From Roseivivax lentus (GTDB lineage Bacteria > Pseudomonadota > Alphaproteobacteria > Rhodobacterales > Rhodobacteraceae), in the NCBI RefSeq assembly GCF_900156805.1, contig NZ_FTOQ01000006.1, positions 1-64,000 of the forward strand: a DNA stretch of 64,000 nt, read 5' to 3'. The translations under genes were made by a program, and so were the position numbers. Under the pieces are notes generated by a model. It saw only the letters and a program-made list of their open reading frames with translations, searched no databases and was not told the origin of the DNA. Of the stretch, positions 1 through 64,000 are shown piece by piece (the first letter of the stretch is position 1; each line of letters opens with the position of its first letter).

Positions 1-2
1 TC

Positions 3-89
3 TGGCGGGTCGTTGGCAATGTCTGCGATCTCTTCACTGAGGAAGAGTGCTACAACTTCTTCAAGGCCGCAGGCTATGAAACTGATTGA
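3..89 (+). mobile_element. 3' end of an IS630-family transposase gene (partial)
   Basis: The window opens inside a reading frame that ends at 89. Its last 28 residues, including DLFTEEECYNFFKAAGYETD, are a C-terminus typical of IS630/Tc1-mariner-type DDE transposases. The catalytic part lies upstream of the window, so it cannot be judged whether the element is intact. The gene runs towards the SARP-like regulator about 105 bases downstream. I could not define a terminal inverted repeat or TA target duplication in the short stretch after the stop. The presence of an insertion sequence here supports the idea that the next four genes are accessory DNA. Confidence 0.75.
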
Positions 90-194
90 ACGCAACTCGC
101 TCTAACTCAACGTCAATTCGAAACGGGGCCTGCCGATCCGCATTGATCGCCGCCAGCGCGTGGATCGAAAGTGACATGACGCGAGGAGGCGATC

Positions 195-1799
195 ATGCGC
201 ACGAGAGCGACGTCCATATCGCTGAACGGAAATTTTCGGCTCGTAATGGCCGGGCTCGAGGTCGAGGTCCGGGCCAGCAGAGCGCGGGCGATCGTGGCGA
301 TCCTCGCTACCGCTCACGATCACAAGAAATCCCGCGATGCGCTGAAGGCAATGATTTGGCCGCGCAGCGATGAAAAGCAGGCCTCCGGCAGCATGCGCAC
401 GGCGCTTTCGAGCCTGCGCCATGACCTAGGCGAGAATGCCGACCTCGTCGGTGCGAACCGCACCCATATCTGGCTGAACGGCCCGGTCGAATTGCTCCGT
501 CCCGACGATGGCGGGGCGTTTTTCGAAGATGCGCCGACGGATATCGGTGCGGATTTCGAGGATTGGCTGCAGACCGAGAGAAACCGCTCGGACCGGCAAC
601 TGCCCATCATCGCCCCGCTGGAATGTGGCCCGACGCGCCGCATCTGCATTGGCATCCTGCCGATCCATGAGCGGCTCGATGAACCGATGGCTGCGCTGCT
701 GGCCACGCAGGTGCTCGATTTCGTGATCGAAAGCTTGAGAGCCCACGAAATATTTCAGCTTTTCGATTTCAGGGACCTCGAGACGGATCATTTCTCGGGC
801 GGAGTTCCGGGCATCTCCGACCCGGAGATGTATCTGCGGCTGAGCCTCACAAAAGTGCGTTCGATGGCGCAGTTGTCGGTCTCGGTCCTGAGCGGACGCC
901 AGATCCTGTGGGCCCATGCGACCTCGGCCGATCAGTCCGGTCCGTTCCTGTTTTCGCATGACGATGTGGCGGCCTTCGCAAACCAGACGGTGGATGCGAT
1001 CCTGAAGGCCGCGTTTCGCAAATATGAAGGCGCCGCCTTTCGCGGCAAGGGGCCGCAATCCATGATCGGCGTCGTGCATCAGCTCTATGGCATGTCGCGC
1101 GAGGGCCAGTATTCGGTGCGCCGTTACCTTGAGGGGCATCCCGAATTGGAAGGCTCAGCGCTGGCCAACGCCTGCTACGCGTTGTCGGTTGCCAACACGC
1201 TGGGGGAGGGAGAGCCGACCTTGGCCGATCTCGAAGAGGCGCGGCGCCATGCAACGCGTGCCCTCGAACTCGATATGCAAAATCCCTTGGTTCTGGCGTT
1301 TTGTGGCCATGTTTTCGGCTTTGCCCTACGGGAATTTGCGGTCGGGGCCGAAGCCACGAAACTGGCGCGGCGGCAGGCGCCCGCAATGCCGCAGGCCTGG
1401 GATTTTTCGGCGATGAACGCAATCTATCGCGGTGCGCTTCCGGATGCGATGCGCTTCAGCCGAAAGGCGGCCCAGCTCGGCCAATACAGTCCATATCGTG
1501 AATTGTTCCGCTCGTCCCTTGCCATAACGGCGACCCTTACGGGCGAGCATGAGACCGCCGTGCAGGTGTCGCGCTCCGTATTGATGCGGTTGCCGGAATT
1601 CCTGGCCGTAATGCGCCATGCCGCGGCGAGTTATTCGGCGCTCGGCCAGCTTTCAGAGGCCGAGAGCATGGTCGAGCAGGTCCGGGCCCGCGATCACAGG
1701 TTCAGCCCTGAAGCCGTGCAGGACCCGAAATACCCATTGCCGAGCGCAGATAGCCGGGACGTGATCGGACGCACGTTCCGGATGCTCGGCCATAGTTGA
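195..1799 (+). CDS. SARP-like transcriptional regulator with TPR-rich C-terminus
   Basis: This 534-residue protein probably regulates its own cluster. Residues about 8-100 match the winged-helix DNA-binding fold of SARP/OmpR-type activators: two short strands (LNGNFRLVMAG), then RASRARAIVAILATA, the helix region around SRDALKAMIWPRSDEKQA, a SMRTALSSLRHDLG recognition helix, and a final strand. Residues about 155-300 (GILPIHERLDEP...) look like the TolB/adenylate-cyclase-associated sensor-like region often found in such proteins. The rest is helical with alanine-rich TPR-like repeats. A GAGGAGG sequence sits just upstream of the ATG at 195. No receiver domain or kinase is visible nearby, so the signal is unknown. 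It is followed after 38 bases by the PAP2-subtilase gene on the same strand. Regulator class is fairly sure; ligand and targets are inference. Confidence 0.75.
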   Translation: MRTRATSISLNGNFRLVMAGLEVEVRASRARAIVAILATAHDHKKSRDALKAMIWPRSDEKQASGSMRTALSSLRHDLGENADLVGANRTHIWLNGPVELLRPDDGGAFFEDAPTDIGADFEDWLQTERNRSDRQLPIIAPLECGPTRRICIGILPIHERLDEPMAALLATQVLDFVIESLRAHEIFQLFDFRDLETDHFSGGVPGISDPEMYLRLSLTKVRSMAQLSVSVLSGRQILWAHATSADQSGPFLFSHDDVAAFANQTVDAILKAAFRKYEGAAFRGKGPQSMIGVVHQLYGMSREGQYSVRRYLEGHPELEGSALANACYALSVANTLGEGEPTLADLEEARRHATRALELDMQNPLVLAFCGHVFGFALREFAVGAEATKLARRQAPAMPQAWDFSAMNAIYRGALPDAMRFSRKAAQLGQYSPYRELFRSSLAITATLTGEHETAVQVSRSVLMRLPEFLAVMRHAAASYSALGQLSEAESMVEQVRARDHRFSPEAVQDPKYPLPSADSRDVIGRTFRMLGHS

Positions 1800-1837
1800 A
1801 AGTGTTTTGAAAACGTCCGCAACGGGAGGATTTGATT

Positions 1838-1885
1838 ATGTAATTTTCACGTCGCAGCGTCCTGCTGGGGGGCGCGTCGGCTCTG
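1838..1885 (+). other. interrupted start and Tat signal peptide of the PAP2-subtilase gene
   Basis: A good Shine-Dalgarno sequence (GGGAGGA, 1824-1830) lies seven bases before an ATG at 1838. The next codon is TAA (1841-1843). After it, in the same frame as the long downstream coding region, the sequence reads FSRRSVLLGGASALVG and runs on to a DGAFAQ cleavage-like site. That is a twin-arginine signal peptide. A single T-to-A change at 1841 would restore M-K-F-S-R-R. As it stands, translation begun at the natural ATG terminates after one residue. Whether this is a recent null mutation, a sequencing error or a start-stop control element cannot be decided here. Confidence 0.8.
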
Positions 1886-4468
1886 GTGGGCCTCAGGGTG
1901 GACGGCGCGTTTGCGCAAGGCTCGGACTGTTTCATCCCTACCAGGCAAGGATTTATCGGCAGCTTGCGGTCCGCGGTTTTGAGCGCGCAGACCCGCGGGG
2001 TTCCCAAGATCGTGAATTGCTACACGCCGCGTGGCGTCGCCCCGCTCGACCTTGCCGGGCTCTATGCGAAGCCGACGGGACGGTTCGTAGTGGAGGACGC
2101 ACAGGGCAATCAAGAGACTGTGGTAGTGATCGGTCATGAAGCTCCGGCGGATGCCGTCATCGACGAGTCCCTCGCCATCTGTCACAGCCCGGCAGACGGA
2201 TTTCCAGAAAACATCTTTGGGATCGATACGATCACCGGTCTCGGGCGCGGTCGTGGTCGGGGGCGCGGACGCCGGGGGCGCGGACGCCGAGGCCGGGGAC
2301 GAGGGCGCGGGCCCGAAGGCATGCTGGCCGGGACCGGAAGCGGCCAACAGCGTCTCGACCTCCTCTTCGAAGAGGAGACGGCGCACTACCGCCAGCGCGT
2401 TACCGACAGCCTGCCGACGATTGCCGAATTGCTGCGGGAGCCGGGGGCCGACGATCCTTACGTGCTGCGGCCTCCGGAGTATTCCGGCACCGTGACGCAA
2501 GATGAAGTCGAGGCTCTCCTCGAGATGCAGATTTCCGACGAGCGCGACGTGCGCCTTCCAGAGATCAACGCGCAGGTCGACGATATCGCCACTCCGTTTC
2601 TCGAGCTGGTGTCGGATTACGCGGGCCCTCCAGCGGGCGTCTTGCGGGTCCTGAACCTGATGGACATGGCCGGCTTCGTGGTGGGCTATTACTTCAAACG
2701 TCAGTTCGGACGGTTGCGCCCGAACGTCTTCGATCCCCGGATCGTCCCGTCGATCCCGGTGCCGACGCATTCGTCCTATCCCAGCGCGCACGCGGTTCAG
2801 ACCCATCTCATCGCGCATGGCTTGGCGGAAATCTACGAGGACTCCGCCCTGGTGGCGCGGTTCTTCGATACGGCGGAACGGATCAGCGTCAATCGCGAAT
2901 ATGCCGGGGTGCATTATGCGTCCGATACCGAGGCGGGCATCATCGCGGCCCGGGCCGCCTTTCCGATCCTGCGGCTGGTGATGGACGAAGTCTTCACCGA
3001 CGCCATTGCGGAAATGAACATCAGCCCGCAAGCCAATTGCCACATGCTCGGAAGCCCCGGCGAGATCGAGCAACCGCCGGTGAAATCGGATCCTGCAGCG
3101 GGGAACGGTTGGAACCTCGGTGCGCTCGGAATTCGGAACGCCGGCCCGTCGGAGACCGGCAAGAAGACGGTCGTGGCGCTTTTCGACACTGCGGTGGATG
3201 TCCACCACCCCGCGCTTAAAGACGCGATCCAGAACGAGTTCATCAATCTTGACTATCCGATGCCATTGGATGACCCATGGTGCATGGGCTCGAAAGGGAT
3301 CGGGCACGGAACGGCCATGGCGGGGCTTGTGGCCGGATCGATGGGCGGCAGGAGCCTCGGCGTCGCGCCCGATGCGAAGATCCTGCCTGTCCGCTGCGCG
3401 AACCTCGCGCGTGACGATCATGACGACCGGTTCGAGCTGGGCGTAGCCATCCTCGGCGTCGGTCTGGCGGGAAATCGCGGCATGCTGCCCAATTGCCCAG
3501 CGGAGGCTGACGCGGCCCGTATCGCGGCGGTGGTTCTGTCGCTCGACTTCCAGAAGCCTGATTACGACCGCGCCGGTTATCTCTCCGCCTACGAGATCCG
3601 AAAGGCCGCCGAGGAAGGTAAGCTGGCCGAGAAGATCAAGGAGGCCCGAGATGAGGACCGACCCGCCTGTGATCCTTTCGCCCTGGCGATCCTGATCGTG
3701 CAGACCCAAGTCGCCGTGGTAATCCCCGCGGGCAATGGCGGCGGCGACCGCCTGGCCTATCCGGGAAATCCCGACGACTACGCAGCGATTTTCGAATTAC
3801 TGAAACATCCCGAGGGGCGCGATTTCGTGTACGATTTGCTGCTCGAAATGATCGACAGCTACAACATGTCGTTTTCGAGAGACATGCGGTTTGAAACGCG
3901 GCAAGCGTTTGATGCTTTCCGCGAGGACGCGCTGGAACCGCAGCCGCTCTACACGCGATCCCCCGATGACGACGGCGATCCGTTTGAGCAAACCGGGATC
4001 ATCGTCGTGGGGGCGGCGAATTACGAAGGCGCGCCGGATCTCGACCCCGACAACTTGGATCGCAGCACCCATATTTGTGCGGGCTACAGCCAATATGGCC
4101 CGGGCCTTTGCGTCCTTGCGCCGTCCGACCGGGACACGGATCCGCCCTATCGCTGCGACACCGCGGATGGCGCGGGCAGCGTCCCCGTTCCCACCGCCGA
4201 CATACGCGGGCCGGGCGGTTTCGCGGCCGATCCCCTCGCGGATTACAGCCATGCGGGCCAGAAATACGGCTTCGGCGGCACTTCGGCGGCCGCCGCGCAA
4301 GTCGGCGGTGTGATCTCTCTTCTCGCGGAACGGAAGATAACCCAAGCGCCTAGTGCACCCCTGAACGGTCCCGATTTGCGCAGAACGTTGACCGGCCTGG
4401 TCGTCGAGGCGCGGGATTATATTCCGGCCGCGCACGGGAAGGGCGCCGTCGACCTGACCGGATTTTGA
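1886..4468 (+). CDS. PAP2/vanadium-haloperoxidase-like phosphatase fused to a subtilisin (S8) protease
   Basis: This open frame joins two enzymes. Numbered from the GTG at 1886, residues about 200-365 carry the PAP2/haloperoxidase signature: KRQFGRLRP near 270 (K-x6-RP), PSAH near 298, and NREYAGVHYASD near 337 (R-x5-H-x3-D). Residues about 425-855 are a subtilase: Asp in ALFDTAVD near 433, His in GHGTAMAG near 473, an oxyanion-hole Asn in IPAGNGGG near 617, and Ser in GFGGTSAAAAQVGG near 800. All catalytic residues are therefore present in both domains. The PAP2 domain would act on phosphate esters, or bind vanadate; the subtilase is presumably extracytoplasmic. Between the signal peptide and the PAP2 domain lies an unusual Gly-Arg tract. 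The natural start at 1838 is followed by a stop codon, so the only usable downstream starts (CTG/GTG near 1883-1886) delete most of the Tat signal. It ends just before the S1 protease gene. Confidence 0.8.
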   Translation: MGLRVDGAFAQGSDCFIPTRQGFIGSLRSAVLSAQTRGVPKIVNCYTPRGVAPLDLAGLYAKPTGRFVVEDAQGNQETVVVIGHEAPADAVIDESLAICHSPADGFPENIFGIDTITGLGRGRGRGRGRRGRGRRGRGRGRGPEGMLAGTGSGQQRLDLLFEEETAHYRQRVTDSLPTIAELLREPGADDPYVLRPPEYSGTVTQDEVEALLEMQISDERDVRLPEINAQVDDIATPFLELVSDYAGPPAGVLRVLNLMDMAGFVVGYYFKRQFGRLRPNVFDPRIVPSIPVPTHSSYPSAHAVQTHLIAHGLAEIYEDSALVARFFDTAERISVNREYAGVHYASDTEAGIIAARAAFPILRLVMDEVFTDAIAEMNISPQANCHMLGSPGEIEQPPVKSDPAAGNGWNLGALGIRNAGPSETGKKTVVALFDTAVDVHHPALKDAIQNEFINLDYPMPLDDPWCMGSKGIGHGTAMAGLVAGSMGGRSLGVAPDAKILPVRCANLARDDHDDRFELGVAILGVGLAGNRGMLPNCPAEADAARIAAVVLSLDFQKPDYDRAGYLSAYEIRKAAEEGKLAEKIKEARDEDRPACDPFALAILIVQTQVAVVIPAGNGGGDRLAYPGNPDDYAAIFELLKHPEGRDFVYDLLLEMIDSYNMSFSRDMRFETRQAFDAFREDALEPQPLYTRSPDDDGDPFEQTGIIVVGAANYEGAPDLDPDNLDRSTHICAGYSQYGPGLCVLAPSDRDTDPPYRCDTADGAGSVPVPTADIRGPGGFAADPLADYSHAGQKYGFGGTSAAAAQVGGVISLLAERKITQAPSAPLNGPDLRRTLTGLVVEARDYIPAAHGKGAVDLTGF
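2243..2311 (+). repeat. Gly-Arg-rich low-complexity tract with a 15-bp tandem repeat
   Basis: Within the PAP2-subtilase gene this stretch encodes an almost pure G-R alternation. It contains two perfect, adjacent copies of CGGGGGCGCGGACGC (2258-2272 and 2273-2287). Read one base later (+1 frame) the same DNA gives a Gly/Ala/Asp/Glu-rich linker, which is the more usual composition for bacterial inter-domain linkers. The tract may have grown by slippage, or two compensating indels may bound it. The frame is the same on both sides. Confidence 0.7.
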
Positions 4469-4470
4469 AC

Positions 4471-5994
4471 ATGAAGCGAATCATGAATTATGCCTGCACC
4501 GCGGCCCTCTCTGCCTGTCTTGCTTTTGTCGTTCCGGCAGCACCCGCACAAGCACAGCAAGACTCGAGTGCGCTTTACGTCATGCCATATGCGAATCCGA
4601 CCGAGGTCGTCAGCGCCTTCAACAGAAACCAAGGCGCTTTCTCGAGCCGGGGAGTTTTGGACTGGCCAATCGCACCGACCGTGCCCGAGGCCATCGCCGA
4701 CGAATTGGTCGTGGACTATACCGAGCGCCACGTCGCGCTTCTCGAAAGGATTCCAGAGGCGCTTTGGCCCCGGATCGACGCTGGGCTCGACTGCGCGGGC
4801 GGCCGTGCGCTAATTCAGGTCGACCACGGGGAAACCTTTGCCGCCTATCTCTTGGGGGGCCAGCTGGTCGTCACCGATGCCGGCCGGACCCTGGAGCTGC
4901 GCGAGGACCTTCCGGACCAACTAGCGAGTGCCGGAGAGGTCGTGTTCCAGCCGGGTTCCGGGAGCGCTTTGCGCGATTGCGGAGATATCGTCAGCCTGTT
5001 CAACTTCGGTCGGCCCTTAGAGCCTCCGAAGAACGAAAACCGTCCCACCCTCGCGGGCAGCGGTCTGCGCATTCCCTGTGACGCGCTGAACCCCGACGCC
5101 AATATCGGCTGCGCGTTCCATACCGTGCGGCTGTCGGACATGGTCCGCGGCCTTTTCTGTACCGGCTCCCTAATCTCTCCGCGGCATGTATTGACGGCGG
5201 CGCATTGCCTCTGCGATCGTGTCGTCAACGGTCAATTGCGGGATGACGTGGCCGTTTCTGTGGGCATTTCGAACGATTGGGCCGCGATCTACCCCAAGCA
5301 GGACGGCGTTCACTTTTACAACCAGACCAGCGTCTGCGCCTCCAGCGGCGCGCCCTTCGAGCAAAGGATCGAAAACGGCGATCTTGCGCTTGTGACGCTA
5401 CCAGACGGCAGTCTCGACGCGGCCAAGACGCAGTTGATCGAGAAGGGGCGCGACCCTGAACATGTGGCGCGCAGCCTCGTGTCGATCGCGGCGCGGGACC
5501 TCTCCGATACGGTCTGGGTGACTCCGAACGCGGGCCAGAACGAGTTCACGACGATCGGCTACGGCATCACGCAAGACTTGCAGGCCCGGGCGACGAAACG
5601 CGAAATGCGGATGGCCGCCCGGCAACTGGGCCCATGTCACGGGCCGGTGGAGGCCGACGGGCGCTGCGCCGGGCACCAATCAGCTGTGTTTCTCGAAGAC
5701 GGCAAGGCGATCTGTCCCGGAGACAGCGGCAGCGGGATGTTCAAGTTCGCGGACGATCCGCCGGAGGGCTATGGTGGCCTCGTGCTGATGGGTGTCGTCT
5801 CCGGCATGGGCCTCGTGAACCGGTGCCACCACGCGGAGACCGATGCCGTGCTCGAGACGCAGCCGCCGCGCAATGTCGTCCGCATCGACACTAGGGCCGT
5901 TCAGGATTGGCTCGACGCGGTGATCGGGGAAGACAGGCTCGTGCGCGGCACGCCGCTCGATGCGCCGCTTGTTTTTGCCGAAGCCCCGCAATGA
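4471..5994 (+). CDS. secreted trypsin-like (S1) serine protease with a novel N-terminal region
   Basis: The 507-residue product starts at ATG 4471, two bases after the previous stop, which suggests translational coupling. Residues 1-28 form a Sec signal peptide ending APAQAQ. About 200 residues of unrecognised sequence follow. The chymotrypsin fold comes next: His245 in LTAAHCLC, Asp304 in ENGDLALV, and Ser419 in CPGDSGSGMF. Cysteines around the active site (GCAFHTV, FCTGS, AHCLC, AICPGDSG) suggest disulfides, consistent with export. The N-terminal region could be an inhibitory propeptide or a substrate-binding domain. With the subtilase upstream this makes a two-protease unit, so one may activate the other; that is inference. 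Assignment to family S1 is secure, the substrate is unknown. Confidence 0.85.
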   Translation: MKRIMNYACTAALSACLAFVVPAAPAQAQQDSSALYVMPYANPTEVVSAFNRNQGAFSSRGVLDWPIAPTVPEAIADELVVDYTERHVALLERIPEALWPRIDAGLDCAGGRALIQVDHGETFAAYLLGGQLVVTDAGRTLELREDLPDQLASAGEVVFQPGSGSALRDCGDIVSLFNFGRPLEPPKNENRPTLAGSGLRIPCDALNPDANIGCAFHTVRLSDMVRGLFCTGSLISPRHVLTAAHCLCDRVVNGQLRDDVAVSVGISNDWAAIYPKQDGVHFYNQTSVCASSGAPFEQRIENGDLALVTLPDGSLDAAKTQLIEKGRDPEHVARSLVSIAARDLSDTVWVTPNAGQNEFTTIGYGITQDLQARATKREMRMAARQLGPCHGPVEADGRCAGHQSAVFLEDGKAICPGDSGSGMFKFADDPPEGYGGLVLMGVVSGMGLVNRCHHAETDAVLETQPPRNVVRIDTRAVQDWLDAVIGEDRLVRGTPLDAPLVFAEAPQ

Positions 5995-6202
5995 GTGCAC
6001 CAAAATGCCAACGGCTGGATCTCCGCTTCCGACACGTCGGGGCGGCGGTCTTTTTGTGCCCTAAGACGCTGAAATTAATGATTTCTACATTATTGACGAT
6101 AGCCTGACGGTGCATTTGCGCAGCGTTGCGCGTCCGGGCGCAGTCTGGGGCTGTTCCCGGGGATTTCTGGGACATTCAAAGCTGTGAAAAAGGAGAATTG
6201 AT

Positions 6203-6487
6203 ATGTTCATTCGTGTTGTCACCGCTGCTGCCCTCGCCATCGCGCTGCCCGGACTTGCCGCGCAGGCCCAGGAGTCCGTGCACGAGCGGTTCGCCCGCAA
6301 GCTGGGCCTCGATCCGGCGCAATACTCGCTCACCCAGGTCGTCCAGATCCGGAACGCCGATGTCCATAACGGCGAGCGCAAGGCCCGGATCGAGATCATC
6401 GACCGGCAGAACCAGGCCTTCCGCGACGCCGTGTTGCAGATGATGCAAGGCGGCTCGGTGGAGACCGTCACGCGCGCCGCCAATTGA
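6203..6487 (+). CDS. small secreted protein of unknown function
   Basis: This 94-residue protein has a clean Sec signal peptide (about residues 1-22, ending LAAQAQ) and a strong ribosome-binding site (AAAGGAG). The mature part is short, charged and helical (VHERFARKLGLDPAQYSLTQVVQIRNADVHNGERKARIEI...). No catalytic motif or cysteine is visible and I do not recognise the family. It sits 208 bases after the S1 protease and may be the last member of the protease cluster, or an independent periplasmic protein. Its size and charge would suit an inhibitor or chaperone of the neighbouring proteases, but nothing in the sequence proves that. Confidence 0.65.
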   Translation: MFIRVVTAAALAIALPGLAAQAQESVHERFARKLGLDPAQYSLTQVVQIRNADVHNGERKARIEIIDRQNQAFRDAVLQMMQGGSVETVTRAAN

Positions 6488-6506
6488 TGCGGCCACCGAC
6501 CCCAGG

Positions 6507-6525
6507 TCGGCCTTCCAGAGGCCGA
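6507..6525. terminator. short hairpin between convergent genes
   Basis: TCGGCCT and AGGCCGA form a perfect 7-bp stem with a five-base loop. It lies after the small secreted protein gene and beyond the end of the convergent TRAP operon. There is no T-run on either side, so it is only a weak terminator candidate. Confidence 0.3.
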
Positions 6526-6614
6526 TCCGGATGTCAGGACAGATCAGCGTGCATCGCCCGCCCGCCCGCTCGCCGACCCCGCCGGCCGGCGGGCGCGCTT
6601 GCGTTCGGGCGTCG

Positions 6615-7919
6615 CTAGCCGCGCGTCATCAGCGAGGGCAGGAATGTCGCGATCTCCGGAAAGACGATCAGCAGCGCCGTGGCCGCCACCAGCACGAGGA
6701 AGAAGGGAAAGGCCATCTTCGCGACCGACAGAAGATCGTGCCGCGTCATCGCCTGCAGGATGAACAGGTTGATCCCGACGGGCGGCGTGATCTGCGACAT
6801 CTCGATGACGATTACCAGGTAGATGCCGAACCAGATCAGGTCGATCCCGGCCGCCTGCACCATCGGCATGATGACCGAGGCGGTGAGCACGACGATGGAT
6901 ATCCCGTCGAGAAAGCAGCCCATCACCACGAAGAGAAGCGTCAGCGCGATCAGCAGCTCGAACCGGCTCAGCTCGAACGAGCCGACCCAGGCGGCAAGGT
7001 TGCGCGGAATGCCGGTAAAGCCCATCGCCACCGACAGGAACGCGGCCCCTGCGAGGATCAACGTGATCATGCAGGTGGTGCGGGTGGCGCCCGCCACGCT
7101 TTCGGTGAAGGAGGACCAGCTCAGCATGCCCGACAGCGCCGACAGGATGAGCGCGCCCAGCACCCCGACGGCGGCGGCTTCGGTGGGGGTGGCAAAGCCC
7201 GCATAGATCGACCCGATCACCGCGATGATGAGCCCCAGCATCGGGAACAGACCCGCGGTGGCGCGGATGCGCTGCAGGAAGGGCACGCGCGGCTCCGGCG
7301 GCGGCGTGCGGTCGGGATGGGCGGCGGACCAGATCATGATGTAGCCCATGAAGAGCACCATCAGCATCAGCCCCGGCAGGATGCCCGCGATGAACAGCCG
7401 GCTGATCGACACCTCGGCGGCCACCCCGTAGACGATGAGGATGATCGAGGGCGGGATCAGGAAGCCCAGCGTCGCCGAACCGGCAAGACTGCCGACGATC
7501 ATCTTCTGATCGTAGTCGCGCTTTTCCAGCTCCGGGATGGTGATCCGTCCGATCGTGGCCGTCGTCGCCGCGGACGATCCCGACACCGCCGCGAAGAGCC
7601 CGCAGCTGACCACGTTGACGTGCAGAAGGCGGCCGGGCAGGGCGTTCATCCACGGCGCGAGGCCCTTGAACATGTTGGCCGCCAGCTTCGTGCGATAGAG
7701 GATTTCGCCCATCCAGATGAAGAGCGGCAGCGCGGTCAGCGCCCAGGAATAGGACTGGCCCCAGATCGTCGTGGCCATGATCGCGCCCGCAGGCGCGCCG
7801 GAAAAGAGTGCGATCCCGAGAAAACCCACGATCATCAGCGTCAGCGCGACCCAGATGCCGAGGGCCAGCATCACCAGCATGATGCCGATCAGGAAGAAGG
7901 AGACGAGGCTTGGATCCAT
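6615..7919 (-). CDS. dctM: TRAP transporter large membrane subunit (DctM)
   Basis: The 434-residue hydrophobic protein is the ion-coupled permease of a tripartite ATP-independent periplasmic transporter in the inner membrane. Typical DctM features include the N-terminal helices (LVSFFLIGIMLVMLALGIWVAL), the SGSSAATTATIGRITIPEL segment near residue 90, the GFLIPPSIILIVYG segment near 160, and a C-terminal ITPPVGINLFILQ stretch. The start at 7919 (MDPSLVSFF) is chosen because it has an AGGAGA site upstream and gives the usual family length; longer alternatives add a proline/arginine-rich tail without a site. It is the last gene of a dctP-dctQ-dctM operon. The substrate cannot be told from this subunit. 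Confidence 0.9.
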   Translation of the reverse strand: MDPSLVSFFLIGIMLVMLALGIWVALTLMIVGFLGIALFSGAPAGAIMATTIWGQSYSWALTALPLFIWMGEILYRTKLAANMFKGLAPWMNALPGRLLHVNVVSCGLFAAVSGSSAATTATIGRITIPELEKRDYDQKMIVGSLAGSATLGFLIPPSIILIVYGVAAEVSISRLFIAGILPGLMLMVLFMGYIMIWSAAHPDRTPPPEPRVPFLQRIRATAGLFPMLGLIIAVIGSIYAGFATPTEAAAVGVLGALILSALSGMLSWSSFTESVAGATRTTCMITLILAGAAFLSVAMGFTGIPRNLAAWVGSFELSRFELLIALTLLFVVMGCFLDGISIVVLTASVIMPMVQAAGIDLIWFGIYLVIVIEMSQITPPVGINLFILQAMTRHDLLSVAKMAFPFFLVLVAATALLIVFPEIATFLPSLMTRG

Positions 7920-8031
7920 GAGAGGCGGGTCTCCTATGCTGACCGGGCCGAAGCGGCGCTGCGGGATGGGGCGACGGGCGACGGGGTCGAAATGATGCGG
8001 CGGGGCGGGATCATGGCCGGTTGCGGAGGGC

Positions 8032-8580
8032 TCACGACGCGGCGGGCGGATCGTCGCCCTCGGCGTTCCGGGCCTCAAGCTCGCGTTCGGCCGCGTTGAA
8101 GGCGGGCTGGCGCCCGGTCAGCGCGCAGAACAGATCCTCCAGAAGCGCGATCCCGAACAGCGTCACGCCGATGGCCATGCCCAGCTGCGGCACCCAGAGC
8201 GGCATCGGCACAAGCCCCGACGTGACCTCTCCGCGGCTGAAGTTCTGGATGACCATCCCGATCGTGTGCCAGGCCAAAAGCAGGGTGATCGCTGCCGCCG
8301 TCGCCAGCGCCAGCACCAGTAGCGCGCGTTCGGCCGTGCCGCGCAGGCCCTGCACGAACAGCGTCACCCGGATATGGCTGCCGCCGCGAAAGCTGTAGGC
8401 GAGGCCCAGAAACGACGTCGCCGCAAGGCAGAAGCCCGCATATTGATCCGCGGAGGGAATGATCGTGCCCATCTGCCGGGCCACAATCTGGCCCGTGACG
8501 ATGACGCAGATCGCGACCAGGAAGACGCCCGCCAGCGCACCGGCCGCGTCGTAGAGCCTGTGGAGAAAGCCTGTCAGCAT
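8032..8580 (-). CDS. dctQ: TRAP transporter small membrane subunit (DctQ)
   Basis: This 182-residue protein has four predicted membrane helices and is the small permease partner of DctM. The family hallmark is the region after helix 2, LGLAYSFRGGSHIRVTLFVQGL, which resembles the usual G-x-H-(I/V)-R-V motif. The C-terminus is a charged cytoplasmic tail. It lies between the binding-protein gene, from which it is separated by a strong hairpin, and dctM, 112 bases downstream. Assignment to DctQ is firm from length, topology and position. Confidence 0.9.
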   Translation of the reverse strand: MLTGFLHRLYDAAGALAGVFLVAICVIVTGQIVARQMGTIIPSADQYAGFCLAATSFLGLAYSFRGGSHIRVTLFVQGLRGTAERALLVLALATAAAITLLLAWHTIGMVIQNFSRGEVTSGLVPMPLWVPQLGMAIGVTLFGIALLEDLFCALTGRQPAFNAAERELEARNAEGDDPPAAS

Positions 8581-8639
8581 GAAATCGGTCCAATCGCCGG
8601 CACCGGCCTGCGCGCAGCGGGCGGATGCGGGGAAAACAA

Positions 8640-8675
8640 GGCCCGGACCCGCAGCCTGCGCTGCCGGACCGGGCC
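8640..8675 (-). terminator. intra-operon hairpin between dctP and dctQ
   Basis: Arms 8640-8655 and 8660-8675 pair over 16 bases with two mismatches around a four-base loop (CTGC). On the transcribed (minus) strand the hairpin is followed by CTTGTTTTCC, a terminator-like T-rich stretch. It lies in the gap between the binding-protein and permease genes. It would allow partial termination or protect the dctP message, giving excess binding protein over permease. Confidence 0.7.
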
Positions 8676-8686
8676 GGTGTCGCGGA

Positions 8687-9670
8687 TCAGTTCAGCGCGT
8701 CGAGGATCGCCTGACCGTCTTCGCCGACGCTTTCGGCCCATTCGGCGGCCATCGTCTCGCCGACGGTGCCCAGATCGGCCTTCAGCGTGTCGCTCGGCAT
8801 GTGCACGGTCATGTTCGCGCCCAGCTCGGCGACCGATTCCTCGGCGATGGCGGCGCTCATCTCCCAGCCGCGGGTCTCGGCGGCGGCGGCGGCATCAAGC
8901 ACGGCCTGCTGCTGATCCTCGGGCAGGCTCGAGAAGGCCGCTTCGTTGACGATGATCATGTTCTTCGGCAGCCAGGCCTGCAGGTCGTAGAATTCCGTGG
9001 TGAAGTCCCACGCCTTCGTGCGCACGCCGGTCGCGCCCGAGGTGACCATCGCATCGACGATGCCCGTCGAGAAGGCCTGCGGGATCTCGACCGCCTCGAT
9101 CGTTGTCGGTGCGGCGCCCAGAAGCTCGGCCATCCGCGCAGTCGTCGCGTTATAGGTGCGGAAGCGCATGCCTTCGAGGTCGCCCCCCGCCTCGAGCGCG
9201 GTGTTGGTGTAGAAGCCCTGGCCCGGCCACGGCACCGCATAGAGCAGGCGGATGCCGTCCTCGGCCAGCTTTTCCTCGACAAGCGGGCGCTGCGCGTCCC
9301 AAAGCGCCTTGGCCTCTTCGTAGGTCGTGGCGATGAAGGGGATGTTGTCGGCGCCGAAGATCGGGTCTTCGTTGAAGAGGTTCGCCATCAGCACCTCGCC
9401 GATGGGCACGAACTGGTTCTGCACCGCGCGCTTGATCTCGGGATGCTTGAACAGCGAGGAACCGGAATGCACCGTGATATTCAGCCCGCCCTCGGTCGCC
9501 GCCGAGATGTCTTCGGCGAATTGCGCGATGTTGCGGGTGTGGAATTCGGCGTCCGGGTAGGGCGTCGCCATGTCCCACGCGGTCTGCGCGACAACCGGCG
9601 CCGCATGGCCGAGCGTGACGAGCGTGGCCGAGACGGCCGCGAATGTCTTCAATCTGGTAAAGGTCGTCAT
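8687..9670 (-). CDS. dctP: TRAP transporter substrate-binding protein (DctP)
   Basis: The 327-residue periplasmic protein captures the substrate for the DctQM permease downstream. A Sec signal peptide is visible to about residue 27 (ends PVVAQ). The mature chain has the DctP fold signatures: WDMATPYPDAEFHTRNIAQFAEDI at the start, the substrate-contacting RFRTYNATTARM strand near residue 170, and the AFSTGIVDAMVT segment used by family members to close the cleft. The start at 9670 is preferred over the ATG at 9676 because the AGGGA site is six bases upstream of it; the earlier ATG abuts the site. The ligand is probably an organic acid, but no specificity residue is diagnostic. Confidence 0.9.
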   Translation of the reverse strand: MTTFTRLKTFAAVSATLVTLGHAAPVVAQTAWDMATPYPDAEFHTRNIAQFAEDISAATEGGLNITVHSGSSLFKHPEIKRAVQNQFVPIGEVLMANLFNEDPIFGADNIPFIATTYEEAKALWDAQRPLVEEKLAEDGIRLLYAVPWPGQGFYTNTALEAGGDLEGMRFRTYNATTARMAELLGAAPTTIEAVEIPQAFSTGIVDAMVTSGATGVRTKAWDFTTEFYDLQAWLPKNMIIVNEAAFSSLPEDQQQAVLDAAAAAETRGWEMSAAIAEESVAELGANMTVHMPSDTLKADLGTVGETMAAEWAESVGEDGQAILDALN

Positions 9671-10189
9671 CTTCATTCCCTGTTTCTATAGGCGCCTCTC
9701 GGGGCGCTCTGGTTTCGCCATGTGCCTGTCCACGGAGATCTTGCCGCCTCCTCCGGGCCATGGTGCCCGCCACATAAGAGCGGTTCGCACGCCATGGCGC
9801 AAGGGCGCTGCCACCGTGAAGGGGCGGGCCCGGCACCGGCCGCGCCGCCCTCTGCGCCGACATTTCCGTCCGCTTCCGCGGGGAATTGCAAGGCTTTGGC
9901 GTCCTTGGGGCGGGGTGGCGCACGACATCTGCCGCTTTCTTGGGCCGGGCTGGCCGGGCCCGCCCCCGGATGCCGGACGCTGGTGCGATAGCGGCACCCC
10001 GCCGCGCGCGACCGAGAAATCAGCCGACAGAAATCCCCCGAACTCCGTAGCTTTGGGTATTCCGCGGGTCGGCAGCGAACGCTAGTGTCACGCCACTTAA
10101 CGATCCGCCGGGGAGAGGATCGTCGCGTCGCGCGCGGGGGATAACCCGCGCCGTGCGCCTCCTCCCGGCCATTAAATGGGAGGAACCAC
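9671..10189. promoter_or_regulatory. intergenic region between divergent TRAP operons
   Basis: About 520 bases separate the two divergently transcribed binding-protein genes, so promoters for both must lie here. I see no convincing gene. Near the right end is an inverted repeat, GCGCGGG/CCCGCGC (10132-10138 and 10145-10151), followed by the GGAGG site at 10180-10184 for the takP-like gene. A clear pair of -35/-10 boxes could not be identified. The rest is GC-rich sequence without repeats that I can recognise. Confidence 0.4.
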
Positions 10190-11281
10190 ATGGATCGTCG
10201 TGCATTTCTGAGAACGTCCGCGCTTGGTGGCACCGCTGCCGCCGCCGCCTCGACGCTGGCCGCACCGGCCTATGCGCAGGGCAAGCGGACGCTCACCATG
10301 GTCACGTCCTGGCCCCGCGGCTTTGCCGTGCTGGACGATGCGGCCAGCTATCTCGAGCAGTATGTCGCGGCGCTGTCCGATGGCGAGCTGACCATCGACA
10401 AGAAGGCCCCGGGCGAACTGGTGGGCGCGCTCGAAGTGTTCGACGCCGTGTCCTCGGGCCAGGCCGACATGTATCACTCGGCCGATTACTACTTCGTCGG
10501 CCAGCATCCGGGCTACGCCTTCTTCACCGCCGTGCCCTTCGGCGGCACCGCGCAGGAGGTCACCAACTGGTACCACCATGGCGGCGGCCAGGAGCTGCAT
10601 GACGAGCTGGGCTCGATCTTCAACCTCAAGGGCCTGATCGCAGGTAACTCGGGCTCCCAGTCGGGCGGCTGGTTCCGCAGCGAGATCACCTCGGCCGAGG
10701 ATTTCAACGGCCTGAAGTTCCGCATGCCGGGCCTCGGCGGCCAGGTGCTGGGCAAGCTCGGCGCGTCGGTGCAGAACATCCCCGGCGGCGAGCTCTACCA
10801 GGCGCTGTCCTCGGGCGCGCTGGACGGTCTCGAGTGGGTGGGCCCGATGGCCGACGAGCGCGCGGGCTTCCAGGAAGTGGCGAAGATCTACTACACCGCC
10901 GGTTTCCACGAGCCGGGCTCTGCGCTCGCGGCCTCGGTGAACCTCGATGTCTGGAACGAGCTGAGCCAGAAGCACAAGGACATCCTGAACATCGCCTCCC
11001 AGGCCGTGACGCATTACCAGCTCTCCGAGACGCTGGCGAATAACGGCGCCGCACTGGCCCGCCTGCAAAGCCAAGGCGTGCAGACGCTGCAATTCCCCGA
11101 CGATGTCTGGGATGCCTTCGGTGCCGCGTCGAAAGAGGTCATGGACGAGAACATGGGCGACGAGCTTTTCGCCAAGATCCGCACCTCCTTCGACGAGAGC
11201 CTCGCGGCCTCGGCGTCCTGGATCAACAAGTCCGACGGCTACTACGTCGCACAGCGCGTCCGCGTCCTCGGCGAGGGCTGA
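10190..11281 (+). CDS. TRAP transporter substrate-binding protein, TakP-type, Tat-exported
   Basis: The 363-residue protein carries a twin-arginine signal peptide (MDRRAFLRTSALGG, cleavage near residue 29, PAYAQG). The mature sequence follows the TakP alpha-keto-acid-binding branch of DctP proteins: TMVTSWPRGF, DMYHSADYYFVGQHPGYAFFTAVPFG, GGGQELHDEL, SGGWFRSEITSAEDFNGLKFRMPGLGGQVL, and ALDGLEWVGP. The W-F-R and K-F-R-M stretches supply the arginine that grips the carboxylate in TakP. A GGAGG site precedes the start. It is followed by a hairpin and then by the DctQ and DctM subunits. An organic acid such as a 2-oxo acid is the likely ligand. Export needs the Tat system, whose genes lie at 27.6-29.2 kb in this window. 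Confidence 0.88.
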   Translation: MDRRAFLRTSALGGTAAAAASTLAAPAYAQGKRTLTMVTSWPRGFAVLDDAASYLEQYVAALSDGELTIDKKAPGELVGALEVFDAVSSGQADMYHSADYYFVGQHPGYAFFTAVPFGGTAQEVTNWYHHGGGQELHDELGSIFNLKGLIAGNSGSQSGGWFRSEITSAEDFNGLKFRMPGLGGQVLGKLGASVQNIPGGELYQALSSGALDGLEWVGPMADERAGFQEVAKIYYTAGFHEPGSALAASVNLDVWNELSQKHKDILNIASQAVTHYQLSETLANNGAALARLQSQGVQTLQFPDDVWDAFGAASKEVMDENMGDELFAKIRTSFDESLAASASWINKSDGYYVAQRVRVLGEG

Positions 11282-11301
11282 TCCGCGCAGGACAGGAAAC
11301 A

Positions 11302-11332
11302 CGAAGGGCCCCGCATCCGCGTGGGCCCTTCG
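11302..11332 (+). terminator. intra-operon hairpin after the TakP-type binding-protein gene
   Basis: CGAAGGGCCC (11302-11311) and GGGCCCTTCG (11323-11332) form a perfect 10-bp stem, extendable by an inner CGC/GCG. No T-run follows. It sits in the 97-base gap before the DctQ gene, the same place as the hairpin in the other TRAP operon, and probably serves to keep the binding-protein message in excess. Confidence 0.65.
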
Positions 11333-11378
11333 ATCAAGACCAAGATAACTCCGGCGCACTGACCGGAGAGGGGGAGAG

Positions 11379-12320
11379 ATGGAAGAGGAAGCAGCGATCG
11401 GCCTCGGCGGTGCCTTCGCGGCGCTCGGATCGGGCCTCGTCTGGGTGATCCAGAACATCGCGCTGGCGTTCTACAATTTCGGCTACGCGATCACCCATCC
11501 CGGGCTCTGGCTCGACTGGTCGAACAAAGAAGCGATCATGCGCTTCGTCTATTACGGCGGCTCGACCGAGTTCTTCTTCGTGGTCTTCACGGCCTTCCTG
11601 GTGCTGACCGGCGTGGGGCTGTGGAAAAACTCCATCATGTGGGGCGCGGTGCGGGGGCTCGAGGGGCTGGCCAACGTGCTGGGCCGCGTCTTCGCCTGGG
11701 CGGGGCTTCTGATGGTCATCCAGCAGGTGGTGATCGTCTTCATGCAGCGGATCTTCACCCGGCCCGACATCTCCTTCGGCTTCGGCATTCCGCTGAGCTT
11801 CGATATTTCCTGGTGGGCCGAGGAACTCAAGCTCTACAACGCCCTGGTGGTCGCGCTCTGCCTGACCTACACCTTCGTGCAGAAGGGCCATGTGCGCGTC
11901 GATCTGGTCTATGCCGCCGTCAGCTTCCGCACCAAGCGGGTGATCGACATGTTCGGCAGCCTGTTCTTCACGATGCCGATGGCCGTGCTGATCTGGCTCT
12001 ATGCGTGGTTCTTCATGTGGCGGCACCTCATCGTGCCGAACCCCTCGGCCTCGGACACGCTCGACCGGCTTCTGCTCAAATCCCGCGCGCTGCGCTGGAA
12101 CGTGGAGACCATCGGCTTCAGCCCGAACGGCTTCACCGGCTATTTCCTCTTCAAGATCCTGCTGCTCTCGATTGCGGGCCTCATCTTCCTGCAGGCCATC
12201 GCCTTCTTCTACCGCTCCTATCTGGAGTGGAAGGAAGGCCCCGAGAGCGAGGACAAATATCTCGACATCGACCGCCTCGACGATCCCGTCGAAGTGCACG
12301 CAGACCGCGTCGACATCTAA
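11379..12320 (+). CDS. TRAP transporter small membrane subunit (DctQ), enlarged
   Basis: This 313-residue membrane protein occupies the DctQ position between the TakP-type binding protein and the large subunit. It is much longer than the usual 160-190 residues. The extra parts are an N-terminal stretch with additional helices (about residues 1-110) and an extended loop. The recognisable DctQ core is near residues 150-215, including LTYTFVQKGHVRVDLVYAAVSFRTK, where G-H-V-R-V is the family motif. The acidic C-terminal tail is cytoplasmic. A GGAGAGGGGGAGAG purine run precedes the ATG at 11379. The enlargement matches that of its DctM partner, so the two probably co-evolved. Confidence 0.85.
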   Translation: MEEEAAIGLGGAFAALGSGLVWVIQNIALAFYNFGYAITHPGLWLDWSNKEAIMRFVYYGGSTEFFFVVFTAFLVLTGVGLWKNSIMWGAVRGLEGLANVLGRVFAWAGLLMVIQQVVIVFMQRIFTRPDISFGFGIPLSFDISWWAEELKLYNALVVALCLTYTFVQKGHVRVDLVYAAVSFRTKRVIDMFGSLFFTMPMAVLIWLYAWFFMWRHLIVPNPSASDTLDRLLLKSRALRWNVETIGFSPNGFTGYFLFKILLLSIAGLIFLQAIAFFYRSYLEWKEGPESEDKYLDIDRLDDPVEVHADRVDI

Positions 12321-12338
12321 GGGGCAGGGGACAGACCT

Positions 12339-14693
12339 ATGCTATTCGGACTGGACGGGGTCGAAATCGGCCTGATCATCGTCTTCATCACGCTCTTCTC
12401 GGCGATCCTGTCGGGCTTCCCGGTGGCCTTCGCCATCGGCGGGGCGGGGGTCATTTCCTTCGCGATCATCGCCGCACTCGACAGCGCGGGGCTGCTGATC
12501 CACCAGGCGCTCGATACGGGCTCCGCGGAATATGCCGCGGTGGTGGCCGCCGGGGCCAACGAGAAGGCGATCTCGATCTTCACCCATCCCGATCTGCCAC
12601 GCGTGGCCGACGGGGTCTTCCCCGATGGCTGGCAGGTGGCGCTCGACCGCAACGTGTCCTTCATCGTGAACCGCATCAACGAGCGCGTGCTCGCGGGCCA
12701 GTCCATCGAGACGCTGCTCGCGGTGCTGATGTTCGTGCTCATGGGCATCGTGCTGGAACGCTCGAAGATCGCCAATGACCTGCTGACCACCATGGCGCGG
12801 GTCTTCGGCCCGCTGCCGGGCGGCCTTGCGGTCTCCATCGTCGTGGTGGGCGCGTTCCTCGCGGCCTCGACCGGCATCGTCGGCGCAACCGTGGTGACCA
12901 TGGGCCTTCTGGCCCTGCCCACGATGCTCAGGAACAACTACTCGCCGGAGCTTGCGACGGGGGTCATCGCTGCCTCGGGCACGCTGGGCCAGATCATCCC
13001 GCCCTCCATCGTGATCGTGCTTCTGGGCACGCTTGCGGGCGATCTCTACTCGGCCGCGCAGGAAAACCGCGCCCAGCTTGCGGGCTGCACCGATGCGCTG
13101 ACCTATCTGGGCGAGCCTGCCGTGGTCTCCGTCGGCACGCTTTTCCAAGCGGCGCTTCTGCCGGGGATCCTGCTGGCGTTTCTCTATGCCGCCTATGCCT
13201 TCGGCTACGCGCTGCTGAACCCCTCGAAGGCCCCCGCCGTCGAGATGGGCAGCGCCACGGGCGAGGTCATCACCCCGGGCGAGAAGCTGACCTGGTTCCT
13301 CTTCGTGCCCGTGGCCCTGATCGCCGGCACGCTGCTCCTGTCCAATGTCAACCTCGTGGGCAGCCAGTCCACGCAGGTCGACAGCTTCACCGCCTCGGGC
13401 GAGGCCGCGTCGCTGCGCACCAATGTCAGCCCCGAATGCCAGGCCTCGATGATCGAGCTGCATGGCCAGGAGGCCTGGGACGCCGCCGTCGCCGAACAGA
13501 CGGCGATCAACGAGGCGGGCGGCAGCGTCACCAGCGAGCGGCGCACCCCCGAGGAGATCGAGGCCGCCCGTGCCGAGCAGATCGCCAATGCCGCCCCCAT
13601 CGGCACCGGCATCGCGCTCATCGCGCTCTTCTTCGGCCTGATGCTGGCGGTGGGCCGGGGCGTAGCCCCCATAGACGAGCCCATGCCGCTCATTGCGGGG
13701 GCGGTCGGCACGCTTGGCGTGCTGCTGGTCGATATCGTCCTGATCTCGCCCATGACCTCGCCGCTCGCCACCGTGGCGCTGATCGCGATCCCGGCGCTGG
13801 TGGCGCTCTGGGGGGTGAAACACGCCGCCGCCCGCATGGCCCGGAACGAGCTGATCCGGGTGGTCTTCCCGCCGCTGGTGCTGATCGTGGCGGTGCTGGG
13901 CTCGATCCTCGGCGGCATCACCAACCCGACGCCCGCCGCGGCGCTCGGGGCGGCGGGGGCCATCATGCTCGCCGCCTACCGCAAGCTGAAAGAGCAGGAC
14001 CGCGATCCCTGGATCATCACCTATGCCACGCTCGCGGTGATCGGCACGATCCTGATCGGCATCAATTTCGACCTCAGGATCAATATCGAGAATGTCTCCG
14101 CAGAGAACTGGTTCGCCTTCTTCGTGGGCTACGGGTTGTATCTCTTTGCCTTCTTCGGGCTGCTCTATGCCTGCTGGGTGCTTTTCGCTGGCGGGGTTCT
14201 GACGCCCGCGGTGCGCGAGACGGCGAAGGTGACCTCGATGGTCTTCACCATCCTCATCGCCTCGCAGCTTCTGAACCTCGTGGTGATCTCCTTCGGCGGA
14301 GAGCATTACATCCAGCAATTCCTGCAAAGCTTCGACAACGAGTTCAAGGTCTTCCTGATCGTGATGCTCGTGCTCTTCGTGCTGGGCTTCGTTCTGGACT
14401 TCCTCGAGATCATCTACATCGTCGTGCCCATCGTGGGCCCGGTGATCTATGGCGGGTCCTTCGACCCGAAATGGGTCACGATCATGATTGCGGTGAACCT
14501 GCAGACCTCGTTCCTGACGCCGCCCTTCGGCTTTGCGCTGTTCTACCTGCGCGGCGTCGCCCCGAAAGAGGTCACCACCGGGCATATCTACCGCGGCGTG
14601 GCGCCCTTCGTGGGAATCCAGGTTCTGGGCCTCGCGATACTGTGGTTCTTCCCCGGGATCGTCACCATCGTGCCGGACCTGATCCCGAACTGA
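12339..14693 (+). CDS. TRAP transporter large membrane subunit (DctM), enlarged to 784 residues
   Basis: The protein is an integral membrane permease of the DctM family but almost twice the normal 430 residues. The N-terminal half shows DctM hallmarks: FITLFSAILSGFPVAFAIG, AASTGIVGATVVTMGLLALP near residue 185, and TLGQIIPPSIVIVLLGTLAG near 220. The C-terminal part resumes the fold, ending with the NLQTSFLTPPFGFALFYLRG and FFPGIVTIVPDL segments. Between them are a hydrophilic insert (about residues 345-420, rich in Glu/Ala/Gln) and several extra hydrophobic helices. It ends with a good terminator. Such long DctM proteins accompany TakP-type binding proteins in Rhodobacterales, as far as I recall. 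What the extra helices do is not evident. Confidence 0.87.
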   Translation: MLFGLDGVEIGLIIVFITLFSAILSGFPVAFAIGGAGVISFAIIAALDSAGLLIHQALDTGSAEYAAVVAAGANEKAISIFTHPDLPRVADGVFPDGWQVALDRNVSFIVNRINERVLAGQSIETLLAVLMFVLMGIVLERSKIANDLLTTMARVFGPLPGGLAVSIVVVGAFLAASTGIVGATVVTMGLLALPTMLRNNYSPELATGVIAASGTLGQIIPPSIVIVLLGTLAGDLYSAAQENRAQLAGCTDALTYLGEPAVVSVGTLFQAALLPGILLAFLYAAYAFGYALLNPSKAPAVEMGSATGEVITPGEKLTWFLFVPVALIAGTLLLSNVNLVGSQSTQVDSFTASGEAASLRTNVSPECQASMIELHGQEAWDAAVAEQTAINEAGGSVTSERRTPEEIEAARAEQIANAAPIGTGIALIALFFGLMLAVGRGVAPIDEPMPLIAGAVGTLGVLLVDIVLISPMTSPLATVALIAIPALVALWGVKHAAARMARNELIRVVFPPLVLIVAVLGSILGGITNPTPAAALGAAGAIMLAAYRKLKEQDRDPWIITYATLAVIGTILIGINFDLRINIENVSAENWFAFFVGYGLYLFAFFGLLYACWVLFAGGVLTPAVRETAKVTSMVFTILIASQLLNLVVISFGGEHYIQQFLQSFDNEFKVFLIVMLVLFVLGFVLDFLEIIYIVVPIVGPVIYGGSFDPKWVTIMIAVNLQTSFLTPPFGFALFYLRGVAPKEVTTGHIYRGVAPFVGIQVLGLAILWFFPGIVTIVPDLIPN

Positions 14694-14716
14694 GTGTCCA
14701 GTGTTGTAACGAGTGC

Positions 14717-14742
14717 CGGGGCGGTCCTTCGGGGCCGCCCCG
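14717..14742 (+). terminator. rho-independent terminator of the TakP-type TRAP operon
   Basis: CGGGGCGG (14717-14724) and CCGCCCCG (14735-14742) form a perfect 8-bp GC stem with a ten-base loop, followed by TTT. It lies 24 bases after the dctM stop. Confidence 0.7.
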
Positions 14743-14831
14743 TTTACGTGTCCGGAACGCGCAAGGCCACGCGACACAGGACGGACCTGCGCGCTCAGCG
14801 CTCGAAACGAAACTCGGGAAAGGTGGCGCGC

Positions 14832-15644
14832 TCAGCGCACCGGGTCGGGCAGGGCGATATTCGCCACCTGTTCGGCGATGGGATCGGTCCCGTCGGGCGA
14901 CAGCTCTTCCGAGAAGTCCTCGCCCCCGGTAAGCCGCTCCCACGTGCCCTGGCGGAACACCTCGAGGCCGGTGAAGTTGCGCTTGTAGCCCATCTTCTGG
15001 CTGCCCGGCACCCAATAGCCCAGATAGACGTAAGGCAGGCCCGCTTCCCGCGCGAGATCGACATGATCGAGGATCATGTAGGCGCCCAGCGATTGCCGCG
15101 GCAGGTCCGGCTCGTAGAAGGAATAGACCATCGACACGCCGTCATCGAGCACGTCGGTCAGGCAGGTCGCGGTCAGCTTGTCGGTCCTGCGGTCGACATA
15201 TTCCACCACCCGGCTGCGGATCGGGGTTTCCTCGATCATCGCGGCGAATTCGAAAATGTCCATGTCGGCCATGCCGCCATCGGCGTGACGCGCATCGAGA
15301 TAGCGGCGGAAGAGGGCGTATTGCTCCTCCGTGGCCCAGGGGCTGGTGGCCCGGCGCACGAGGTGGCTGTTGCGGTTGATCGTGCGGCGCTGGCTTTTCG
15401 ACGGCGCGAAGGCCGACACGTCGATCCGCGCCGAGAGGCAGGCCGAACATTCCGAACAGGACGGCCGGTAGAGCACGTTCTGCGACCGCCGGAAGCCCTG
15501 CTTCGACAGCGAATCGTTCAGCCGCTCGGCCTGCGGTCCCTGCAGCGCGGTGAACAGCTTCCGCTCCATCCGGCCTTCCAGGTACGGGCAGGGCTGCGGG
15601 GCCGTGACATAGAACTGGGGTGCCAGGGGCAGCGAATGGCGCAT
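14832..15644 (-). CDS. bpt: aspartate/glutamate leucyltransferase (arginyltransferase family)
   Basis: This 270-residue protein matches Bpt/ATE, which moves leucine from Leu-tRNA onto N-terminal Asp or Glu and so marks proteins for ClpS-ClpAP. Characteristic parts are [23 protein letters not shown] near the N-terminus, the [17 protein letters not shown] cysteine region near residue 60-75, SQRRTINRN, and the C-terminal GNAT-like core including [23 protein letters not shown] and [20 protein letters not shown]. The ATG at 15644 ([13 protein letters not shown]) is used; an upstream TTG would add 14 unrelated residues. It stands alone between a TRAP terminator and the RDD gene. Function in the N-degron pathway is known for the family. 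Confidence 0.93.
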
Positions 15645-15741
15645 GGAGGGGTCGGGTCCGCTATTGATGTCCTCGGACGGTAGCAACGAAATCTGGAGCC
15701 GCCAAGGCCTCTGGGCGCGCCATCCGCGGAAAGACGCACCG

Positions 15742-15764
15742 GCCCCGGTTCGAAGGGCCGGGGC
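15742..15764 (-). terminator. hairpin between the RDD gene and bpt
   Basis: GCCCCGG (15742-15748) and CCGGGGC (15758-15764) pair perfectly around a nine-base loop. On the minus strand it follows the RDD gene stop and precedes bpt, with a modestly T-rich tail (GCGTCTTTCC). A terminator is plausible but not strong. Confidence 0.4.
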
Positions 15765-15785
15765 GCGCGGCGGGGCGGACCGGCG

Positions 15786-16229
15786 TCAGACGCGCCGGTT
15801 GATCATGACCGTGCCGAGAACGAGGTCGCTCAGGCCCTGTTTGCGCTCGGTGTTCAGCATCAGAAGCACCGATCCCAGCTGCACGATGAAGGTCGACACC
15901 GACAGCGCGTAGCCCAGCGTGTGCATGAAGGCCGTGCCCGCATCGAGCCGGTTGGCATAGGCGTCGCGCAGCTCGATCGCCATGGCGCGCATGCCCCAGG
16001 TGGCCGATCCGTTGGCGATGGTGATCCAGCGATAGGTGAAGCCCACGGCGATCCAGACCAGCGGGAAGAAGAACAGCGCGATGCCGAAGGTGAAGACGAT
16101 GGCCGGCACCACCAGCAGGGCGACGAAGATCGTGTCGATCACCCAGGCGAGGAAGCGCTTGAGCGTGACGCTGTCGTAGAACTCGGGCTGGCGCACCGGG
16201 TCGGGCAGATGCGTATCGAAGGCGGTCAT
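15786..16229 (-). CDS. RDD family membrane protein
   Basis: The 147-residue protein has the RDD domain: VTLKRFLAWVIDTIFVALLVVPAIV contains the conserved Arg and Asp of the first helix, and a second helix pair ends the chain (TAFMHTLGYALSVSTFIVQLGSVLLMLN). Around residues 75-88, WGMRAMAIELRDA is the usual W-G-M-x-x-x-x-I-E-V-R-D loop. RDD proteins sit in the inner membrane and some are implicated in ion exchange; the role here is unknown. It is downstream of the DUF2852 gene on the same strand, separated by a GC-rich hairpin. Confidence 0.9.
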   Translation of the reverse strand: MTAFDTHLPDPVRQPEFYDSVTLKRFLAWVIDTIFVALLVVPAIVFTFGIALFFFPLVWIAVGFTYRWITIANGSATWGMRAMAIELRDAYANRLDAGTAFMHTLGYALSVSTFIVQLGSVLLMLNTERKQGLSDLVLGTVMINRRV

Positions 16230-16299
16230 GGTCTCTGGGCTCCTCGCGGGGCTTTTCGTGACAGGGAGGTGGGGATTTCGCGCGGGCCGCGCAAGGGCC

Positions 16300-16319
16300 C
16301 GGGCCCCGGTCGGGGCCCG
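16300..16319 (-). terminator. GC hairpin between DUF2852 and RDD genes
   Basis: CGGGCCCC and GGGGCCCG make an 8-bp perfect stem with a four-base loop in the 111-base gap. There is no T-run on the minus strand, so it may be an attenuator or mRNA 3' stabiliser rather than a full terminator. Confidence 0.4.
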
Positions 16320-16340
16320 AAGGAAGGTCGGGTCTTGGCC

Positions 16341-16763
16341 TCAGGCGGTCTCGGCGCCGCCCTCGTGGTCCGCGCGGGCCTTGCGGTCTTCCATGAACTG
16401 GTCGAACTCCGCCTTGTCGCGCGCTTCGCGCAGGCGCCGCAGGAAGCTTTCGAACTCCGCCTGTTCCTGTTCGAGGCGGCGCAGCGTTTCGGACTTGTAG
16501 GCATCGAAGGCCATGTTGCCCGAGGGCTTCATCGCCGAAAAGGCGCTGCGCGAGGTCGAATGGCGGCGGGACGAACAGGAAAACATGCGTTTGCTCCAGA
16601 TCATGTAGGCAAGAAGGGCGAGGCCCACGGGCCAGAAAAGGACGAAACCGAGGATCATGGCGGCGATCCAGGCGACTTTGCCTTTCTGATCGAGCCACGC
16701 TTCGGCGCGGCTCAGCCAGCCTGCATTGGCGGGCAGATTGTGGGTTTCGGCGGCGATACTCAT
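16341..16763 (-). CDS. DUF2852 family membrane protein
   Basis: This 140-residue protein has one or two hydrophobic helices near the N-terminus (KVAWIAAMILGFVLFWPVGLALLAYMIWSKRM), a serine-rich linker, and then a charged coiled-coil-like C-terminus (TLRRLEQEQAEFESFLRRLREARDKAEFDQFMEDRKA). That arrangement is the DUF2852 pattern of alphaproteobacteria; function is unknown. The ATG at 16763 has a perfect AAGGAG site; a longer reading from a TTG at 16847 would include promoter-like DNA. Upstream lie two copies of a 19-bp palindrome, so the gene is probably under repressor or activator control. Confidence 0.8.
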   Translation of the reverse strand: MSIAAETHNLPANAGWLSRAEAWLDQKGKVAWIAAMILGFVLFWPVGLALLAYMIWSKRMFSCSSRRHSTSRSAFSAMKPSGNMAFDAYKSETLRRLEQEQAEFESFLRRLREARDKAEFDQFMEDRKARADHEGGAETA

Positions 16764-16794
16764 CGGATCTCCTTTCGAGGGCTCGGGTGCTGCG

Positions 16795-16813
16795 ATGTGA
16801 ATGTCTTTCACAT
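16795..16813. promoter_or_regulatory. 19-bp palindromic operator candidate, copy 1
   Basis: ATGTGAA and TTCACAT flank a five-base spacer (TGTCT), a perfect 7-bp dyad. It lies 32-50 bases upstream of the DUF2852 start and just downstream of the -10-like sequence, where a bound repressor would block transcription. The TGTGA/TCACA half-sites resemble CRP sites, but the spacing is seven rather than six. Confidence 0.6.
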
Positions 16814-16853
16814 TGATGTAGATCGGAATGCCTTCCGGCGCTTTCAAGGGTCC

Positions 16854-16872
16854 ATGTGAAGACTTTTAACAT
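16854..16872. promoter_or_regulatory. 19-bp palindromic operator candidate, copy 2
   Basis: ATGTGAA, spacer GACTT, then TTAACAT: the same length and layout as copy 1 with one mismatch in the dyad. The two centres are 59 bases apart, close to whole helical turns. It is upstream of the promoter-like elements for DUF2852 and also in front of glnE, so it could serve both directions. Confidence 0.55.
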
Positions 16873-17080
16873 TTTTTTGCGGACCCACCCCGGCATATTT
16901 GAGCAACGGGGCGCTTCCCATGCATGGAGAGAGCGACGCGGCCCCACAGATCCGACCCGCCGCACGGCCCTCTTTCCAATCCCCGACCCGCCCCCCTGCC
17001 AGCCGGCAAGCCACGCCCCTCCGCGTCCCGCCGCCCTCGCGCCCATTGCGCTTTGTCCCCAGCCATGGCCACATCCCGAC

Positions 17081-19867
17081 ATGACCTTTGCATCCCGCAT
17101 GACCCGCTGTCCGCGCCCCTTCGATGCCGATCACGGACGGGACGGCCGCGCCGCGGCGCCCTGGGCTGATGGCGCCATCGCCGACCTGATCGAGGGCGCG
17201 GCGGGGTCCAGCCCCTACCTGAAAAGCCTTGTCGAAAAGGAAACCGACTGGCTCCAAACCGCTTTGAACGATCCCGAAAGCGCCTTGGAGACCCTCTATT
17301 CCGATCTTCGCGACGGCGCTCCGGACAAGCGCGCCACCGATCTGCGGCAGGGCAAACGGCGGATCGCGCTGCTGTCCGGGCTGGCGGACCTGGCCGGTGT
17401 CTGGCCGCTCGAAACCGTCACCGGCACGCTGAGCGATTTCGCCGACCTGTCGGTGCAGCTCGCACTCGAGGCGACGATCGGCGCCGAGATCAAGCGCGGC
17501 AAGCTGCCCGGCGCCACCGAGGACGACATCGCCGCCGCGGGCGGCATGGTCGCGCTGGCCATGGGCAAGATGGGTGCGGGCGAGCTCAATTATTCTTCCG
17601 ATATCGACCTCATCTGCCTCTTCGACGAAGGCCGGTTCGACCCGGACGATTACCACGAGGCGCGGGCGAGCTTCATCCGCGCCACCCGCAAGATGTCGTC
17701 CATGCTCTCCGAGATGACGGGCGAGGGCTACGTCTTCCGCACCGACCTGCGACTGCGCCCCGATCCCGCCGTCACCCCCGTCTGCATGGCGATGGAAGCG
17801 GCGGAGCGGTATTACGAAAGCGTCGGCCGGACATGGGAACGCGCGGCCTATATAAAGGCGCGCCCGGCGGCAGGCGATATCGCCGCGGGGCAGCAATTTC
17901 TCAAGACGCTGACCCCCTTCGTCTGGCGCCGTCATCTCGATTTCGCGGCCATCCAGGATGCCCACGACATGCGGCTGCGCATCCGCAAGCACAAGGGGCT
18001 GGGCGGGCCGATCACGCTTCCCGGGCACAACATGAAACTCGGTCGCGGCGGCATCCGCGAGATCGAGTTCTTCACCCAGACCCAGCAGATCATCGCCGGA
18101 GGGCGCGATCCGGACCTGCGTCTGCGCGGCACCGTGGAAAGCCTGCGGGTCCTGGCGAAAAAACAATGGATTCCAGAGGCTTTGGCCGCGACCTTGACGC
18201 AGAATTACCGCGCCCATCGCGAGGTCGAACACCGGGTGCAGATGATCCACGACGCGCAGACCCATCTGCTGCCCAATTCCGACGAGGGATTCGCGCGGCT
18301 GTCCTGCCTGATGGATATGGATATCAAGACGTTACAGGGTGATATTCATGCACGGCTGGAAGAGACCCACGCCGCGACCGAGGGCTTCTTCCGCCCCGAT
18401 GCCGGGGCCGCGTCCTGCCCGCCGGACGCGCTCGATTTCGGCGGCGACGTGCTGGCGCGCTGGCCGACCTATCCCGCGCTCCGCTCGGCCCGCGCGGTGG
18501 CGATCTTCGACCGGCTGAAACCCGATATCCTGTCCCGCCTGCAGAAGGCCGCCCGCCCCGAAGAGGCGCTGGTCGCCTTCGACGGCTTCCTGTCCGGTCT
18601 GCCCGCCGGGGTGCAGCTTTTCTCGCTTTTCGAGGCCAACCCGCAGCTCATCGACCTGCTCGTCGATATTGTCGCGACATCTCCGGACCTTGCGCGCTAT
18701 CTTTCACGCAATGCGCAGGTATTCGATGCGGTGATCGTGGGCGATTTCTTTGCCGAATGGCCGGGCTGCGACGCGCTGCGCGCGGCTCTCGACGACGTCC
18801 TCGCGCGCGAGGGCGATTACGAACGCTGCCTCGACGCGGCGCGCCGCTGGGGCAAGGAATGGCATTTCCGCGCCGGCGTGCACCTCCTGCGCGGGCTCAT
18901 CACCCCCGAGGAGGCCGCAGCGCAATATGCCGATGTGGCCGAGGCCTCGCTCGCCGCGCTCTGGCCCATCGTGGTGGCCGAGTTTTCCCGCCGGCACGGC
19001 GCGCCCCCCGGCAAGGGGGCGGTGGTGCTGGGGATGGGATCGCTCGGGGCGCTGCGTCTGCATGCGCGCTCCGATCTCGATGTCATCGTCATCTACGATG
19101 CCGATGGCGTGGAGGAATCGAACGGCAAAAAATCCCTGTCCGCAAGGCCTTACTACGCGCGGCTCACGCAAGCGCTGGTGGCGGCGATCACCGCGCCCAT
19201 GGCCGAGGGGCGGCTATACGAGATGGATATGCGGCTCAGGCCCTCGGGCAACCAGGGCCCCGTCGCCACCGCCTTTTCGGCCTTCCGCGAATACCAGCAG
19301 AGCCAGGCCTGGGTCTGGGAACACATGGCGCTGACCCGCGCGCGGCCCGTCGCCGGCGATACCGACCTGGGCGATGCGGTGGAGGCGTTCCGCCGCTCGC
19401 TTCTGTCCGGACGGACCACGCCGGAGGACGGGCTGCGCGAGCTTGCGGAGATGCGCGCGCGGATAAGTGCCGCGAAGGGGACCGGCAGCCCGTGGGATCC
19501 CAAGGTCGGGCGTGGCCGCCTGCAGGAGATCGAGCTCCTGGCCCAGACCGGCGCGCTCTTGTCCGAAGAGGTGCCGCGCGGCACCGATGAGGGCCTGCGC
19601 GCCGCGGCCGGGGCGGGGCTTTTCCCCAAGGCGGATGCAGAGGAGCTCTGCGACACCTATCGCTGGCTCTGGGCGCTCCAGATCGGCGCGCGTCTGGTCA
19701 GCGACGGCCCCTTCGATCCCGAAACCGCCGGCGGCGGGGCAGTGGATTTTCTGCTGCGGCTGAGCGGCGAGACCTCGACCGACGCGCTGGCGCAGCATAT
19801 GGCGGAACGGACCGAGGCTGCGGGCCGGATCATCGACCGCGCGCTCGGCCAGGAGACCGCGCCATGA
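17081..19867 (+). CDS. glnE: bifunctional glutamine synthetase adenylyltransferase/adenylyl-removing enzyme
   Basis: The 928-residue protein attaches and removes AMP on glutamine synthetase, switching nitrogen assimilation. It contains the two nucleotidyltransferase domains of the family: an N-terminal one with GKMGAGELNYSSDIDLI (Asp174, Asp176; adenylyl-removing) and a C-terminal one with GSLGALRLHARSDLDVIVIYD (Asp665, Asp667; adenylylating). Between them is the helical PII-responsive region. The motifs RLRPDPAVTP, GRGGIREIEFFTQT and MDMRLRPSGNQGP are also as expected. ATG 17081 gives a normal family length, though no clear ribosome-binding site precedes it; a second ATG at 17099 is possible. 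The next small gene overlaps its stop codon. Confidence 0.95.
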   Translation: MTFASRMTRCPRPFDADHGRDGRAAAPWADGAIADLIEGAAGSSPYLKSLVEKETDWLQTALNDPESALETLYSDLRDGAPDKRATDLRQGKRRIALLSGLADLAGVWPLETVTGTLSDFADLSVQLALEATIGAEIKRGKLPGATEDDIAAAGGMVALAMGKMGAGELNYSSDIDLICLFDEGRFDPDDYHEARASFIRATRKMSSMLSEMTGEGYVFRTDLRLRPDPAVTPVCMAMEAAERYYESVGRTWERAAYIKARPAAGDIAAGQQFLKTLTPFVWRRHLDFAAIQDAHDMRLRIRKHKGLGGPITLPGHNMKLGRGGIREIEFFTQTQQIIAGGRDPDLRLRGTVESLRVLAKKQWIPEALAATLTQNYRAHREVEHRVQMIHDAQTHLLPNSDEGFARLSCLMDMDIKTLQGDIHARLEETHAATEGFFRPDAGAASCPPDALDFGGDVLARWPTYPALRSARAVAIFDRLKPDILSRLQKAARPEEALVAFDGFLSGLPAGVQLFSLFEANPQLIDLLVDIVATSPDLARYLSRNAQVFDAVIVGDFFAEWPGCDALRAALDDVLAREGDYERCLDAARRWGKEWHFRAGVHLLRGLITPEEAAAQYADVAEASLAALWPIVVAEFSRRHGAPPGKGAVVLGMGSLGALRLHARSDLDVIVIYDADGVEESNGKKSLSARPYYARLTQALVAAITAPMAEGRLYEMDMRLRPSGNQGPVATAFSAFREYQQSQAWVWEHMALTRARPVAGDTDLGDAVEAFRRSLLSGRTTPEDGLRELAEMRARISAAKGTGSPWDPKVGRGRLQEIELLAQTGALLSEEVPRGTDEGLRAAAGAGLFPKADAEELCDTYRWLWALQIGARLVSDGPFDPETAGGGAVDFLLRLSGETSTDALAQHMAERTEAAGRIIDRALGQETAP

Positions 19868-20121
19868 GCGAGACAGAATTCGACCCCAAGGGCCTGATCC
19901 GGGAAGCCTACCGGATCGAAGGGATAGACGAGGCGGATTGCCGGACGATCTTCCTCGACTGGGCGCTGGGACTGCCGATCGAGGTGGACAATGCCGAGGC
20001 GATCCGCGTCATGCTGGCGCGCCACGACGTCCCGGGCCACCCGATGACGAAGGTTTTGCAGGAAGGGCTGGTCAGCCTCGGCGCGCCGCGCAGGCGCGGC
20101 GGCTGGCGCGCCCGGCACTAG
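19864..20121 (+). CDS. small conserved protein coupled to glnE
   Basis: This 85-residue acidic protein overlaps the glnE stop by four bases (ATGA), a classic sign of translational coupling. It has no signal peptide or membrane helix. The sequence ([30 protein letters not shown]... then a basic [10 protein letters not shown] tail) is the kind of short ORF that follows glnE in related genomes, as far as I recall. I know no function. Because it is co-translated with GlnE it may modulate nitrogen signalling, but that is speculation. It converges with eda, ending one base before the eda stop. Confidence 0.75.
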
Positions 20122-20122
20122 C

Positions 20123-20767
20123 TCAGCGTGCCAGCGCCGCCGCCTCGCGCGCCAGCGCCGTGATCCCGTCCCAGTCGCCCGCCTCCATCTTGTCCTTGGG
20201 TGCGACCCAGGAGCCGCCCACGCAGAGCGTGTTGGAGAGGCCCAGGTAATCCGGCGCATTGGCCAGAGACACGCCGCCCGTCGGGCAGAAGCGCACCTGT
20301 GGCAGCGGCGCGCCGATGGCCTTCAGCGCCTTGGCGCCGCCATTGGCCTCGGCGGGGAAGAATTTCTGTACGCTGTAGCCGCGTTCGAGCAGCCGCATGA
20401 CCTCGGAGGAGGTGGCGGCGCCGGGCAGAAGCGGCAGGTCGGCGGCCTCGCAGGCCGACAGGATGGTGTCGGTGGCACCGGGCGAGACGCCGAATTTCGC
20501 GCCCGCCGCGACCGCCTTTTCCACATCCGCGGGTGTCAGCAGCGTGCCCGCGCCGACGACCCCGCCCTCGACCTTGGCCATCTCGGCGATGGCGTCGAGC
20601 GCGCAGGGCGTCCGCAGCGTCACTTCGAGGACCGGCAGGCCGCCCGCGACCAGCGCCTCGGCGAGGGGCCGCGCATGGGCCAGATCGTCGATGACGAGCA
20701 CCGGGATCACCGGTGCCATGCGGCAGAGTTTTTCGGAGGCTTGGCTGGCGTCTTGGGGGCTGATCAT
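20123..20767 (-). CDS. eda: 2-keto-3-deoxy-6-phosphogluconate (KDPG) aldolase
   Basis: Eda splits KDPG to pyruvate and glyceraldehyde-3-phosphate, the last step of the Entner-Doudoroff pathway. The 214-residue sequence shows the class I aldolase features: Glu48 in [10 protein letters not shown], the GAGTLL turn near residue 73, the Schiff-base lysine Lys135 in SVQKFFPAE, and the phosphate-binding CPTGGVS near residue 160. It follows edd on the same strand with a 65-base gap, so the two form an operon in pathway order. Some family members also cleave 4-hydroxy-2-oxoglutarate. Confidence 0.95.
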
Positions 20768-20832
20768 GGTGCTGTCCGGTCTTGCTGGCGTCGTTATGCG
20801 TATGTGGAAAGAGGCAAGCGCAGAGGCGGGGT

Positions 20833-22638
20833 TCAGACCACCACCGCCGCGCCGTCGGAGGCGAGGCCCACGTTCTGGCGGAAGGCCTCGAACAGCTCGC
20901 GTCCGACGCCGTGGCCGTTATCGGCGAGGTCGGCTTCGACCGGCGTGCGGCTGTCGAAATCCTCCGCGAGGCAGCTGATCTCGCCCTTGACTGCGTCGAC
21001 GCGGATCACGTCGCCGTCGCGCACCTTGGCCAGCGGCCCGCCCTTGGCGGCCTCGGGCGCGAGGTGGATGCAGGAGGGCACCTTGCCCGACGCCCCGGAC
21101 ATGCGCCCGTCGGTGACGAGCGCCACCTTGATCCCGCGATCCTGCAGCACGGCGAGGGTCGGGGTCAGCGAATGCAGCTCGGGCATGCCGTTGGCCGAGG
21201 GCCCCTGGAAACGCACCACGACCACCGTGTCCTCGGTGAACTCGCCCGCCTTGAAGGCGACCTTCACCGCCTCCTGGTCCTGGAAGACGCGGGCCTTGGC
21301 CTCGATCACGTGGCGTTCGGGGGCCACGGCAGAGGTCTTCATCATGCCGCGGCCAAGATTGCCCGCCAGCTGCTGCAGCCCGCCGGTCTTCTGGAACGGG
21401 TCGTCCGCGGGACGCAGGATCTTGTCGTTCTGGGTGATGCCCGCGCCCGCCTCGTAGACCACGCGGCCCTCTTTCAGCTTGGGCTCTTGCGTGTAGAGCG
21501 ACAGCCCGTCGCCGGCGGCGGTCTTGACGTCCTCGTGCAGGAGGCCGTGCTTCAGAAGCTCGCCGATCATGTAAGAAAGCCCGCCCGCAGCGTGGAAATG
21601 GTTCACGTCCGCAAGGCCGTTCGGATAGACCTTGGCCATCAGCGGCACGGCGTTCGAGATCTCGTCGAAATCCTCGAGCGTAAGCTCGATCCCCGAGGCG
21701 CGCGCCATCGCCGGCAGGTGCAGGACGAGGTTGGTGGAGCCGCCCGTGGCCATCAGCCCGACGATGCCGTTCACGAAGGCCTTGGCGTCGAGGATGTCGC
21801 AGACCGGCCGGTAATCGTTGCCGAGCGCGGTGATCTCGGCCACCCGTTCGGTGCCCGCCACGGTCAGCGCCTCGCGCAGCGGCGTGTTCGGGTTGACGAA
21901 GGAGGCGCCGGGCAGGTGCAGGCCCATGAACTCCATCAGCATCTGGTTCGAATTCGCGGTGCCGTAGAAGGTGCAGGTGCCCGGCCCGTGATAGGAGGCC
22001 ATCTCGGCCTCCATCAGCTTGTCGCGGCCCACTTCGCCCGCGGCGAATTGCTGGCGCACGCGGGCCTTTTCGTCATTGGGCAGGCCGCTCGTCATCGGGC
22101 CTGCGGGCATGAAGAGGCCGGGGATGTAGCCGAAGGTGCCCGCGGCGATCACGAGGCCCGGCACGATCTTGTCGCAGACGCCGAGATAGAGCGCCGCGTC
22201 GAAAGTGTTGTGCGACAGGGCCACGCCCGCGGCGAGTGCGATCACGTCGCGCGAAAAGAGCGACAGTTCCATGCCGACCTGGCCCTGGGTGACCCCGTCG
22301 CACATGGCCGGCACGCCGCCCGCCACCTGCGCCGTGGCGCCGACCTCGCGCGCCGCGGCGCGGATGATGTCGGGAAATTTCTCGAAGGGCTGATGCGCCG
22401 AGAGCATGTCGTTATAGGCCGTCACGATCCCGATGTTGGGCGCGCGGTGGCCCGCCAGCGCGTCCTTGTCGGCACCCATCGCGGCATAGGCATGGGCCTG
22501 GTTGCCGCAGGACAGATGCGCCCGGCGCGGGCCTTCCTCGGCGGCGCGGCGCATGCGGTCGAGATAGGTGGCGCGGCGGCTCTCCGAGCGTTCTTCGATC
22601 CGCTCGGTGACTTTGGCGATGGTGGGGTTCAAGGTCAT
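20833..22638 (-). CDS. edd: 6-phosphogluconate dehydratase
   Basis: Edd converts 6-phosphogluconate to KDPG. The 601-residue protein belongs to the IlvD/Edd family and has its iron-sulfur cluster cysteines: [17 protein letters not shown] is Edd-typical, [21 protein letters not shown] and [15 protein letters not shown] hold two others. The C-terminal part includes [22 protein letters not shown] strong AAGGAGG site precedes ATG 22638. A perfect GTTAGCGCTAAC palindrome lies 56 bases upstream, so expression is probably controlled by a LacI-family regulator of sugar metabolism. It is the first gene of edd-eda. Confidence 0.96.
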
Positions 22639-22693
22639 GATCGGGACCTCCTTCTCGCTGAGAGGGGACGGCGTTCAGGGCGGATCTACATCG

Positions 22694-22705
22694 GTTAGCG
22701 CTAAC
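22694..22705. promoter_or_regulatory. LacI-type operator upstream of edd-eda
   Basis: GTTAGCGCTAAC is a perfect 12-bp palindrome with the central CG typical of LacI/GalR-family sites. It lies 56-67 bases upstream of the edd start. In Rhodobacter, the LacI-family regulator CceR controls edd-eda; I infer a CceR-like regulator here from position and motif shape. The regulator gene is not in the window. Confidence 0.7.
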
Positions 22706-22851
22706 GGTAAAGGCCCAAACGCTCACGGTAAAGTGCCCGAAATGTCGCGAAAGACCGGTTTTTCGCAAAGCGCTCCGCGTCGGATCGCGGCGCGCGGGAC
22801 AGGCCGCGCGGGCCCCGCCGGGGGGCCGCCACCGATCAAGATGAACGGAAA

Positions 22852-22861
22852 TTAACGTTAA
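22852..22861. promoter_or_regulatory. second LacI-like palindrome upstream of the lipoprotein gene
   Basis: TTAACGTTAA is a perfect palindrome with a central CG, 77 bases before the lipoprotein start. It resembles the edd operator and may be bound by the same or a related LacI-family protein. HpaI-like palindromes of this length also arise by chance, so this is less certain. Confidence 0.45.
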
Positions 22862-22938
22862 CGCGCCGCAATCCAGCCCGATTCGGCGCGCAGAACCGGC
22901 GGGGAAGAGAACCGTTCTACCGGAATGGGAGAATTGAC

Positions 22939-23601
22939 ATGACCATCCTCAAGCGCTTCGTGGCGATCGCGGCCCTGCTCGGGCTCACGGCCTGCAGCGG
23001 CATGGAAACCGCCTCGCGGAATGCCACCGGCCTCGGCGTGCAGAACGGCCCCGACGCCGCGCTCACCGTCACGCCGGAGCGGCTCGCGCCGGTCACGCTC
23101 GTGGGCTACGAGATCGAGGTGCCGCAAAGCCTCAAGGTCTCCGAGGCCAATGCCTATATCCCGCGCGGCGACATCGTCTGGCGCGGCGAGCCCCGCGGCG
23201 ACCGTTACGGCCAGGTCAAGGCGATCTTCGACGACAGCCTGCGCGCCAGCGCCACCCAACTGACCGAGGGCGTGCCGGTCAACGTCAAGATCGTCGTGCG
23301 CCGCTTCCACGCGTTGACCGAAAAGGCCCGCTACACCACCGGCGGCGTGCATAACATCGTCTTCGACGTGGCGATCTTCCACGCCGTCTCGGGCGAGCTG
23401 CTGCGCCCGGTCAAGACGGTCCGCGCCGATCTCAAGGCCTATGGCGGGGCCGCCGCCATCGCCGCCGACGCGGCCGGGCAGACCCAGCGCGTGCGCATCA
23501 CCGGGCATCTCGCGCAGACCTTCCTCGAGGAGCTGACCGCGCCCGCGGGTCATCAGAATGCGCAGCTCGGCGTCATTCAGGCGATGAACTACGCGCGCTG
23601 A
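22939..23601 (+). CDS. lipoprotein of unknown function (DUF6778-like)
   Basis: This 220-residue protein has a type II signal peptide with lipobox LTAC; Cys20 would be lipidated. The mature chain is rich in beta strands: LVGYEIEVPQSLKVSEANAYIPRGDIVWRGEPRGDRYGQVKAIFDDSLR and VNVKIVVRRFHALTEKARYTTGGVHNIVFDVAIFH. It looks like a periplasm-facing outer-membrane lipoprotein common in Rhodobacteraceae; DUF6778 is my best guess for the family. A GGGAGAATTG sequence precedes the ATG. The gene ends 36 bases before the methyltransferase, and a perfect 13-bp inverted repeat covers that junction. Confidence 0.75.
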   Translation: MTILKRFVAIAALLGLTACSGMETASRNATGLGVQNGPDAALTVTPERLAPVTLVGYEIEVPQSLKVSEANAYIPRGDIVWRGEPRGDRYGQVKAIFDDSLRASATQLTEGVPVNVKIVVRRFHALTEKARYTTGGVHNIVFDVAIFHAVSGELLRPVKTVRADLKAYGGAAAIAADAAGQTQRVRITGHLAQTFLEELTAPAGHQNAQLGVIQAMNYAR

Positions 23602-23623
23602 CTTCCCCCCGCGCACCGGACTG

Positions 23624-23656
23624 GATAAGAGGGCGCCATGACAGCGCCCTCTTATC
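23624..23656 (+). promoter_or_regulatory. 13-bp perfect hairpin enclosing the start codon of the methyltransferase gene
   Basis: GATAAGAGGGCGC (23624-23636) and GCGCCCTCTTATC (23644-23656) are exact complements. The seven-base loop CATGACA contains the ATG at 23638, and the only ribosome-binding-like sequence (AGAGGG) is in the left arm. In mRNA this would bury the initiation region. It could also end transcription of the lipoprotein gene, although no T-run follows. Confidence 0.75.
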
Positions 23657-24834
23657 CCGTGATCCGCCTGAAACCCAAAGCCAATGCCCGCGCTCTGCGG
23701 CGCGGCTTTCCTTGGGTCTTCGCCAATGAGCTCGTGCTCGACCGCCGCACCAAGGCGCTGGAGCCCGGCACCCTTGCCGTGCTCGAGGATCACGACCGCA
23801 AACCCCTGGGCGTGGTCGGCGTCACGCCCGGCTCCAAGATCGCCGCGCGGATGCTCGACCGCGACACGGAGGCGGTCATCGACGCGGGCTGGCTTTCCGC
23901 CCGGCTGGAACGCGCGCTGGCCCTGCGCACCCGGCTCTTCGAGGCTCCCTATTACCGGCTGGTGCACGCGGAAGCGGACGGTCTGCCGGGCGTCATCATC
24001 GACCGTTTCGGCGACATCGCCGTGATCCAGCCCAATGCCGCCTGGGCGGATACGGCGCTCGACGCGCTATGCGAGGCGCTGGTGCAGGTCACCGGCGTCA
24101 CCACGATCCTGAAGAATTCCGGCGGGCGCGGGCGCCAACTCGAGGGGCTGGACGATGCCGATGCGGTCCTCGCGGGCAGCGCGCCCGACGCGCCTTTGCC
24201 GGTCGCGATGAACGGCGCCACCTACATGGCCGATCTGACCGGCGGTCAGAAGACCGGTCTCTTCTACGACCAGCGCCCGAACCAGGCCTTTGCGCAGCGC
24301 CTCGCGCGGGACGCGCGCGTGCTCGATGTCTTCTCCCATGTGGGCGGTTTCGCCCTTGCGGCACTGGCCGGCGGCGCGGCAAGCGCCCTGGCGGTGGACG
24401 GATCGGCGCCCGCTTTGGCGCTGGCCGAACAGGGCGCCGCGGCGATGGGGGCAGGGGACCGCTTCGCCACCCGGCAGGGCGATGCCTTCGACACGCTGAC
24501 CGCGATGGGCGAGGAGGATGCGCGCTTCGATCTGGTGATCTGCGATCCGCCCGCTTTCGCGCCCGCCAAGCCGGCGCTCGAACCCGGTCTGCGCGCCTAT
24601 GAGCGCATCGCGCGGCTGTCCGCACCGCTGGTGGCCGAGGGCGGCTATCTCGTGCTGTGTTCCTGCTCCCATGCGGCCGATCTGTCGTCGTTCCAGGGCG
24701 CCTGCCTGCGCGGCATCGGCCGGGCGGGGCGGCGCGCGCAGCTGATCCATACGGGCGGGGCGGGGCCGGACCATCCGCTACTGCCGCAACTGGCCGAGTC
24801 GGGCTATCTCAAAGCGCTGTTCTTCCGCCTGTGA
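23638..24834 (+). CDS. class I SAM-dependent rRNA methyltransferase, RlmI-like
   Basis: The 398-residue protein matches the RlmI/YccW group, which makes 5-methylcytosine in 23S rRNA. Residues about 5-75 form the PUA-like domain (VIRLKPKANARALRRGFPWVFANEL). The EEHD region follows, with AEADGLPGVIIDRFGDIAVIQ. The Rossmann core begins at VLDVFSHVGGFALAALAGGAASALAVDGS near residue 225. The catalytic block is DLVICDPPAFAP near residue 295, and the second active-site Cys is in LVLCSCSHA. GLFYDQRPN near residue 205 is also typical. Initiation is predicted to lie in the loop of a 13-bp hairpin. The PIN-domain gene overlaps its stop. Confidence 0.88.
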   Translation: MTAPSYPVIRLKPKANARALRRGFPWVFANELVLDRRTKALEPGTLAVLEDHDRKPLGVVGVTPGSKIAARMLDRDTEAVIDAGWLSARLERALALRTRLFEAPYYRLVHAEADGLPGVIIDRFGDIAVIQPNAAWADTALDALCEALVQVTGVTTILKNSGGRGRQLEGLDDADAVLAGSAPDAPLPVAMNGATYMADLTGGQKTGLFYDQRPNQAFAQRLARDARVLDVFSHVGGFALAALAGGAASALAVDGSAPALALAEQGAAAMGAGDRFATRQGDAFDTLTAMGEEDARFDLVICDPPAFAPAKPALEPGLRAYERIARLSAPLVAEGGYLVLCSCSHAADLSSFQGACLRGIGRAGRRAQLIHTGGAGPDHPLLPQLAESGYLKALFFRL

Positions 24835-25385
24835 AGGTGCTGATCGACACCTGCGTGCTTTACCCCACGGTGATGCGCGCGGTGGTGCTCGGCGTGGCGC
24901 GCAGCGGCGCGTTCGAACCGCTCTGGTCGGCGCGCATCCTCGAGGAATGGGCCCGCGCCGCGCGCAAGCTCGGCCCCGGCGGCGAGGCGCAGGCCCGCGC
25001 CGAGATCGCCGCGCTGCGGGCCGACTGGCCGGGGGCCGAGGTCACCTGGCCGCCCTCGCTCGAGGCGCGGCTCTGGCTGCCGGATCGCAATGACACCCAT
25101 GTGCTGGCCGCCGCGATCGCGGGCTCGGCCGAGGTGATCCTGACCCTCAACGCCGCCGACTTCCCGCGCGGCACGCTGGCCGAGGAAGGGCTGTCGCGCG
25201 CCGATCCCGATGCCTTCCTTCTGGGCCAGTACCACGCCGCCCCCGGCGCCGTGGCGGCGGTCTGCGATGCGGTGCTGGCCGAGGCGCGGCGCCTGTCGGG
25301 GGCCGAGTGGCAGCTGCGCCCGCTGCTCAAGAAGGCCAAATTGCCGCGCCTTGCCAAAGCGCTGGAGGCGGGCAGGCAGACTTGA
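24831..25385 (+). CDS. PIN-domain protein (RSP_2648-type)
   Basis: The 184-residue protein begins with GTG at 24831, overlapping the methyltransferase stop by four bases (GTGA). The PIN nuclease features are present: the first Asp in KVLIDTCVLYP, an acidic position in ARILEEWARAA, then RNDTHVLAAAI (Asp near residue 85) and ILTLNAADFPR (Asp near 106). These would coordinate Mg or Mn. There is no small antitoxin gene beside it, unlike VapBC pairs, and the C-terminus is longer than a VapC toxin. Coupling to an rRNA methyltransferase suggests an RNA-processing role, which is inference. Confidence 0.85.
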   Translation: MKVLIDTCVLYPTVMRAVVLGVARSGAFEPLWSARILEEWARAARKLGPGGEAQARAEIAALRADWPGAEVTWPPSLEARLWLPDRNDTHVLAAAIAGSAEVILTLNAADFPRGTLAEEGLSRADPDAFLLGQYHAAPGAVAAVCDAVLAEARRLSGAEWQLRPLLKKAKLPRLAKALEAGRQT

Positions 25386-25451
25386 TCCCGCGCGCTGCGG
25401 CTGTTAGCTGCCAGTGCCTGACGATTTTCATCGGTTTTTGGAGCGTACCGC

Positions 25452-26543
<1,092 letters not shown>

Positions 26544-26736
26544 CTTTCAGCCCCAAAAAACCACTGTTTCGCTGAAACTCCGCCACCGCGAAATGCGTGA
26601 ATTCTGAGGCGTCATCCGGGGGGATGGCCCGCCAGCGGGCGGTTTACGAGTCTCGTTGTAAAGGTGCCCCCCCGGGTGGCGCACCGGCCTTGCCGTGCGT
26701 GCCCCGGCCGGATGCCGGGCGCCGGACGCCGGGCGA

Positions 26737-27417
26737 TCAGCCGGTCTGCTCCCGCTCCTGCGCCGCGCGGTAATCTTCCAGCCGCTTGCCGGGCTCGTCG
26801 ACGAAGAGGCCGGGCAGGGGCCGCAGGGCGCGCACCCGGTCGATGCGGAAACTGGCGAAATCGCCCGCCCGCTCGTCCCAAACCACCGCCGTCCAGATCC
26901 GGCCCCAGTAATCCAGATGCAGCGGCCGCACGTCCCGCGGCGTGCTCTCCTCGGCCAGCTCGATGCGCAGCTTCTGGCGGGCACGGATCGCCGCGCGGAA
27001 GGCCGGCATGTGGCGGAAACCCTGCGCCGCCTCGGCGAAGGGATAGGTGGCGAAGCCGAAGCGCTTTGCGGCCATGCCGGTATCTTCGGGCAGAACCGCC
27101 TCGATCTTTTGCGAAAGCGCCTCCGCAGCCGCCGACACCCGGTCCATATTCGCGGCCCCCACCGCCGCGAGGCCCAGATGCAGCGCCTCGAGTTCGTCTT
27201 CGGTCAGGTTCAGCGGCGGCAGGGTCGTCATCGCCCGCGCGGTGAAGCCGCGCCCGCGCTCGCCCTCGATGGGCACGCCCGAGGCCGCGAGCGTGTCCAT
27301 GTCCCGGTAGATCGTCCTGAGCGAGACACCCAGCATCCGCGCGAGGTCCTCGGCGCGGTGCAGGCGGCCATCCTTGAGGCGGGTCATCAGGGCATAAAGC
27401 CGGTCGGCGCGGCGCAT
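26737..27417 (-). CDS. YafY-type HTH/WYL transcriptional regulator
   Basis: The 226-residue protein has an N-terminal DeoR-like winged helix (RLYALMTRLKDGRLHRAEDLARMLGVSLRTIYRDMDTLAASGVPI). A central linker follows, and then a WYL-type domain whose core reads VRPLHLDYWGRIWTAVVWDE near residue 150. WYL domains bind ligands or nucleic acid. ATG 27417 (MRRADRL) is used because YafY homologues start there; a GTG at 27453 would add 12 residues. Upstream (27445-27490) are the repeated half-sites TGGCAA and a TGTCA/TGACA dyad, possibly an autoregulatory operator between this gene and tatA. Confidence 0.85.
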   Translation of the reverse strand: MRRADRLYALMTRLKDGRLHRAEDLARMLGVSLRTIYRDMDTLAASGVPIEGERGRGFTARAMTTLPPLNLTEDELEALHLGLAAVGAANMDRVSAAAEALSQKIEAVLPEDTGMAAKRFGFATYPFAEAAQGFRHMPAFRAAIRARQKLRIELAEESTPRDVRPLHLDYWGRIWTAVVWDERAGDFASFRIDRVRALRPLPGLFVDEPGKRLEDYRAAQEREQTG

Positions 27418-27630
27418 GGGCGATTCTCTGGTGCTGGCAGGTGGATTTGTCACGAAACTGGCAACTGACAGGATAGTGGCAAGAAATGCGACATGACCAG
27501 CCCCCTCGGCCCTGATTTCGCGCTGCAGGACGCTTTCGCGGGCGGCCCGAACGCGCTATTGCAGCCGCAGGAGTACATGCGCAGCGGGCGCGCCGTCCCA
27601 TCGGCGGGCCTGCCTCACGGGAGACGGATC

Positions 27631-27855
27631 ATGCTCAACAATATCGGCCTTCCGGGCCTTCTTCTCATCGCGGTCGTGGTGCTCGTCCTGTTCGGACGCG
27701 GCAAGATCTCCAGCCTCATGGGCGAGGTCGGCAAGGGCATCACCGCCTTCAAGAAAGGCGTGAAGGATGGCAGCGAAGAGCAACTCGAGGACGAGGACGG
27801 CAAGTCGCAGACCGCACGCGACGTGACGCCCGAGACCGAAAAAGACAAGGTCTGA
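27631..27855 (+). CDS. tatA: Sec-independent translocase component TatA
   Basis: This 74-residue protein has the TatA layout: a single N-terminal helix ([39 protein letters not shown]) with the conserved F-G hinge (LFGRGK), an amphipathic helix, and an acidic tail. It multimerises to form the conduit for folded proteins carrying twin-arginine signals. Within this window the TakP-type binding protein, and the ancestral form of the PAP2-subtilase, are candidate cargo. It is the first gene of tatA-tatB-tatC, with a GGGAGACGG site before the ATG. Confidence 0.95.
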
Positions 27856-27865
27856 GGCCGCCCCC

Positions 27866-28333
27866 ATGTTCGATCTGGGCTGGACCGAGCTTCTGGTCAT
27901 CGGGATCGTCGCGTTGATCGTGGTCGGCCCGAAAGACCTGCCGATGCTGTTCCGCAACATCGGCCGCTTCGTCGGCAAGGCGAAGGGCATGGCGCGCGAG
28001 TTTTCCCGCGCCATGAACGAGGCGGCGGACGAATCGGGCATGAAGGACGTCCAGAAGACCTTCAAGGCGGCGTCCAACCCGCTCAATTCCGCGATGGACG
28101 GTGTGAAATCGGCGGCGCGGGACATGACCAACCTCAACCTCGACGACGACAAGCCCGCCAAGAAGGCCGATATCGGCAAGCCCAGCCCGGAACGGGCCGC
28201 GGCAGCCAAGAAGATCGAGGCCGCGACCGCCCGCAAGGCCGCCGAACGCAAGGCCCGCGAGGCCGAGGAGGCCATGAAGGCCGCCGATGCGCTCGAGGCG
28301 AAACTCGGCGGCGATGACGGAGACAAGGCGTGA
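27866..28333 (+). CDS. tatB: Sec-independent translocase component TatB
   Basis: The 155-residue protein begins [45 protein letters not shown], the standard TatB transmembrane and amphipathic helix with Glu8 and the G-P-K-D-L-P hinge. The lysine/alanine-rich C-terminus (about residues 105-145) is a long charged helix. TatB receives the twin-arginine signal from the substrate together with TatC. It starts ten bases after tatA and overlaps tatC by four bases. Confidence 0.95.
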
Positions 28334-29229
28334 GCGTCAAGGACGAGATCGAAGACAGCGCCGCCCCGCTGATCGAACATCTGGCCGAGCTGCGCACGCG
28401 GCTCATCCATTGCGTCGTCTATTTCCTCGTGGGCATGATCATCTGCTTCACCGTGGCTACGCCGATCTTCAACTTCCTGACCAATCCGCTCTGCCAGGTG
28501 CTCTCGGCGCGCGGGCAGGATTGCGACCTGATCTTCATCTCGCCGCAGGAAGGCTTCTTCGTGGCGATCAAGGTGTCGCTCCTGGGCGGCTTCATGCTGG
28601 CCTTTCCGTTCATCGCCAACCAGATGTGGCGCTTCGTGGCGCCGGGGCTCTACAAGTCCGAGAAGGGCGCGTTCCTGCCCTTCCTGATCGCCTCGCCCTT
28701 CATGTTCTTCCTGGGCGCGTCTTTTGCCTTCTATGTCGTGACGCCGCTGGCCTACGACTTCTTCCTCGGCTTCCAGCAATTCGGCGCGGATGGCGAGGCG
28801 GTGGTCGGCGAAGAGGTCCGCCAGGGTCTGTCGGTGGTCTTCCAGGGCTCCGCGCAGGAATATCTGAACCTCACCATCAAGTTCATCGTGGCCTTCGGGC
28901 TCTGCTTCCAGCTGCCGGTTTTGCTGACGCTGATGGGCAAGGCCGGGCTCGTCTCGGCCAAGGGCCTGGGCGATGTGCGCAAATACGCCGTGGTGGGCAT
29001 CCTCGTGCTGGCGGCCCTCGTGACCCCGCCCGATGTCATCACCCAGGTGATCCTCTTCGTCGTGGTCTACGGCCTTTACGAAGTCTCGATCTTCCTCGTC
29101 CGCCGCGTCGAGAAGAAGCGCATCGCCGAGCTGAAGGCGCAGGGCGTCTGGTTCGAGGATGACGAGGACGAGGACCCGCTGATGTCCGAGTTCGACGAGG
29201 ACGAGGGCCAAGGCAAGGACCGCAAGTGA
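28330..29229 (+). CDS. tatC: Sec-independent translocase component TatC
   Basis: TatC is the polytopic receptor for twin-arginine signal peptides. The 299-residue product starts with GTG at 28330, inside the tatB stop. Six helices can be traced. The cytoplasmic N-terminus [23 protein letters not shown] holds the conserved H-L-x-E-L-R motif, and the first periplasmic loop includes [51 protein letters not shown] is the conserved final helix. The acidic tail ([17 protein letters not shown]) is longer than in E. coli. The DUF815 gene overlaps its stop. Confidence 0.96.
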
Positions 29230-30071
29230 GCGACCCGGCACTTCTGACCCGCATCGCCGAGGCGCTGGAGCGAATGGCGCCCGCCGCCCTCGATGCGCCC
29301 GACCTCGCGGGCGCGGATGCCTTCGTCTGGCACACCGCACCGGACCGGCTGGAGCCGGTGCCGGTGGTCAGCCGGATCGACCTGTCGCTCCTCGTGGGCA
29401 TCGACCGCACCCGCGACACGCTGCTGCAGAATACCCGCCAATTCGCCGCCGGCCACGCCGCCAACAACGCGCTTCTTTGGGGCGCGCGGGGCATGGGCAA
29501 ATCCTCGGTGGTGAAGGCGGTGCATGCGGCCATCGTCGCCGAGGGCCATCCGCTCAAGATCGTGGAGCTGCAGCGCGAAGATCTGCCCTCGGTCTCGCGG
29601 CTTCTGAACATCCTGCGCGCCGCACCCTTCCGGTTCCTGCTCTTTTGCGACGACCTGTCGTTTTCCCATGACGACCAGCATTACAAGTCGCTGAAGGCCG
29701 TGCTCGATGGCGGCATCGAGGGACGCCCGGAGAACGTGCTGTTCTACGCCACCTCGAACCGCCGCCACCTGATGCCGCGCGACATGATCGAGAACGAGCG
29801 TTCCTCCTCGATCAGCCCCTCCGAGGCGGTGGAGGAAAAGGTGTCGCTGTCCGACCGCTTCGGGCTGTGGCTGGGCTTCCACCCCTGTTCGCAGGACGAA
29901 TACCTCGCGATGATCGACGGCTATTGCGCGGCGTATGGTCTTTCCGTCGATCCCGAACGCCTGCGCGCCGAGGCGATCGAATGGCAGGCCACCCGCGGCG
30001 CCCGGTCGGGCCGCGTCGCCTGGCAGTTCTTCACCGATCTCGCGGGGCGTCAGGGCATACGCGTGACCTGA
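29226..30071 (+). CDS. DUF815 family P-loop ATPase
   Basis: The 281-residue protein starts with GTG at 29226, overlapping tatC by four bases. Walker A is LLWGARGMGKSSVVKA near residue 80. Walker B is RFLLFCDDLSF near residue 140, followed by LDGGIEGRPENVLFYATSNRRHLMP with a sensor-like Asn. These identify the DUF815 group of AAA-like ATPases, whose cellular role is not established. It is the last gene of the tat operon, but a role in Tat export has not been shown. Transcription probably ends at the hairpins just downstream. Confidence 0.9.
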   Translation: MSDPALLTRIAEALERMAPAALDAPDLAGADAFVWHTAPDRLEPVPVVSRIDLSLLVGIDRTRDTLLQNTRQFAAGHAANNALLWGARGMGKSSVVKAVHAAIVAEGHPLKIVELQREDLPSVSRLLNILRAAPFRFLLFCDDLSFSHDDQHYKSLKAVLDGGIEGRPENVLFYATSNRRHLMPRDMIENERSSSISPSEAVEEKVSLSDRFGLWLGFHPCSQDEYLAMIDGYCAAYGLSVDPERLRAEAIEWQATRGARSGRVAWQFFTDLAGRQGIRVT

Positions 30072-30081
30072 GGATTTGCGC

Positions 30082-30205
30082 CCAGGCTACGCCTGGTCGC
30101 CCCGCGCGCGGCTGCGCCGCGCGGGCCCCTGCGGGGGCATGCTGGATGCCCCTGCGGGGCATGCGAGACGCCCCTGCGGGGCGATAGCGGCTACGCCGCT
30201 TTTTT
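30082..30205 (+). repeat. tandem array of six short hairpins with TGC/TAC loops
   Basis: Six perfect stems follow one another, each closed by a three-base loop: 30082-30096 (CCAGGC, loop TAC), 30105-30123 (8-bp stem, TGC), 30126-30136 (4-bp CCCC/GGGG, TGC), 30146-30162 (7-bp ATGCCCC/GGGGCAT, TGC), 30169-30183 (6-bp CGCCCC/GGGGCG, TGC) and 30186-30200 (AGCGGC/GCCGCT, TAC). The last is followed by TTTTT. The shared loop sequence argues for amplification of a unit rather than chance. It lies just after the tat-DUF815 operon. Confidence 0.75.
30186..30205 (+). terminator. rho-independent terminator of the tat operon
   Basis: AGCGGC, loop TAC, GCCGCT, then a run of T's (30200-30205). This final hairpin of the array is a good intrinsic terminator for tatABC-DUF815. 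Confidence 0.8.
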
Positions 30206-30302
30206 CAGCTTTCGTGGCCGCACGCGGCTTTTGCGGACGTCTTCGGTGCCTGCCTGCCGATCATCTGCCCAGAGGCGCTTGAGCCGGCATTCTGCCTCTC
30301 AA

Positions 30303-30426
30303 GACGCCTGCCCGAGACTATCCCGATCCGGTCCGCCTCAAGGCCGGGCCGCGCGTGCCGCGCGGTGCCTGCGGCAGCCTTGACCCGGCCCGGATCGGGC
30401 GGGGGCGCTTCTCGGTGCGGCAGGCG
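30303..30426. repeat. structured intergenic element, copy 1 (56-bp core 30333-30388)
   Basis: A 56-bp core (30333-30388) recurs without mismatch at 42747-42802. The core is bounded by TCAAGGC and GCCTTGA. Inside are two hairpins, CCGCGCG-TGC-CGCGCGG and TGCC-TGC-GGCA, giving a cloverleaf-like fold. Outside the core, CCCGATCCGG pairs with CCGGATCGGG, and further out CGCCTGCC pairs with GGCAGGCG, so the element extends to about 30303-30426. It fills the gap between the tat operon and nlpD. Confidence 0.75.
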
Positions 30427-30428
30427 CC

Positions 30429-31610
30429 CTAGTTCAGGTAGAGGTTCGGGTCCACCGCGTCGAAGCCGTCGCGCACCTCGAAATGCATCCGCGCCGGATC
30501 GCCCGCGCGCACCTTGGCGATGGTCTGCCCGCGGCTGACCGCGTCCCCCTTCGACACCGAGATGCCGTCGATATGGGTGTAGACGGTCAGGATGTTGTCC
30601 GGATGCTTGATGACGAGGATCGGGATGCCGTCGGTATTGGTGGTGATCGCCGCCACCGTGCCGCTGGCCGCCGCGGCGACCGGCGTGCCCGCCGGGGCCG
30701 CGATGTCGATGCCGTCATTGGTGCCCGGCGCGTATTCGCGGATGATCGTGCCCGCGACCGGCATGCGGAAGGCGCCGCCCGAAGAGGCGGGCTCCGAGAC
30801 GGGGCCGACATCGGGCGCGGGTGTGGCCGGGGCCGCGGCGCTCGCATTGCCCGAAGCGGGCGGCAGCGCCGTGCCGTCGCTGACCGGCGCGGGGGGCAGC
30901 GGCTCGGCGGCCGAGGGCGGCGTCGGCGTCGGCGATCCGGCGCCGGGCGCGGAGACCGCCGCGCTGCGGGTGCCCCCGCCGGTGCCCGTGGCCACCGGGA
31001 TCAGCAGATACTGCCCTTCGCGCACGGAATAATTCTGGTCGAGCCCGTTCCAGTCGGCCAAGGCGCGCGGCGTCACGTTGTAGAGTCGCGCGATGGAATA
31101 GGCGGTCTCGCCCCGGCTGACCTGGTGGCGCACCGGCTCGACGCCGCCGGGGGCGGGGGCCACGGTGCCCGCGGGCACCGGGGTCGCGGGCGCGCTGTTA
31201 ATGGCGCTCGAGGCCAGCGCGCTGATATCCACCGCGCCCGTCGCGGCGGAGGGCTCGCTGACCCGGCGGGGCAGGGCCACGATCTCGCCCTCGCGCAGCA
31301 CGTCGTTCCCCTCGATGCCGTTGTAGCGCGCCAGCTCGCCCACCGGCAGGCCGACCCGGGCCGCGACATCGCCCAGCGTGTCGCCCCGGCGCGCCACCGC
31401 CACCTGGTAGGCCGGGTAGGAGATCACGCCGCGCGCATCGGCGGCGGGCCGGTCGCCCACCGCGTTCAGCGCGGCATCCGAGGTATTCGCATCGGTCGGA
31501 CGCAGGTCGAAATCCATCGGCCCCTCGCAGGCCCCCAGTGCCAGCACCAGAAGTCCCGCCTGGCCCGCCCGCCATGCCGCGCGGTATCGCGTGTCTGTCT
31601 TGGCCATCAT
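30429..31610 (-). CDS. nlpD: LysM/LytM lipoprotein, NlpD-like amidase activator
   Basis: This 393-residue outer-membrane lipoprotein probably activates cell-division amidases. It has a lipobox (LGAC, near residue 25) and two LysM modules (VARRGDTLGDVAARVGLPVGELARYNGI and VSRGETAYSIARLYNVTPRALADWNGL). A Pro/Ala/Ser linker leads to a C-terminal LytM/M23 domain. The first zinc His of M23 enzymes is replaced (GTNDGIDIAAPAGTPV), while MHFEVRDG and VDPNLYL remain. Such loss of catalysis is typical of NlpD/EnvC. ATG 31610 has a GAGGA site. The order surE-pcm-nlpD is the classical one, but no rpoS follows, as expected in alphaproteobacteria. Confidence 0.88.
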   Translation of the reverse strand: MMAKTDTRYRAAWRAGQAGLLVLALGACEGPMDFDLRPTDANTSDAALNAVGDRPAADARGVISYPAYQVAVARRGDTLGDVAARVGLPVGELARYNGIEGNDVLREGEIVALPRRVSEPSAATGAVDISALASSAINSAPATPVPAGTVAPAPGGVEPVRHQVSRGETAYSIARLYNVTPRALADWNGLDQNYSVREGQYLLIPVATGTGGGTRSAAVSAPGAGSPTPTPPSAAEPLPPAPVSDGTALPPASGNASAAAPATPAPDVGPVSEPASSGGAFRMPVAGTIIREYAPGTNDGIDIAAPAGTPVAAAASGTVAAITTNTDGIPILVIKHPDNILTVYTHIDGISVSKGDAVSRGQTIAKVRAGDPARMHFEVRDGFDAVDPNLYLN

Positions 31611-31680
31611 GCTCTTCCTCAAGTCGCGGCCCCTTGTGCCGGGGCGTTTGGTCGTGATCTGCCGCTCTGCCGGGCGCGGC

Positions 31681-32325
31681 TCAACTGTCCCGCCCGAGCC
31701 CTTCGACCAGCGGGACGAACCGCACCGGACGCAATTCGCGGTAATCGAAGCCGCTCTCGCTTCGGCTCACGCGGATCAGACTCTGGACGGCATCGGACTG
31801 GCCGACCGGCAGCACCATGATACCGCCGATCTTCAACTGGGCCAATAGGGGGCCCGGCGGGTCCTCGGCGGCGGCGGTCACGATGATGCGGTCGAAGGGC
31901 GCCTGGTCGGGCAGGCCGTGGCTGCCATCGGCGGTGAAGGCGGTGATGTTGGTGAGACCCAGCGCATCGAAGACCTCGCGCGCCTCGCGCACCAGCCGCT
32001 TGTGCCGGTCGACGGTGTAGACGCGGCGCGCAAGCTGGCTCAGCACCGCGGCCTGGTAGCCCGAGCCGGTCCCCACCTCGAGCACCTTGTCGCGTGCGCT
32101 CACATCCAGCGCCTGGGTCATCAGCCCCACCACCGAGGGCTGCGAGATGGTCTGCCCGCAGGCGATGGGCAGCGGCATGTCCTCATAAGCGCGGTCGGTG
32201 AAGTAATGCCGGATGAACGGGCCCCGGTCGATCGCCTCCATCGCCGAGAGCACGCGCTTGTCCGTCACGCCCCGCGAGCGGAGCGCGAAGAGGAACTGCA
32301 TCTTGCGTTCCGCCTCGTCGGTCAT
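31681..32325 (-). CDS. pcm: protein-L-isoaspartate O-methyltransferase
   Basis: Pcm methylates isoaspartyl residues in damaged proteins so that they can revert to aspartate. The 214-residue sequence has the family's motifs: [27 protein letters not shown] near residue 50, the SAM-binding [19 protein letters not shown] near residue 85, and [24 protein letters not shown] near residue 145. It overlaps the surE stop by four bases (ATGA), so surE and pcm are co-translated, and it is followed by nlpD. Stress and stationary-phase maintenance are the usual roles of the trio. Confidence 0.95.
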
Positions 32326-33107
32326 GAAAGCAGGTCTGCCAGCTTGTCCAGATCGTCATGCGCGGTCAGGTCCGCGCGCATCGGCGTGACCGAGATGAAC
32401 CCCTTGAGGTTCACATCCGCATCCGAGCCCTTCGCCGTCGCGCGCCGCTGATCGCCGCCCTTGATCCAGAGAAAACGCCGCCCCGCGGGCGAAAGCTGCG
32501 GTTCGACCGAAAAACCGGTGGCGGGCCGCTTGCCTTGCGGCGCGGCGGTGATCCCGGCCACGGCGGCGGCGGGCACGGGCGGGAAGTTGACGTTGTAGAA
32601 CAGCCGGTAGGGGTGATCGGCGCCCTGCACCCGCTCCAGCAGCCGGCGGACCACGTCGGCGCCATGCACCCGCGCGGCCTCGAACATGTCGGGCGCGTTC
32701 CAGTTCTCGGGGCCGAGATATTGCGACATGGCAATCGCCGGCAGGTCCTGCAGCGCGGCCTCCATCGCCGCACCGATCGTGCCGGAATACAGCACGTTCT
32801 CGGCGGAATTGTTGCCCCGGTTCACGCCTGAAAGCACCAGATCGGGGGGATGATCGGACATCACGTCATGGATGGCGGCCAGCACGCAATCGGCGGGGCT
32901 GCCCTCGGCGGCGAAGGTGCGCGCGCCCAGTTCGGACACCATGAAGGGGCTGGAATAGGAAATGGTGTGGCCCACGCCCGATTGCTCGAAGGCCGGTGCG
33001 ACGGTCCAGACCTCGCCCGCATCGCCCGCGATCTCGGTCGCGATCTCCTTCAGAACCGCGAGGCCCGGCGCATTGATGCCGTCGTCGTTGGTGATGAGAA
33101 TGCGCAT
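32322..33107 (-). CDS. surE: 5'-nucleotidase SurE
   Basis: SurE is a metal-dependent nucleotidase acting on nucleoside 5'- and 3'-monophosphates and short polyphosphate. The 261-residue protein begins [15 protein letters not shown], whose two Asp residues bind the metal. It continues with [16 protein letters not shown] (the catalytic Ser/Asn loop), [11 protein letters not shown], and [28 protein letters not shown], which supplies the third ligand, Asn. It heads the surE-pcm-nlpD operon. The upstream gap holds a dispersed repeat in inverted orientation. Confidence 0.96.
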
Positions 33108-33471
33108 GATCCCGCCTGTTTGTCGCTTTCCCCGTTCCTAGGGAAGGCGCGGGGCTTGGGCAAGGACGCTTTGGCGCGCGGCTGCCCGGGCGGCCCGCAT
33201 CGGTGGCCCGCGTCGGATTGCGTTTTTCGGGAAAGGTGAACTTGGGGGGCTTGCGCCCGGAGGCCCGTGGGACGGCGCGGGCGGCCGGATGCGCGGGGCG
33301 CCCATGGCGAACAAGTCGCGCATCGCGCGCGGCGCGCGGGCGTTGCCGGTTGGCAAGGTGGTGGTCGGCGGTCGGGGCGTGTGAGGCGATGTGCCGCCGC
33401 CCCATGCGTCATCTTTCCGGGAAAACGCAAATCCCGAGGCCGCCAAGCCCTGCGCCTCGGGGGCGGCGCGA
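33108..33471. other. intergenic region between surE and the SDR gene, with an inverted pair of a dispersed motif
   Basis: The 364-base gap has no convincing gene. Two copies of a 24-bp motif face each other: 33217-33240 (plus strand, ATTGCGTTTTTCGGG then AAAGGTGAA) and 33409-33432 (minus strand, ATTTGCGTTTTCCCGG then AAAGATGA). A close relative occurs at 57174-57197 and more distant ones at 55353-55418. The pair might mark a small mobile or structural element. Confidence 0.55.
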
Positions 33472-34128
33472 TCAGGCGTCGCGGCTGCGCAGGATCTCGG
33501 GCAGGAGCGCCGCGGCGGCGTCCTGCGGGCTCGGCAGCGAGTCCTTCTCCTCGCCGGGGAAGAACCGACCGCGGGTCGCGCTGCGGAAGGGCGCGGGCGT
33601 CAGCACCCGCACATCGGGGCCCGTCTTCTCGGTCTCGGCGGCCCAGGACCGCGCCAGCGCGATCTGCGCCGCCTTGGTCGCGCCGTAGAGGCCGAAGAAT
33701 TTCTGCCCGCCGCGCGGGTCGTCGAAGAACACCGCTTTGCCCTCGGGCCCGATCAGCGCCGAGATGAAGGGGATGAGATGGCCCATCGCGGTGACGTTCA
33801 CGCCGACCGATTTGGACCAGTCCTTAGCGACGACGTGATCGGCGGGCGTCAGCGGCCCGGCATGGACGGCGCTGTGCACCCAAAGCGCCGCGCCGCCCCA
33901 GCGGTCATGCACCGAGCGGCAGAGATGCGCCATCGCGTCGCGATCGGTGATGTCCATCGGCGCCAGCGTCGCCTCGCCGCCGCGGGCCTTGATCCGGTCG
34001 TCCAGATCCTCGAGCCCGCCCACGGTGCGAGCCACCGCCACGACGTGATGCGTGTCGGACAAAAGCTCCGCCAATGCGAAGCCCAGACCCCGGGACGCCC
34101 CGGTCACCAATGCGGCAGGTTTGCTCAT
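33472..34128 (-). CDS. short-chain dehydrogenase/reductase family protein, catalytically atypical
   Basis: The 218-residue protein has the SDR Rossmann fold: the nucleotide-binding VTGASRGLGFALAELL near residue 7, a D-x-T/D-R-D stretch (PMDITDRDAM) and the YGATKAAQ Tyr-x-x-x-Lys pair near residue 150. The usual Asn-Asn-Ala-Gly is altered to VHSAVHAG, and the catalytic Ser position reads VFFDDPRGGQKF instead of a Ser-rich strand. It may therefore bind NAD(P) without normal oxidoreductase activity. ATG 34128 (MSKPAALVTG) is chosen; longer starts add a basic tail. The substrate is unknown. Confidence 0.8.
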   Translation of the reverse strand: MSKPAALVTGASRGLGFALAELLSDTHHVVAVARTVGGLEDLDDRIKARGGEATLAPMDITDRDAMAHLCRSVHDRWGGAALWVHSAVHAGPLTPADHVVAKDWSKSVGVNVTAMGHLIPFISALIGPEGKAVFFDDPRGGQKFFGLYGATKAAQIALARSWAAETEKTGPDVRVLTPAPFRSATRGRFFPGEEKDSLPSPQDAAAALLPEILRSRDA

Positions 34129-34159
34129 GGCGTGCATGTCGCCCGGCGCGCGGGCCTTG

Positions 34160-34438
34160 TCAACCGCGCCCGTCCTCGCTGCCCGGGATGGCGATCCAGG
34201 TGGTCCGGCCATCCGCCGAGGCGAGTGCCAGGCGGGCCGCGTCGATCGCCGCGACGGTGCGGTTGCCGACCTGCGTGCCGGGCGCGACCTTGGCGACCTC
34301 ACCCGAGGGCAGGCGCAAAAGCGCGGTCGGCGCGGCCTCGGTGCCCATCACGCCCAGGAGCGCGATTTCGGACAGGTCGATATCTGCGTGGCGCGTCGCC
34401 TTCTCGGCGACGTTTTTCGGGGTCTCGGGATTGGACAT
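34160..34438 (-). CDS. small protein resembling the homology region of GspC/PilP
   Basis: The 92-residue protein contains IALLGVMGTEAAPTALLRLPSGEVAKVAPGTQVGNRTVAAIDAARLALASADGRTTWIAIPG. That pattern (L-G-V then A-L-L-R-L then V-A-P-G-x-x-V then V-x-x-I) is the small beta domain of type II secretion GspC and pilus PilP proteins. Here it stands alone, with no membrane helix or pilus genes around it. ATG 34438 is used. Its neighbours are an SDR protein and DUF2199. The resemblance may be structural only. Confidence 0.6.
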   Translation of the reverse strand: MSNPETPKNVAEKATRHADIDLSEIALLGVMGTEAAPTALLRLPSGEVAKVAPGTQVGNRTVAAIDAARLALASADGRTTWIAIPGSEDGRG

Positions 34439-34546
34439 GATGCCTCTGGTGTGGTGTTGCGCGGCATCTATGGGGCGCGCGCGACCGCCACAAGCGGCGC
34501 GATTGTGCATGTGCAGAAAGTCGCCGAGAGTGCTACGGGGAAGGGG

Positions 34547-35110
34547 CTATCCGCGCCCGGTGAGATGCGGGCGGATGTCCTCGCCGATCTCGGCATAGAT
34601 GTCGAGCACCGCGTCGAAGGACAGCCCCTCGGCCAGCGCATCGGCGGCGGGGCCGGGCGCGGGCAGGAAGGTGGGCCGCGCCTCGGCGGCGCCGTGCCGC
34701 AGATGGCCCACCTCGATCTCGCCCAAGGGGCCGGGCAGGATGTTGGCCAGCACCGCCGCCATGTCGGCCGGGGCGCTGATGCCCGCCTCGATCCGCTCAA
34801 GCGTGGCGTAGAAATCCCCCGGCGCGACCTCGGCCCAGGGCGCGAGATGCACCGCGTCCCCGGCACCGCGCACCGGCACCGCCAGGTGCGCCCGAAGAAA
34901 ACGCCGCGCGCCCAACCGGCACAACTCGGAGGACAGCCGGTCCTCGCCCGCCGCGATCACCGCGCCCGGTTCGGGCAGGGCATGCGGCCAGTCCCCGGGC
35001 GCGTCATAGCCGATATCGATCAGCCCGCCGAAGCTGCGCCCGCAGCACGGGCAGGCGTAATCGGGATCGTTCAGCCGCTGCCAGCGGGCATCGAGCTGCA
35101 GCAGGTTCAC
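34547..35110 (-). CDS. DUF2199 domain protein
   Basis: The 187-residue protein begins with GTG at 35110, overlapping the purF stop by four bases. Near residue 20-28, CPCCGRSFGG is the zinc-binding-like knuckle of DUF2199, followed by DIGYDAPGDWPHALPE. RFLRAHLAVPVRGAGDAVHLAPWAEV near residue 70 is the other conserved block. Function is unknown. Its fixed position behind purF suggests co-expression with purine synthesis, but nothing in the sequence links it to that pathway. Confidence 0.85.
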   Translation of the reverse strand: MNLLQLDARWQRLNDPDYACPCCGRSFGGLIDIGYDAPGDWPHALPEPGAVIAAGEDRLSSELCRLGARRFLRAHLAVPVRGAGDAVHLAPWAEVAPGDFYATLERIEAGISAPADMAAVLANILPGPLGEIEVGHLRHGAAEARPTFLPAPGPAADALAEGLSFDAVLDIYAEIGEDIRPHLTGRG

Positions 35111-36582
35111 TCGGCCGCCGTCTTGAGCTGGAAGCCCTTCTCGATCTGGTCCGACGGCTCCACCGGGTATTCGCCCGAGAAGCAGGCATCGCAATATTGC
35201 GGGCTGGCCGCGTCGCGCCCCTTGGCCTCGCCCACCGCGCGGTAAAGCCCGTCGAGCGAGATGAAGCGCAGACTGTCCACCTGCAGATGCTCGCGCATTT
35301 CGTCCTCGGACATGGTCGCCGCCAGCAGCTTTTCGCGCTGGGGCGTGTCGACGCCGTAGAAACAGGGCCAGGCCGTGGGCGGGCTCGCGATGCGGAAATG
35401 CACCTCCGCCGCGCCCGCATCGAGGATCATCTCCTTGATCTTGCGGCTGGTGGTGCCGCGCACGACCGAATCGTCGACGAGGATCACGCGCTTGCCCTCG
35501 ATTAGCGCGCGGTTGACGTTCAGCTTGAGGCGCACGCCCATGTTGCGGATCTGCTCGGTGGGCTCGATGAAGGTGCGGCCCATATACTGGTTGCGCACGA
35601 TGCCCATGCCGTAGGGGATGCCCGATTGATGCGCGAAGCCGATGGCCGCGGGCGTGCCGCTGTCAGGCACCGGGCAGACGAGATCCGCGTCGACCGGCGC
35701 TTCTTTCGCCAGCTCCACGCCGATCTGGCGGCGCGTCTCGTAGACCGACCGGCTGCCGATGATCGAATCGGGGCGGCTGAAATAGACATGCTCGAAGATG
35801 CAGAAGCGCGGGCGCTGCGGGCGGAAGGGACGGTGGCTCTGTACGCCGTCCTTCTCGTTGATGACCACCATTTCGCCGGGCTCGATCTCACGCACGTATT
35901 CCGCGCCGATGATGTCGAGCGCGCAGGTCTCGGACGCGAGCGCCCAGGCATCGCCCACCCGGCCCAGGACCAGCGGACGCACGCCCAGGGGGTCGCGCAC
36001 GCCGATCAGCTTCGTGCGGGTCATGGCGACGACCGAAAAGGCGCCCTCGACCCGCCGCAGCGCGTCTTCCATCCGGCTGGGGATGTCGCGCTGCAGCGAG
36101 CGGGCCATCAGGTGGATGATGCATTCGCTGTCCGAGGAGGACTGGAAGATCGAGCCGCGCTCGATCAGCTCGCGCCGCAGCGCATCGGCATTGGTGATGT
36201 TGCCGTTATGGGCGATGGCCGCGCCACCCATGGAGAACTCGCCGAAAAAGGGCTGCACGTCGCGGATCTGCGTCGGCCCCTTGGAGCCGGAGGTCGAATA
36301 GCGCACATGCCCGATGGCGAGGCTGCCGGGCAGGGTCTGCATCAGCGATTGCGAGGTGAAGTTGTCGCGCACGTAGCCGAAGCGGCGCGCGGAGTTGAAG
36401 CCCTGGGAGGGCTCGTAGCTGACGATGCCGCCCGCTTCCTGCCCGCGATGTTGCAGCGCGTGCAGGCCGAGGGCGACGAAATTGGCGGCATCCGCCGATC
36501 CGATCAGGCCGAAGACGCCGCATTCCTCGCGGAGCTTGTCGTCGTCGAACGGATGGGCGGGCGGCATGTGGGCGTCGGACAA
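35107..36582 (-). CDS. purF: amidophosphoribosyltransferase
   Basis: PurF makes phosphoribosylamine from PRPP and glutamine, the first committed step of purine synthesis. The 491-residue protein shows the processed N-terminal nucleophile region (LREECGVFGLIG, catalytic Cys near 21) and the glutaminase domain, including GHVRYSTSGSK and AHNGNITNA. The PRTase motif is VILVDDSVVRGTTSRKI near residue 375. The TTG at 36582 has a GGAG upstream; an ATG at 36567 would give MPPAHPFDDDKLREEC, so the exact start is open. It follows the Hint-domain gene on the same strand, and DUF2199 overlaps its end. Confidence 0.95.
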   Translation of the reverse strand: MSDAHMPPAHPFDDDKLREECGVFGLIGSADAANFVALGLHALQHRGQEAGGIVSYEPSQGFNSARRFGYVRDNFTSQSLMQTLPGSLAIGHVRYSTSGSKGPTQIRDVQPFFGEFSMGGAAIAHNGNITNADALRRELIERGSIFQSSSDSECIIHLMARSLQRDIPSRMEDALRRVEGAFSVVAMTRTKLIGVRDPLGVRPLVLGRVGDAWALASETCALDIIGAEYVREIEPGEMVVINEKDGVQSHRPFRPQRPRFCIFEHVYFSRPDSIIGSRSVYETRRQIGVELAKEAPVDADLVCPVPDSGTPAAIGFAHQSGIPYGMGIVRNQYMGRTFIEPTEQIRNMGVRLKLNVNRALIEGKRVILVDDSVVRGTTSRKIKEMILDAGAAEVHFRIASPPTAWPCFYGVDTPQREKLLAATMSEDEMREHLQVDSLRFISLDGLYRAVGEAKGRDAASPQYCDACFSGEYPVEPSDQIEKGFQLKTAAE

Positions 36583-36617
36583 GGGGCAGCGCTCCGATTC
36601 CAGTGCGGATTTCTGCT

Positions 36618-37749
36618 CTATCTAGTCCTTGCATGCCGCACTGTCACGGACCGATCACAAAGATGGGGATTGCAAATGCGCAATGGACGCGATTCGCCGC
36701 AATGGCAGGGCGCGGGCCGTTTCGTCGGACAAGCCGCCGCAAGCGCGTGAAGCCCGTGCCGGCGCAGCAGGCGGCGAAGATTGGCGGGCTTCATCAGGGG
36801 TCGCGCCGGCGTCATCGCGGAAATCGCACTTGGTGCGCAGCCCTGCCACTCGAGCCGGGTGTCGTCCACAAGGCCGCCTTGCGTGACCAGTGCGCTTTCG
36901 AGGCCGAGCCCCGCGACGGGCAGCACCTCGTGGCCGTCCAGCAGGAGGTGCCAATATTCCACCCCGACCGGCGGGCAGACGGGGGCGATGGCGTCGGCAT
37001 GGGCCAGCGCGTGCACGGGGCCCATAACCTCCTGCCCGGCAAAACGCGACGGGTCCTCGGCGGGCACCCGGATCAGCACCCGGTGCTGACGCGACAGCGT
37101 GACATCGCAGGCGGGCAGGTTCGCTCCGAAAGCGCCCGCGCGGATACGGAAGGGCCGCAATCCGGCATGCAGACGCAACGCGGCGGGCGCGACGCGGCGC
37201 GACCCGATCGCGCGCAACGTGCCTTGCCGCCCGTCGATGAAAACGAGCCGGTCGCCCGGGCGCAGCGTCTCGATCCGCAGCGGCCCCTCGGGCGTTTCGA
37301 TCATTGTGCCACGCAGGAAACAGACCACGCCTGCGTTGGAGATGCTGGAATACGTGGTGGAATTCGGGTTCGAAATCGAGGTGACCGTATAGGTCGTGTT
37401 GAGCGCCGGGGCCGGGTCGTCGAAAATGTAGTAGGAATTGCCGGTCGAGGCGATGAAGACCCGGTACATCACGAAACTGTCCGTGCCGTCGCTGAGCGTA
37501 ATCGCCTCGCGCGGCTGGACCTGTCCGCTGTCGACCTGGTTGCCGAACTCGTCATAGACCGTGGCGATTTGGTCGCCATCCTCGTCGTCGCGGTCGTCGG
37601 TGCCGTCCTGCAGACTGGAATCGCCGTCCGAGATCTGGATCAGGTAGTCCGACGGTTCGGTGAACGTGATCGTCTCGCCGGTGGACGGTGTTCCGGCCGG
37701 GCCATGTGAAATCCGTCGTCGGATAGCCTGCGTAATCGTAAATTGCCAT
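36618..37749 (-). pseudogene. Hint-domain (hedgehog/intein-type) protein with a frameshift near codon 17
   Basis: Translation from ATG 37749 gives MAIYDYAGYPTTDFTWPG and then runs out of register. One base over, the frame is open from about 37695 to the stop at 36618. It reads AGTPSTGETITFTEPSDYL, continues with beta-rich sequence (SNAGVVCFLRGTMIETPEGPLRIETLRPGDRLVF), and then a C-terminal Hint core (TLSRQHRVLI, GVEYWHLLLDGHEVL). Removing one C from the CCC at about 37699-37703 (TGGCCCGGCCGG) rejoins the two parts. The Hint block C-F-L-x-G-T-x-I-x-T is typical of Rhodobacteraceae secreted or surface proteins. It could be a true pseudogene, a phase-variable C-run or a sequencing error. The last 50 residues look unusual for the family. 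Confidence 0.75.
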
Positions 37750-37856
37750 GACGCCTCGAACGATCCCAGTCGCGAGACAGGGATGCCCGAAAGGTCTGAA
37801 GATTTATTGACCGGCGTTTGACCGTTTCAAGGCACCGTGCGGTGAATCGCCCGTGT

Positions 37857-38420
37857 TCAGGCGTCGTTCGCGTCGCAGACGCCCACCAGCTCTTCGTATT
37901 GCCGGGTGACCCAGCCCAGGGCCTGGTCGGGATTGCGCGCCTCGATCTCGTCGGTGAAGCGCGAGAAGACCGCCGCCGCGCGGCTGTCATCGACCATCGG
38001 CACGTCCTGCGCGGTGATCACCGTCTCGTAGACGAAGAAGGCGATCGCCACGAGCAGGATGCCGCGCGCCACCCCGAAGAGAAACCCGAGCCCCTGGTCG
38101 AGCCCACCGAGGGCCGAGCGCTGCACGAGGCTCGAAAAGAGCGGCGTGAAGAACGACACCACGATCAGCGCCAGCGCGAAGACGCCCGCGAAGGCCGCGA
38201 TGATCGACAATTCGCAGCTGTCCGACAGGAATTCGCCGATCACCGGCAATTCCTTGACCAGCGGCTGTACCTGGGCCGCGAAGATGAACGCGAGGAAGGC
38301 CGCGGCAACCCAGCCCGCGATGGCCATCGCCTCGCGGACGAGCCCGCGCGAATAGGCCAGGAGCGCCGACAGCACGATGATCACCGCCACCACGGCGTCG
38401 ATTGCGGTAAAGCCTTCCAT
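37857..38420 (-). CDS. cvpA: CvpA family membrane protein
   Basis: The 187-residue protein has four predicted membrane helices and the CvpA pattern: FTAIDAVVAVIIVLSALLAYSRGLVREAMAIAGWVAAAFLAF at the N-terminus, then SALGGLDQGLGFLFGVARGILLVAIAFFVYE near residues 100-135. CvpA was named for colicin V production and is often near purF, as here. Its role in envelope homeostasis is known only in outline. It lies downstream of radA on the same strand (36-base gap). Confidence 0.92.
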   Translation of the reverse strand: MEGFTAIDAVVAVIIVLSALLAYSRGLVREAMAIAGWVAAAFLAFIFAAQVQPLVKELPVIGEFLSDSCELSIIAAFAGVFALALIVVSFFTPLFSSLVQRSALGGLDQGLGFLFGVARGILLVAIAFFVYETVITAQDVPMVDDSRAAAVFSRFTDEIEARNPDQALGWVTRQYEELVGVCDANDA

Positions 38421-38456
38421 TGCCTGCCTCTTTCCTCAGCCTCAAAGCGGGCGGGC

Positions 38457-39827
38457 TCAGCCCGCTCCGAATACCTCGCCCACAAAGCTTGCCAGATCGT
38501 TCATGCGGGTCAGGCGCAGGCCGGACGCATCGACGGTCTTGCCTCCCTCGGGCGCAATCGCCGCGGAGAAACCAAGTTTCCGCGCTTCTTTCAACCTGTT
38601 TTCGGTCTGGCTGACCGGACGAAGGGCTCCTGATAGGCTGATTTCTCCGAAAACGACAGTCTCGGGGGGCAGAGCCGCGTCCTCCCGCGCGGAAAGTAGC
38701 GCAGCCGCCACAGCCAGATCCGCGGCCGGTTCGGTGACCTTCATGCCGCCCGCCACGTTCAGATAGACGTCGAGCCCGGTAAAGGGGATTCCGCAGCGCG
38801 CCTCCAGCACCGCCAGGATCATCGACAGCCGGCCGCCATCCCAGCCCACGGTCTGCCGCCGCGGCTGGGCATGCGGCGTGGGGGCGACCAGCGCCTGGAA
38901 CTCGCAAAGCACCGGCCGCGTGCCTTCTATGCCTGAGAAAACCACCGAGCCGGGGCTCGGCGTGCCGCGCTCGGACAGGAACAGCGCCGAGGGGTTGGTG
39001 ACCTCGGCGAGCCCCGCCCCGGTCATCTCGAAGACGCCGATCTCGTCGGCGGGACCGAAGCGGTTCTTCACCGCGCGCAGGATGCGGAACTGGTGGCCGC
39101 GCTCGCCCTCGAAATAGAGCACCGTGTCGACCATGTGCTCCACCACCCGCGGCCCGGCGATCTGGCCGTCCTTGGTGACGTGGCCCACCATCACGATGGC
39201 GGTATTCCGCCGCTTGGCGAAACTGGTCAGCTCATGCGCCGCCGCGCGCACCTGCGCCACCGATCCCGGCGCCGAGGCGACGTGATCGGCCCACATGGTC
39301 TGCACCGAATCGATGATCGCGAAATCCGGGCGCTCGGCTTCGAGCGTCGTCAGGATGTCGCGCAGGTTGGTCTCCGCGCCAAGCGCCACGGTCGCGTCGC
39401 CAAGCCCCAGCCGCTGCGCGCGCATGCGGATCTGCGCCGAGGCTTCCTCGCCCGAGATATAGACGACCTTCAGGCCCCGGCTCGCAAAGGCCGCGGCGGC
39501 CTGCAACAGCAGCGTGGACTTGCCGATGCCCGGATCGCCGCCCACGAGGATGGCCGAGGCCGGGACGAGCCCGCCGCCCAGCACCCGGTCCAGCTCCGAC
39601 AGGCCGCAGGCGGTGCGCGGCGGCGGCGCTTCTCGGGCCGACAGATCGCTCAGCGGCACGGTCCGCCCGCGCTCCGACCCCAGCGTCTTGGCCGCGGGCC
39701 CCGTCGATAGCGGCACGTCCTCCTGGATGGCGTTCCAGGCGCCGCATGCCTCGCAGCGCCCCGACCATTTGGAGGTGGTGTTGCCGCATTCGGCACAGAC
39801 GAAGGTGGGTTTACCGGGACGGGCCAT
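38457..39827 (-). CDS. radA: DNA repair protein RadA
   Basis: RadA is a RecA-like helicase that drives branch migration during recombination. The 456-residue protein has a C4 zinc finger (CAECGNTTSKWSGRCEACGAW), Walker A GGDPGIGKSTLLLQ near residue 95, and the RadA-specific KNRFG motif (AVKNRFGPADEIG) near residue 255. The Lon-protease-like C-terminal domain ends in SLSGALRPVSQTENRLKEARKLGF. ATG 39827 (MARPGKPTFVCAECG) is the family start. A 302-residue membrane-anchored protein gene is upstream. Confidence 0.96.
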   Translation of the reverse strand: MARPGKPTFVCAECGNTTSKWSGRCEACGAWNAIQEDVPLSTGPAAKTLGSERGRTVPLSDLSAREAPPPRTACGLSELDRVLGGGLVPASAILVGGDPGIGKSTLLLQAAAAFASRGLKVVYISGEEASAQIRMRAQRLGLGDATVALGAETNLRDILTTLEAERPDFAIIDSVQTMWADHVASAPGSVAQVRAAAHELTSFAKRRNTAIVMVGHVTKDGQIAGPRVVEHMVDTVLYFEGERGHQFRILRAVKNRFGPADEIGVFEMTGAGLAEVTNPSALFLSERGTPSPGSVVFSGIEGTRPVLCEFQALVAPTPHAQPRRQTVGWDGGRLSMILAVLEARCGIPFTGLDVYLNVAGGMKVTEPAADLAVAAALLSAREDAALPPETVVFGEISLSGALRPVSQTENRLKEARKLGFSAAIAPEGGKTVDASGLRLTRMNDLASFVGEVFGAG

Positions 39828-39915
39828 GCCCGATCTTGTGGCCCATAAGGCGGCCTGCCGCAAGATGCAGGGGAAACGGGCGGGCCCGGAAATGCGCAGG
39901 GGCCGCGAAAGCCGC

Positions 39916-40824
39916 CTATTGCGCGGCGCGGCGCGAGAGCAGCTCGACGATGTCGCTGTCATCGGGCCGGGTGGCGCTCCCCGCCGCCTCGGCTTCCTCC
40001 GCCACGTCCTCGATCCAGTCGCGCTCGGTGCTGCGCACGGGGGCCGCGTCGGCTTTGGCCGCGCTTCCGGCTTCGGGCCCGGCATCGGCCAGCACGTCGG
40101 CCTGATCTTCAGGCAGGGCGTCGGACAGCTCGGGCAGCAAGTCGTTCAGCTCCTCGCAGATCCGCGCAAGCTGGGCCTCGGCGACGGCCTCGTCCATCTC
40201 CACGTCCTCGATCCAGCTGCGCAGGGCCACCGCGTGGGATTTCGCCGCGTCGAGCCTGCGGTTGAAATCGTCCACTTCGATCTGCCGCTGGGTCAGGAAA
40301 TCCGTGGCCCGGCGCACGGCATCGTCGGAATAGACGCGCGCCAGATCGCGCGACAGGTGGCTCATCTGCGCCGCGACCTCGATCACCGGCGCTTCGAGTT
40401 CCGCAAGATCGGGATGGTCGCGCAGATAGGCGATCCGCTCGCGCACCGAATCGAATTCGGATTTCATATGGAAGACGCCCTCGCGATCGGCGGCATGGGC
40501 GAGGCGATAGGCGCGGGTGACGTCCTCCATGGTGATGTGGAACTTGCGGTGCGAGGTCTCCAGCGCCAGCACCCGCGCATTGCCCGGCAGATATGCCAGA
40601 AGCCCGACGATCAGCGCGGTGCCCGCGATCTGCAGCGCCATGCCCGCTTCGGGATAGGCGATACCGCCGAAACTCAGCGTCAGGTCCAGCCAGGGCAGAT
40701 ATCCCAGGGCAGAGCCGAGCGTCGCCGCCGTTGCCAGAAGTCCCAGTGAAATCAGAAGAGCAATAGTGATGAATTGAAATGCGACTCGAATCGCCCAAAG
40801 CAGCGAAATACTCACACGTGTCAT
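39916..40824 (-). CDS. membrane-anchored coiled-coil protein of unknown function
   Basis: The 302-residue protein has two N-terminal membrane helices (VAFQFITIALLISLGLLATAATLGSALG and AGMALQIAGTALIVGLLAYLPG). A long alpha-helical, coiled-coil-like cytoplasmic region follows (about residues 85-245), and then a low-complexity acidic C-terminus. It is sometimes labelled a DNA repair protein in roseobacters because it precedes radA, but I see no nuclease or ATPase motif. ATG 40824 (MTRVSISLLWAIRV) is used. Its promoter region contains a consensus -35 and a perfect palindrome. It could be a scaffold for envelope or nucleoid organisation, which is speculation. Confidence 0.75.
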   Translation of the reverse strand: MTRVSISLLWAIRVAFQFITIALLISLGLLATAATLGSALGYLPWLDLTLSFGGIAYPEAGMALQIAGTALIVGLLAYLPGNARVLALETSHRKFHITMEDVTRAYRLAHAADREGVFHMKSEFDSVRERIAYLRDHPDLAELEAPVIEVAAQMSHLSRDLARVYSDDAVRRATDFLTQRQIEVDDFNRRLDAAKSHAVALRSWIEDVEMDEAVAEAQLARICEELNDLLPELSDALPEDQADVLADAGPEAGSAAKADAAPVRSTERDWIEDVAEEAEAAGSATRPDDSDIVELLSRRAAQ

Positions 40825-40901
40825 GTCACGGTCCCCCCCGAGACCCGAAAAAAGAATCGCCCATACAGGCACAATTCCACCATCTTACGGGGAGAAAACG
40901 A

Positions 40902-40922
40902 ATTTTGGCCAAAATGTGTCAA
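40902..40922 (-). promoter_or_regulatory. consensus -35 beside a 14-bp palindrome upstream of the coiled-coil gene
   Basis: On the minus strand TTGACA (40922-40917) is followed two bases later by ATTTTGGCCAAAAT (40915-40902), a perfect palindrome. A convincing -10 at the right distance was not found; TTTTC and TAAGAT further on are weak. The palindrome would lie between -35 and -10, a typical operator position. Confidence 0.45.
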
Positions 40923-40994
40923 AAAAAGTGTGCATTGTCATGAAATGCGAACGAAATCCGCCTGGCGAGGGCATTGTGCGCGCCCGCGCGACAA

Positions 40995-41381
40995 TCACAT
41001 GAGCGTACTGCCCCAAAGCCCCAGAAAGCCTAGCAAAAACATCACATGCAGCGCGTCGATCCAGCGCCGTGCCCGGGTCGGCACGACGCCCGAGACGAAG
41101 AACAGCGCCGAGAGCGCGAGGGGCACGCGCAGCCCCTGTCCGGCGCTCAGCGCATGGGCCATGGGCGCGTACCACGCGGCCTCCTGCAGCCCCAGCGCCG
41201 GGGCGAAGGTCGTCAGGATGCACAGCGCGGCCAGCGCGAGAACGGCGGCGGCCACCCAGCGCGCGGCGCCACGGGCGAGGATCACGCGGGTCAGCGCCAG
41301 CGCGAAGAGCAGTTCGAAATAGACGAAGCGCTTGACGAAGATCAGCGCGATCAGGGCGGGATCGGGCTCGAACGCGCCCAT
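40995..41381 (-). CDS. small four-helix membrane protein
   Basis: The 128-residue protein is almost entirely hydrophobic, with about four helices: YFELLFALALTRVILA, WVAAAVLALAALCILTTFAPALG, VPLALSALFFVSGVVP and ALHVMFLLGFLGLWGSTLM. It starts one base after the alr stop, so it is cotranscribed with alanine racemase. I do not recognise a family. Position suggests a membrane function connected with cell-wall precursor metabolism, but this is only context. Confidence 0.7.
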   Translation of the reverse strand: MGAFEPDPALIALIFVKRFVYFELLFALALTRVILARGAARWVAAAVLALAALCILTTFAPALGLQEAAWYAPMAHALSAGQGLRVPLALSALFFVSGVVPTRARRWIDALHVMFLLGFLGLWGSTLM

Positions 41382-41382
41382 C

Positions 41383-42420
41383 TCAGCCGCCGTGATAGCG
41401 CCGGGCGTAGCGCGCGCCGAGCGAGGTCAGGATCTCGTAGCCGATCGTGCCCGCCCAATCGGCCAGCGTGTCGATGGATTGATGCCGGCCCAGAAGCTCC
41501 ACCTGTTCGGGCGGGGCGGCCAGCGCGGTCACGTCGACCGCGATGAGGTCCATCGAGATGCGGCCCAGCACCTTGCAGCGCGTCTCGCCTGCATAGACAT
41601 GCGCCTCGGGACCCATGGCGCGCAGTACGCCATCCGCATAGCCCGCCGAGATGGTCGCGACGCGGGTCGGTTTGCGCGCGATCCAGCTGTTGCCGTAGCC
41701 CACGCTTTCGCCGGGCGCCACGTCGCGCACCTGGATCACCGGGATGTCGAGATAGACCACCGGCCGCGCGTCGATGAAGGGCAGCCCGCCATAAAGGCCG
41801 ATGCCGGGGCGGGCGAGGTCGAAATGGTAGTCGGGGCCGAGCAGGATGCCGCCGGTCGCGGCCAGCGAGCGGGGCGCGTCGAGCCCGTCGGTCATCTCGC
41901 GGAAGGCCGCGCATTGATCGGGGTTCATCGCGTGATCGGGCTCGTCCGAACAGGCCAGGTGGCTCATCACGAGACGCGGGCGCTGGGCCATGGCGATGTC
42001 GCGCAGCGCGGCCCATTCCGCCGTCTCCATGCCCAGCCGGTTCATGCCCGAATCGAGCTGGATACCCAGCGGATGGCCGGGCAGAGCCTCCACATGGCGC
42101 AGCATCTGGTCGATGGAATTGAGCATCGGCACGAGATCGGCATCGCGCAGCAGCGCCGCATCCCCCGCCATGTGACCCGAGAAGACGCAGATCTCGGGGC
42201 CGGGCCCGAGGACCCTGCGCAGCGCCACGCCTTCCTCGGCGATGGCCACGAAGAACCGTCGCGCGCCGGCGCGGGCGAGCACCGGTGCGACCCGCGCCGC
42301 ATCGAGCCCGTAGGCATCGGCCTTCACCACCGCGGCGGTCTTGCCGGTATTCTGCCGGTCGAGAGCGCGCCAATTGCCGACGATCGCGTCGAGATCGATA
42401 TTCAGTTCTGCCTGGGCCAT
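41383..42420 (-). CDS. alr: alanine racemase
   Basis: Alr interconverts L- and D-alanine for peptidoglycan synthesis. The 345-residue protein is PLP-dependent: Lys33 in [20 protein letters not shown] forms the Schiff base, and the catalytic Tyr is in [28 protein letters not shown] near residue 235-260. It is slightly shorter than the E. coli enzymes and has KADAYG instead of the more common KANAYG, as in other Rhodobacterales, from memory. It heads an operon with the small membrane protein. A long, structured gap lies upstream. Confidence 0.93.
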
Positions 42421-42878
42421 GGCCGCTCTTTGACACGGAGAATTTTCAGGTCAAGCCGGATTTGTGTTGGCGGGGCGTCGGCGGGGCGCTGGCGGGGCAT
42501 CGGCGGGCGCGGCCGGGCCATGCGAAGGCCCCAGCAGGGCCCCGGCGGGCGCGGCTTCGCGCCGCCGCAAGCGGCAGCCCTAAGCCGCGCCCGCCCGCAT
42601 GGATCATGCGGGCGGTGCCCGTGGCACCGGGGGCGGCCGGGACGGGGTGGCGGAATGCCGGGAGGGTGCGGGATCCCTGCTGAGAAGCGCTTCAGGGGCA
42701 GGTCTGCCCTGAAGCGTGCCTTCCCCGAGGATGAGGCCCGCCGGAGCCGCCTCAAGGCCGGGCCGCGCGTGCCGCGCGGTGCCTGCGGCAGCCTTGACCC
42801 GGCTCCGGCGGGCGCGCGGGAGGCGAGGCCGGTGCGCGGCCCGGGGCGGGGTCGGGACCTGTCGCGCAGCGCCGCGCG
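42421..42878. repeat. structured intergenic region upstream of alr, with repeat copy 2 (56-bp core 42747-42802)
   Basis: There is no gene in these 458 bases, but dense secondary structure. A 14-bp perfect inverted repeat spans 42544-42557 and 42582-42595. A 10-bp hairpin with loop GAT (42592-42614) overlaps its right arm, so the two are mutually exclusive. CGCTTCAGGG/CCCTGAAGCG pair at 42688-42716. At 42747-42802 is the same 56-bp core as at 30333-30388. Here its outer arms read GCCCGCCGGAGCC and GGCTCCGGCGGGC, different from copy 1 but again complementary. Confidence 0.75.
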
Positions 42879-43280
42879 TCAGGGCAGGACCGTCACACCC
42901 TTGCCGGGATGCGCGCGGTAATGCGCAAGCCGCGTCTCCAGATCGCCCACATGCAGCTCCAGCCGGTGCCCGTCGGGATCGGCGACGTAAAGCGAGGCGC
43001 CTTCGGAGCGGTTCTCCTTCCAGACCGGTGCGGAAGCCCTGAGGCGCCCGGCCAGCGCGTCGAAGGCCGCCTGCGGGACCGAGAAGGCGTAATGGGTGCC
43101 GCCCGTGGCGGGCGACGCCGCATCGGAGGCCTCGAGACAGAGCCACAGCGAGCCGAGCTCGAGATAGGCCATGCCGGGCCCCCGGGCGCGCAGCTGGCCG
43201 CCGAGGAGGTCGCGGTAGAAGGCGATCGCGCGGTCGAGATCTGAGACCGCCAGCGTCAGGTGATTGAGCCCCGCGATCAA
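42879..43280 (-). CDS. FosA-like glutathione transferase (vicinal oxygen chelate family)
   Basis: FosA inactivates fosfomycin by adding glutathione. This 133-residue protein is very close to FosA in motif content: GLNHLTLAV with metal His7 and Thr9, LWLCL (Trp46, Cys48), THYAFS with metal His63, and WKENRSEGAS (Lys88, Ser92, Ser96, the potassium loop). Tyr98 and LELHVGDLETRL with metal Glu109 and Arg117 complete the set. All known fosfomycin- and Mn-binding positions are kept. Its ATG overlaps the dnaB stop by four bases, so it is co-translated with a replication gene. Resistance activity is expected from the family but not demonstrated. Confidence 0.85.
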   Translation of the reverse strand: MIAGLNHLTLAVSDLDRAIAFYRDLLGGQLRARGPGMAYLELGSLWLCLEASDAASPATGGTHYAFSVPQAAFDALAGRLRASAPVWKENRSEGASLYVADPDGHRLELHVGDLETRLAHYRAHPGKGVTVLP

Positions 43281-44770
43281 AACCCGCCTTCGGCGTTCTG
43301 CCAGGGTTTCACGAGGTTGCCGAAGCGCGTGAACTGGCCCTCGAAGGACAGCTCCACCGTGCCGATGGGCCCGTGCCGCTGCTTGCCGATGATGACCTCG
43401 GCGCGTCCATGCAGGCGCTCCATCTCTTCCTGCCAGGCGGCCATCTTGTCGAGGTCGTGATCGCCCGGCTTCTCGCGCTCTTTGTAATATTCCTCGCGGA
43501 ACACGAACATCACCACGTCCGCGTCCTGTTCAATCGAGCCCGATTCCCTGAGATCCGACAGCTGCGGGCGCTTGTCCTCGCGGCTTTCCACCTGGCGGCT
43601 GAGCTGCGACAGCGCGATGACGGGGATTTCCAGCTCCTTGGCGATGGCCTTCAGGCCCATGGAGATCTCGGCGATCTCGTTCACCCGGTTCTGGTCGCCC
43701 TTGCCGGTGCCGCGCACCAGCTGCAGGTAGTCGACCATCAGCACATCGAGCCCGTGGGTGCGCTTCAGCCGCCGCGCCCGGGCCGCGAGCTGCGCGATGG
43801 GCAGGGCGGGCGTGTCGTCGATGTAAAGCGGGCAGGCCTCGAGGCTCTTCGCGGCCTCCACGAAGCGGCGGAATTCCTCTTCGGTCATGTCGCCGCGGCG
43901 GATCTGTTCGGACGGGACCTCGGCGGCCTCGGAGAGGATCCGCGCGGCCAGCTGCTCGGCCGACATCTCGAGCGAGTAGAAGCCCACGACGCCGCCCTCG
44001 ATGGCGCCCTCGGTGCCGTCCTCGCGGGTGCCGCGCTTGTAGGCCTTGGCGACGTTGTAGGCGATGTTTGTGGCCAGCGACGTCTTGCCCATGGAGGGGC
44101 GCCCGGCAAGGATCAGCAGGTCGGATTTGTGCAGCCCGCCCAGCTTCTTGTCGAGATCGACAAGGCCGGTGGAGACGCCCGAGAGCCCGCCCTCGCGCTT
44201 GTAGGCGGCATTGGCGACGTTCACCGCGCCGGTGACCGCGCGCAGGAAGGACACGAAGCCGCGCTGCGCCTGGCCCTGTTCGGCCATCTGGTAGAGCGCC
44301 TGCTCGGCCTCGATGATCTGCTCGGAGGGCTCCGAGGCCACGTCGACCTTGGCGGCCTTGGCCGAGATGTCCCGCCCCAGCGCGATGAGGTCGCGGCGCA
44401 CCGCGAGCTCGTAGATCATCTGCGCGTAATCCTTCACCGCGAAGGACGCGATCGCGGCGCCGGCGAGGCGCATCAGGTAGGCCGGGCCGCCGAGCTCCTT
44501 CAGGCCCTCATCCTCTTCCATGAAGGCCTTCAGCGTGACCGGCGAGGCGAGGTTGTTCTGCGCGATCCGGGCCGCAGCGACCTCGTAGATGCGGGCATGG
44601 ACCGGGTCGTAGAAATGCTTGGCGGAGATGATCGCGGCGACGCGGTCATAGATGTCGTTGTTGGTCAGGATCGCGCCCAGAAGCTGCTGCTCGGCCTCGA
44701 TGGAATGGGGCATGGTGTCGGGCGACTGCACCTCTGCGCCCGTCGCATTGAAGGTTGTGACCTCGTTCAT
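43277..44770 (-). CDS. dnaB: replicative DNA helicase
   Basis: DnaB unwinds DNA at the replication fork. The 497-residue protein has the N-terminal DnaG-binding domain (SIEAEQQLLGAILTNNDIYDRVAAII), then the RecA-like domain with Walker A GRPSMGKTSLA near residue 220. It also has LDVLMVDYLQLVRGTG near residue 335 (Walker B and DnaB motif 3), LSQLSRQVESREDKRPQLSDLRESGSIEQDADVVMF, and the terminal RHGPIGTVELSFEGQFTRF. No intein is visible. ATG 44770 has a GGAG site. A DnaA-box-like nonamer lies 80 bases upstream. Confidence 0.97.
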   Translation of the reverse strand: MNEVTTFNATGAEVQSPDTMPHSIEAEQQLLGAILTNNDIYDRVAAIISAKHFYDPVHARIYEVAAARIAQNNLASPVTLKAFMEEDEGLKELGGPAYLMRLAGAAIASFAVKDYAQMIYELAVRRDLIALGRDISAKAAKVDVASEPSEQIIEAEQALYQMAEQGQAQRGFVSFLRAVTGAVNVANAAYKREGGLSGVSTGLVDLDKKLGGLHKSDLLILAGRPSMGKTSLATNIAYNVAKAYKRGTREDGTEGAIEGGVVGFYSLEMSAEQLAARILSEAAEVPSEQIRRGDMTEEEFRRFVEAAKSLEACPLYIDDTPALPIAQLAARARRLKRTHGLDVLMVDYLQLVRGTGKGDQNRVNEIAEISMGLKAIAKELEIPVIALSQLSRQVESREDKRPQLSDLRESGSIEQDADVVMFVFREEYYKEREKPGDHDLDKMAAWQEEMERLHGRAEVIIGKQRHGPIGTVELSFEGQFTRFGNLVKPWQNAEGGF

Positions 44771-44849
44771 CACCGCTCCGATTCTTTGTGTTTCCTGCTC
44801 GCGGGTCTGGTTAGGACAGGGGCATCGAGTCGCGCAAATTGTATGTTTC

Positions 44850-44858
44850 TGGGGATAA
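44850..44858 (-). promoter_or_regulatory. DnaA-box-like nonamer upstream of dnaB
   Basis: On the minus strand the sequence reads TTATCCCCA, one mismatch from the TTATCCACA DnaA box. A TACAAT -10-like sequence (44844-44839) is six bases downstream. DnaA control of dnaB is possible, but a nine-base match occurs by chance fairly often. Confidence 0.35.
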
Positions 44859-44991
44859 GTCCCGTGCGCGCCGGCCTGTCCCACATGATGGGGCAGGGTG
44901 GGCCTGCCCGTCAACATGCGGGGTCAATATCCGATGTGGAATGGCTCTGTTCAGAAAAACCGGACGGCTTGGCGCCGCCTATGCCCGAAGA

Positions 44992-45669
44992 TCAGGCACC
45001 CCGTTCGGCCTGCCAGGCGCGCGGGTCGTTGAGGAAGCGCTCGACCTCCTCCAGCGTCTCCGCGTCGAAGGCTTCCCGGCGCTTGGCCTCGGCCAGCACG
45101 TCCCACCAGGTGCACAGGTGATGCAGCCGCACGCCATGCGCGCCCAGCGTCTCCAGCGTCTCGGGGAAGATGTCGTAATAGAAGATCACCGCCGTATGCC
45201 CGCAGACCGCCCCGGTGTCGCGGATCGCATCGACGAAGGACAGCTTGGAGCCGCCATCGGTGGTCAGGTCCTCGACCAGCAGCACCCGTTGGCCCTCGCT
45301 CATCGCGCCCTCGATCCGCGCGTTGCGGCCGTAGCCCTTGGGCTTCTTGCGCACATAGGTCATCGGCAGCGCCATCCGCTCGGCCACCAGCGCGGCGAAG
45401 GGGATGCCCGCCGTCTCGCCGCCGGCGATGTTGTCGAAAGCCTCGAGGCCCGCATCGCGCATCACCGTGACGGTCAGGAAATCCATCAGCGTGGAGCGGA
45501 TGCGCGGAAAGGAAATGAGCTTGCGGCAATCGATATAGGAGGGCGAGGGCAGGCCCGAGGCCAGCGTATAGGGCTCGCGCGTGTTGAAATTCACCGCCTG
45601 GATATCGAGCAGCATACCGGCGGTCAGGCGCGCCATCTCTTCGCGGTCGGGGTAGGTGCTGGGGATCAT
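44992..45669 (-). CDS. pyrE: orotate phosphoribosyltransferase
   Basis: PyrE joins orotate to PRPP, the fifth step of pyrimidine synthesis. The 225-residue sequence shows [21 protein letters not shown] near residue 38, [17 protein letters not shown] with the active-site loop near residue 105, and the PRPP-binding [15 protein letters not shown] near residue 130. It follows pyrC on the same strand with a gap of about 125 bases that holds a GAAAGC/GCTTTC stem. This is the longer, alphaproteobacterial form of the enzyme. Confidence 0.95.
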
Positions 45670-45795
45670 CGGGGGGCCTTTCCTGTCGCGCTGTCCGGGC
45701 TTCGGTTACCCCGAAAGCGGCGCGGGGGGAAGGGCGGGCGTTGCGGTCCCGGCCCGCCGCCGGCGCTTTCCGGACAGCGTGCGCGCGGGACCTGC

Positions 45796-46830
45796 CTAGC
45801 CCACCCGCCAATGCAGCGGAAAATCCGGATCGAACACCGTGACCGGCCCGTCGCCGGTCTCGATCTTCTCGGGATAGGCCACCGGATCGCCCTTTTGCAG
45901 CGTGATCCGCGCCTCGTTGGGCTCCAGCCCGTAAAAGGCAGGCCCGTTCAGCGACGCGAAGGCCTCGAGCTTGTCGAGCGCTCCGTCCTGTTCGAACACT
46001 TCCGCCAGCACCGACATGGTGTTGGTCGCGGTGAAACAGCCCGCGCAGCCGCAGCCCGTCTCCTTCGCGGCATCCACATGCGGCGCGGAATCGGTGCCGA
46101 GGAAGAAAGACGCCTCGCCGCTCGTCGCCGCCGCGCGCAGCGCCAGCCGGTGGATTTCGCGCTTGGCGACCGGCAGGCAGTAGTAATGCGGCCGGATGCC
46201 GCCCACGAGCAGGTTGTTGCGGTTGATGACGAGGTGATGCGTGGTGATCGTGGCGCCCAGATCGGCGCCGCCCGCGCGCGCATATTCGACGCCCTCGCGG
46301 GTGGTGATATGCTCCATCACCACGCGCAGACCCGGCGTCGCCTGCCGCACCGGGTCGAGCACGCGTTCGATGAAGACCTTCTCGCGGTCGAAGATGTCGA
46401 TCTCGGAATCGGTCACCTCGCCATGCACGCAAAGCGGCAGGCCGATCTCGGCCATCCGCTCCAGCACCGGGCGGACCTTGTCGAAATCCCGCACACCCGA
46501 GGCGGAGTTCGTGGTCGCCCCGGCAGGATACAGCTTCACCGCGCGCACGAGCCCGTCCGCATGGGCCTGCGCCACGTCATCCGCATCGGTCTCTTCGGTC
46601 AGGTAAAGCGTCATCAAGGGCTCGAACGCGGCCCCCTCGGGCAGGGCGTCGAGGATCCGCGCCCGGTAGGCGGCGGCATCGCGCCCCGTGACCACCGGGG
46701 GCACGAGGTTCGGCATGATGATCGCACGGGCGAAATGCCGGGCGGTTTCGGGCAGGACGGCCTTCAGCATCGCGCCGTCGCGCAGATGCAGGTGCCAGTC
46801 GTCGGGGCGGCGCAGGGTCAAGCTTTCCAT
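45796..46830 (-). CDS. pyrC: dihydroorotase
   Basis: PyrC cyclises carbamoyl aspartate to dihydroorotate. The 344-residue protein is the type II (E. coli-like) enzyme: [10 protein letters not shown] gives the H-x-H zinc ligands near residue 12, the carbamylated Lys is in [18 protein letters not shown] near residue 100, and CVHGEV and [14 protein letters not shown] supply further ligands, followed by [16 protein letters not shown]. The ATG at 46830 ([15 protein letters not shown]) is the family start. It is divergent from a small membrane-protein gene. Confidence 0.96.
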
Positions 46831-46995
46831 GCCGACCCCGGTAGCATGACCGCCGCGCCCGCGCCAGAGAGTGCCGCGCCGGGGCCCTTGGGCGGCCGCG
46901 CGGTGCTGCGCATGATTGAGCCCGACATTGAGCCCGACGGCGGGATCGGGCAGGAAGAGACATACGAACCCCTTCGCACGAAACGGAACGCGATC

Positions 46996-47271
46996 ATGCT
47001 CCTCACCTTCTTCGTGGCGATCTGCGCGGGCGCGGCGGTGATGTCGTTGCAGCCGCGCGTGACCGAACTGCTGTGGCAATGGCTCGGAGAGCGGCATCTG
47101 CCCGACGAGGCGGGCCGCCGGGTCATCTCCTTCGCGATCGCGCTGGCCATCGCCGTGGCGATCCTCTGGCTGCTCAATGTCCGGGCCAGCCCGATGGCGC
47201 TTCTGGCGGGCGGGCTGGTGGGCCATTTCCAGCAGCCATTGCGCGAGATCATCCTCGCGCGCCGGAAGTAA
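46996..47271 (+). CDS. small two-helix membrane protein
   Basis: The 91-residue protein has two or three hydrophobic helices ([31 protein letters not shown], then [20 protein letters not shown] and [13 protein letters not shown]). It is transcribed away from pyrC and towards the next operon, ending nine bases before the stop of the convergent gene at 47281. An upstream start at 46914 in the same frame is possible but adds a charged, unstructured tail. I do not recognise a family. Confidence 0.65.
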
Positions 47272-47280
47272 CGCCGGGGG

Positions 47281-48282
47281 CTATTCCGCGGCGGTCTGGC
47301 CGTCGGGGCCGATATCGGCTGCGTCCTCCGCCGCGTGCCCGGCCTCGGCTTCCGCCTCTGCCGTCTCGATCCGGCGCAGGGCACGCAGGCGCCGGCGGAA
47401 GCGCGGCGCGCTCTTGCGGCTGGCCACGTTGGCGCAGAGAAGCCGCGTCAACTCCAGCCGCTCATCGGCCTCGACCCGGGCCAGTAGGCGGCGCAGATAG
47501 GGGCCGTAGTCGCGCCGGGCCCGCATCATCCGCGCGAAGGACAGCGCGTCGAGCGTGCCGTCCGCGGCCTGTCGCAGCACCGGGCCCAGAAGCTCCATGT
47601 CGATGAGCGCGGTCTGCAGCGTCGCGCCCATGAACGGCATCGGCAGGCGCGTCACGCCCTCCCGGTGAAACAGCGCCGCATGCATGGCATCGAGCGTCTC
47701 GCGCGGATCGACCAGCACATAGGCCCGGAGTGCGGCATCCAGCATGTCGGGCGCGTAGCCGTAGCGGTCGGTGAAATCCATCCGCCGGTACTCGGTGAAG
47801 CGCTCGTCCCAGTTCGTCAGCCGCGGATCGAGCGTTGCCTGCGGTTGCGCCGCGACCACCACGGCGCCCGGCGCGCTGACCGAGAACGCCGCTGCCGCGT
47901 AGCCGCAGGGGCCCGCGCCGTAGAACACCACCCGGTCGAAATCGTCGAAGAACCCGTCATCGGTCAGCTGGTCGAAAAAGCCGAAGACCGCGCCGTCGCG
48001 AAACCAGGTGTCGTTCTTCGAGACCACCGACAGCAGCGACCAATCCTCCGCCTCGGCCACCGGCAGCGCGATGGGCCGCGCCTTTTCGTCGAGCGCGGTG
48101 ATGCCTGCGAAGCTTTCGAAACTGACCAGAAGCGTATCGCCGCGTTCGTCGAACAGCGCATGGTGGCGCGCGCCCAGCGGCTCGAAGAAGCCGGTCTCTT
48201 CGCCGATCTCCTCAAGCCGCGCGCGCCATGCGCCATAGTCGAGCTCCGAAAGCTCGATATCCCATGCGGTCTCAGTCGGCAT
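47281..48282 (-). CDS. conserved protein of unknown function downstream of the glycan operon
   Basis: This protein of about 333 residues has no signal peptide. The region VVFYGAGPCGYAAAAFSVSAPGAVVVAAQPQATLDPRLTNWD near residue 125 looks like the nucleophile elbow of an alpha/beta hydrolase, with Cys in place of Ser (G-x-G-x-C-G). C-terminal sequence from about 265 is arginine- and alanine-rich and helical. Homologues in roseobacters are sometimes called phosphoadenosine phosphosulfate reductase; I see no reductase motif. It lies about 115 bases beyond the last glycosyltransferase gene, same strand. The start at 48282 is preferred; ATGs at 48294 and 48312 are possible. Confidence 0.65.
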   Translation of the reverse strand: MPTETAWDIELSELDYGAWRARLEEIGEETGFFEPLGARHHALFDERGDTLLVSFESFAGITALDEKARPIALPVAEAEDWSLLSVVSKNDTWFRDGAVFGFFDQLTDDGFFDDFDRVVFYGAGPCGYAAAAFSVSAPGAVVVAAQPQATLDPRLTNWDERFTEYRRMDFTDRYGYAPDMLDAALRAYVLVDPRETLDAMHAALFHREGVTRLPMPFMGATLQTALIDMELLGPVLRQAADGTLDALSFARMMRARRDYGPYLRRLLARVEADERLELTRLLCANVASRKSAPRFRRRLRALRRIETAEAEAEAGHAAEDAADIGPDGQTAAE

Positions 48283-48396
48283 GATGCCACCCATAATCGA
48301 ATCCCGGCGCAAGGATACGCGCCGTGTCTTGGAAACAATGCCCTCTCATTTTGACGAAAATGCGCCTGATGCGCGGAAATTCAAAGGGGGTCGCGG

Positions 48397-49446
48397 TCAC
48401 GTGTCGGCGGATTGCGCCGCCCGGAGCCCGTAGGACTTGAGAAATTGCGCGGCATCTTGGTCCAGCGGGCGCGATCCGGGCGTGGTCATCAGCCGCCCCA
48501 TCAGCGCGCGGTAGGGCTCCTCCAGCATCAGCGAATCGAACCGCGCGCGGCGCCACGCGACCGCGTCGTCATGCAGCGCGGCCAGCGTCGGATCGGCCGC
48601 GAAGGCCGCCCTGTGCACCGCCGCCCGCGCCGTGAGCGGCGCGATGCTGCGGTCCTCCTCGATGTTGAAGTTCCGCTCCACCCAGTAATCCAGCCCCAAC
48701 AAGTGATCGGAATGCACCGCCCGTCCGCGCGCGGCCTTCAACACGTATTCCTCCATCGAGCCCAGGGGATAATGGTTGAGCTGCGCCATCGCGCCATTGT
48801 CCTGCCCGAAATTCGAAAAGATGCGCCGGGTGCGGAATTGCGCGTCGAGTTCGCGCCCCGACCCGTCGAACCAGCGCGCCGCCTCGGCCCGCGCCGGGCG
48901 CGGATCGCGGGGGCGGTGCACGCCGGGTTTCCGGTAGGTGCCGTCGTTGCGGTAGAGCGTCTTGAACATCGCCGCGCGCCACGGCCAATGCATGACCTGC
49001 GGCGCGGCGCGGGTGAAGCGCTCGGGCACCGGCGCGGGATCGTAGCGCACCTGTCCGCCGCAGCCGAACAGCCGCCAGGTCAGGGTGATCGCCTGTGCCT
49101 CGGGCAGGGCCGCGATCAGCGCGGGCAGCGTCCGGTCGCCCACATGCACGTTGACGAACTCGTCCACATCGAGCGGCAAAATCCAGTCCGCCGCCCTGGT
49201 GACGGGCTGTTTCGCGGCATCCTTCAGCGCGGTGAACTGGATGCCGCCCTTGTCGTAGGGGCCGGGATTGGGCCGATGCGTGACGTGCCCCAATGCCGCC
49301 ATCCGGTCGAGCATCGCATCGGTGCCGTCTTCGCAATCGTTCGAATAGGCCAGCACATGGCCGATCCCCGCCGCCTGCGCATGCGCCAGCCAGTCGAGCA
49401 GATAGGCCGCTTCGTTTCGGACGCAGAGGATCGCAAGGATATTCAA
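48397..49446 (-). CDS. family 2 glycosyltransferase
   Basis: The 349-residue protein has the GT-A fold N-terminus ILCVRNEAAYLLDWLAHAQAAGIGHVLAYSNDCEDGTDAML and the nucleotide-sugar DxD motif in LPLDVDEFVNV near residue 93. Later blocks (WRLFGCGG, FKTLYRN, LNHYPLGSMEEYVLKAARGRAVHSDH) match the other two transferases in this operon, at 50.1-51.2 and 53.1-54.2 kb, so the three are paralogues. It has no membrane helix. It is the last of five closely packed genes. The sugar and acceptor are unknown. Confidence 0.85.
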   Translation of the reverse strand: MNILAILCVRNEAAYLLDWLAHAQAAGIGHVLAYSNDCEDGTDAMLDRMAALGHVTHRPNPGPYDKGGIQFTALKDAAKQPVTRAADWILPLDVDEFVNVHVGDRTLPALIAALPEAQAITLTWRLFGCGGQVRYDPAPVPERFTRAAPQVMHWPWRAAMFKTLYRNDGTYRKPGVHRPRDPRPARAEAARWFDGSGRELDAQFRTRRIFSNFGQDNGAMAQLNHYPLGSMEEYVLKAARGRAVHSDHLLGLDYWVERNFNIEEDRSIAPLTARAAVHRAAFAADPTLAALHDDAVAWRRARFDSLMLEEPYRALMGRLMTTPGSRPLDQDAAQFLKSYGLRAAQSADT

Positions 49447-49450
49447 CGCC

Positions 49451-50143
49451 CTAGAAGCCTTTCTTGAAGCAGACGACCTTGGCGTGGCTGACCTTCGGGA
49501 AATAGGTCAGACCGGCGCGGTGGAAGGCGTCGAACACCGCCTGCACGCCCGCCTGGCCGATCCATTGCGGGTGCAGTTCGACCACCGCCGCGCGCAGATG
49601 GCTCAGATCCGCCGCCGGCAGCAAGCTCGCCTCCGCGCCCTCGATATCGCAGACGAGGAAGGTGGGTTTCAGCCGCGCCGTCACCTCCTGGATATCCATC
49701 TGCGGCACCTGCACGACCTCTTCGATAGTGTCGGGATCGTCCTCGCGGCAGAGCGACGAGGCCAGGAAATCGCGCCGGATATAGAAGGGCACCGCATCGC
49801 CGCCGCCATCGGACAAGACCGCGTTCCGCGCCTCGATCTCGCTGCGGTCGTTCAGCGCGTGCACCTGGCGGATGAAGGGCAGGAGGCGCGGATTGGCCTC
49901 GTAGGTCTCGATCGCCTCGAGCGGACGGCGCCGCGCCATCAGCGTCGACATGTAGCCGATGCCCGATCCCAGCTCGAGAACCCGGTCGTCCCGGCGCAGC
50001 AGCTGGATCACGGCGCGGGTTTCCTTGTCCTCGTAACCCTCTGATTTCAGGGCGCGCTCCGTGCGCCTGTCGATGAAATCCGGGTTCCGGGGAAAGCGCA
50101 GACCGTTCGGTGTCTCGAAGGTCTCGGTCGCGGCGATATCCAT
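49451..50143 (-). CDS. FkbM family methyltransferase
   Basis: The 230-residue protein has the class I SAM-binding site DDRVLELGSGIGYMSTLMARRRPLEAIETYEANPRLLPFI near residue 55 and the FkbM hallmark PTFLVCDIEGAEASLL near residue 160, followed by AAVVELHPQWIG. FkbM enzymes put methyl groups on hydroxyls of sugars or polyketides. It sits four bases after the fusion gene and four bases before the last transferase, so it is in the same operon. Methylation of a glycan sugar is the natural inference. Confidence 0.88.
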   Translation of the reverse strand: MDIAATETFETPNGLRFPRNPDFIDRRTERALKSEGYEDKETRAVIQLLRRDDRVLELGSGIGYMSTLMARRRPLEAIETYEANPRLLPFIRQVHALNDRSEIEARNAVLSDGGGDAVPFYIRRDFLASSLCREDDPDTIEEVVQVPQMDIQEVTARLKPTFLVCDIEGAEASLLPAADLSHLRAAVVELHPQWIGQAGVQAVFDAFHRAGLTYFPKVSHAKVVCFKKGF

Positions 50144-50147
50144 CCTG

Positions 50148-52523
50148 TCAGCTCTCCATATCCAGCGCCAGCGCATAGGCGACGCGTTCGGTTTCCGTCA
50201 GCTCCAGCCGCAGCGCCTGCTGATAGAGGTCCTCGAATTCCGGCATGCCGTGCAGCTCCGCGGCCTTGGCCCGGTGCCAGGCGAGGCCCTGTTCGTGCAG
50301 GCGCTTCAGGTCGGGATCGGCCAGAAGCCGGTCGTATTCTGCGCGCAGCCGCGGCACGTTGCGCTTGATCGTGATATCGCGCGCGCCCGACCAATCCATC
50401 CGGATCCAGTAGTTCAGCCCGATGGAGCGATCCACATGCAGCGCGCGTCCGCGCTGGCGCTTGATGAGGAAGCTTTCCGCCGACCGCAGCGCATAATGAT
50501 TGAGCTGCAAAAGGTCGTAACCAATGGATTTTTTCGAAGACCGCCAACCGTTGGTCAGCGCCTCGCCGGTCATGTCCTGCCCCGATCCGTTGACCCAGCG
50601 CACGCGCGTCTCCGCACCCTCCACCAGCTTGTTCGGCCGGTGGCAGGAGATCTTCTGATAGGCGCCGATATTGCGGAACATCGTCTTGTAGCCCCAGACC
50701 GTGTGCGGCTTCGGGCAATAGCGCGGGGCGCATTGGTCGAACTGCTCGATCACGAATTCATCCGACAGGCGCGTCACCCCCGAATGCCCGAAAAGCCGCC
50801 ATGTCATCGCGACATTCGTGGCTTCGGGCACCCGCGCGAGGAAATCGTCGAGCGTGCCGTTGCCGCAGCGCACGTTGATGAACTCGTCCACGTCGATATG
50901 GATGATCCACTCGGCCTGCCGGATCACCGGCTCCTTCAGCGCGAGGTTGAGCGCGTGCTGCTGCGGCGACTTGCCTTTCCAGTCGTCGTTGTTGCGGTGG
51001 TGCACGATGCCAAGCGCATCGAGCCGATCGAGGATTTCACTCGTCCCGTCCTCGCAACCGTTTGTATAGATGAGAAAAGTATCGACGCCGATGGCCCTGT
51101 GATAGGCCACCCATTCGAGGATATAGGGCGCCTCGTTCTTCATGCAGCCGACGATGACGCGGCCCGTCTGTCCCTCGGGCAGGTGACGCTCCGGCATCTC
51201 CGGGAAGGCGGCGGCCAGCTCTTCCTCGTTGACGCGGCCAAGCTTGTTGTGCGGGGCGAAGGGCGAGTTCTTCAGCTGCGCGAATTTCTGTTTCGCCAGC
51301 GGCGGCATCACCGCCTTGGCGGCAGTGGTCAGCCCGTCTTCCGGCACCGGGCCGGTGACCGGGGCCGCGCTCGGCAGGCCGACCTCGAGTTGGGCCAGCT
51401 CCGCGGCCTTGCTTTCGCGTTCCTCCTTCGCGGCCTGGTCGATGCGCCAGCGCGCGGCCATCAGGTATTGCGTCGCGCGGAAACCCATCTCCGGATCGGC
51501 CTCTGTCCAGGGCTCCGACTGCACGGGCGGGATCAGCGGCGCGAAACCGAGGCCCGGATGCTGTTCCTGCAACACTTTCATGTCGTCCTGGAAGCGACTG
51601 GAAACGCTGAACAATGCACCTGTATTGACCGGCGGGCCGTCCCGCTTCATCTCCATCACCAGCCTGCGCCAGAGCGGGCGTCCGAGGACCGTCTCGGGCT
51701 TCTGCAAGAGCCGCAGCACCACGTCGTTGAACATTCGGGCCCGGGTCAGCCAGACCTCGGGCGGGGCCGCGGGCGGCGCCATCGCCTCGGCGCGCCCGAA
51801 GGTTGCCTCGATCCCGAACGCCGCGCGCAACGCTTCCGTCGCGCGCTCCGACCAGAGCGCGTCGGGATCGAGCCCCCAGAGCCGCGTCGCCCCGGACCCG
51901 AACGTCCCGTCCCATTCTGCGACAAACCGTTTCAGATCAAGCCAGTAGGGCGCCCCCTGCACGTCGGCGAAGACGCCCTGTTCCGGCGCCGGTGCGGGTC
52001 GCGTGGCCAGCGCCGCCTCCCACCAGCTTTCCGCGTCCACCAGACCCAATTCCTGTGACAGCGGCACCGCGCGCCCCTCGATCACCTGCGCGGCGTAGGC
52101 GCGCGTCAGCATCCGCGCTGGGTCGTCCACCTGCGCCAGCACGGTGATATCGTCCGAGATCGGCAGCAGCAGGTCGCGCAGACGGGCGCGTTCGCTTTCG
52201 GATGTCAGCGCCGATCCCAGCTGGTGACAGGACAGGATCAGCAGGTCGGGCGCGACCCGCTCCGCTTCCGCGCGCAACGCCGCGGCCACCTCGTCGCGCA
52301 GCGCCGCCTGTTTCTCCGGCAGGGTGAAACCCCGGTTGAAGCGCAGGGTATCGACCGCATCCGGGTCGCTCACCGCCATGAAAAGCCGCGTGTGGTTCTT
52401 GGCGCCGGGCGAGCGAGCATAAAGCACGCCCTTGCCCGCCAATTGCTCACGCTTGTCGTTGAAGATGCGCTGGATACGTTCGGAGGATTGCGCTTCCGGC
52501 CCGATATGCAGGACGATCCTCAC
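50148..52523 (-). CDS. two-domain protein: degenerate sulfotransferase-like domain fused to a family 2 glycosyltransferase
   Basis: The 791-residue protein starts with GTG at 52523, overlapping the sulfotransferase stop by four bases. The N-terminal region (about 1-230) begins RIVLHIGPEAQSSERIQRIF. That matches the H-I-G-x-x-K-T-G-T-T-S-I-Q start of sulfotransferase-like proteins, but the PAPS-binding K-T-G-T-T is lost. A middle region is helical. From about residue 455 a GT-A domain appears (VIVGCMKNEAPYILEWVAYHRAIG) with the DxD motif in IHIDVDEFINV near 543, then LNHYALRSAESFLIKRQRGRALHVDR. The first domain may bind but not sulfate the glycan. Function is inferred from operon context. Confidence 0.75.
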   Translation of the reverse strand: MRIVLHIGPEAQSSERIQRIFNDKREQLAGKGVLYARSPGAKNHTRLFMAVSDPDAVDTLRFNRGFTLPEKQAALRDEVAAALRAEAERVAPDLLILSCHQLGSALTSESERARLRDLLLPISDDITVLAQVDDPARMLTRAYAAQVIEGRAVPLSQELGLVDAESWWEAALATRPAPAPEQGVFADVQGAPYWLDLKRFVAEWDGTFGSGATRLWGLDPDALWSERATEALRAAFGIEATFGRAEAMAPPAAPPEVWLTRARMFNDVVLRLLQKPETVLGRPLWRRLVMEMKRDGPPVNTGALFSVSSRFQDDMKVLQEQHPGLGFAPLIPPVQSEPWTEADPEMGFRATQYLMAARWRIDQAAKEERESKAAELAQLEVGLPSAAPVTGPVPEDGLTTAAKAVMPPLAKQKFAQLKNSPFAPHNKLGRVNEEELAAAFPEMPERHLPEGQTGRVIVGCMKNEAPYILEWVAYHRAIGVDTFLIYTNGCEDGTSEILDRLDALGIVHHRNNDDWKGKSPQQHALNLALKEPVIRQAEWIIHIDVDEFINVRCGNGTLDDFLARVPEATNVAMTWRLFGHSGVTRLSDEFVIEQFDQCAPRYCPKPHTVWGYKTMFRNIGAYQKISCHRPNKLVEGAETRVRWVNGSGQDMTGEALTNGWRSSKKSIGYDLLQLNHYALRSAESFLIKRQRGRALHVDRSIGLNYWIRMDWSGARDITIKRNVPRLRAEYDRLLADPDLKRLHEQGLAWHRAKAAELHGMPEFEDLYQQALRLELTETERVAYALALDMES

Positions 52524-53149
52524 GAGGCCGCCTCCGGGGCGCGTTCGTTGGCGTGGCCCCACCACGGCAGATCGCGCCCGATGAATTCTCCAATCTTCGC
52601 AGGCGCGTCCGGGTCGGAGATCATGTATTCCATGAAGTCCGCGCGCCCCGCGAACGCCGCGCGCAGATAGGCGTAATGGCCCGCGACCCAGCGTTCCAGT
52701 TCATGCGCCTCCTGGCCGAAGCCCTCGGGCAGGCCCGGGATCGCGTTCTTGGGCAGCCGCCCGGTGCCCAGGTTCCGCCAGGCCATCATCGAGCCCACGA
52801 TCGCCTCGGGCGGGCGGTAGGACAGCAGGAATTTCGTGCCGGGATGGTGCGCGGCGATGGCCGAGAGCAGGCCGAAATCGAACTGCGGCCAGTAATTCGC
52901 ACCGCCGCCGATGGCGCTGATCTCCGAAAAGGCATCGAACTCGCCCATCGCGGCCAGGGGATCGCCGGTGGCGAAATAGGCGTCATAGAGGCACTTGCCG
53001 ACGAATTCGTCCTTGAGCGCGTCATGCTCGCTTTGACCGGGCCGGATCTTCCAGTCCGCCACGTTCAGCCCCGCGCGCCTCAGCGCCTTGCCCAGCGTCG
53101 TCGTGCCCGATTTCGGCAGGCCCAGATTGACCACGCGCAGGCGGCTCAT
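52520..53149 (-). CDS. sulfotransferase family protein
   Basis: The 209-residue protein has an intact PAPS-binding P-loop near its start, VVNLGLPKSGTTTLGKALRRAG (Lys, Ser, Gly, Thr, Thr). The second, 3'-phosphate-binding region is about TKFLLSYRPPEAIVGSMMAWR near residue 107, with the expected Arg and Ser. It has no signal or membrane helix. It overlaps genes on both sides by four bases (ATGA at 53146, GTGA at 52520), so expression is strictly coupled to the two glycosyltransferases. Sulfation of a carbohydrate is the most likely role. Confidence 0.85.
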   Translation of the reverse strand: MSRLRVVNLGLPKSGTTTLGKALRRAGLNVADWKIRPGQSEHDALKDEFVGKCLYDAYFATGDPLAAMGEFDAFSEISAIGGGANYWPQFDFGLLSAIAAHHPGTKFLLSYRPPEAIVGSMMAWRNLGTGRLPKNAIPGLPEGFGQEAHELERWVAGHYAYLRAAFAGRADFMEYMISDPDAPAKIGEFIGRDLPWWGHANERAPEAAS

Positions 53150-54177
53150 GACGCGAGCCCCAGTTCCTGCATCAGCTCGTATTCGCCGGGCGGATAGGGC
53201 GGCAGCGCCTTCAGATGCGCGTACATGTCCGCATAGGCGTCCTGCGCCATCAACGCGTCGCGCTTGGCGATATGGGCGGCGACGCAGGCCGCATGCAGCG
53301 CGCCCAGCTCCGGATCGGCCTTGAGTGCCGCGAGCGCGCCCTCGAGCGCGGGCAGGTAGCGCTGGATCGACGGGTCATGCCAGGCGGGGTCGTTGCGTTC
53401 GCGCCAATAGGTGTCGTCGAAGGCGCGGTTCTCGCGGTTCACGTCGCCCCGGTCGTTCTTCACGAGGTAGCTGTCGAGCGAGCGCAGCGCGTAATGGTTG
53501 AGCGTGGCGAAATCGCGCGCGCCCGAAGCCGGGAACTTGCGGATGCGGCGCGGATTGTCCGCCATCAGGAACTTGCGCGGCACCTTGCGCCCCGATCCGT
53601 CGGTCCAGGCGGGATAGTTATGCGTCTCCACCCGCTTGTTGAAAAAGGGCCGGTGCGCGCCGTAATATTGCAGCGGAAAATCCTGCCGCACCAAGGACTT
53701 GACCTCGATCGCGCTTTCGCCGCACCACAGGTCCGGATTGTGGCTGCGGGTGAATTGCGCGATCACCGGCCGGTCCTCGAAGGCGGTCACGCCGTCATTG
53801 GCGAAGAACTGGAAGGTCACCGAGATGGCGCCCGGATCGCCGCAGGCCGCGACCAGCGCGGGGATGGTGTGATCGCCCACATGGATGTTGAGAAACTCGT
53901 CCACATCCGCGATCCAGACCCAGTCGGCGGCCTTCACCACGCTCTGATGCGCCGCGTCCTTCAGCGCCTCCATCTGGTAATTGCGCCCCTCGGCGGGGTT
54001 CGGCAGATGGATGACGCCGCCGCGCGCCTCCAGCGCATCGAGCAGCGCGTCGGTCCCGTCGGTGCAATCGTTGGAATAGAACAGGAAGTCGGTGACGCCG
54101 AGCAGCCGGTGGAAGGCGACCCATTCCAGCAGGAACGGCCCTTCGTTCTTCACGCATGTCACCGCGGTTATCCGCAT
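53146..54177 (-). CDS. family 2 glycosyltransferase, first gene of the glycan operon
   Basis: The 343-residue protein starts RITAVTCVKNEGPFLLEWVAFHRLLGVTDFLFYSNDCTDGTDALL and carries the DxD motif in WIADVDEFLNIHVGDHTIPAL near residue 91. FQFFANDG and TLNHYALRSLDSYLVKNDRGD align with its two paralogues downstream. The start at 54177 (MRITAV) avoids a basic 32-residue tail. It opens a run of five overlapping or near-overlapping minus-strand genes ending at 48397, separated from the divergent MoxR gene by 221 bases. Activity on a nucleotide sugar is secure at family level only. Confidence 0.85.
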   Translation of the reverse strand: MRITAVTCVKNEGPFLLEWVAFHRLLGVTDFLFYSNDCTDGTDALLDALEARGGVIHLPNPAEGRNYQMEALKDAAHQSVVKAADWVWIADVDEFLNIHVGDHTIPALVAACGDPGAISVTFQFFANDGVTAFEDRPVIAQFTRSHNPDLWCGESAIEVKSLVRQDFPLQYYGAHRPFFNKRVETHNYPAWTDGSGRKVPRKFLMADNPRRIRKFPASGARDFATLNHYALRSLDSYLVKNDRGDVNRENRAFDDTYWRERNDPAWHDPSIQRYLPALEGALAALKADPELGALHAACVAAHIAKRDALMAQDAYADMYAHLKALPPYPPGEYELMQELGLAS

Positions 54178-54398
54178 GACCGCGCGCCCTTGCCGCTGCC
54201 GCCCATTCGCCCCGATCCTTGCCCGCTCCGTCGGTGCCCGTCTACCGCGGGACCGTTTCTTTTGCCTGAACATAGGCCAGGGCCGGGAATCGCGTCAATT
54301 CCACATCTCCCGGCGGGTGCACGAGTGCGACCTATGCGCTATTGATTCCCCGGGGCGATCCGGGCCCTCTGGCCGGACATCACGCGCGGGGAGGCGAC

Positions 54399-55307
54399 AT
54401 GACGACACCGGCATCCATCGACGAGGTCCAGACCATGCTGGGCGGGGCGGGCTATGTCTGCGGGCGCGCGCTGGCGACCGTGGTCTTCCTGTCACTCAAA
54501 CTGGGCCGGCCCCTGTTTCTCGAAGGAGAGGCCGGCGTCGGCAAGACCGAGATCGCCAAGGCCTTGTCCGCCTGCCTCGGGCGCAAGCTCATCCGGCTGC
54601 AATGCTACGAGGGGCTCGACGCCTCCTCGGCGGTCTACGAATGGAACTTCCCGGCCCAGATGATCGCGATCCGCACCGCCGAGGCCGAGGGCAATGCCGA
54701 CCGCGACATCCTCAACCGCGAGCTTTTCAGCCCCGACTACCTGATCGAGCGCCCGCTTCTCGAGGCGATGCGCCCCGACGAGAACGGCGCGCCGATCCTG
54801 CTGATCGACGAGCTCGACCGCACCGACGAACCCTTCGAGGCGTTCCTCCTCGAGGCGCTGTCGGATTTCCAGGTCACCATCCCCGAGCTTGGCACGATCA
54901 AGGCGCCCGAGCCGCCCATCGTGATCCTGACCTCGAACCGCACCCGCGAGGTGCATGACGCGCTGAAGCGCCGCTGCCTCTATCACTGGGTCGATTACCC
55001 GACCTTCGCGCGCGAGGTGGAGATCCTGAACGCCCAGGCGCCGGGCCTCTCCGAGGCGCTCTCGCGCGAGGTGGTGGCCTTCGTCCAGCGCCTGCGCACC
55101 GAGGATATCTTCAAGAAACCGGGCGTGGCCGAGACCATCGACTGGGCCAAGTGCCTGCTCGCGCTCGACGTGATCGACCTCTCGCCCGAGGTGATCTCCG
55201 ACACGCTGGGCGCGATCCTGAAATACCAGGACGACATCCAGAAGCTGCAGGGCTCGGAGGCCAAGAAGATCCTCGACGATGCGCGGGCCAGCGTGGTGAA
55301 CGCGTGA
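54399..55307 (+). CDS. MoxR family AAA+ ATPase
   Basis: The 302-residue ATPase has Walker A EGEAGVGKTEIAKAL (43-50), Walker B APILLIDELDR near residue 130, sensor 1 IVILTSNRTREVHDALKRRC, and the MoxR-specific LIRLQCYEGLDASSAVYEWNF after Walker A. MoxR proteins act as chaperones that mature a partner complex, with a VWA protein as adaptor. Such a VWA gene is at 55872, after one short minus-strand gene. A GGGGAGGCG site precedes ATG 54399. The client complex is not identifiable here; this CoxD-like type often works with carbon-monoxide dehydrogenase or other molybdoenzymes. Confidence 0.9.
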   Translation: MTTPASIDEVQTMLGGAGYVCGRALATVVFLSLKLGRPLFLEGEAGVGKTEIAKALSACLGRKLIRLQCYEGLDASSAVYEWNFPAQMIAIRTAEAEGNADRDILNRELFSPDYLIERPLLEAMRPDENGAPILLIDELDRTDEPFEAFLLEALSDFQVTIPELGTIKAPEPPIVILTSNRTREVHDALKRRCLYHWVDYPTFAREVEILNAQAPGLSEALSREVVAFVQRLRTEDIFKKPGVAETIDWAKCLLALDVIDLSPEVISDTLGAILKYQDDIQKLQGSEAKKILDDARASVVNA

Positions 55308-55352
55308 GGGGGTGCCCAATTGCGGCGCGCGCGCGGGTCGGCCTGCGGGTTG

Positions 55353-55418
55353 TTTGCGTATTTTCGAAGAGGTAAGGCAGCATGCGCGCGCCCCTGTCTT
55401 GCTTCTTGCCAAATACGC
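55353..55418. repeat. imperfect inverted pair of the dispersed GCGTATTT motif
   Basis: GCGTATTT (55356-55363) and AAATACGC (55411-55418) are exact complements. The next bases inward (AAGAGGTAAGGCAG against CTGTCTTGCTTCTT) pair at 11 of 14 positions, giving a long imperfect stem. The left arm (TTTGCGTATTTTCGAAGAGG) resembles the motif at 33217 and 57174. It lies between the convergent MoxR and 55475 genes, so it may also act as a bidirectional terminator. Confidence 0.6.
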
Positions 55419-55474
55419 GGACGCTACCCGTGCCCCATGCGCGGCGCCGGGGTGACTCGGGTCCGGGAGCGGGC

Positions 55475-55804
55475 CTAGCGCCCGGCGCGGTGCAGATCCG
55501 CAAGCCGCGTCACGGGCCGCAGATCGGCCGTCCCGCGCGGCTTGATCGCGCCGAACATCTTCGTCAAAGCGCCGCGCCGCTCCGGCCAGTCGAGATGCAG
55601 CGTCGCGAAGGGCGCCTCCCATCCGGTGATCGCAAGCACCACGTCGTCGCCGTCATCGGAGCGCCCGATCACGTCGAACCGGTGATCCGACAGCGCGTGC
55701 ATGCCGTCGATTTCGCGGAAGATCTCGGATTTGAGCGCGCGCGCCTCGATGGCATGCAGCCCGTGCCAGCCCAGTGGCCAGCGATGGTTTTGTCCCTGTT
55801 CCAT
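55475..55804 (-). CDS. small hypothetical protein inside the MoxR-VWA locus
   Basis: The 109-residue protein has no signal peptide or helix. It includes GWHGLHAIEARALKSEIFREIDGMHALSDHRFDVIGRSDDGDDVVLAITGWEAPFATLHLDWPERRGALTKMF, a mix of short strands and charged turns. It is on the opposite strand to both neighbours, between the MoxR gene and the VWA gene. I do not recognise it. Its position may be incidental. ATG 55804 is chosen because the longer upstream reading is arginine-rich shadow sequence. Confidence 0.65.
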   Translation of the reverse strand: MEQGQNHRWPLGWHGLHAIEARALKSEIFREIDGMHALSDHRFDVIGRSDDGDDVVLAITGWEAPFATLHLDWPERRGALTKMFGAIKPRGTADLRPVTRLADLHRAGR

Positions 55805-55871
55805 ACGCGCAGCATAGCACGAAACGCTGCCGCGACGGATCGTTTTTCGGGCCCCGGCAGAGGGTGCCGGG

Positions 55872-57134
55872 ATGGTTGAATACGCCCCGCTCGAATTGCC
55901 CGACAACCCGCGCCTTGCGCAGAACGTCATCCATTTCGCCCGCGCCCTGCGCAAGGCGGGGCTGCCGGTGGGGCCGGGCCGGGTGATCGACGCCATCCGC
56001 GCGGTCGAGGCGGCGGGCTTCACCGAGCGGTCCGATTTCTTCTGGACGCTGCATGCCTGCTTCGTCTCGCGCCCGGAACACCGCGCGGTCTTCGCGCAGA
56101 TCTTCCGGCTCTACTGGCGCGATCCGCGCTATCTCGAACACATGATGTCGATGATGATCCCGGCGATCCGCGGCGTGCAGGAAGAACGCCACGCCCAGGC
56201 CGCCGAGAAGCGCGCGGCGGAATCGCTCCTGGACGGGTTGCAGCCCGACCTGCCCGAGCCCCCCGAGCCGAAGGAGGAAGAGGTCCGGATCGAGATCGAC
56301 GCCTCCCAGACCATGTCCGAGAAAGAGCGGCTGCGCAGTCTCGATTTCGAACAGATGTCCAATGCCGAGATCGCCGAGGCCAAGCGCATGCTCGCCAAGC
56401 TCAGCCTGCCGGTGAAACCCATCCAGTCGCGCCGCAGGATGGCCGCGACCCTCGGCACCCATGCCGATTGGCGCCGCACCATGCGCGCGGCGATGCGCCA
56501 GGGCGGCGAGATCCGCAGTTTTGCGAAAACAAAGCGGCGCCCGCGCTGGCCGAACCTCGTGGTACTTTGCGATATCTCGGGTTCCATGAGCCAGTACAGC
56601 CGGATGGTGCTGCATTTCCTCCATGCGGTCGCGAACGAGAAGGGCGCGGGCTGGGCGCGCGTCCATGCCTTCACATTCGGCACGCGGCTGACGAACATCA
56701 CCCGGCATCTGGCGACGCGCGATGTCGACCAGGCGCTGAAGGCCGCAGGCGCCGAGGCGCAGGATTGGGAAGGCGGCACCCGGATCGGGCAATGCCTGCA
56801 CGCCTTCAACCGCGACTGGTCGCGGCGCGTCATGGGGCAGGGCGCGGTGGTGCTGCTGATCACCGACGGGCTCGACCGCGATCCCGAGGAAGGGCTGGCG
56901 CGCGAGATGGAGCGGCTGCACCTTTCCTCGCGCCGTCTCATCTGGCTCAACCCGCTGCTGCGCTGGGACGGTTTCGCGCCCAAGGCCCGCGGCATCCGCG
57001 CCATGCTGCCCCATGTGGACAGTTTCCGCGCGGGCCATTCGATCCAGACGCTGGAGGAGCTGGCGCTGGCGATCTCGCAGCCCGACGATCCGGGGGAGAA
57101 GGACCGCCTGATGCGGGCGATTGCCGAGGGCTGA
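55872..57134 (+). CDS. VWA-domain (CoxE-like) protein, MoxR partner
   Basis: The 420-residue protein has an N-terminal helical domain (about 1-200) with an acidic, proline-rich stretch (LPEPPEPKEEEVRIEIDAS). A von Willebrand factor A domain follows: the metal-binding MIDAS D-x-S-x-S is VVLCDISGSMSQYSRMVLHFLHAV near residue 233, with a Thr in EGGTRIG and a final Asp in VVLLITDGLDRD. This is the CoxE layout. CoxE pairs with the MoxR-type ATPase CoxD to insert metal cofactors. No dehydrogenase genes are in the window. ATG 55872 follows a GGGTGCCGGG stretch and is not strongly supported by a ribosome-binding site. Confidence 0.88.
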   Translation: MVEYAPLELPDNPRLAQNVIHFARALRKAGLPVGPGRVIDAIRAVEAAGFTERSDFFWTLHACFVSRPEHRAVFAQIFRLYWRDPRYLEHMMSMMIPAIRGVQEERHAQAAEKRAAESLLDGLQPDLPEPPEPKEEEVRIEIDASQTMSEKERLRSLDFEQMSNAEIAEAKRMLAKLSLPVKPIQSRRRMAATLGTHADWRRTMRAAMRQGGEIRSFAKTKRRPRWPNLVVLCDISGSMSQYSRMVLHFLHAVANEKGAGWARVHAFTFGTRLTNITRHLATRDVDQALKAAGAEAQDWEGGTRIGQCLHAFNRDWSRRVMGQGAVVLLITDGLDRDPEEGLAREMERLHLSSRRLIWLNPLLRWDGFAPKARGIRAMLPHVDSFRAGHSIQTLEELALAISQPDDPGEKDRLMRAIAEG

Positions 57135-57173
57135 GCCATTGTCTCGCGATGCCGCGGGGTGGCCGGCCGAAGA

Positions 57174-57197
57174 ATTGCGTTTATCTGGAAAGGTGAA
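57174..57197 (+). repeat. dispersed 24-bp motif, single copy
   Basis: ATTGCGTTTATCTGG followed by AAAGGTGAA matches the copy at 33217-33240 at 22 of 24 positions. It lies in the gap between the VWA and DUF4174 genes, about 80 bases before the latter's start. Confidence 0.6.
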
Positions 57198-57276
57198 GGG
57201 CAGGGGCGGCGCTTCGCGTGGCGGGCTCCGGGCGGGCCGGACGCGCCGGAGCCGCAGTGCCGAAAGGAGGGCATCC

Positions 57277-57701
57277 ATGATCGGATCGAGACACCTGGCC
57301 GGAGCGGTCTTCATGGCCGCGGGCCTGGGCGGGGGCGCGGAGGCTGCGGAGTTCCGCCCGCTTGACCCGGGGCGGGCCGATTTCGCCGACCTGCGCTGGC
57401 AGGCCCGCATCGTCGTGGTGCTGGCCGATGATGCGGCGGACGCGGCCTTTTGCGATCAGATGGCGCGCCTGCGTTCCGCCGGGGCGGGCCTTGCCGAGCG
57501 CGACATCATCGTCTTCACCGATACCGATCCCGCCACGCGCGGGCCGCTCGGGACGCGGCTCTCCGATGGTCCGTTCACCGCACTGCTGATCGGCAAGGAT
57601 GGCGGCACCAAGCGGCGCGAAAGCGCGCCGCTTGCGATCGACGATCTCTTCGCCACCATCGACGCCATGCCCATGCGGCGGCGCGAAATGCAGGGCGGCG
57701 A

Positions 57702-57705
<4 letters not shown>
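57277..57705 (+). CDS. secreted DUF4174 domain protein
   Basis: The 142-residue protein has a Sec signal peptide (about 1-23, ending AEAAEF). The mature part matches DUF4174, with [42 protein letters not shown] and [39 protein letters not shown]. The fold resembles thioredoxin without the active-site cysteines; function is unknown. An AAAGGAGG site precedes ATG 57277. The stop codon overlaps the stop of the convergent purL gene, sharing the four bases CTAG at 57702-57705. Confidence 0.88.
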
Positions 57706-59861
<2,156 letters not shown>

Positions 59862-59956
59862 GCGCGGGAACTCCGGGAGGACAGGCTTCGCCGCTCTCTA
59901 AGCCAAGCGTCCCGGCAAGTGAAGGGGCCGCGCGCCACGGTTCGGCGCGCGGGGCC

Positions 59957-60511
59957 TCAGATCACCGCCTCGCGGTCTTCCCGGCTCAGCAGCTCCGGCG
60001 CGACCCGCAGATGCCCGGCCTCGAAGAAGGGCGATGCGGTCCGCCCGGTCAGCTTGCCCAGGAGGCCGCGCCCGATCACGCCCCAGCCGACCCGCGCCAT
60101 GCCGCGCTGTTTCACCGGGCTGAGGGCGGTCTCGGTGAAGGCATGGTTGCGGCTGGGGCCGAAGACCTCGGTATCGGGGGGCAGGATGACGCCGACGAAG
60201 GGCAGGGCGGCGGTAGCGATGGTGTTGGCGACCGGCGTGTTGCAGCAATCGACATACCAGCGCACCACGCCCTTCGGGGTCATGCGAAAGGATTTCAGCC
60301 GCCGCGTGCCGCGGATCATGCGGAAATTGTCCGGCAGGGTCTGGAAGATCAGCGTGCCGCCCTCGGGGTTGAGCCGCGTCTCCGCCAGCCCTAGGTGCTT
60401 CATCGCCCCCTGACAGGAGCGGCAATAGCAGCACACGAGCGTGCCGGGCGTGGCATCGACCACTTCCCAATAACACTCGCCGCATTGGCAGGTTTGCGAA
60501 AAGACCGACAT
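59957..60511 (-). CDS. GFA/CENP-V-like zinc protein (DUF6151 type)
   Basis: The 184-residue protein has the cysteine pattern of glutathione-dependent-formaldehyde-activating-like proteins: CQCGECYWEV near residue 8, then LVCCYCRSCQGAM near residue 25, and CCNTPVANT near residue 85. These would bind zinc in the Mss4-like fold. Family members of this subgroup (I think DUF6151) have no proven reaction. ATG 60511 (MSVFSQTCQC) is preferred over an upstream start that adds 16 residues. It lies 95 bases from purL on the same strand. Confidence 0.8.
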   Translation of the reverse strand: MSVFSQTCQCGECYWEVVDATPGTLVCCYCRSCQGAMKHLGLAETRLNPEGGTLIFQTLPDNFRMIRGTRRLKSFRMTPKGVVRWYVDCCNTPVANTIATAALPFVGVILPPDTEVFGPSRNHAFTETALSPVKQRGMARVGWGVIGRGLLGKLTGRTASPFFEAGHLRVAPELLSREDREAVI

Positions 60512-60585
60512 GGGCGTCACCCGAAAAAGGGAATGTGTGTAATGGGTCCATTGTGCCATCGCGGCGGGTCCCTGCCAAGAAACAA

Positions 60586-60612
60586 GAAAAAGGGGCCGCC
60601 CGCAGGCGGCCC
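60586..60612 (-). terminator. rho-independent terminator of the DUF1127 gene
   Basis: GGGCCGCC (60593-60600) and GGCGGCCC (60605-60612) form a perfect stem with loop CGCA. On the minus strand it is followed by CCTTTTTCTTG, a proper T-run. It ends the DUF1127 transcript before the GFA-like gene. Confidence 0.8.
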
Positions 60613-60670
60613 ATTAGGGAGAGATCCGGCAGGCCGGGATACCAGGGGCCGGCCGGAGATCGGGCAAGGC

Positions 60671-60901
60671 TCAGCCCTGCCAGAACCGGCGCTGCGCCTC
60701 GGTCCGGGCGGTGTGGCGATCGAGGCCGATATCGCGCAGCAGGTGATCGTCGAGAAGTGCGAGCTGGCGGCGGGAGCGGCTGCGCGCGGTCCATTTCGTC
60801 AGCACCACGGCGGCCTTCAGCGCGATCCCGGCGGCCACGCCGAGGCGGGGCGCGTCTGCGAGATAGGCGAGGTGGGCGGCATGCGGGGCTGCGATGGACA
60901 T
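60671..60901 (-). CDS. DUF1127 family small protein
   Basis: The 76-residue protein ends in the DUF1127 (YjiS-like) signature: LALLDDHLLRDIGLDRHTARTEAQRRFWQG, where the L-x-D-x-x-L-x-D-I-G-L core is typical. The N-terminus is alanine-rich. ATG 60901 has an AAGGAGAAG site. DUF1127 proteins of alphaproteobacteria are small regulators, some linked to RNA binding and phosphate or stress responses. The gene is divergent from a MocR regulator and shares its promoter region, so it may be a target of it. Confidence 0.85.
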   Translation of the reverse strand: MSIAAPHAAHLAYLADAPRLGVAAGIALKAAVVLTKWTARSRSRRQLALLDDHLLRDIGLDRHTARTEAQRRFWQG

Positions 60902-60964
60902 GGGTCTTCTCCTTGAATGCGTGTCCAGGTTCAAAAGGTCGTCTCAAATGTGGCCGGGCCGGAT

Positions 60965-61056
60965 ATTGTATTGACACAAAAGCACAGGCTTGCTACGAAT
61001 TATGGATACAATGCAGTCAGGCCTCCGGTCGAGGAAAACATTGTCATGGATACAAT
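60965..61056 (+). promoter_or_regulatory. promoter and ATACAAT repeats controlling the MocR gene
   Basis: TTGACA (60971-60976), a 17-base spacer and TACGAA (60994-60999) make a good sigma-70-type promoter. Around it are copies of an ATACAAT heptamer: inverted at 60965-60972 (ATTGTATT, overlapping the -35), direct as GATACAAT at 61005-61012, and again at 61049-61056 across the start codon. A further GATACAAT at 61408-61415 is inside the gene. Direct repeats are the usual MocR/GabR binding pattern, so autoregulation is likely. Confidence 0.65.
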
Positions 61057-62449
61057 TATCTCCGCCTACGGGACGATGCCGGGCGACGGCCCGAAATACC
61101 GCCGTCTCGCGGATGCGATCCGCGCCCGCATCGCGGCGGGCCAGCTCGCGGCGGGCCAGAAGCTGCCGCCGGTGCGGGATCTGGCCTACGACCTTGGTAT
61201 CACGCCGGGAACCGTGGCGCGCGCCTACACGATCCTGACCGATAGCGGCCTCGCCGAGGCGCAGGTCGGGCGCGGCACCTTCATCGCTGCGCCCGAGGCC
61301 GCATCGCCCGAGGCGACCTTCGTCTGGCACCAGCCCGAACCCTCGGCAACGCCCGGCCTCGTCTCGCTCTATTCGCCGCGGCTGCCGGACCGCGGACAGG
61401 TACAATTGATACAATCCGCCTTCGCCCGGCTCGCCGCGATGCCCGCGGATCGGCTTTTGAACTATCCCTCGCGCGCCGGCTTCCGGCCCGCGCGGCAGGC
61501 GGTGCTGGACTGGCTTGGCGAGACGCCGCTCGGTCCCGTCTCCGAGCAGGACATGGTGCTGTCCCATGGCGGGCAGAACGGCATCGGGCTCGTCATGCAG
61601 GCGGTGCTGCGCGGCACGCGGCCCACGATCCTCGTCGAGGAGCTTTCCTATCCCGGGTTCCGCCGCGCCGCCGACCTTCTGCGCGCCGAGGTGGTGGCGG
61701 TGCCGATGGACGGGCAGGGCCTCATACCCGAAGAACTCGACCGCCTCGCCCGCAAGCACGACGCGCAGCTGCTCTGCACCTCGCCCGAGATCCACAATCC
61801 CACCGGCCTCTGCACGCCGCTCGCCCGCCGCGAGGCGGTGGTCGAGGTCGCCGCAAGGCGCGGCTTTCACATCCTCGACGACGATTGCTACCGGCTGGGC
61901 CGTCCCGCCGCGCTGAGTTACCGCGCGATCCTGCCCGAGCAATCCTGGTACGTCTCCTCGATCTCCAAGACCATCACGCCCGCGCTGCGCGTCGGCTTCA
62001 CCATCGCCCCCAAGGGCTGGCGGTCCGAGCTGCGCCGCGTGGCCGAGCACGGCTTCTTCGGCCTCGCGCAACCCCTGGCCGACCTGGTCTGCGACCTGCT
62101 GCGCGACCCGGCGCTGCCGCACGTCCTCGGCGAGGTGCGCGCCGCCTATGCCCGCTATATCCGCGCCGCGGTCAACGGCCTCGGCGCGTTCGACATCACC
62201 TGGCGCGAGGACATGCCGTTCCTCTGGCTGCGCCTGCCCGCGGGCTGGCGCGCGGCGGCCTTCGTGCAGGCCGCCGAGGTGCAGGGGGTGCAACTGCGCG
62301 CCGCCGACGAGTTCGCCCTGCGCGACGGTTTCGCGCCCCATGCGGTGCGCCTCTCGATCAACGCGCAGGTGCCGCTTGCGGAGTTCGAGGCGGCGATCGG
62401 ACGGCTGCGCGCGCTTCTCGACGATCCGCCCGAGCGCATCGCGGTCTAG
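61046..62449 (+). CDS. MocR-family (GntR-aminotransferase) transcriptional regulator
   Basis: The 467-residue protein joins a GntR winged helix to a fold-type I aminotransferase. Residues 15-80 (PKYRRLADAIRARIAAGQLAAGQKLPPVRDLAYDLGITPGTVARAYTILTDSGLAEAQVGRGTFI) are the DNA-binding domain. The PLP-binding Lys308 is in SSISKTITPALRVGF, with ILDDDCYR and NPTGLC as further cofactor contacts. MocR proteins sense PLP or amino-compound adducts and control vitamin B6, GABA or taurine genes; the target here is unknown. ATG 61046 is downstream of a clear promoter, with GAGG 12 bases upstream. The DUF1127 gene is divergent. Confidence 0.9.
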   Translation: MDTIISAYGTMPGDGPKYRRLADAIRARIAAGQLAAGQKLPPVRDLAYDLGITPGTVARAYTILTDSGLAEAQVGRGTFIAAPEAASPEATFVWHQPEPSATPGLVSLYSPRLPDRGQVQLIQSAFARLAAMPADRLLNYPSRAGFRPARQAVLDWLGETPLGPVSEQDMVLSHGGQNGIGLVMQAVLRGTRPTILVEELSYPGFRRAADLLRAEVVAVPMDGQGLIPEELDRLARKHDAQLLCTSPEIHNPTGLCTPLARREAVVEVAARRGFHILDDDCYRLGRPAALSYRAILPEQSWYVSSISKTITPALRVGFTIAPKGWRSELRRVAEHGFFGLAQPLADLVCDLLRDPALPHVLGEVRAAYARYIRAAVNGLGAFDITWREDMPFLWLRLPAGWRAAAFVQAAEVQGVQLRAADEFALRDGFAPHAVRLSINAQVPLAEFEAAIGRLRALLDDPPERIAV

Positions 62450-62473
62450 CCGCGCCCCGAGGGCAGGGCGCGG
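62450..62473 (+). terminator. GC hairpin after the MocR gene
   Basis: CCGCGCCC (62450-62457) and GGGCGCGG (62466-62473) pair perfectly around an eight-base loop. There is no T-run, so it is a modest terminator candidate. Confidence 0.4.
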
Positions 62474-62589
62474 CACGGCGCTGCCGCGCGCCGCACAGAA
62501 ACGAACCGGATCGACCCCGCGGGCTTTCCGCCCCGGCCCGGAAACCGGTCGCCGGTGCCCCAAAAGTATGGGGTATAATAATACCTATT

Positions 62590-62661
62590 TTGTAAACCAC
62601 TGATATCCTGTGTATAATCCGAAATCGCCCCGCTTGACTGTGCCTTGCGGGTGGCTATAAC
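62590..62661 (+). promoter_or_regulatory. tandem promoters of rplM-rpsI
   Basis: Two promoter-like pairs lie upstream of rplM. The first is TTGTAA (62590-62595), a 17-base spacer and TATAAT (62613-62618). The second is TTGACT (62634-62639), a 16-base spacer and TATAAC (62656-62661), 78 bases before the rplM start. Just upstream, GGTATAATAATACC (62572-62585) is a palindrome. The stretch is far more A/T-rich than its surroundings. Confidence 0.65.
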
Positions 62662-62738
62662 CCGCCCATCGGATCGCGCCGCGCGTGGGCTCTTGCCCCC
62701 GTCCGGCCCCAGACACCAGACCCAGGGGATACCTGACC

Positions 62739-63203
62739 ATGAAAACCTTCTCGGCAAAGCCCGCCGATATCGAGAAGAAGTGGATCGTGATCGACGCCGA
62801 GGGCGTCGTTCTCGGCCGTCTCGCCTCGATCGTGGCCTCGCGCCTGCGCGGCAAGCACAAGCCCTCCTTCACGCCGCACATGGATATGGGCGACAACGTG
62901 ATCATCGTGAACGCGGACAAGGTCCAGCTGACCGGCAAGAAGCGCCAGGAGCACTTCTACTGGCACACCGGCTATCCGGGCGGCATCAAGTCGCGCACAA
63001 AAGAGCAGATCCTCGAGGGCGCCCACCCCGAGCGCGTCGTCTTCCAGGCCGTCAAGCGCATGGTGCCGGGCACCCGCCTGGGCCGTCAGCAGATGACCAA
63101 CCTGCGCGTCTATGCCGGGGCCGAGCATCCTCACGAGGCGCAATCGCCTGAAGTGCTCGACGTCAAGTCGATGAACTCCAAGAACACCCGGGTGGCGAAG
63201 TAA
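62739..63203 (+). CDS. rplM: 50S ribosomal protein L13
   Basis: The 154-residue protein is L13, an early assembly protein of the large ribosomal subunit. [55 protein letters not shown] is the conserved core, followed by [12 protein letters not shown] and [41 protein letters not shown] 62739 is the standard start. The gene is expressed from two tandem promoters and its stop codon overlaps the rpsI start by one base (TAATG). Confidence 0.98.
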
Positions 63204-63700
63204 TGGCTGAGCAGATCAACTCCCTCGAAGAACTGGGCCAGGCCGCCGGCATCGACGCCGCCGCCGCGCCCGAGACCGAAACCCTGACCCCGCGCGAGCC
63301 CGTCCGCGACGAGTTCGGCCGCGCCTACGCGACCGGCCGCCGCAAGGACGCCACCGCGCGCGTCTGGATCAAGCCGGGCTCCGGCAAGGTCACCGTCAAC
63401 GGCAAGGAAATCAACGCGTATTTTGCGCGTCCCGTGCTGCAGATGATCCTGCGCCAGCCCTTCACCGTCGCCGGTGTCGAGGACCAGTTCGACGTGATGG
63501 CCACCGTCAAGGGCGGCGGCCTCTCCGGTCAGGCCGGTGCCGTGAAGCACGGCGTGTCCCGCGCGCTGCAGCTCTACGACCCGAGCCTGCGCGCCGCGCT
63601 GAAGGCCGCCGGGTTCCTGACCCGCGACAGCCGCGTCGTCGAGCGGAAGAAGTACGGCAAGCGCAAGGCGCGCCGGAGCTTCCAGTTCTCCAAGCGTTAA
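63203..63700 (+). CDS. rpsI: 30S ribosomal protein S9
   Basis: The 165-residue protein is S9, whose C-terminal tail reaches the P-site tRNA. The core is [49 protein letters not shown], and it ends [14 protein letters not shown]. About 35 residues at the N-terminus (acidic, Ala/Glu-rich) extend beyond the E. coli length, as in other alphaproteobacteria. It is translated directly after rplM. A rho-independent terminator follows. Confidence 0.98.
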
Positions 63701-63724
63701 GCCGCGCTTGCGATACCAATTTGG

Positions 63725-63750
63725 AAAGGCCGCTCTTTGGGGCGGCCTTT
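63725..63750 (+). terminator. rho-independent terminator of rplM-rpsI
   Basis: AAAGGCCGC (63725-63733) and GCGGCCTTT (63742-63750) form a 9-bp perfect stem with an eight-base loop, followed by TCTTA. It lies 25 bases after the rpsI stop. Confidence 0.85.
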
Positions 63751-64000
63751 TCTTATGCGATGAAGCGGACGCGGTTGCAGATCAGGGCAGGGGATCGACC
63801 GACGCTGTGGCATCAGCCCCGATACGCGCTTCGGGACCGCCGCGCGCGCCCGGGAACAATCCCAATATCGAGACCGCCTGGAACGACGCACCCCCGGCGC
63901 GGAATCAAGGCTGCCTGCAGTCGCCGCATCAGCGCCGATCCGGCCCCACCGGATTGGCGCTTTGAGCCCGCCAGCACTGGCGTTCGAATGGCGCAATGAC
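63751..64000. other. non-coding end of the window
   Basis: The last 250 bases have no start or ribosome-binding site that I can support, and no gene runs off the edge with convincing codon use. No tRNA-like cloverleaf was seen. Confidence 0.4.

What the first reader, a model, noticed from the sequence alone, without database searches (positions are those of the whole stretch)
1838..1885. Start codon followed at once by a stop: Tat signal peptide of the PAP2-subtilase gene is switched off
The ideally placed ATG (GGGAGGA seven bases upstream) is followed by TAA, and then by an in-frame, textbook twin-arginine signal (FSRRSVLLGG). The following 2.5 kb remain open with all catalytic residues of two enzymes preserved, which is not what an old pseudogene looks like. 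The mutation is therefore either very recent, a sequencing error, or a start-stop element controlling reinitiation, for example at the CTG/GTG codons around 1862-1886. Loss of the signal would also leave the protein in the cytoplasm.
Basis: partly seen in the sequence, partly recalled or inferred. Interest (0 to 1): 0.75.

Follow-up and report, generated by a model that had tools for sequence, protein, structure and literature searches.

The report
Recent nonsense mutation at codon two
One bacterial strain carries a stop codon directly after the start codon of a gene for a secreted two-enzyme protein, a stop that none of the relatives found here has, so this is most likely an ordinary, very young gene-disabling mutation and not a control switch.

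Summary
ATG (1838-1840) follows the Shine-Dalgarno-like GGGAGGA (1824-1830) at 7 nt, is followed by TAA (1841-1843), and then by 874 open codons encoding a twin-arginine signal, a PAP2 domain and an S8 subtilase. The locus is single-copy in the genome.

The same-genus, colinear relative G005 starts MNFSRRSVLL. More distant full-length homologues start MNISRR, MNVSRR, MKLSRR and MSTSWSMSRRR. None has a stop, and codon 2 is AAT, AAT, AAC or AAA where it aligns.

Nothing points to an old or regulatory stop. The window protein is not accelerated relative to G005. No second lesion occurs in 874 codons. The signal stretch upstream of any usual restart codon still shows amino-acid-level constraint. 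The candidate restart GTG 1886 is GTC in G005. There is no Rfam match and no unusual RNA fold.

Best reading: a strain-specific, recent nonsense change that abolishes or strongly lowers a secreted protein. Most pseudogenes in a Salmonella survey look like this (PMC2916853). A consensus error cannot be excluded without reads. Leaky restart giving a cytoplasmic product is possible but unsupported. Interest is low.

The parts
195..1799 (+). upstream gene: regulator-like protein with TPR_19 repeat, 534 aa, 84% identical in G005
   Evidence: a similar gene lies upstream of the PAP2-subtilase gene in G005, G174, G362, G394 and G665
1824..1830 (+). Shine-Dalgarno-like GGGAGGA, 7 nt before the ATG
   Evidence: GGGGGAA at the same place in G005
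1838..1840 (+). ATG, start codon of the ancestral gene
   Evidence: the aligned ATG is the start in G005 (L002) and corresponds to the start in G665b, G174 and G394
1841..1843 (+). TAA stop at codon 2, found only in this genome
   Evidence: AAT, AAT, AAC, AAA in relatives
1844..1918 (+). coding remnant of a twin-arginine signal peptide (FSRRSVLLGGASALVGLRVDGAFAQ)
1886..1888 (+). GTG, first ATG/GTG/TTG codon in frame after the stop; candidate restart, not conserved (GTC in G005)
2243..2311 (+). low-complexity (GR)n stretch between the N-terminal part and the PAP2 domain
   Evidence: variable dipeptide repeats in relatives
2654..2971 (+). PAP2 domain, Pfam PF01569
   Evidence: motifs
3158..4333 (+). 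subtilase domain, Pfam PF00082, Asp/His/Asn/Ser in place
4471..5994 (+). downstream gene: trypsin-like protein with an N-terminal signal-like stretch, possibly affected by polarity
   Evidence: polarity is inference

Best explanation
The TAA at 1841 is a recent, lineage-specific nonsense change in codon 2 of a gene that encoded a Tat-exported PAP2-subtilase fusion. Ribosomes placed on ATG 1838 by the Shine-Dalgarno sequence would terminate at once (inferred). Little or no full-length protein would be made, and whatever arises from a restart further down (GTG 1886 or later) would lack the Tat signal and stay in the cytoplasm (inferred). The rest of the gene looks intact because too little time has passed for more damage (supported by the calculations). 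This is a young pseudogene or null allele.
For: The homologues' starts are sense at this place: G005 ATG AAT TTT TCA CGT CGC, G665b ATG AAT ATT TCA CGT CGT, G174 ATG AAC GTT TCA CGT AGG, G394 ATG AAA CTT AGT CGT CGC; G665a starts MSTSWSMSRRR. Window and G005 are nearest to each other in the tree, with sense codons outside, so the stop is derived. Window against G005: dN 0.234, dS 0.896, w 0.26, against 0.33 for the next gene. Relative-rate counts window:G005 are balanced with five outgroups (48:47, 57:48, 19:22, 25:26, 30:23). No further stop or frameshift occurs in 874 codons, so release from constraint is at most about 0.01-0.05 substitutions per site old. Codons 1844-1885, which would not be translated if GTG 1886 were the start, have pS 0.42 and pN 0.05 against G005 (binomial P 0.005). 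Young single-lesion pseudogenes are the common kind (PMC2916853); in-frame stops with dN/dS below 1 in bacteria are widespread and seem short-lived (PMC7918605).
Against: From the codon shared by the two nearest relatives (AAT), TAA needs two base changes, or a T gained and a T lost nearby, not one. No reads and no second strain of the species were available. The constraint on the signal stretch is measured on both lineages together, so it is weaker proof for the window lineage alone. One homologue (G362) and the own-genome paralogue lack a signal, so a signal-less product need not be useless.
Confidence: 0.76

Rival explanations
1. The TAA is a base-calling or assembly error and the gene is intact in the organism.
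For: Everything else about the gene looks functional. The position is in a draft assembly of 46 contigs.
Against: The genome is rated 99.99% complete with 0.12% contamination. Some 55 window frames compared with G005 show no other broken gene (each matches its own G005 frame), so errors are not frequent here. The locus is single-copy, so no repeat collapse. A single error needs the true codon to be one step from TAA (a K, Q, E, Y, S or L codon), which the AAT of the two nearest relatives is not. The site lies 1.8 kb from the contig end and not in a long homopolymer.
Confidence: 0.14
2. The ATG-TAA is a start-stop element: ribosomes terminate and some restart at GTG 1886 or another codon, giving low-level cytoplasmic protein as a regulated or tolerated state.
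For: Start-stop sites are reported in bacteria (PMC11955535), and termination at a start-stop can feed an overlapping start codon in E. coli (PMC9841429). GTG 1886 is in frame, 42 nt after the stop codon. Signal-less members of the family exist (G362, and the own-genome paralogue at C22).
Against: No relative has the ATG-stop. GTG 1886 is GTC in G005. Reinitiation is reported to fall off with distance from the stop and 42 nt is far. No good Shine-Dalgarno sequence precedes GTG 1886. No special RNA structure is indicated: z 0.22 for the window leader, no Rfam match. The signal codons before GTG 1886 bear the mark of protein-level constraint.
Confidence: 0.07
3. The TAA is read through as an amino acid (suppression) or by-passed by frameshifting from the open frame that starts at TTG 1807.
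For: The other frame 1807-2139 is open through the region.
Against: Readthrough at codon 2 requires sense decoding of TAA, for which there is no sign; G005 has a sense codon here. The 1807 frame lacks a Shine-Dalgarno sequence, codes no signal peptide, and would need a +1 slip at no conserved site (sequence, inference).
Confidence: 0.02

Closest known systems
Young strain-specific bacterial pseudogenes with one inactivating mutation (Kuo and Ochman 2010, PMC2916853)
   Same: single lesion, absent from the nearest relative, no acceleration of the sequence, rest of frame intact
   Different: lesion at codon 2, so nothing but the initiator residue would precede the stop
In-frame stop codons in otherwise constrained bacterial genes (Belinky et al. 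2021, PMC7918605)
   Same: stop in an open, constrained gene; such stops are reported to persist for a short time
   Different: that study required the stop to be shared by two or more genomes; here it is known from one
Bacterial start-stop sites and termination-reinitiation (PMC9841429, PMC11955535)
   Same: ATG followed directly by a stop, with a Shine-Dalgarno sequence
   Different: no conservation, no adjacent or overlapping start codon; in the E. coli cases the true start overlaps the stop

Membership tests
young pseudogene (null allele) | inactivating lesion absent from orthologues | tested here: met
   TAA against AAT in colinear G005; sense in G665b, G174, G394
young pseudogene (null allele) | little or no acceleration or further decay | tested here: met
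   relative-rate counts balanced, 0 further stops in 874 codons
young pseudogene (null allele) | no functional product made | not testable with these tools
   needs ribosome profiling or proteomics
regulatory start-stop element | ATG-stop conserved among orthologues | tested here: not met
   no homologue found has it
regulatory start-stop element | conserved nearby restart codon | tested here: not met
   GTG 1886 is GTC, CTG 1865 is CTC and CTG 1883 is CTT in G005
regulatory start-stop element | ribosome density at the ATG-stop with regulated downstream output | not testable with these tools
   experiment needed
Tat-exported PAP2-subtilase fusion | SRR-x-(F/V/L)-L twin-arginine motif at the N terminus | tested here: met
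   present in the frame after the stop and in five of six homologues aligned; in the window it is not joined to a start codon
Tat-exported PAP2-subtilase fusion | PAP2 and S8 catalytic residues | tested here: met

The most novel reading that the evidence does not exclude
In this species the stop is an adaptive, lineage-specific change that converts a Tat-exported PAP2-subtilase into a low-abundance cytoplasmic protein made by restart downstream of a start-stop site, as signal-less relatives (G362, the own-genome paralogue) might suggest.
Probability: 0.04. Interest if true: 0.45.

Novelty: new member of a known kind. Interest (0 to 1): 0.15.

Why it matters
If the mutation is real, this strain should not export the PAP2-subtilase, and annotation that starts the gene at GTG 1886 (the mechanical call, 860 aa) would be wrong and would hide a null allele. 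It is a clear example of how a recent codon-2 nonsense change can be mistaken for a regulatory element. The wider gene family is more interesting than the stop.

Tried and rejected
Two scans of genome contigs (single sequence and two-row alignment) found no relative; homologues came only from the genome search. The plasmid collection gave only partial matches over the PAP2 region, about 32-36% identical in the best rows. Rejected: repeat collapse (single copy); leader RNA element; phase variation through the short T run (adding or removing a T in the TTTT after TAA does not remove the stop; sequence inspection); an alternative in-frame upstream start (TTG 1832 and ATT 1835 run into the same TAA); a general start-stop habit of the genus (GGAGG-N-ATGTRA hits are few, and of those examined none but this one precedes a frame longer than 157 codons). 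A paper search for a described PAP2/subtilase/SARP system found nothing, and one for restart after nonsense mutations found nothing new.

Full report
What is there. The window holds GGGAGGA (1824-1830), a 7-nt spacer, ATG (1838-1840) and TAA (1841-1843), followed in the same frame by 874 codons without a stop (1844-4465). They encode a twin-arginine-like signal (FSRRSVLLGGASALVGLRVDGAFAQ), a (GR)n stretch, a PAP2 domain and an S8 subtilase domain. The gene sits between a TPR-containing regulator-like gene (195-1799) and a trypsin-like gene (4471-5994). The locus is single-copy in the assembly. The only GGAGG-N4..10-ATGTAA of the whole genome is this one.

Relatives. A same-genus genome, G005, is colinear over the window. 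Its copy of the gene is 70% identical in protein and starts ATG AAT TTT TCA CGT CGC AGC GTC CTG CTC, that is MNFSRRSVLLCGASALVGL. Searches of further genomes found full-length homologues in G665 (two copies), G174 and G394, starting MSTSWSMSRRRFL, MNISRRAFLL, MNVSRRHLL and MKLSRRSFL. A shorter homologue in G362 begins directly at its low-complexity repeat (MTKTKTK...) and has no signal. In the four copies where codon 2 can be aligned it is AAT, AAT, AAC or AAA. In a protein tree window and G005 lie next to each other, then G665, then the rest, so the stop is derived in the window lineage.

Age. Window against G005, dN/dS is 0.26 for this gene, 0.09 for the regulator and 0.33 for the trypsin-like gene; most other window genes lie between 0.03 and 0.3. 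Relative-rate counts with five outgroups are balanced, so the window copy is not accelerated. Under neutral drift the absence of any second stop in 874 codons limits the time without constraint to about 0.04-0.05 substitutions per site (95%), or 0.01-0.02 if frameshifts are counted at 3-10% of substitutions, an assumed range. That is small beside a dS of about 0.9 for the pair. In the 14 codons between the stop and GTG 1886, differences from G005 are mostly synonymous (pS 0.42, pN 0.05; P = 0.005 against neutrality). So this stretch was read as protein for most of the history of the pair. The caveat is that changes on the G005 branch count too. These results fit a recent stop and speak against a long-standing restart downstream.

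Mechanism. Shown: the start site, the stop, the intact downstream frame, the sense codon in relatives. Inferred: ribosomes begin at ATG 1838 and are released at once; output falls to whatever restart gives. GTG 1886 is the first usual start codon in frame, 42 nt after the stop codon, without a good Shine-Dalgarno sequence, and it is GTC in G005. A product from it would have neither the twin arginines nor most of the hydrophobic stretch. Possible polarity on the downstream trypsin-like gene is inference only. The leader does not fold better than shuffled sequence (z 0.22) and matches no RNA family.

Mutation or error. Error cannot be excluded without reads. Against it: no other interrupted gene was seen among some 55 window frames compared with G005, the locus is not a repeat, and the nearest relatives' AAT differs from TAA at two bases, so one miscall does not explain it unless this lineage already had another codon. 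Two differences in one codon within an otherwise identical block are also slightly unusual for a mutation; two ordinary successive substitutions through a sense intermediate, or a double change in one event, would both account for it.

Comparison with what is known. In Salmonella, 346 of 378 pseudogenes carried a single inactivating mutation, most were confined to one genome and most showed little or no acceleration (PMC2916853). In-frame stops in bacterial genes with dN/dS below 1 are common and seem short-lived (PMC7918605). Start-stop sites are reported in bacteria (PMC11955535), and termination at a start-stop can feed an overlapping start codon (PMC9841429), but those cases depend on a start codon at the stop itself. 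The finding is best filed as a young null allele, with modest remaining doubt about sequence error.

Noticed in passing
window 2243-2311; L042, L043, L044, L058, L059, L003, L004, L045, L008: Homologues carry a low-complexity repeat ahead of the PAP2 domain whose letters differ between relatives: (GR)n in window, G005 and G665; (KT)n in G362 and G394; (TH)n in G174; (SR)n in G011; (NK)n in G059; LHK-type in the own-genome paralogue; (MA)n in G055. Position conserved, composition not.
   Followed up: partly
window 195-5994; L002, L042, L043, L044, L045, L058: A conserved gene cluster in this bacterial family: TPR-containing regulator-like protein, PAP2 plus subtilase (fused, or split in neighbouring frames as in G011 and the own-genome paralogue), in several cases followed by a further gene with an N-terminal signal-like stretch. 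No described system was found by a paper search; PADLOC gives only a weak generic subtilase match.
   Followed up: partly
G000:C22:252000-260000 (L045): A second, diverged cluster of the same kind in this genome, with PAP2 and subtilase as separate overlapping frames and no signal peptide.
   Followed up: partly
window 4471-5994: The trypsin-like gene is among the fastest-evolving long genes of the window (54% protein identity to G005, dN/dS 0.33), whereas the regulator two genes upstream is 84% identical.
   Followed up: no
window 1845-1852; L002, L059, L042: The bases TTTCACGT at the start of the Tat signal are the same in the window, G005, G665b and G174 although codon choice elsewhere has diverged.
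   Followed up: no
window 2774-2800: PAP2 motif reads PSAH in window, G005 and G665 but PSGH in G174, G394 and G362.
   Followed up: no
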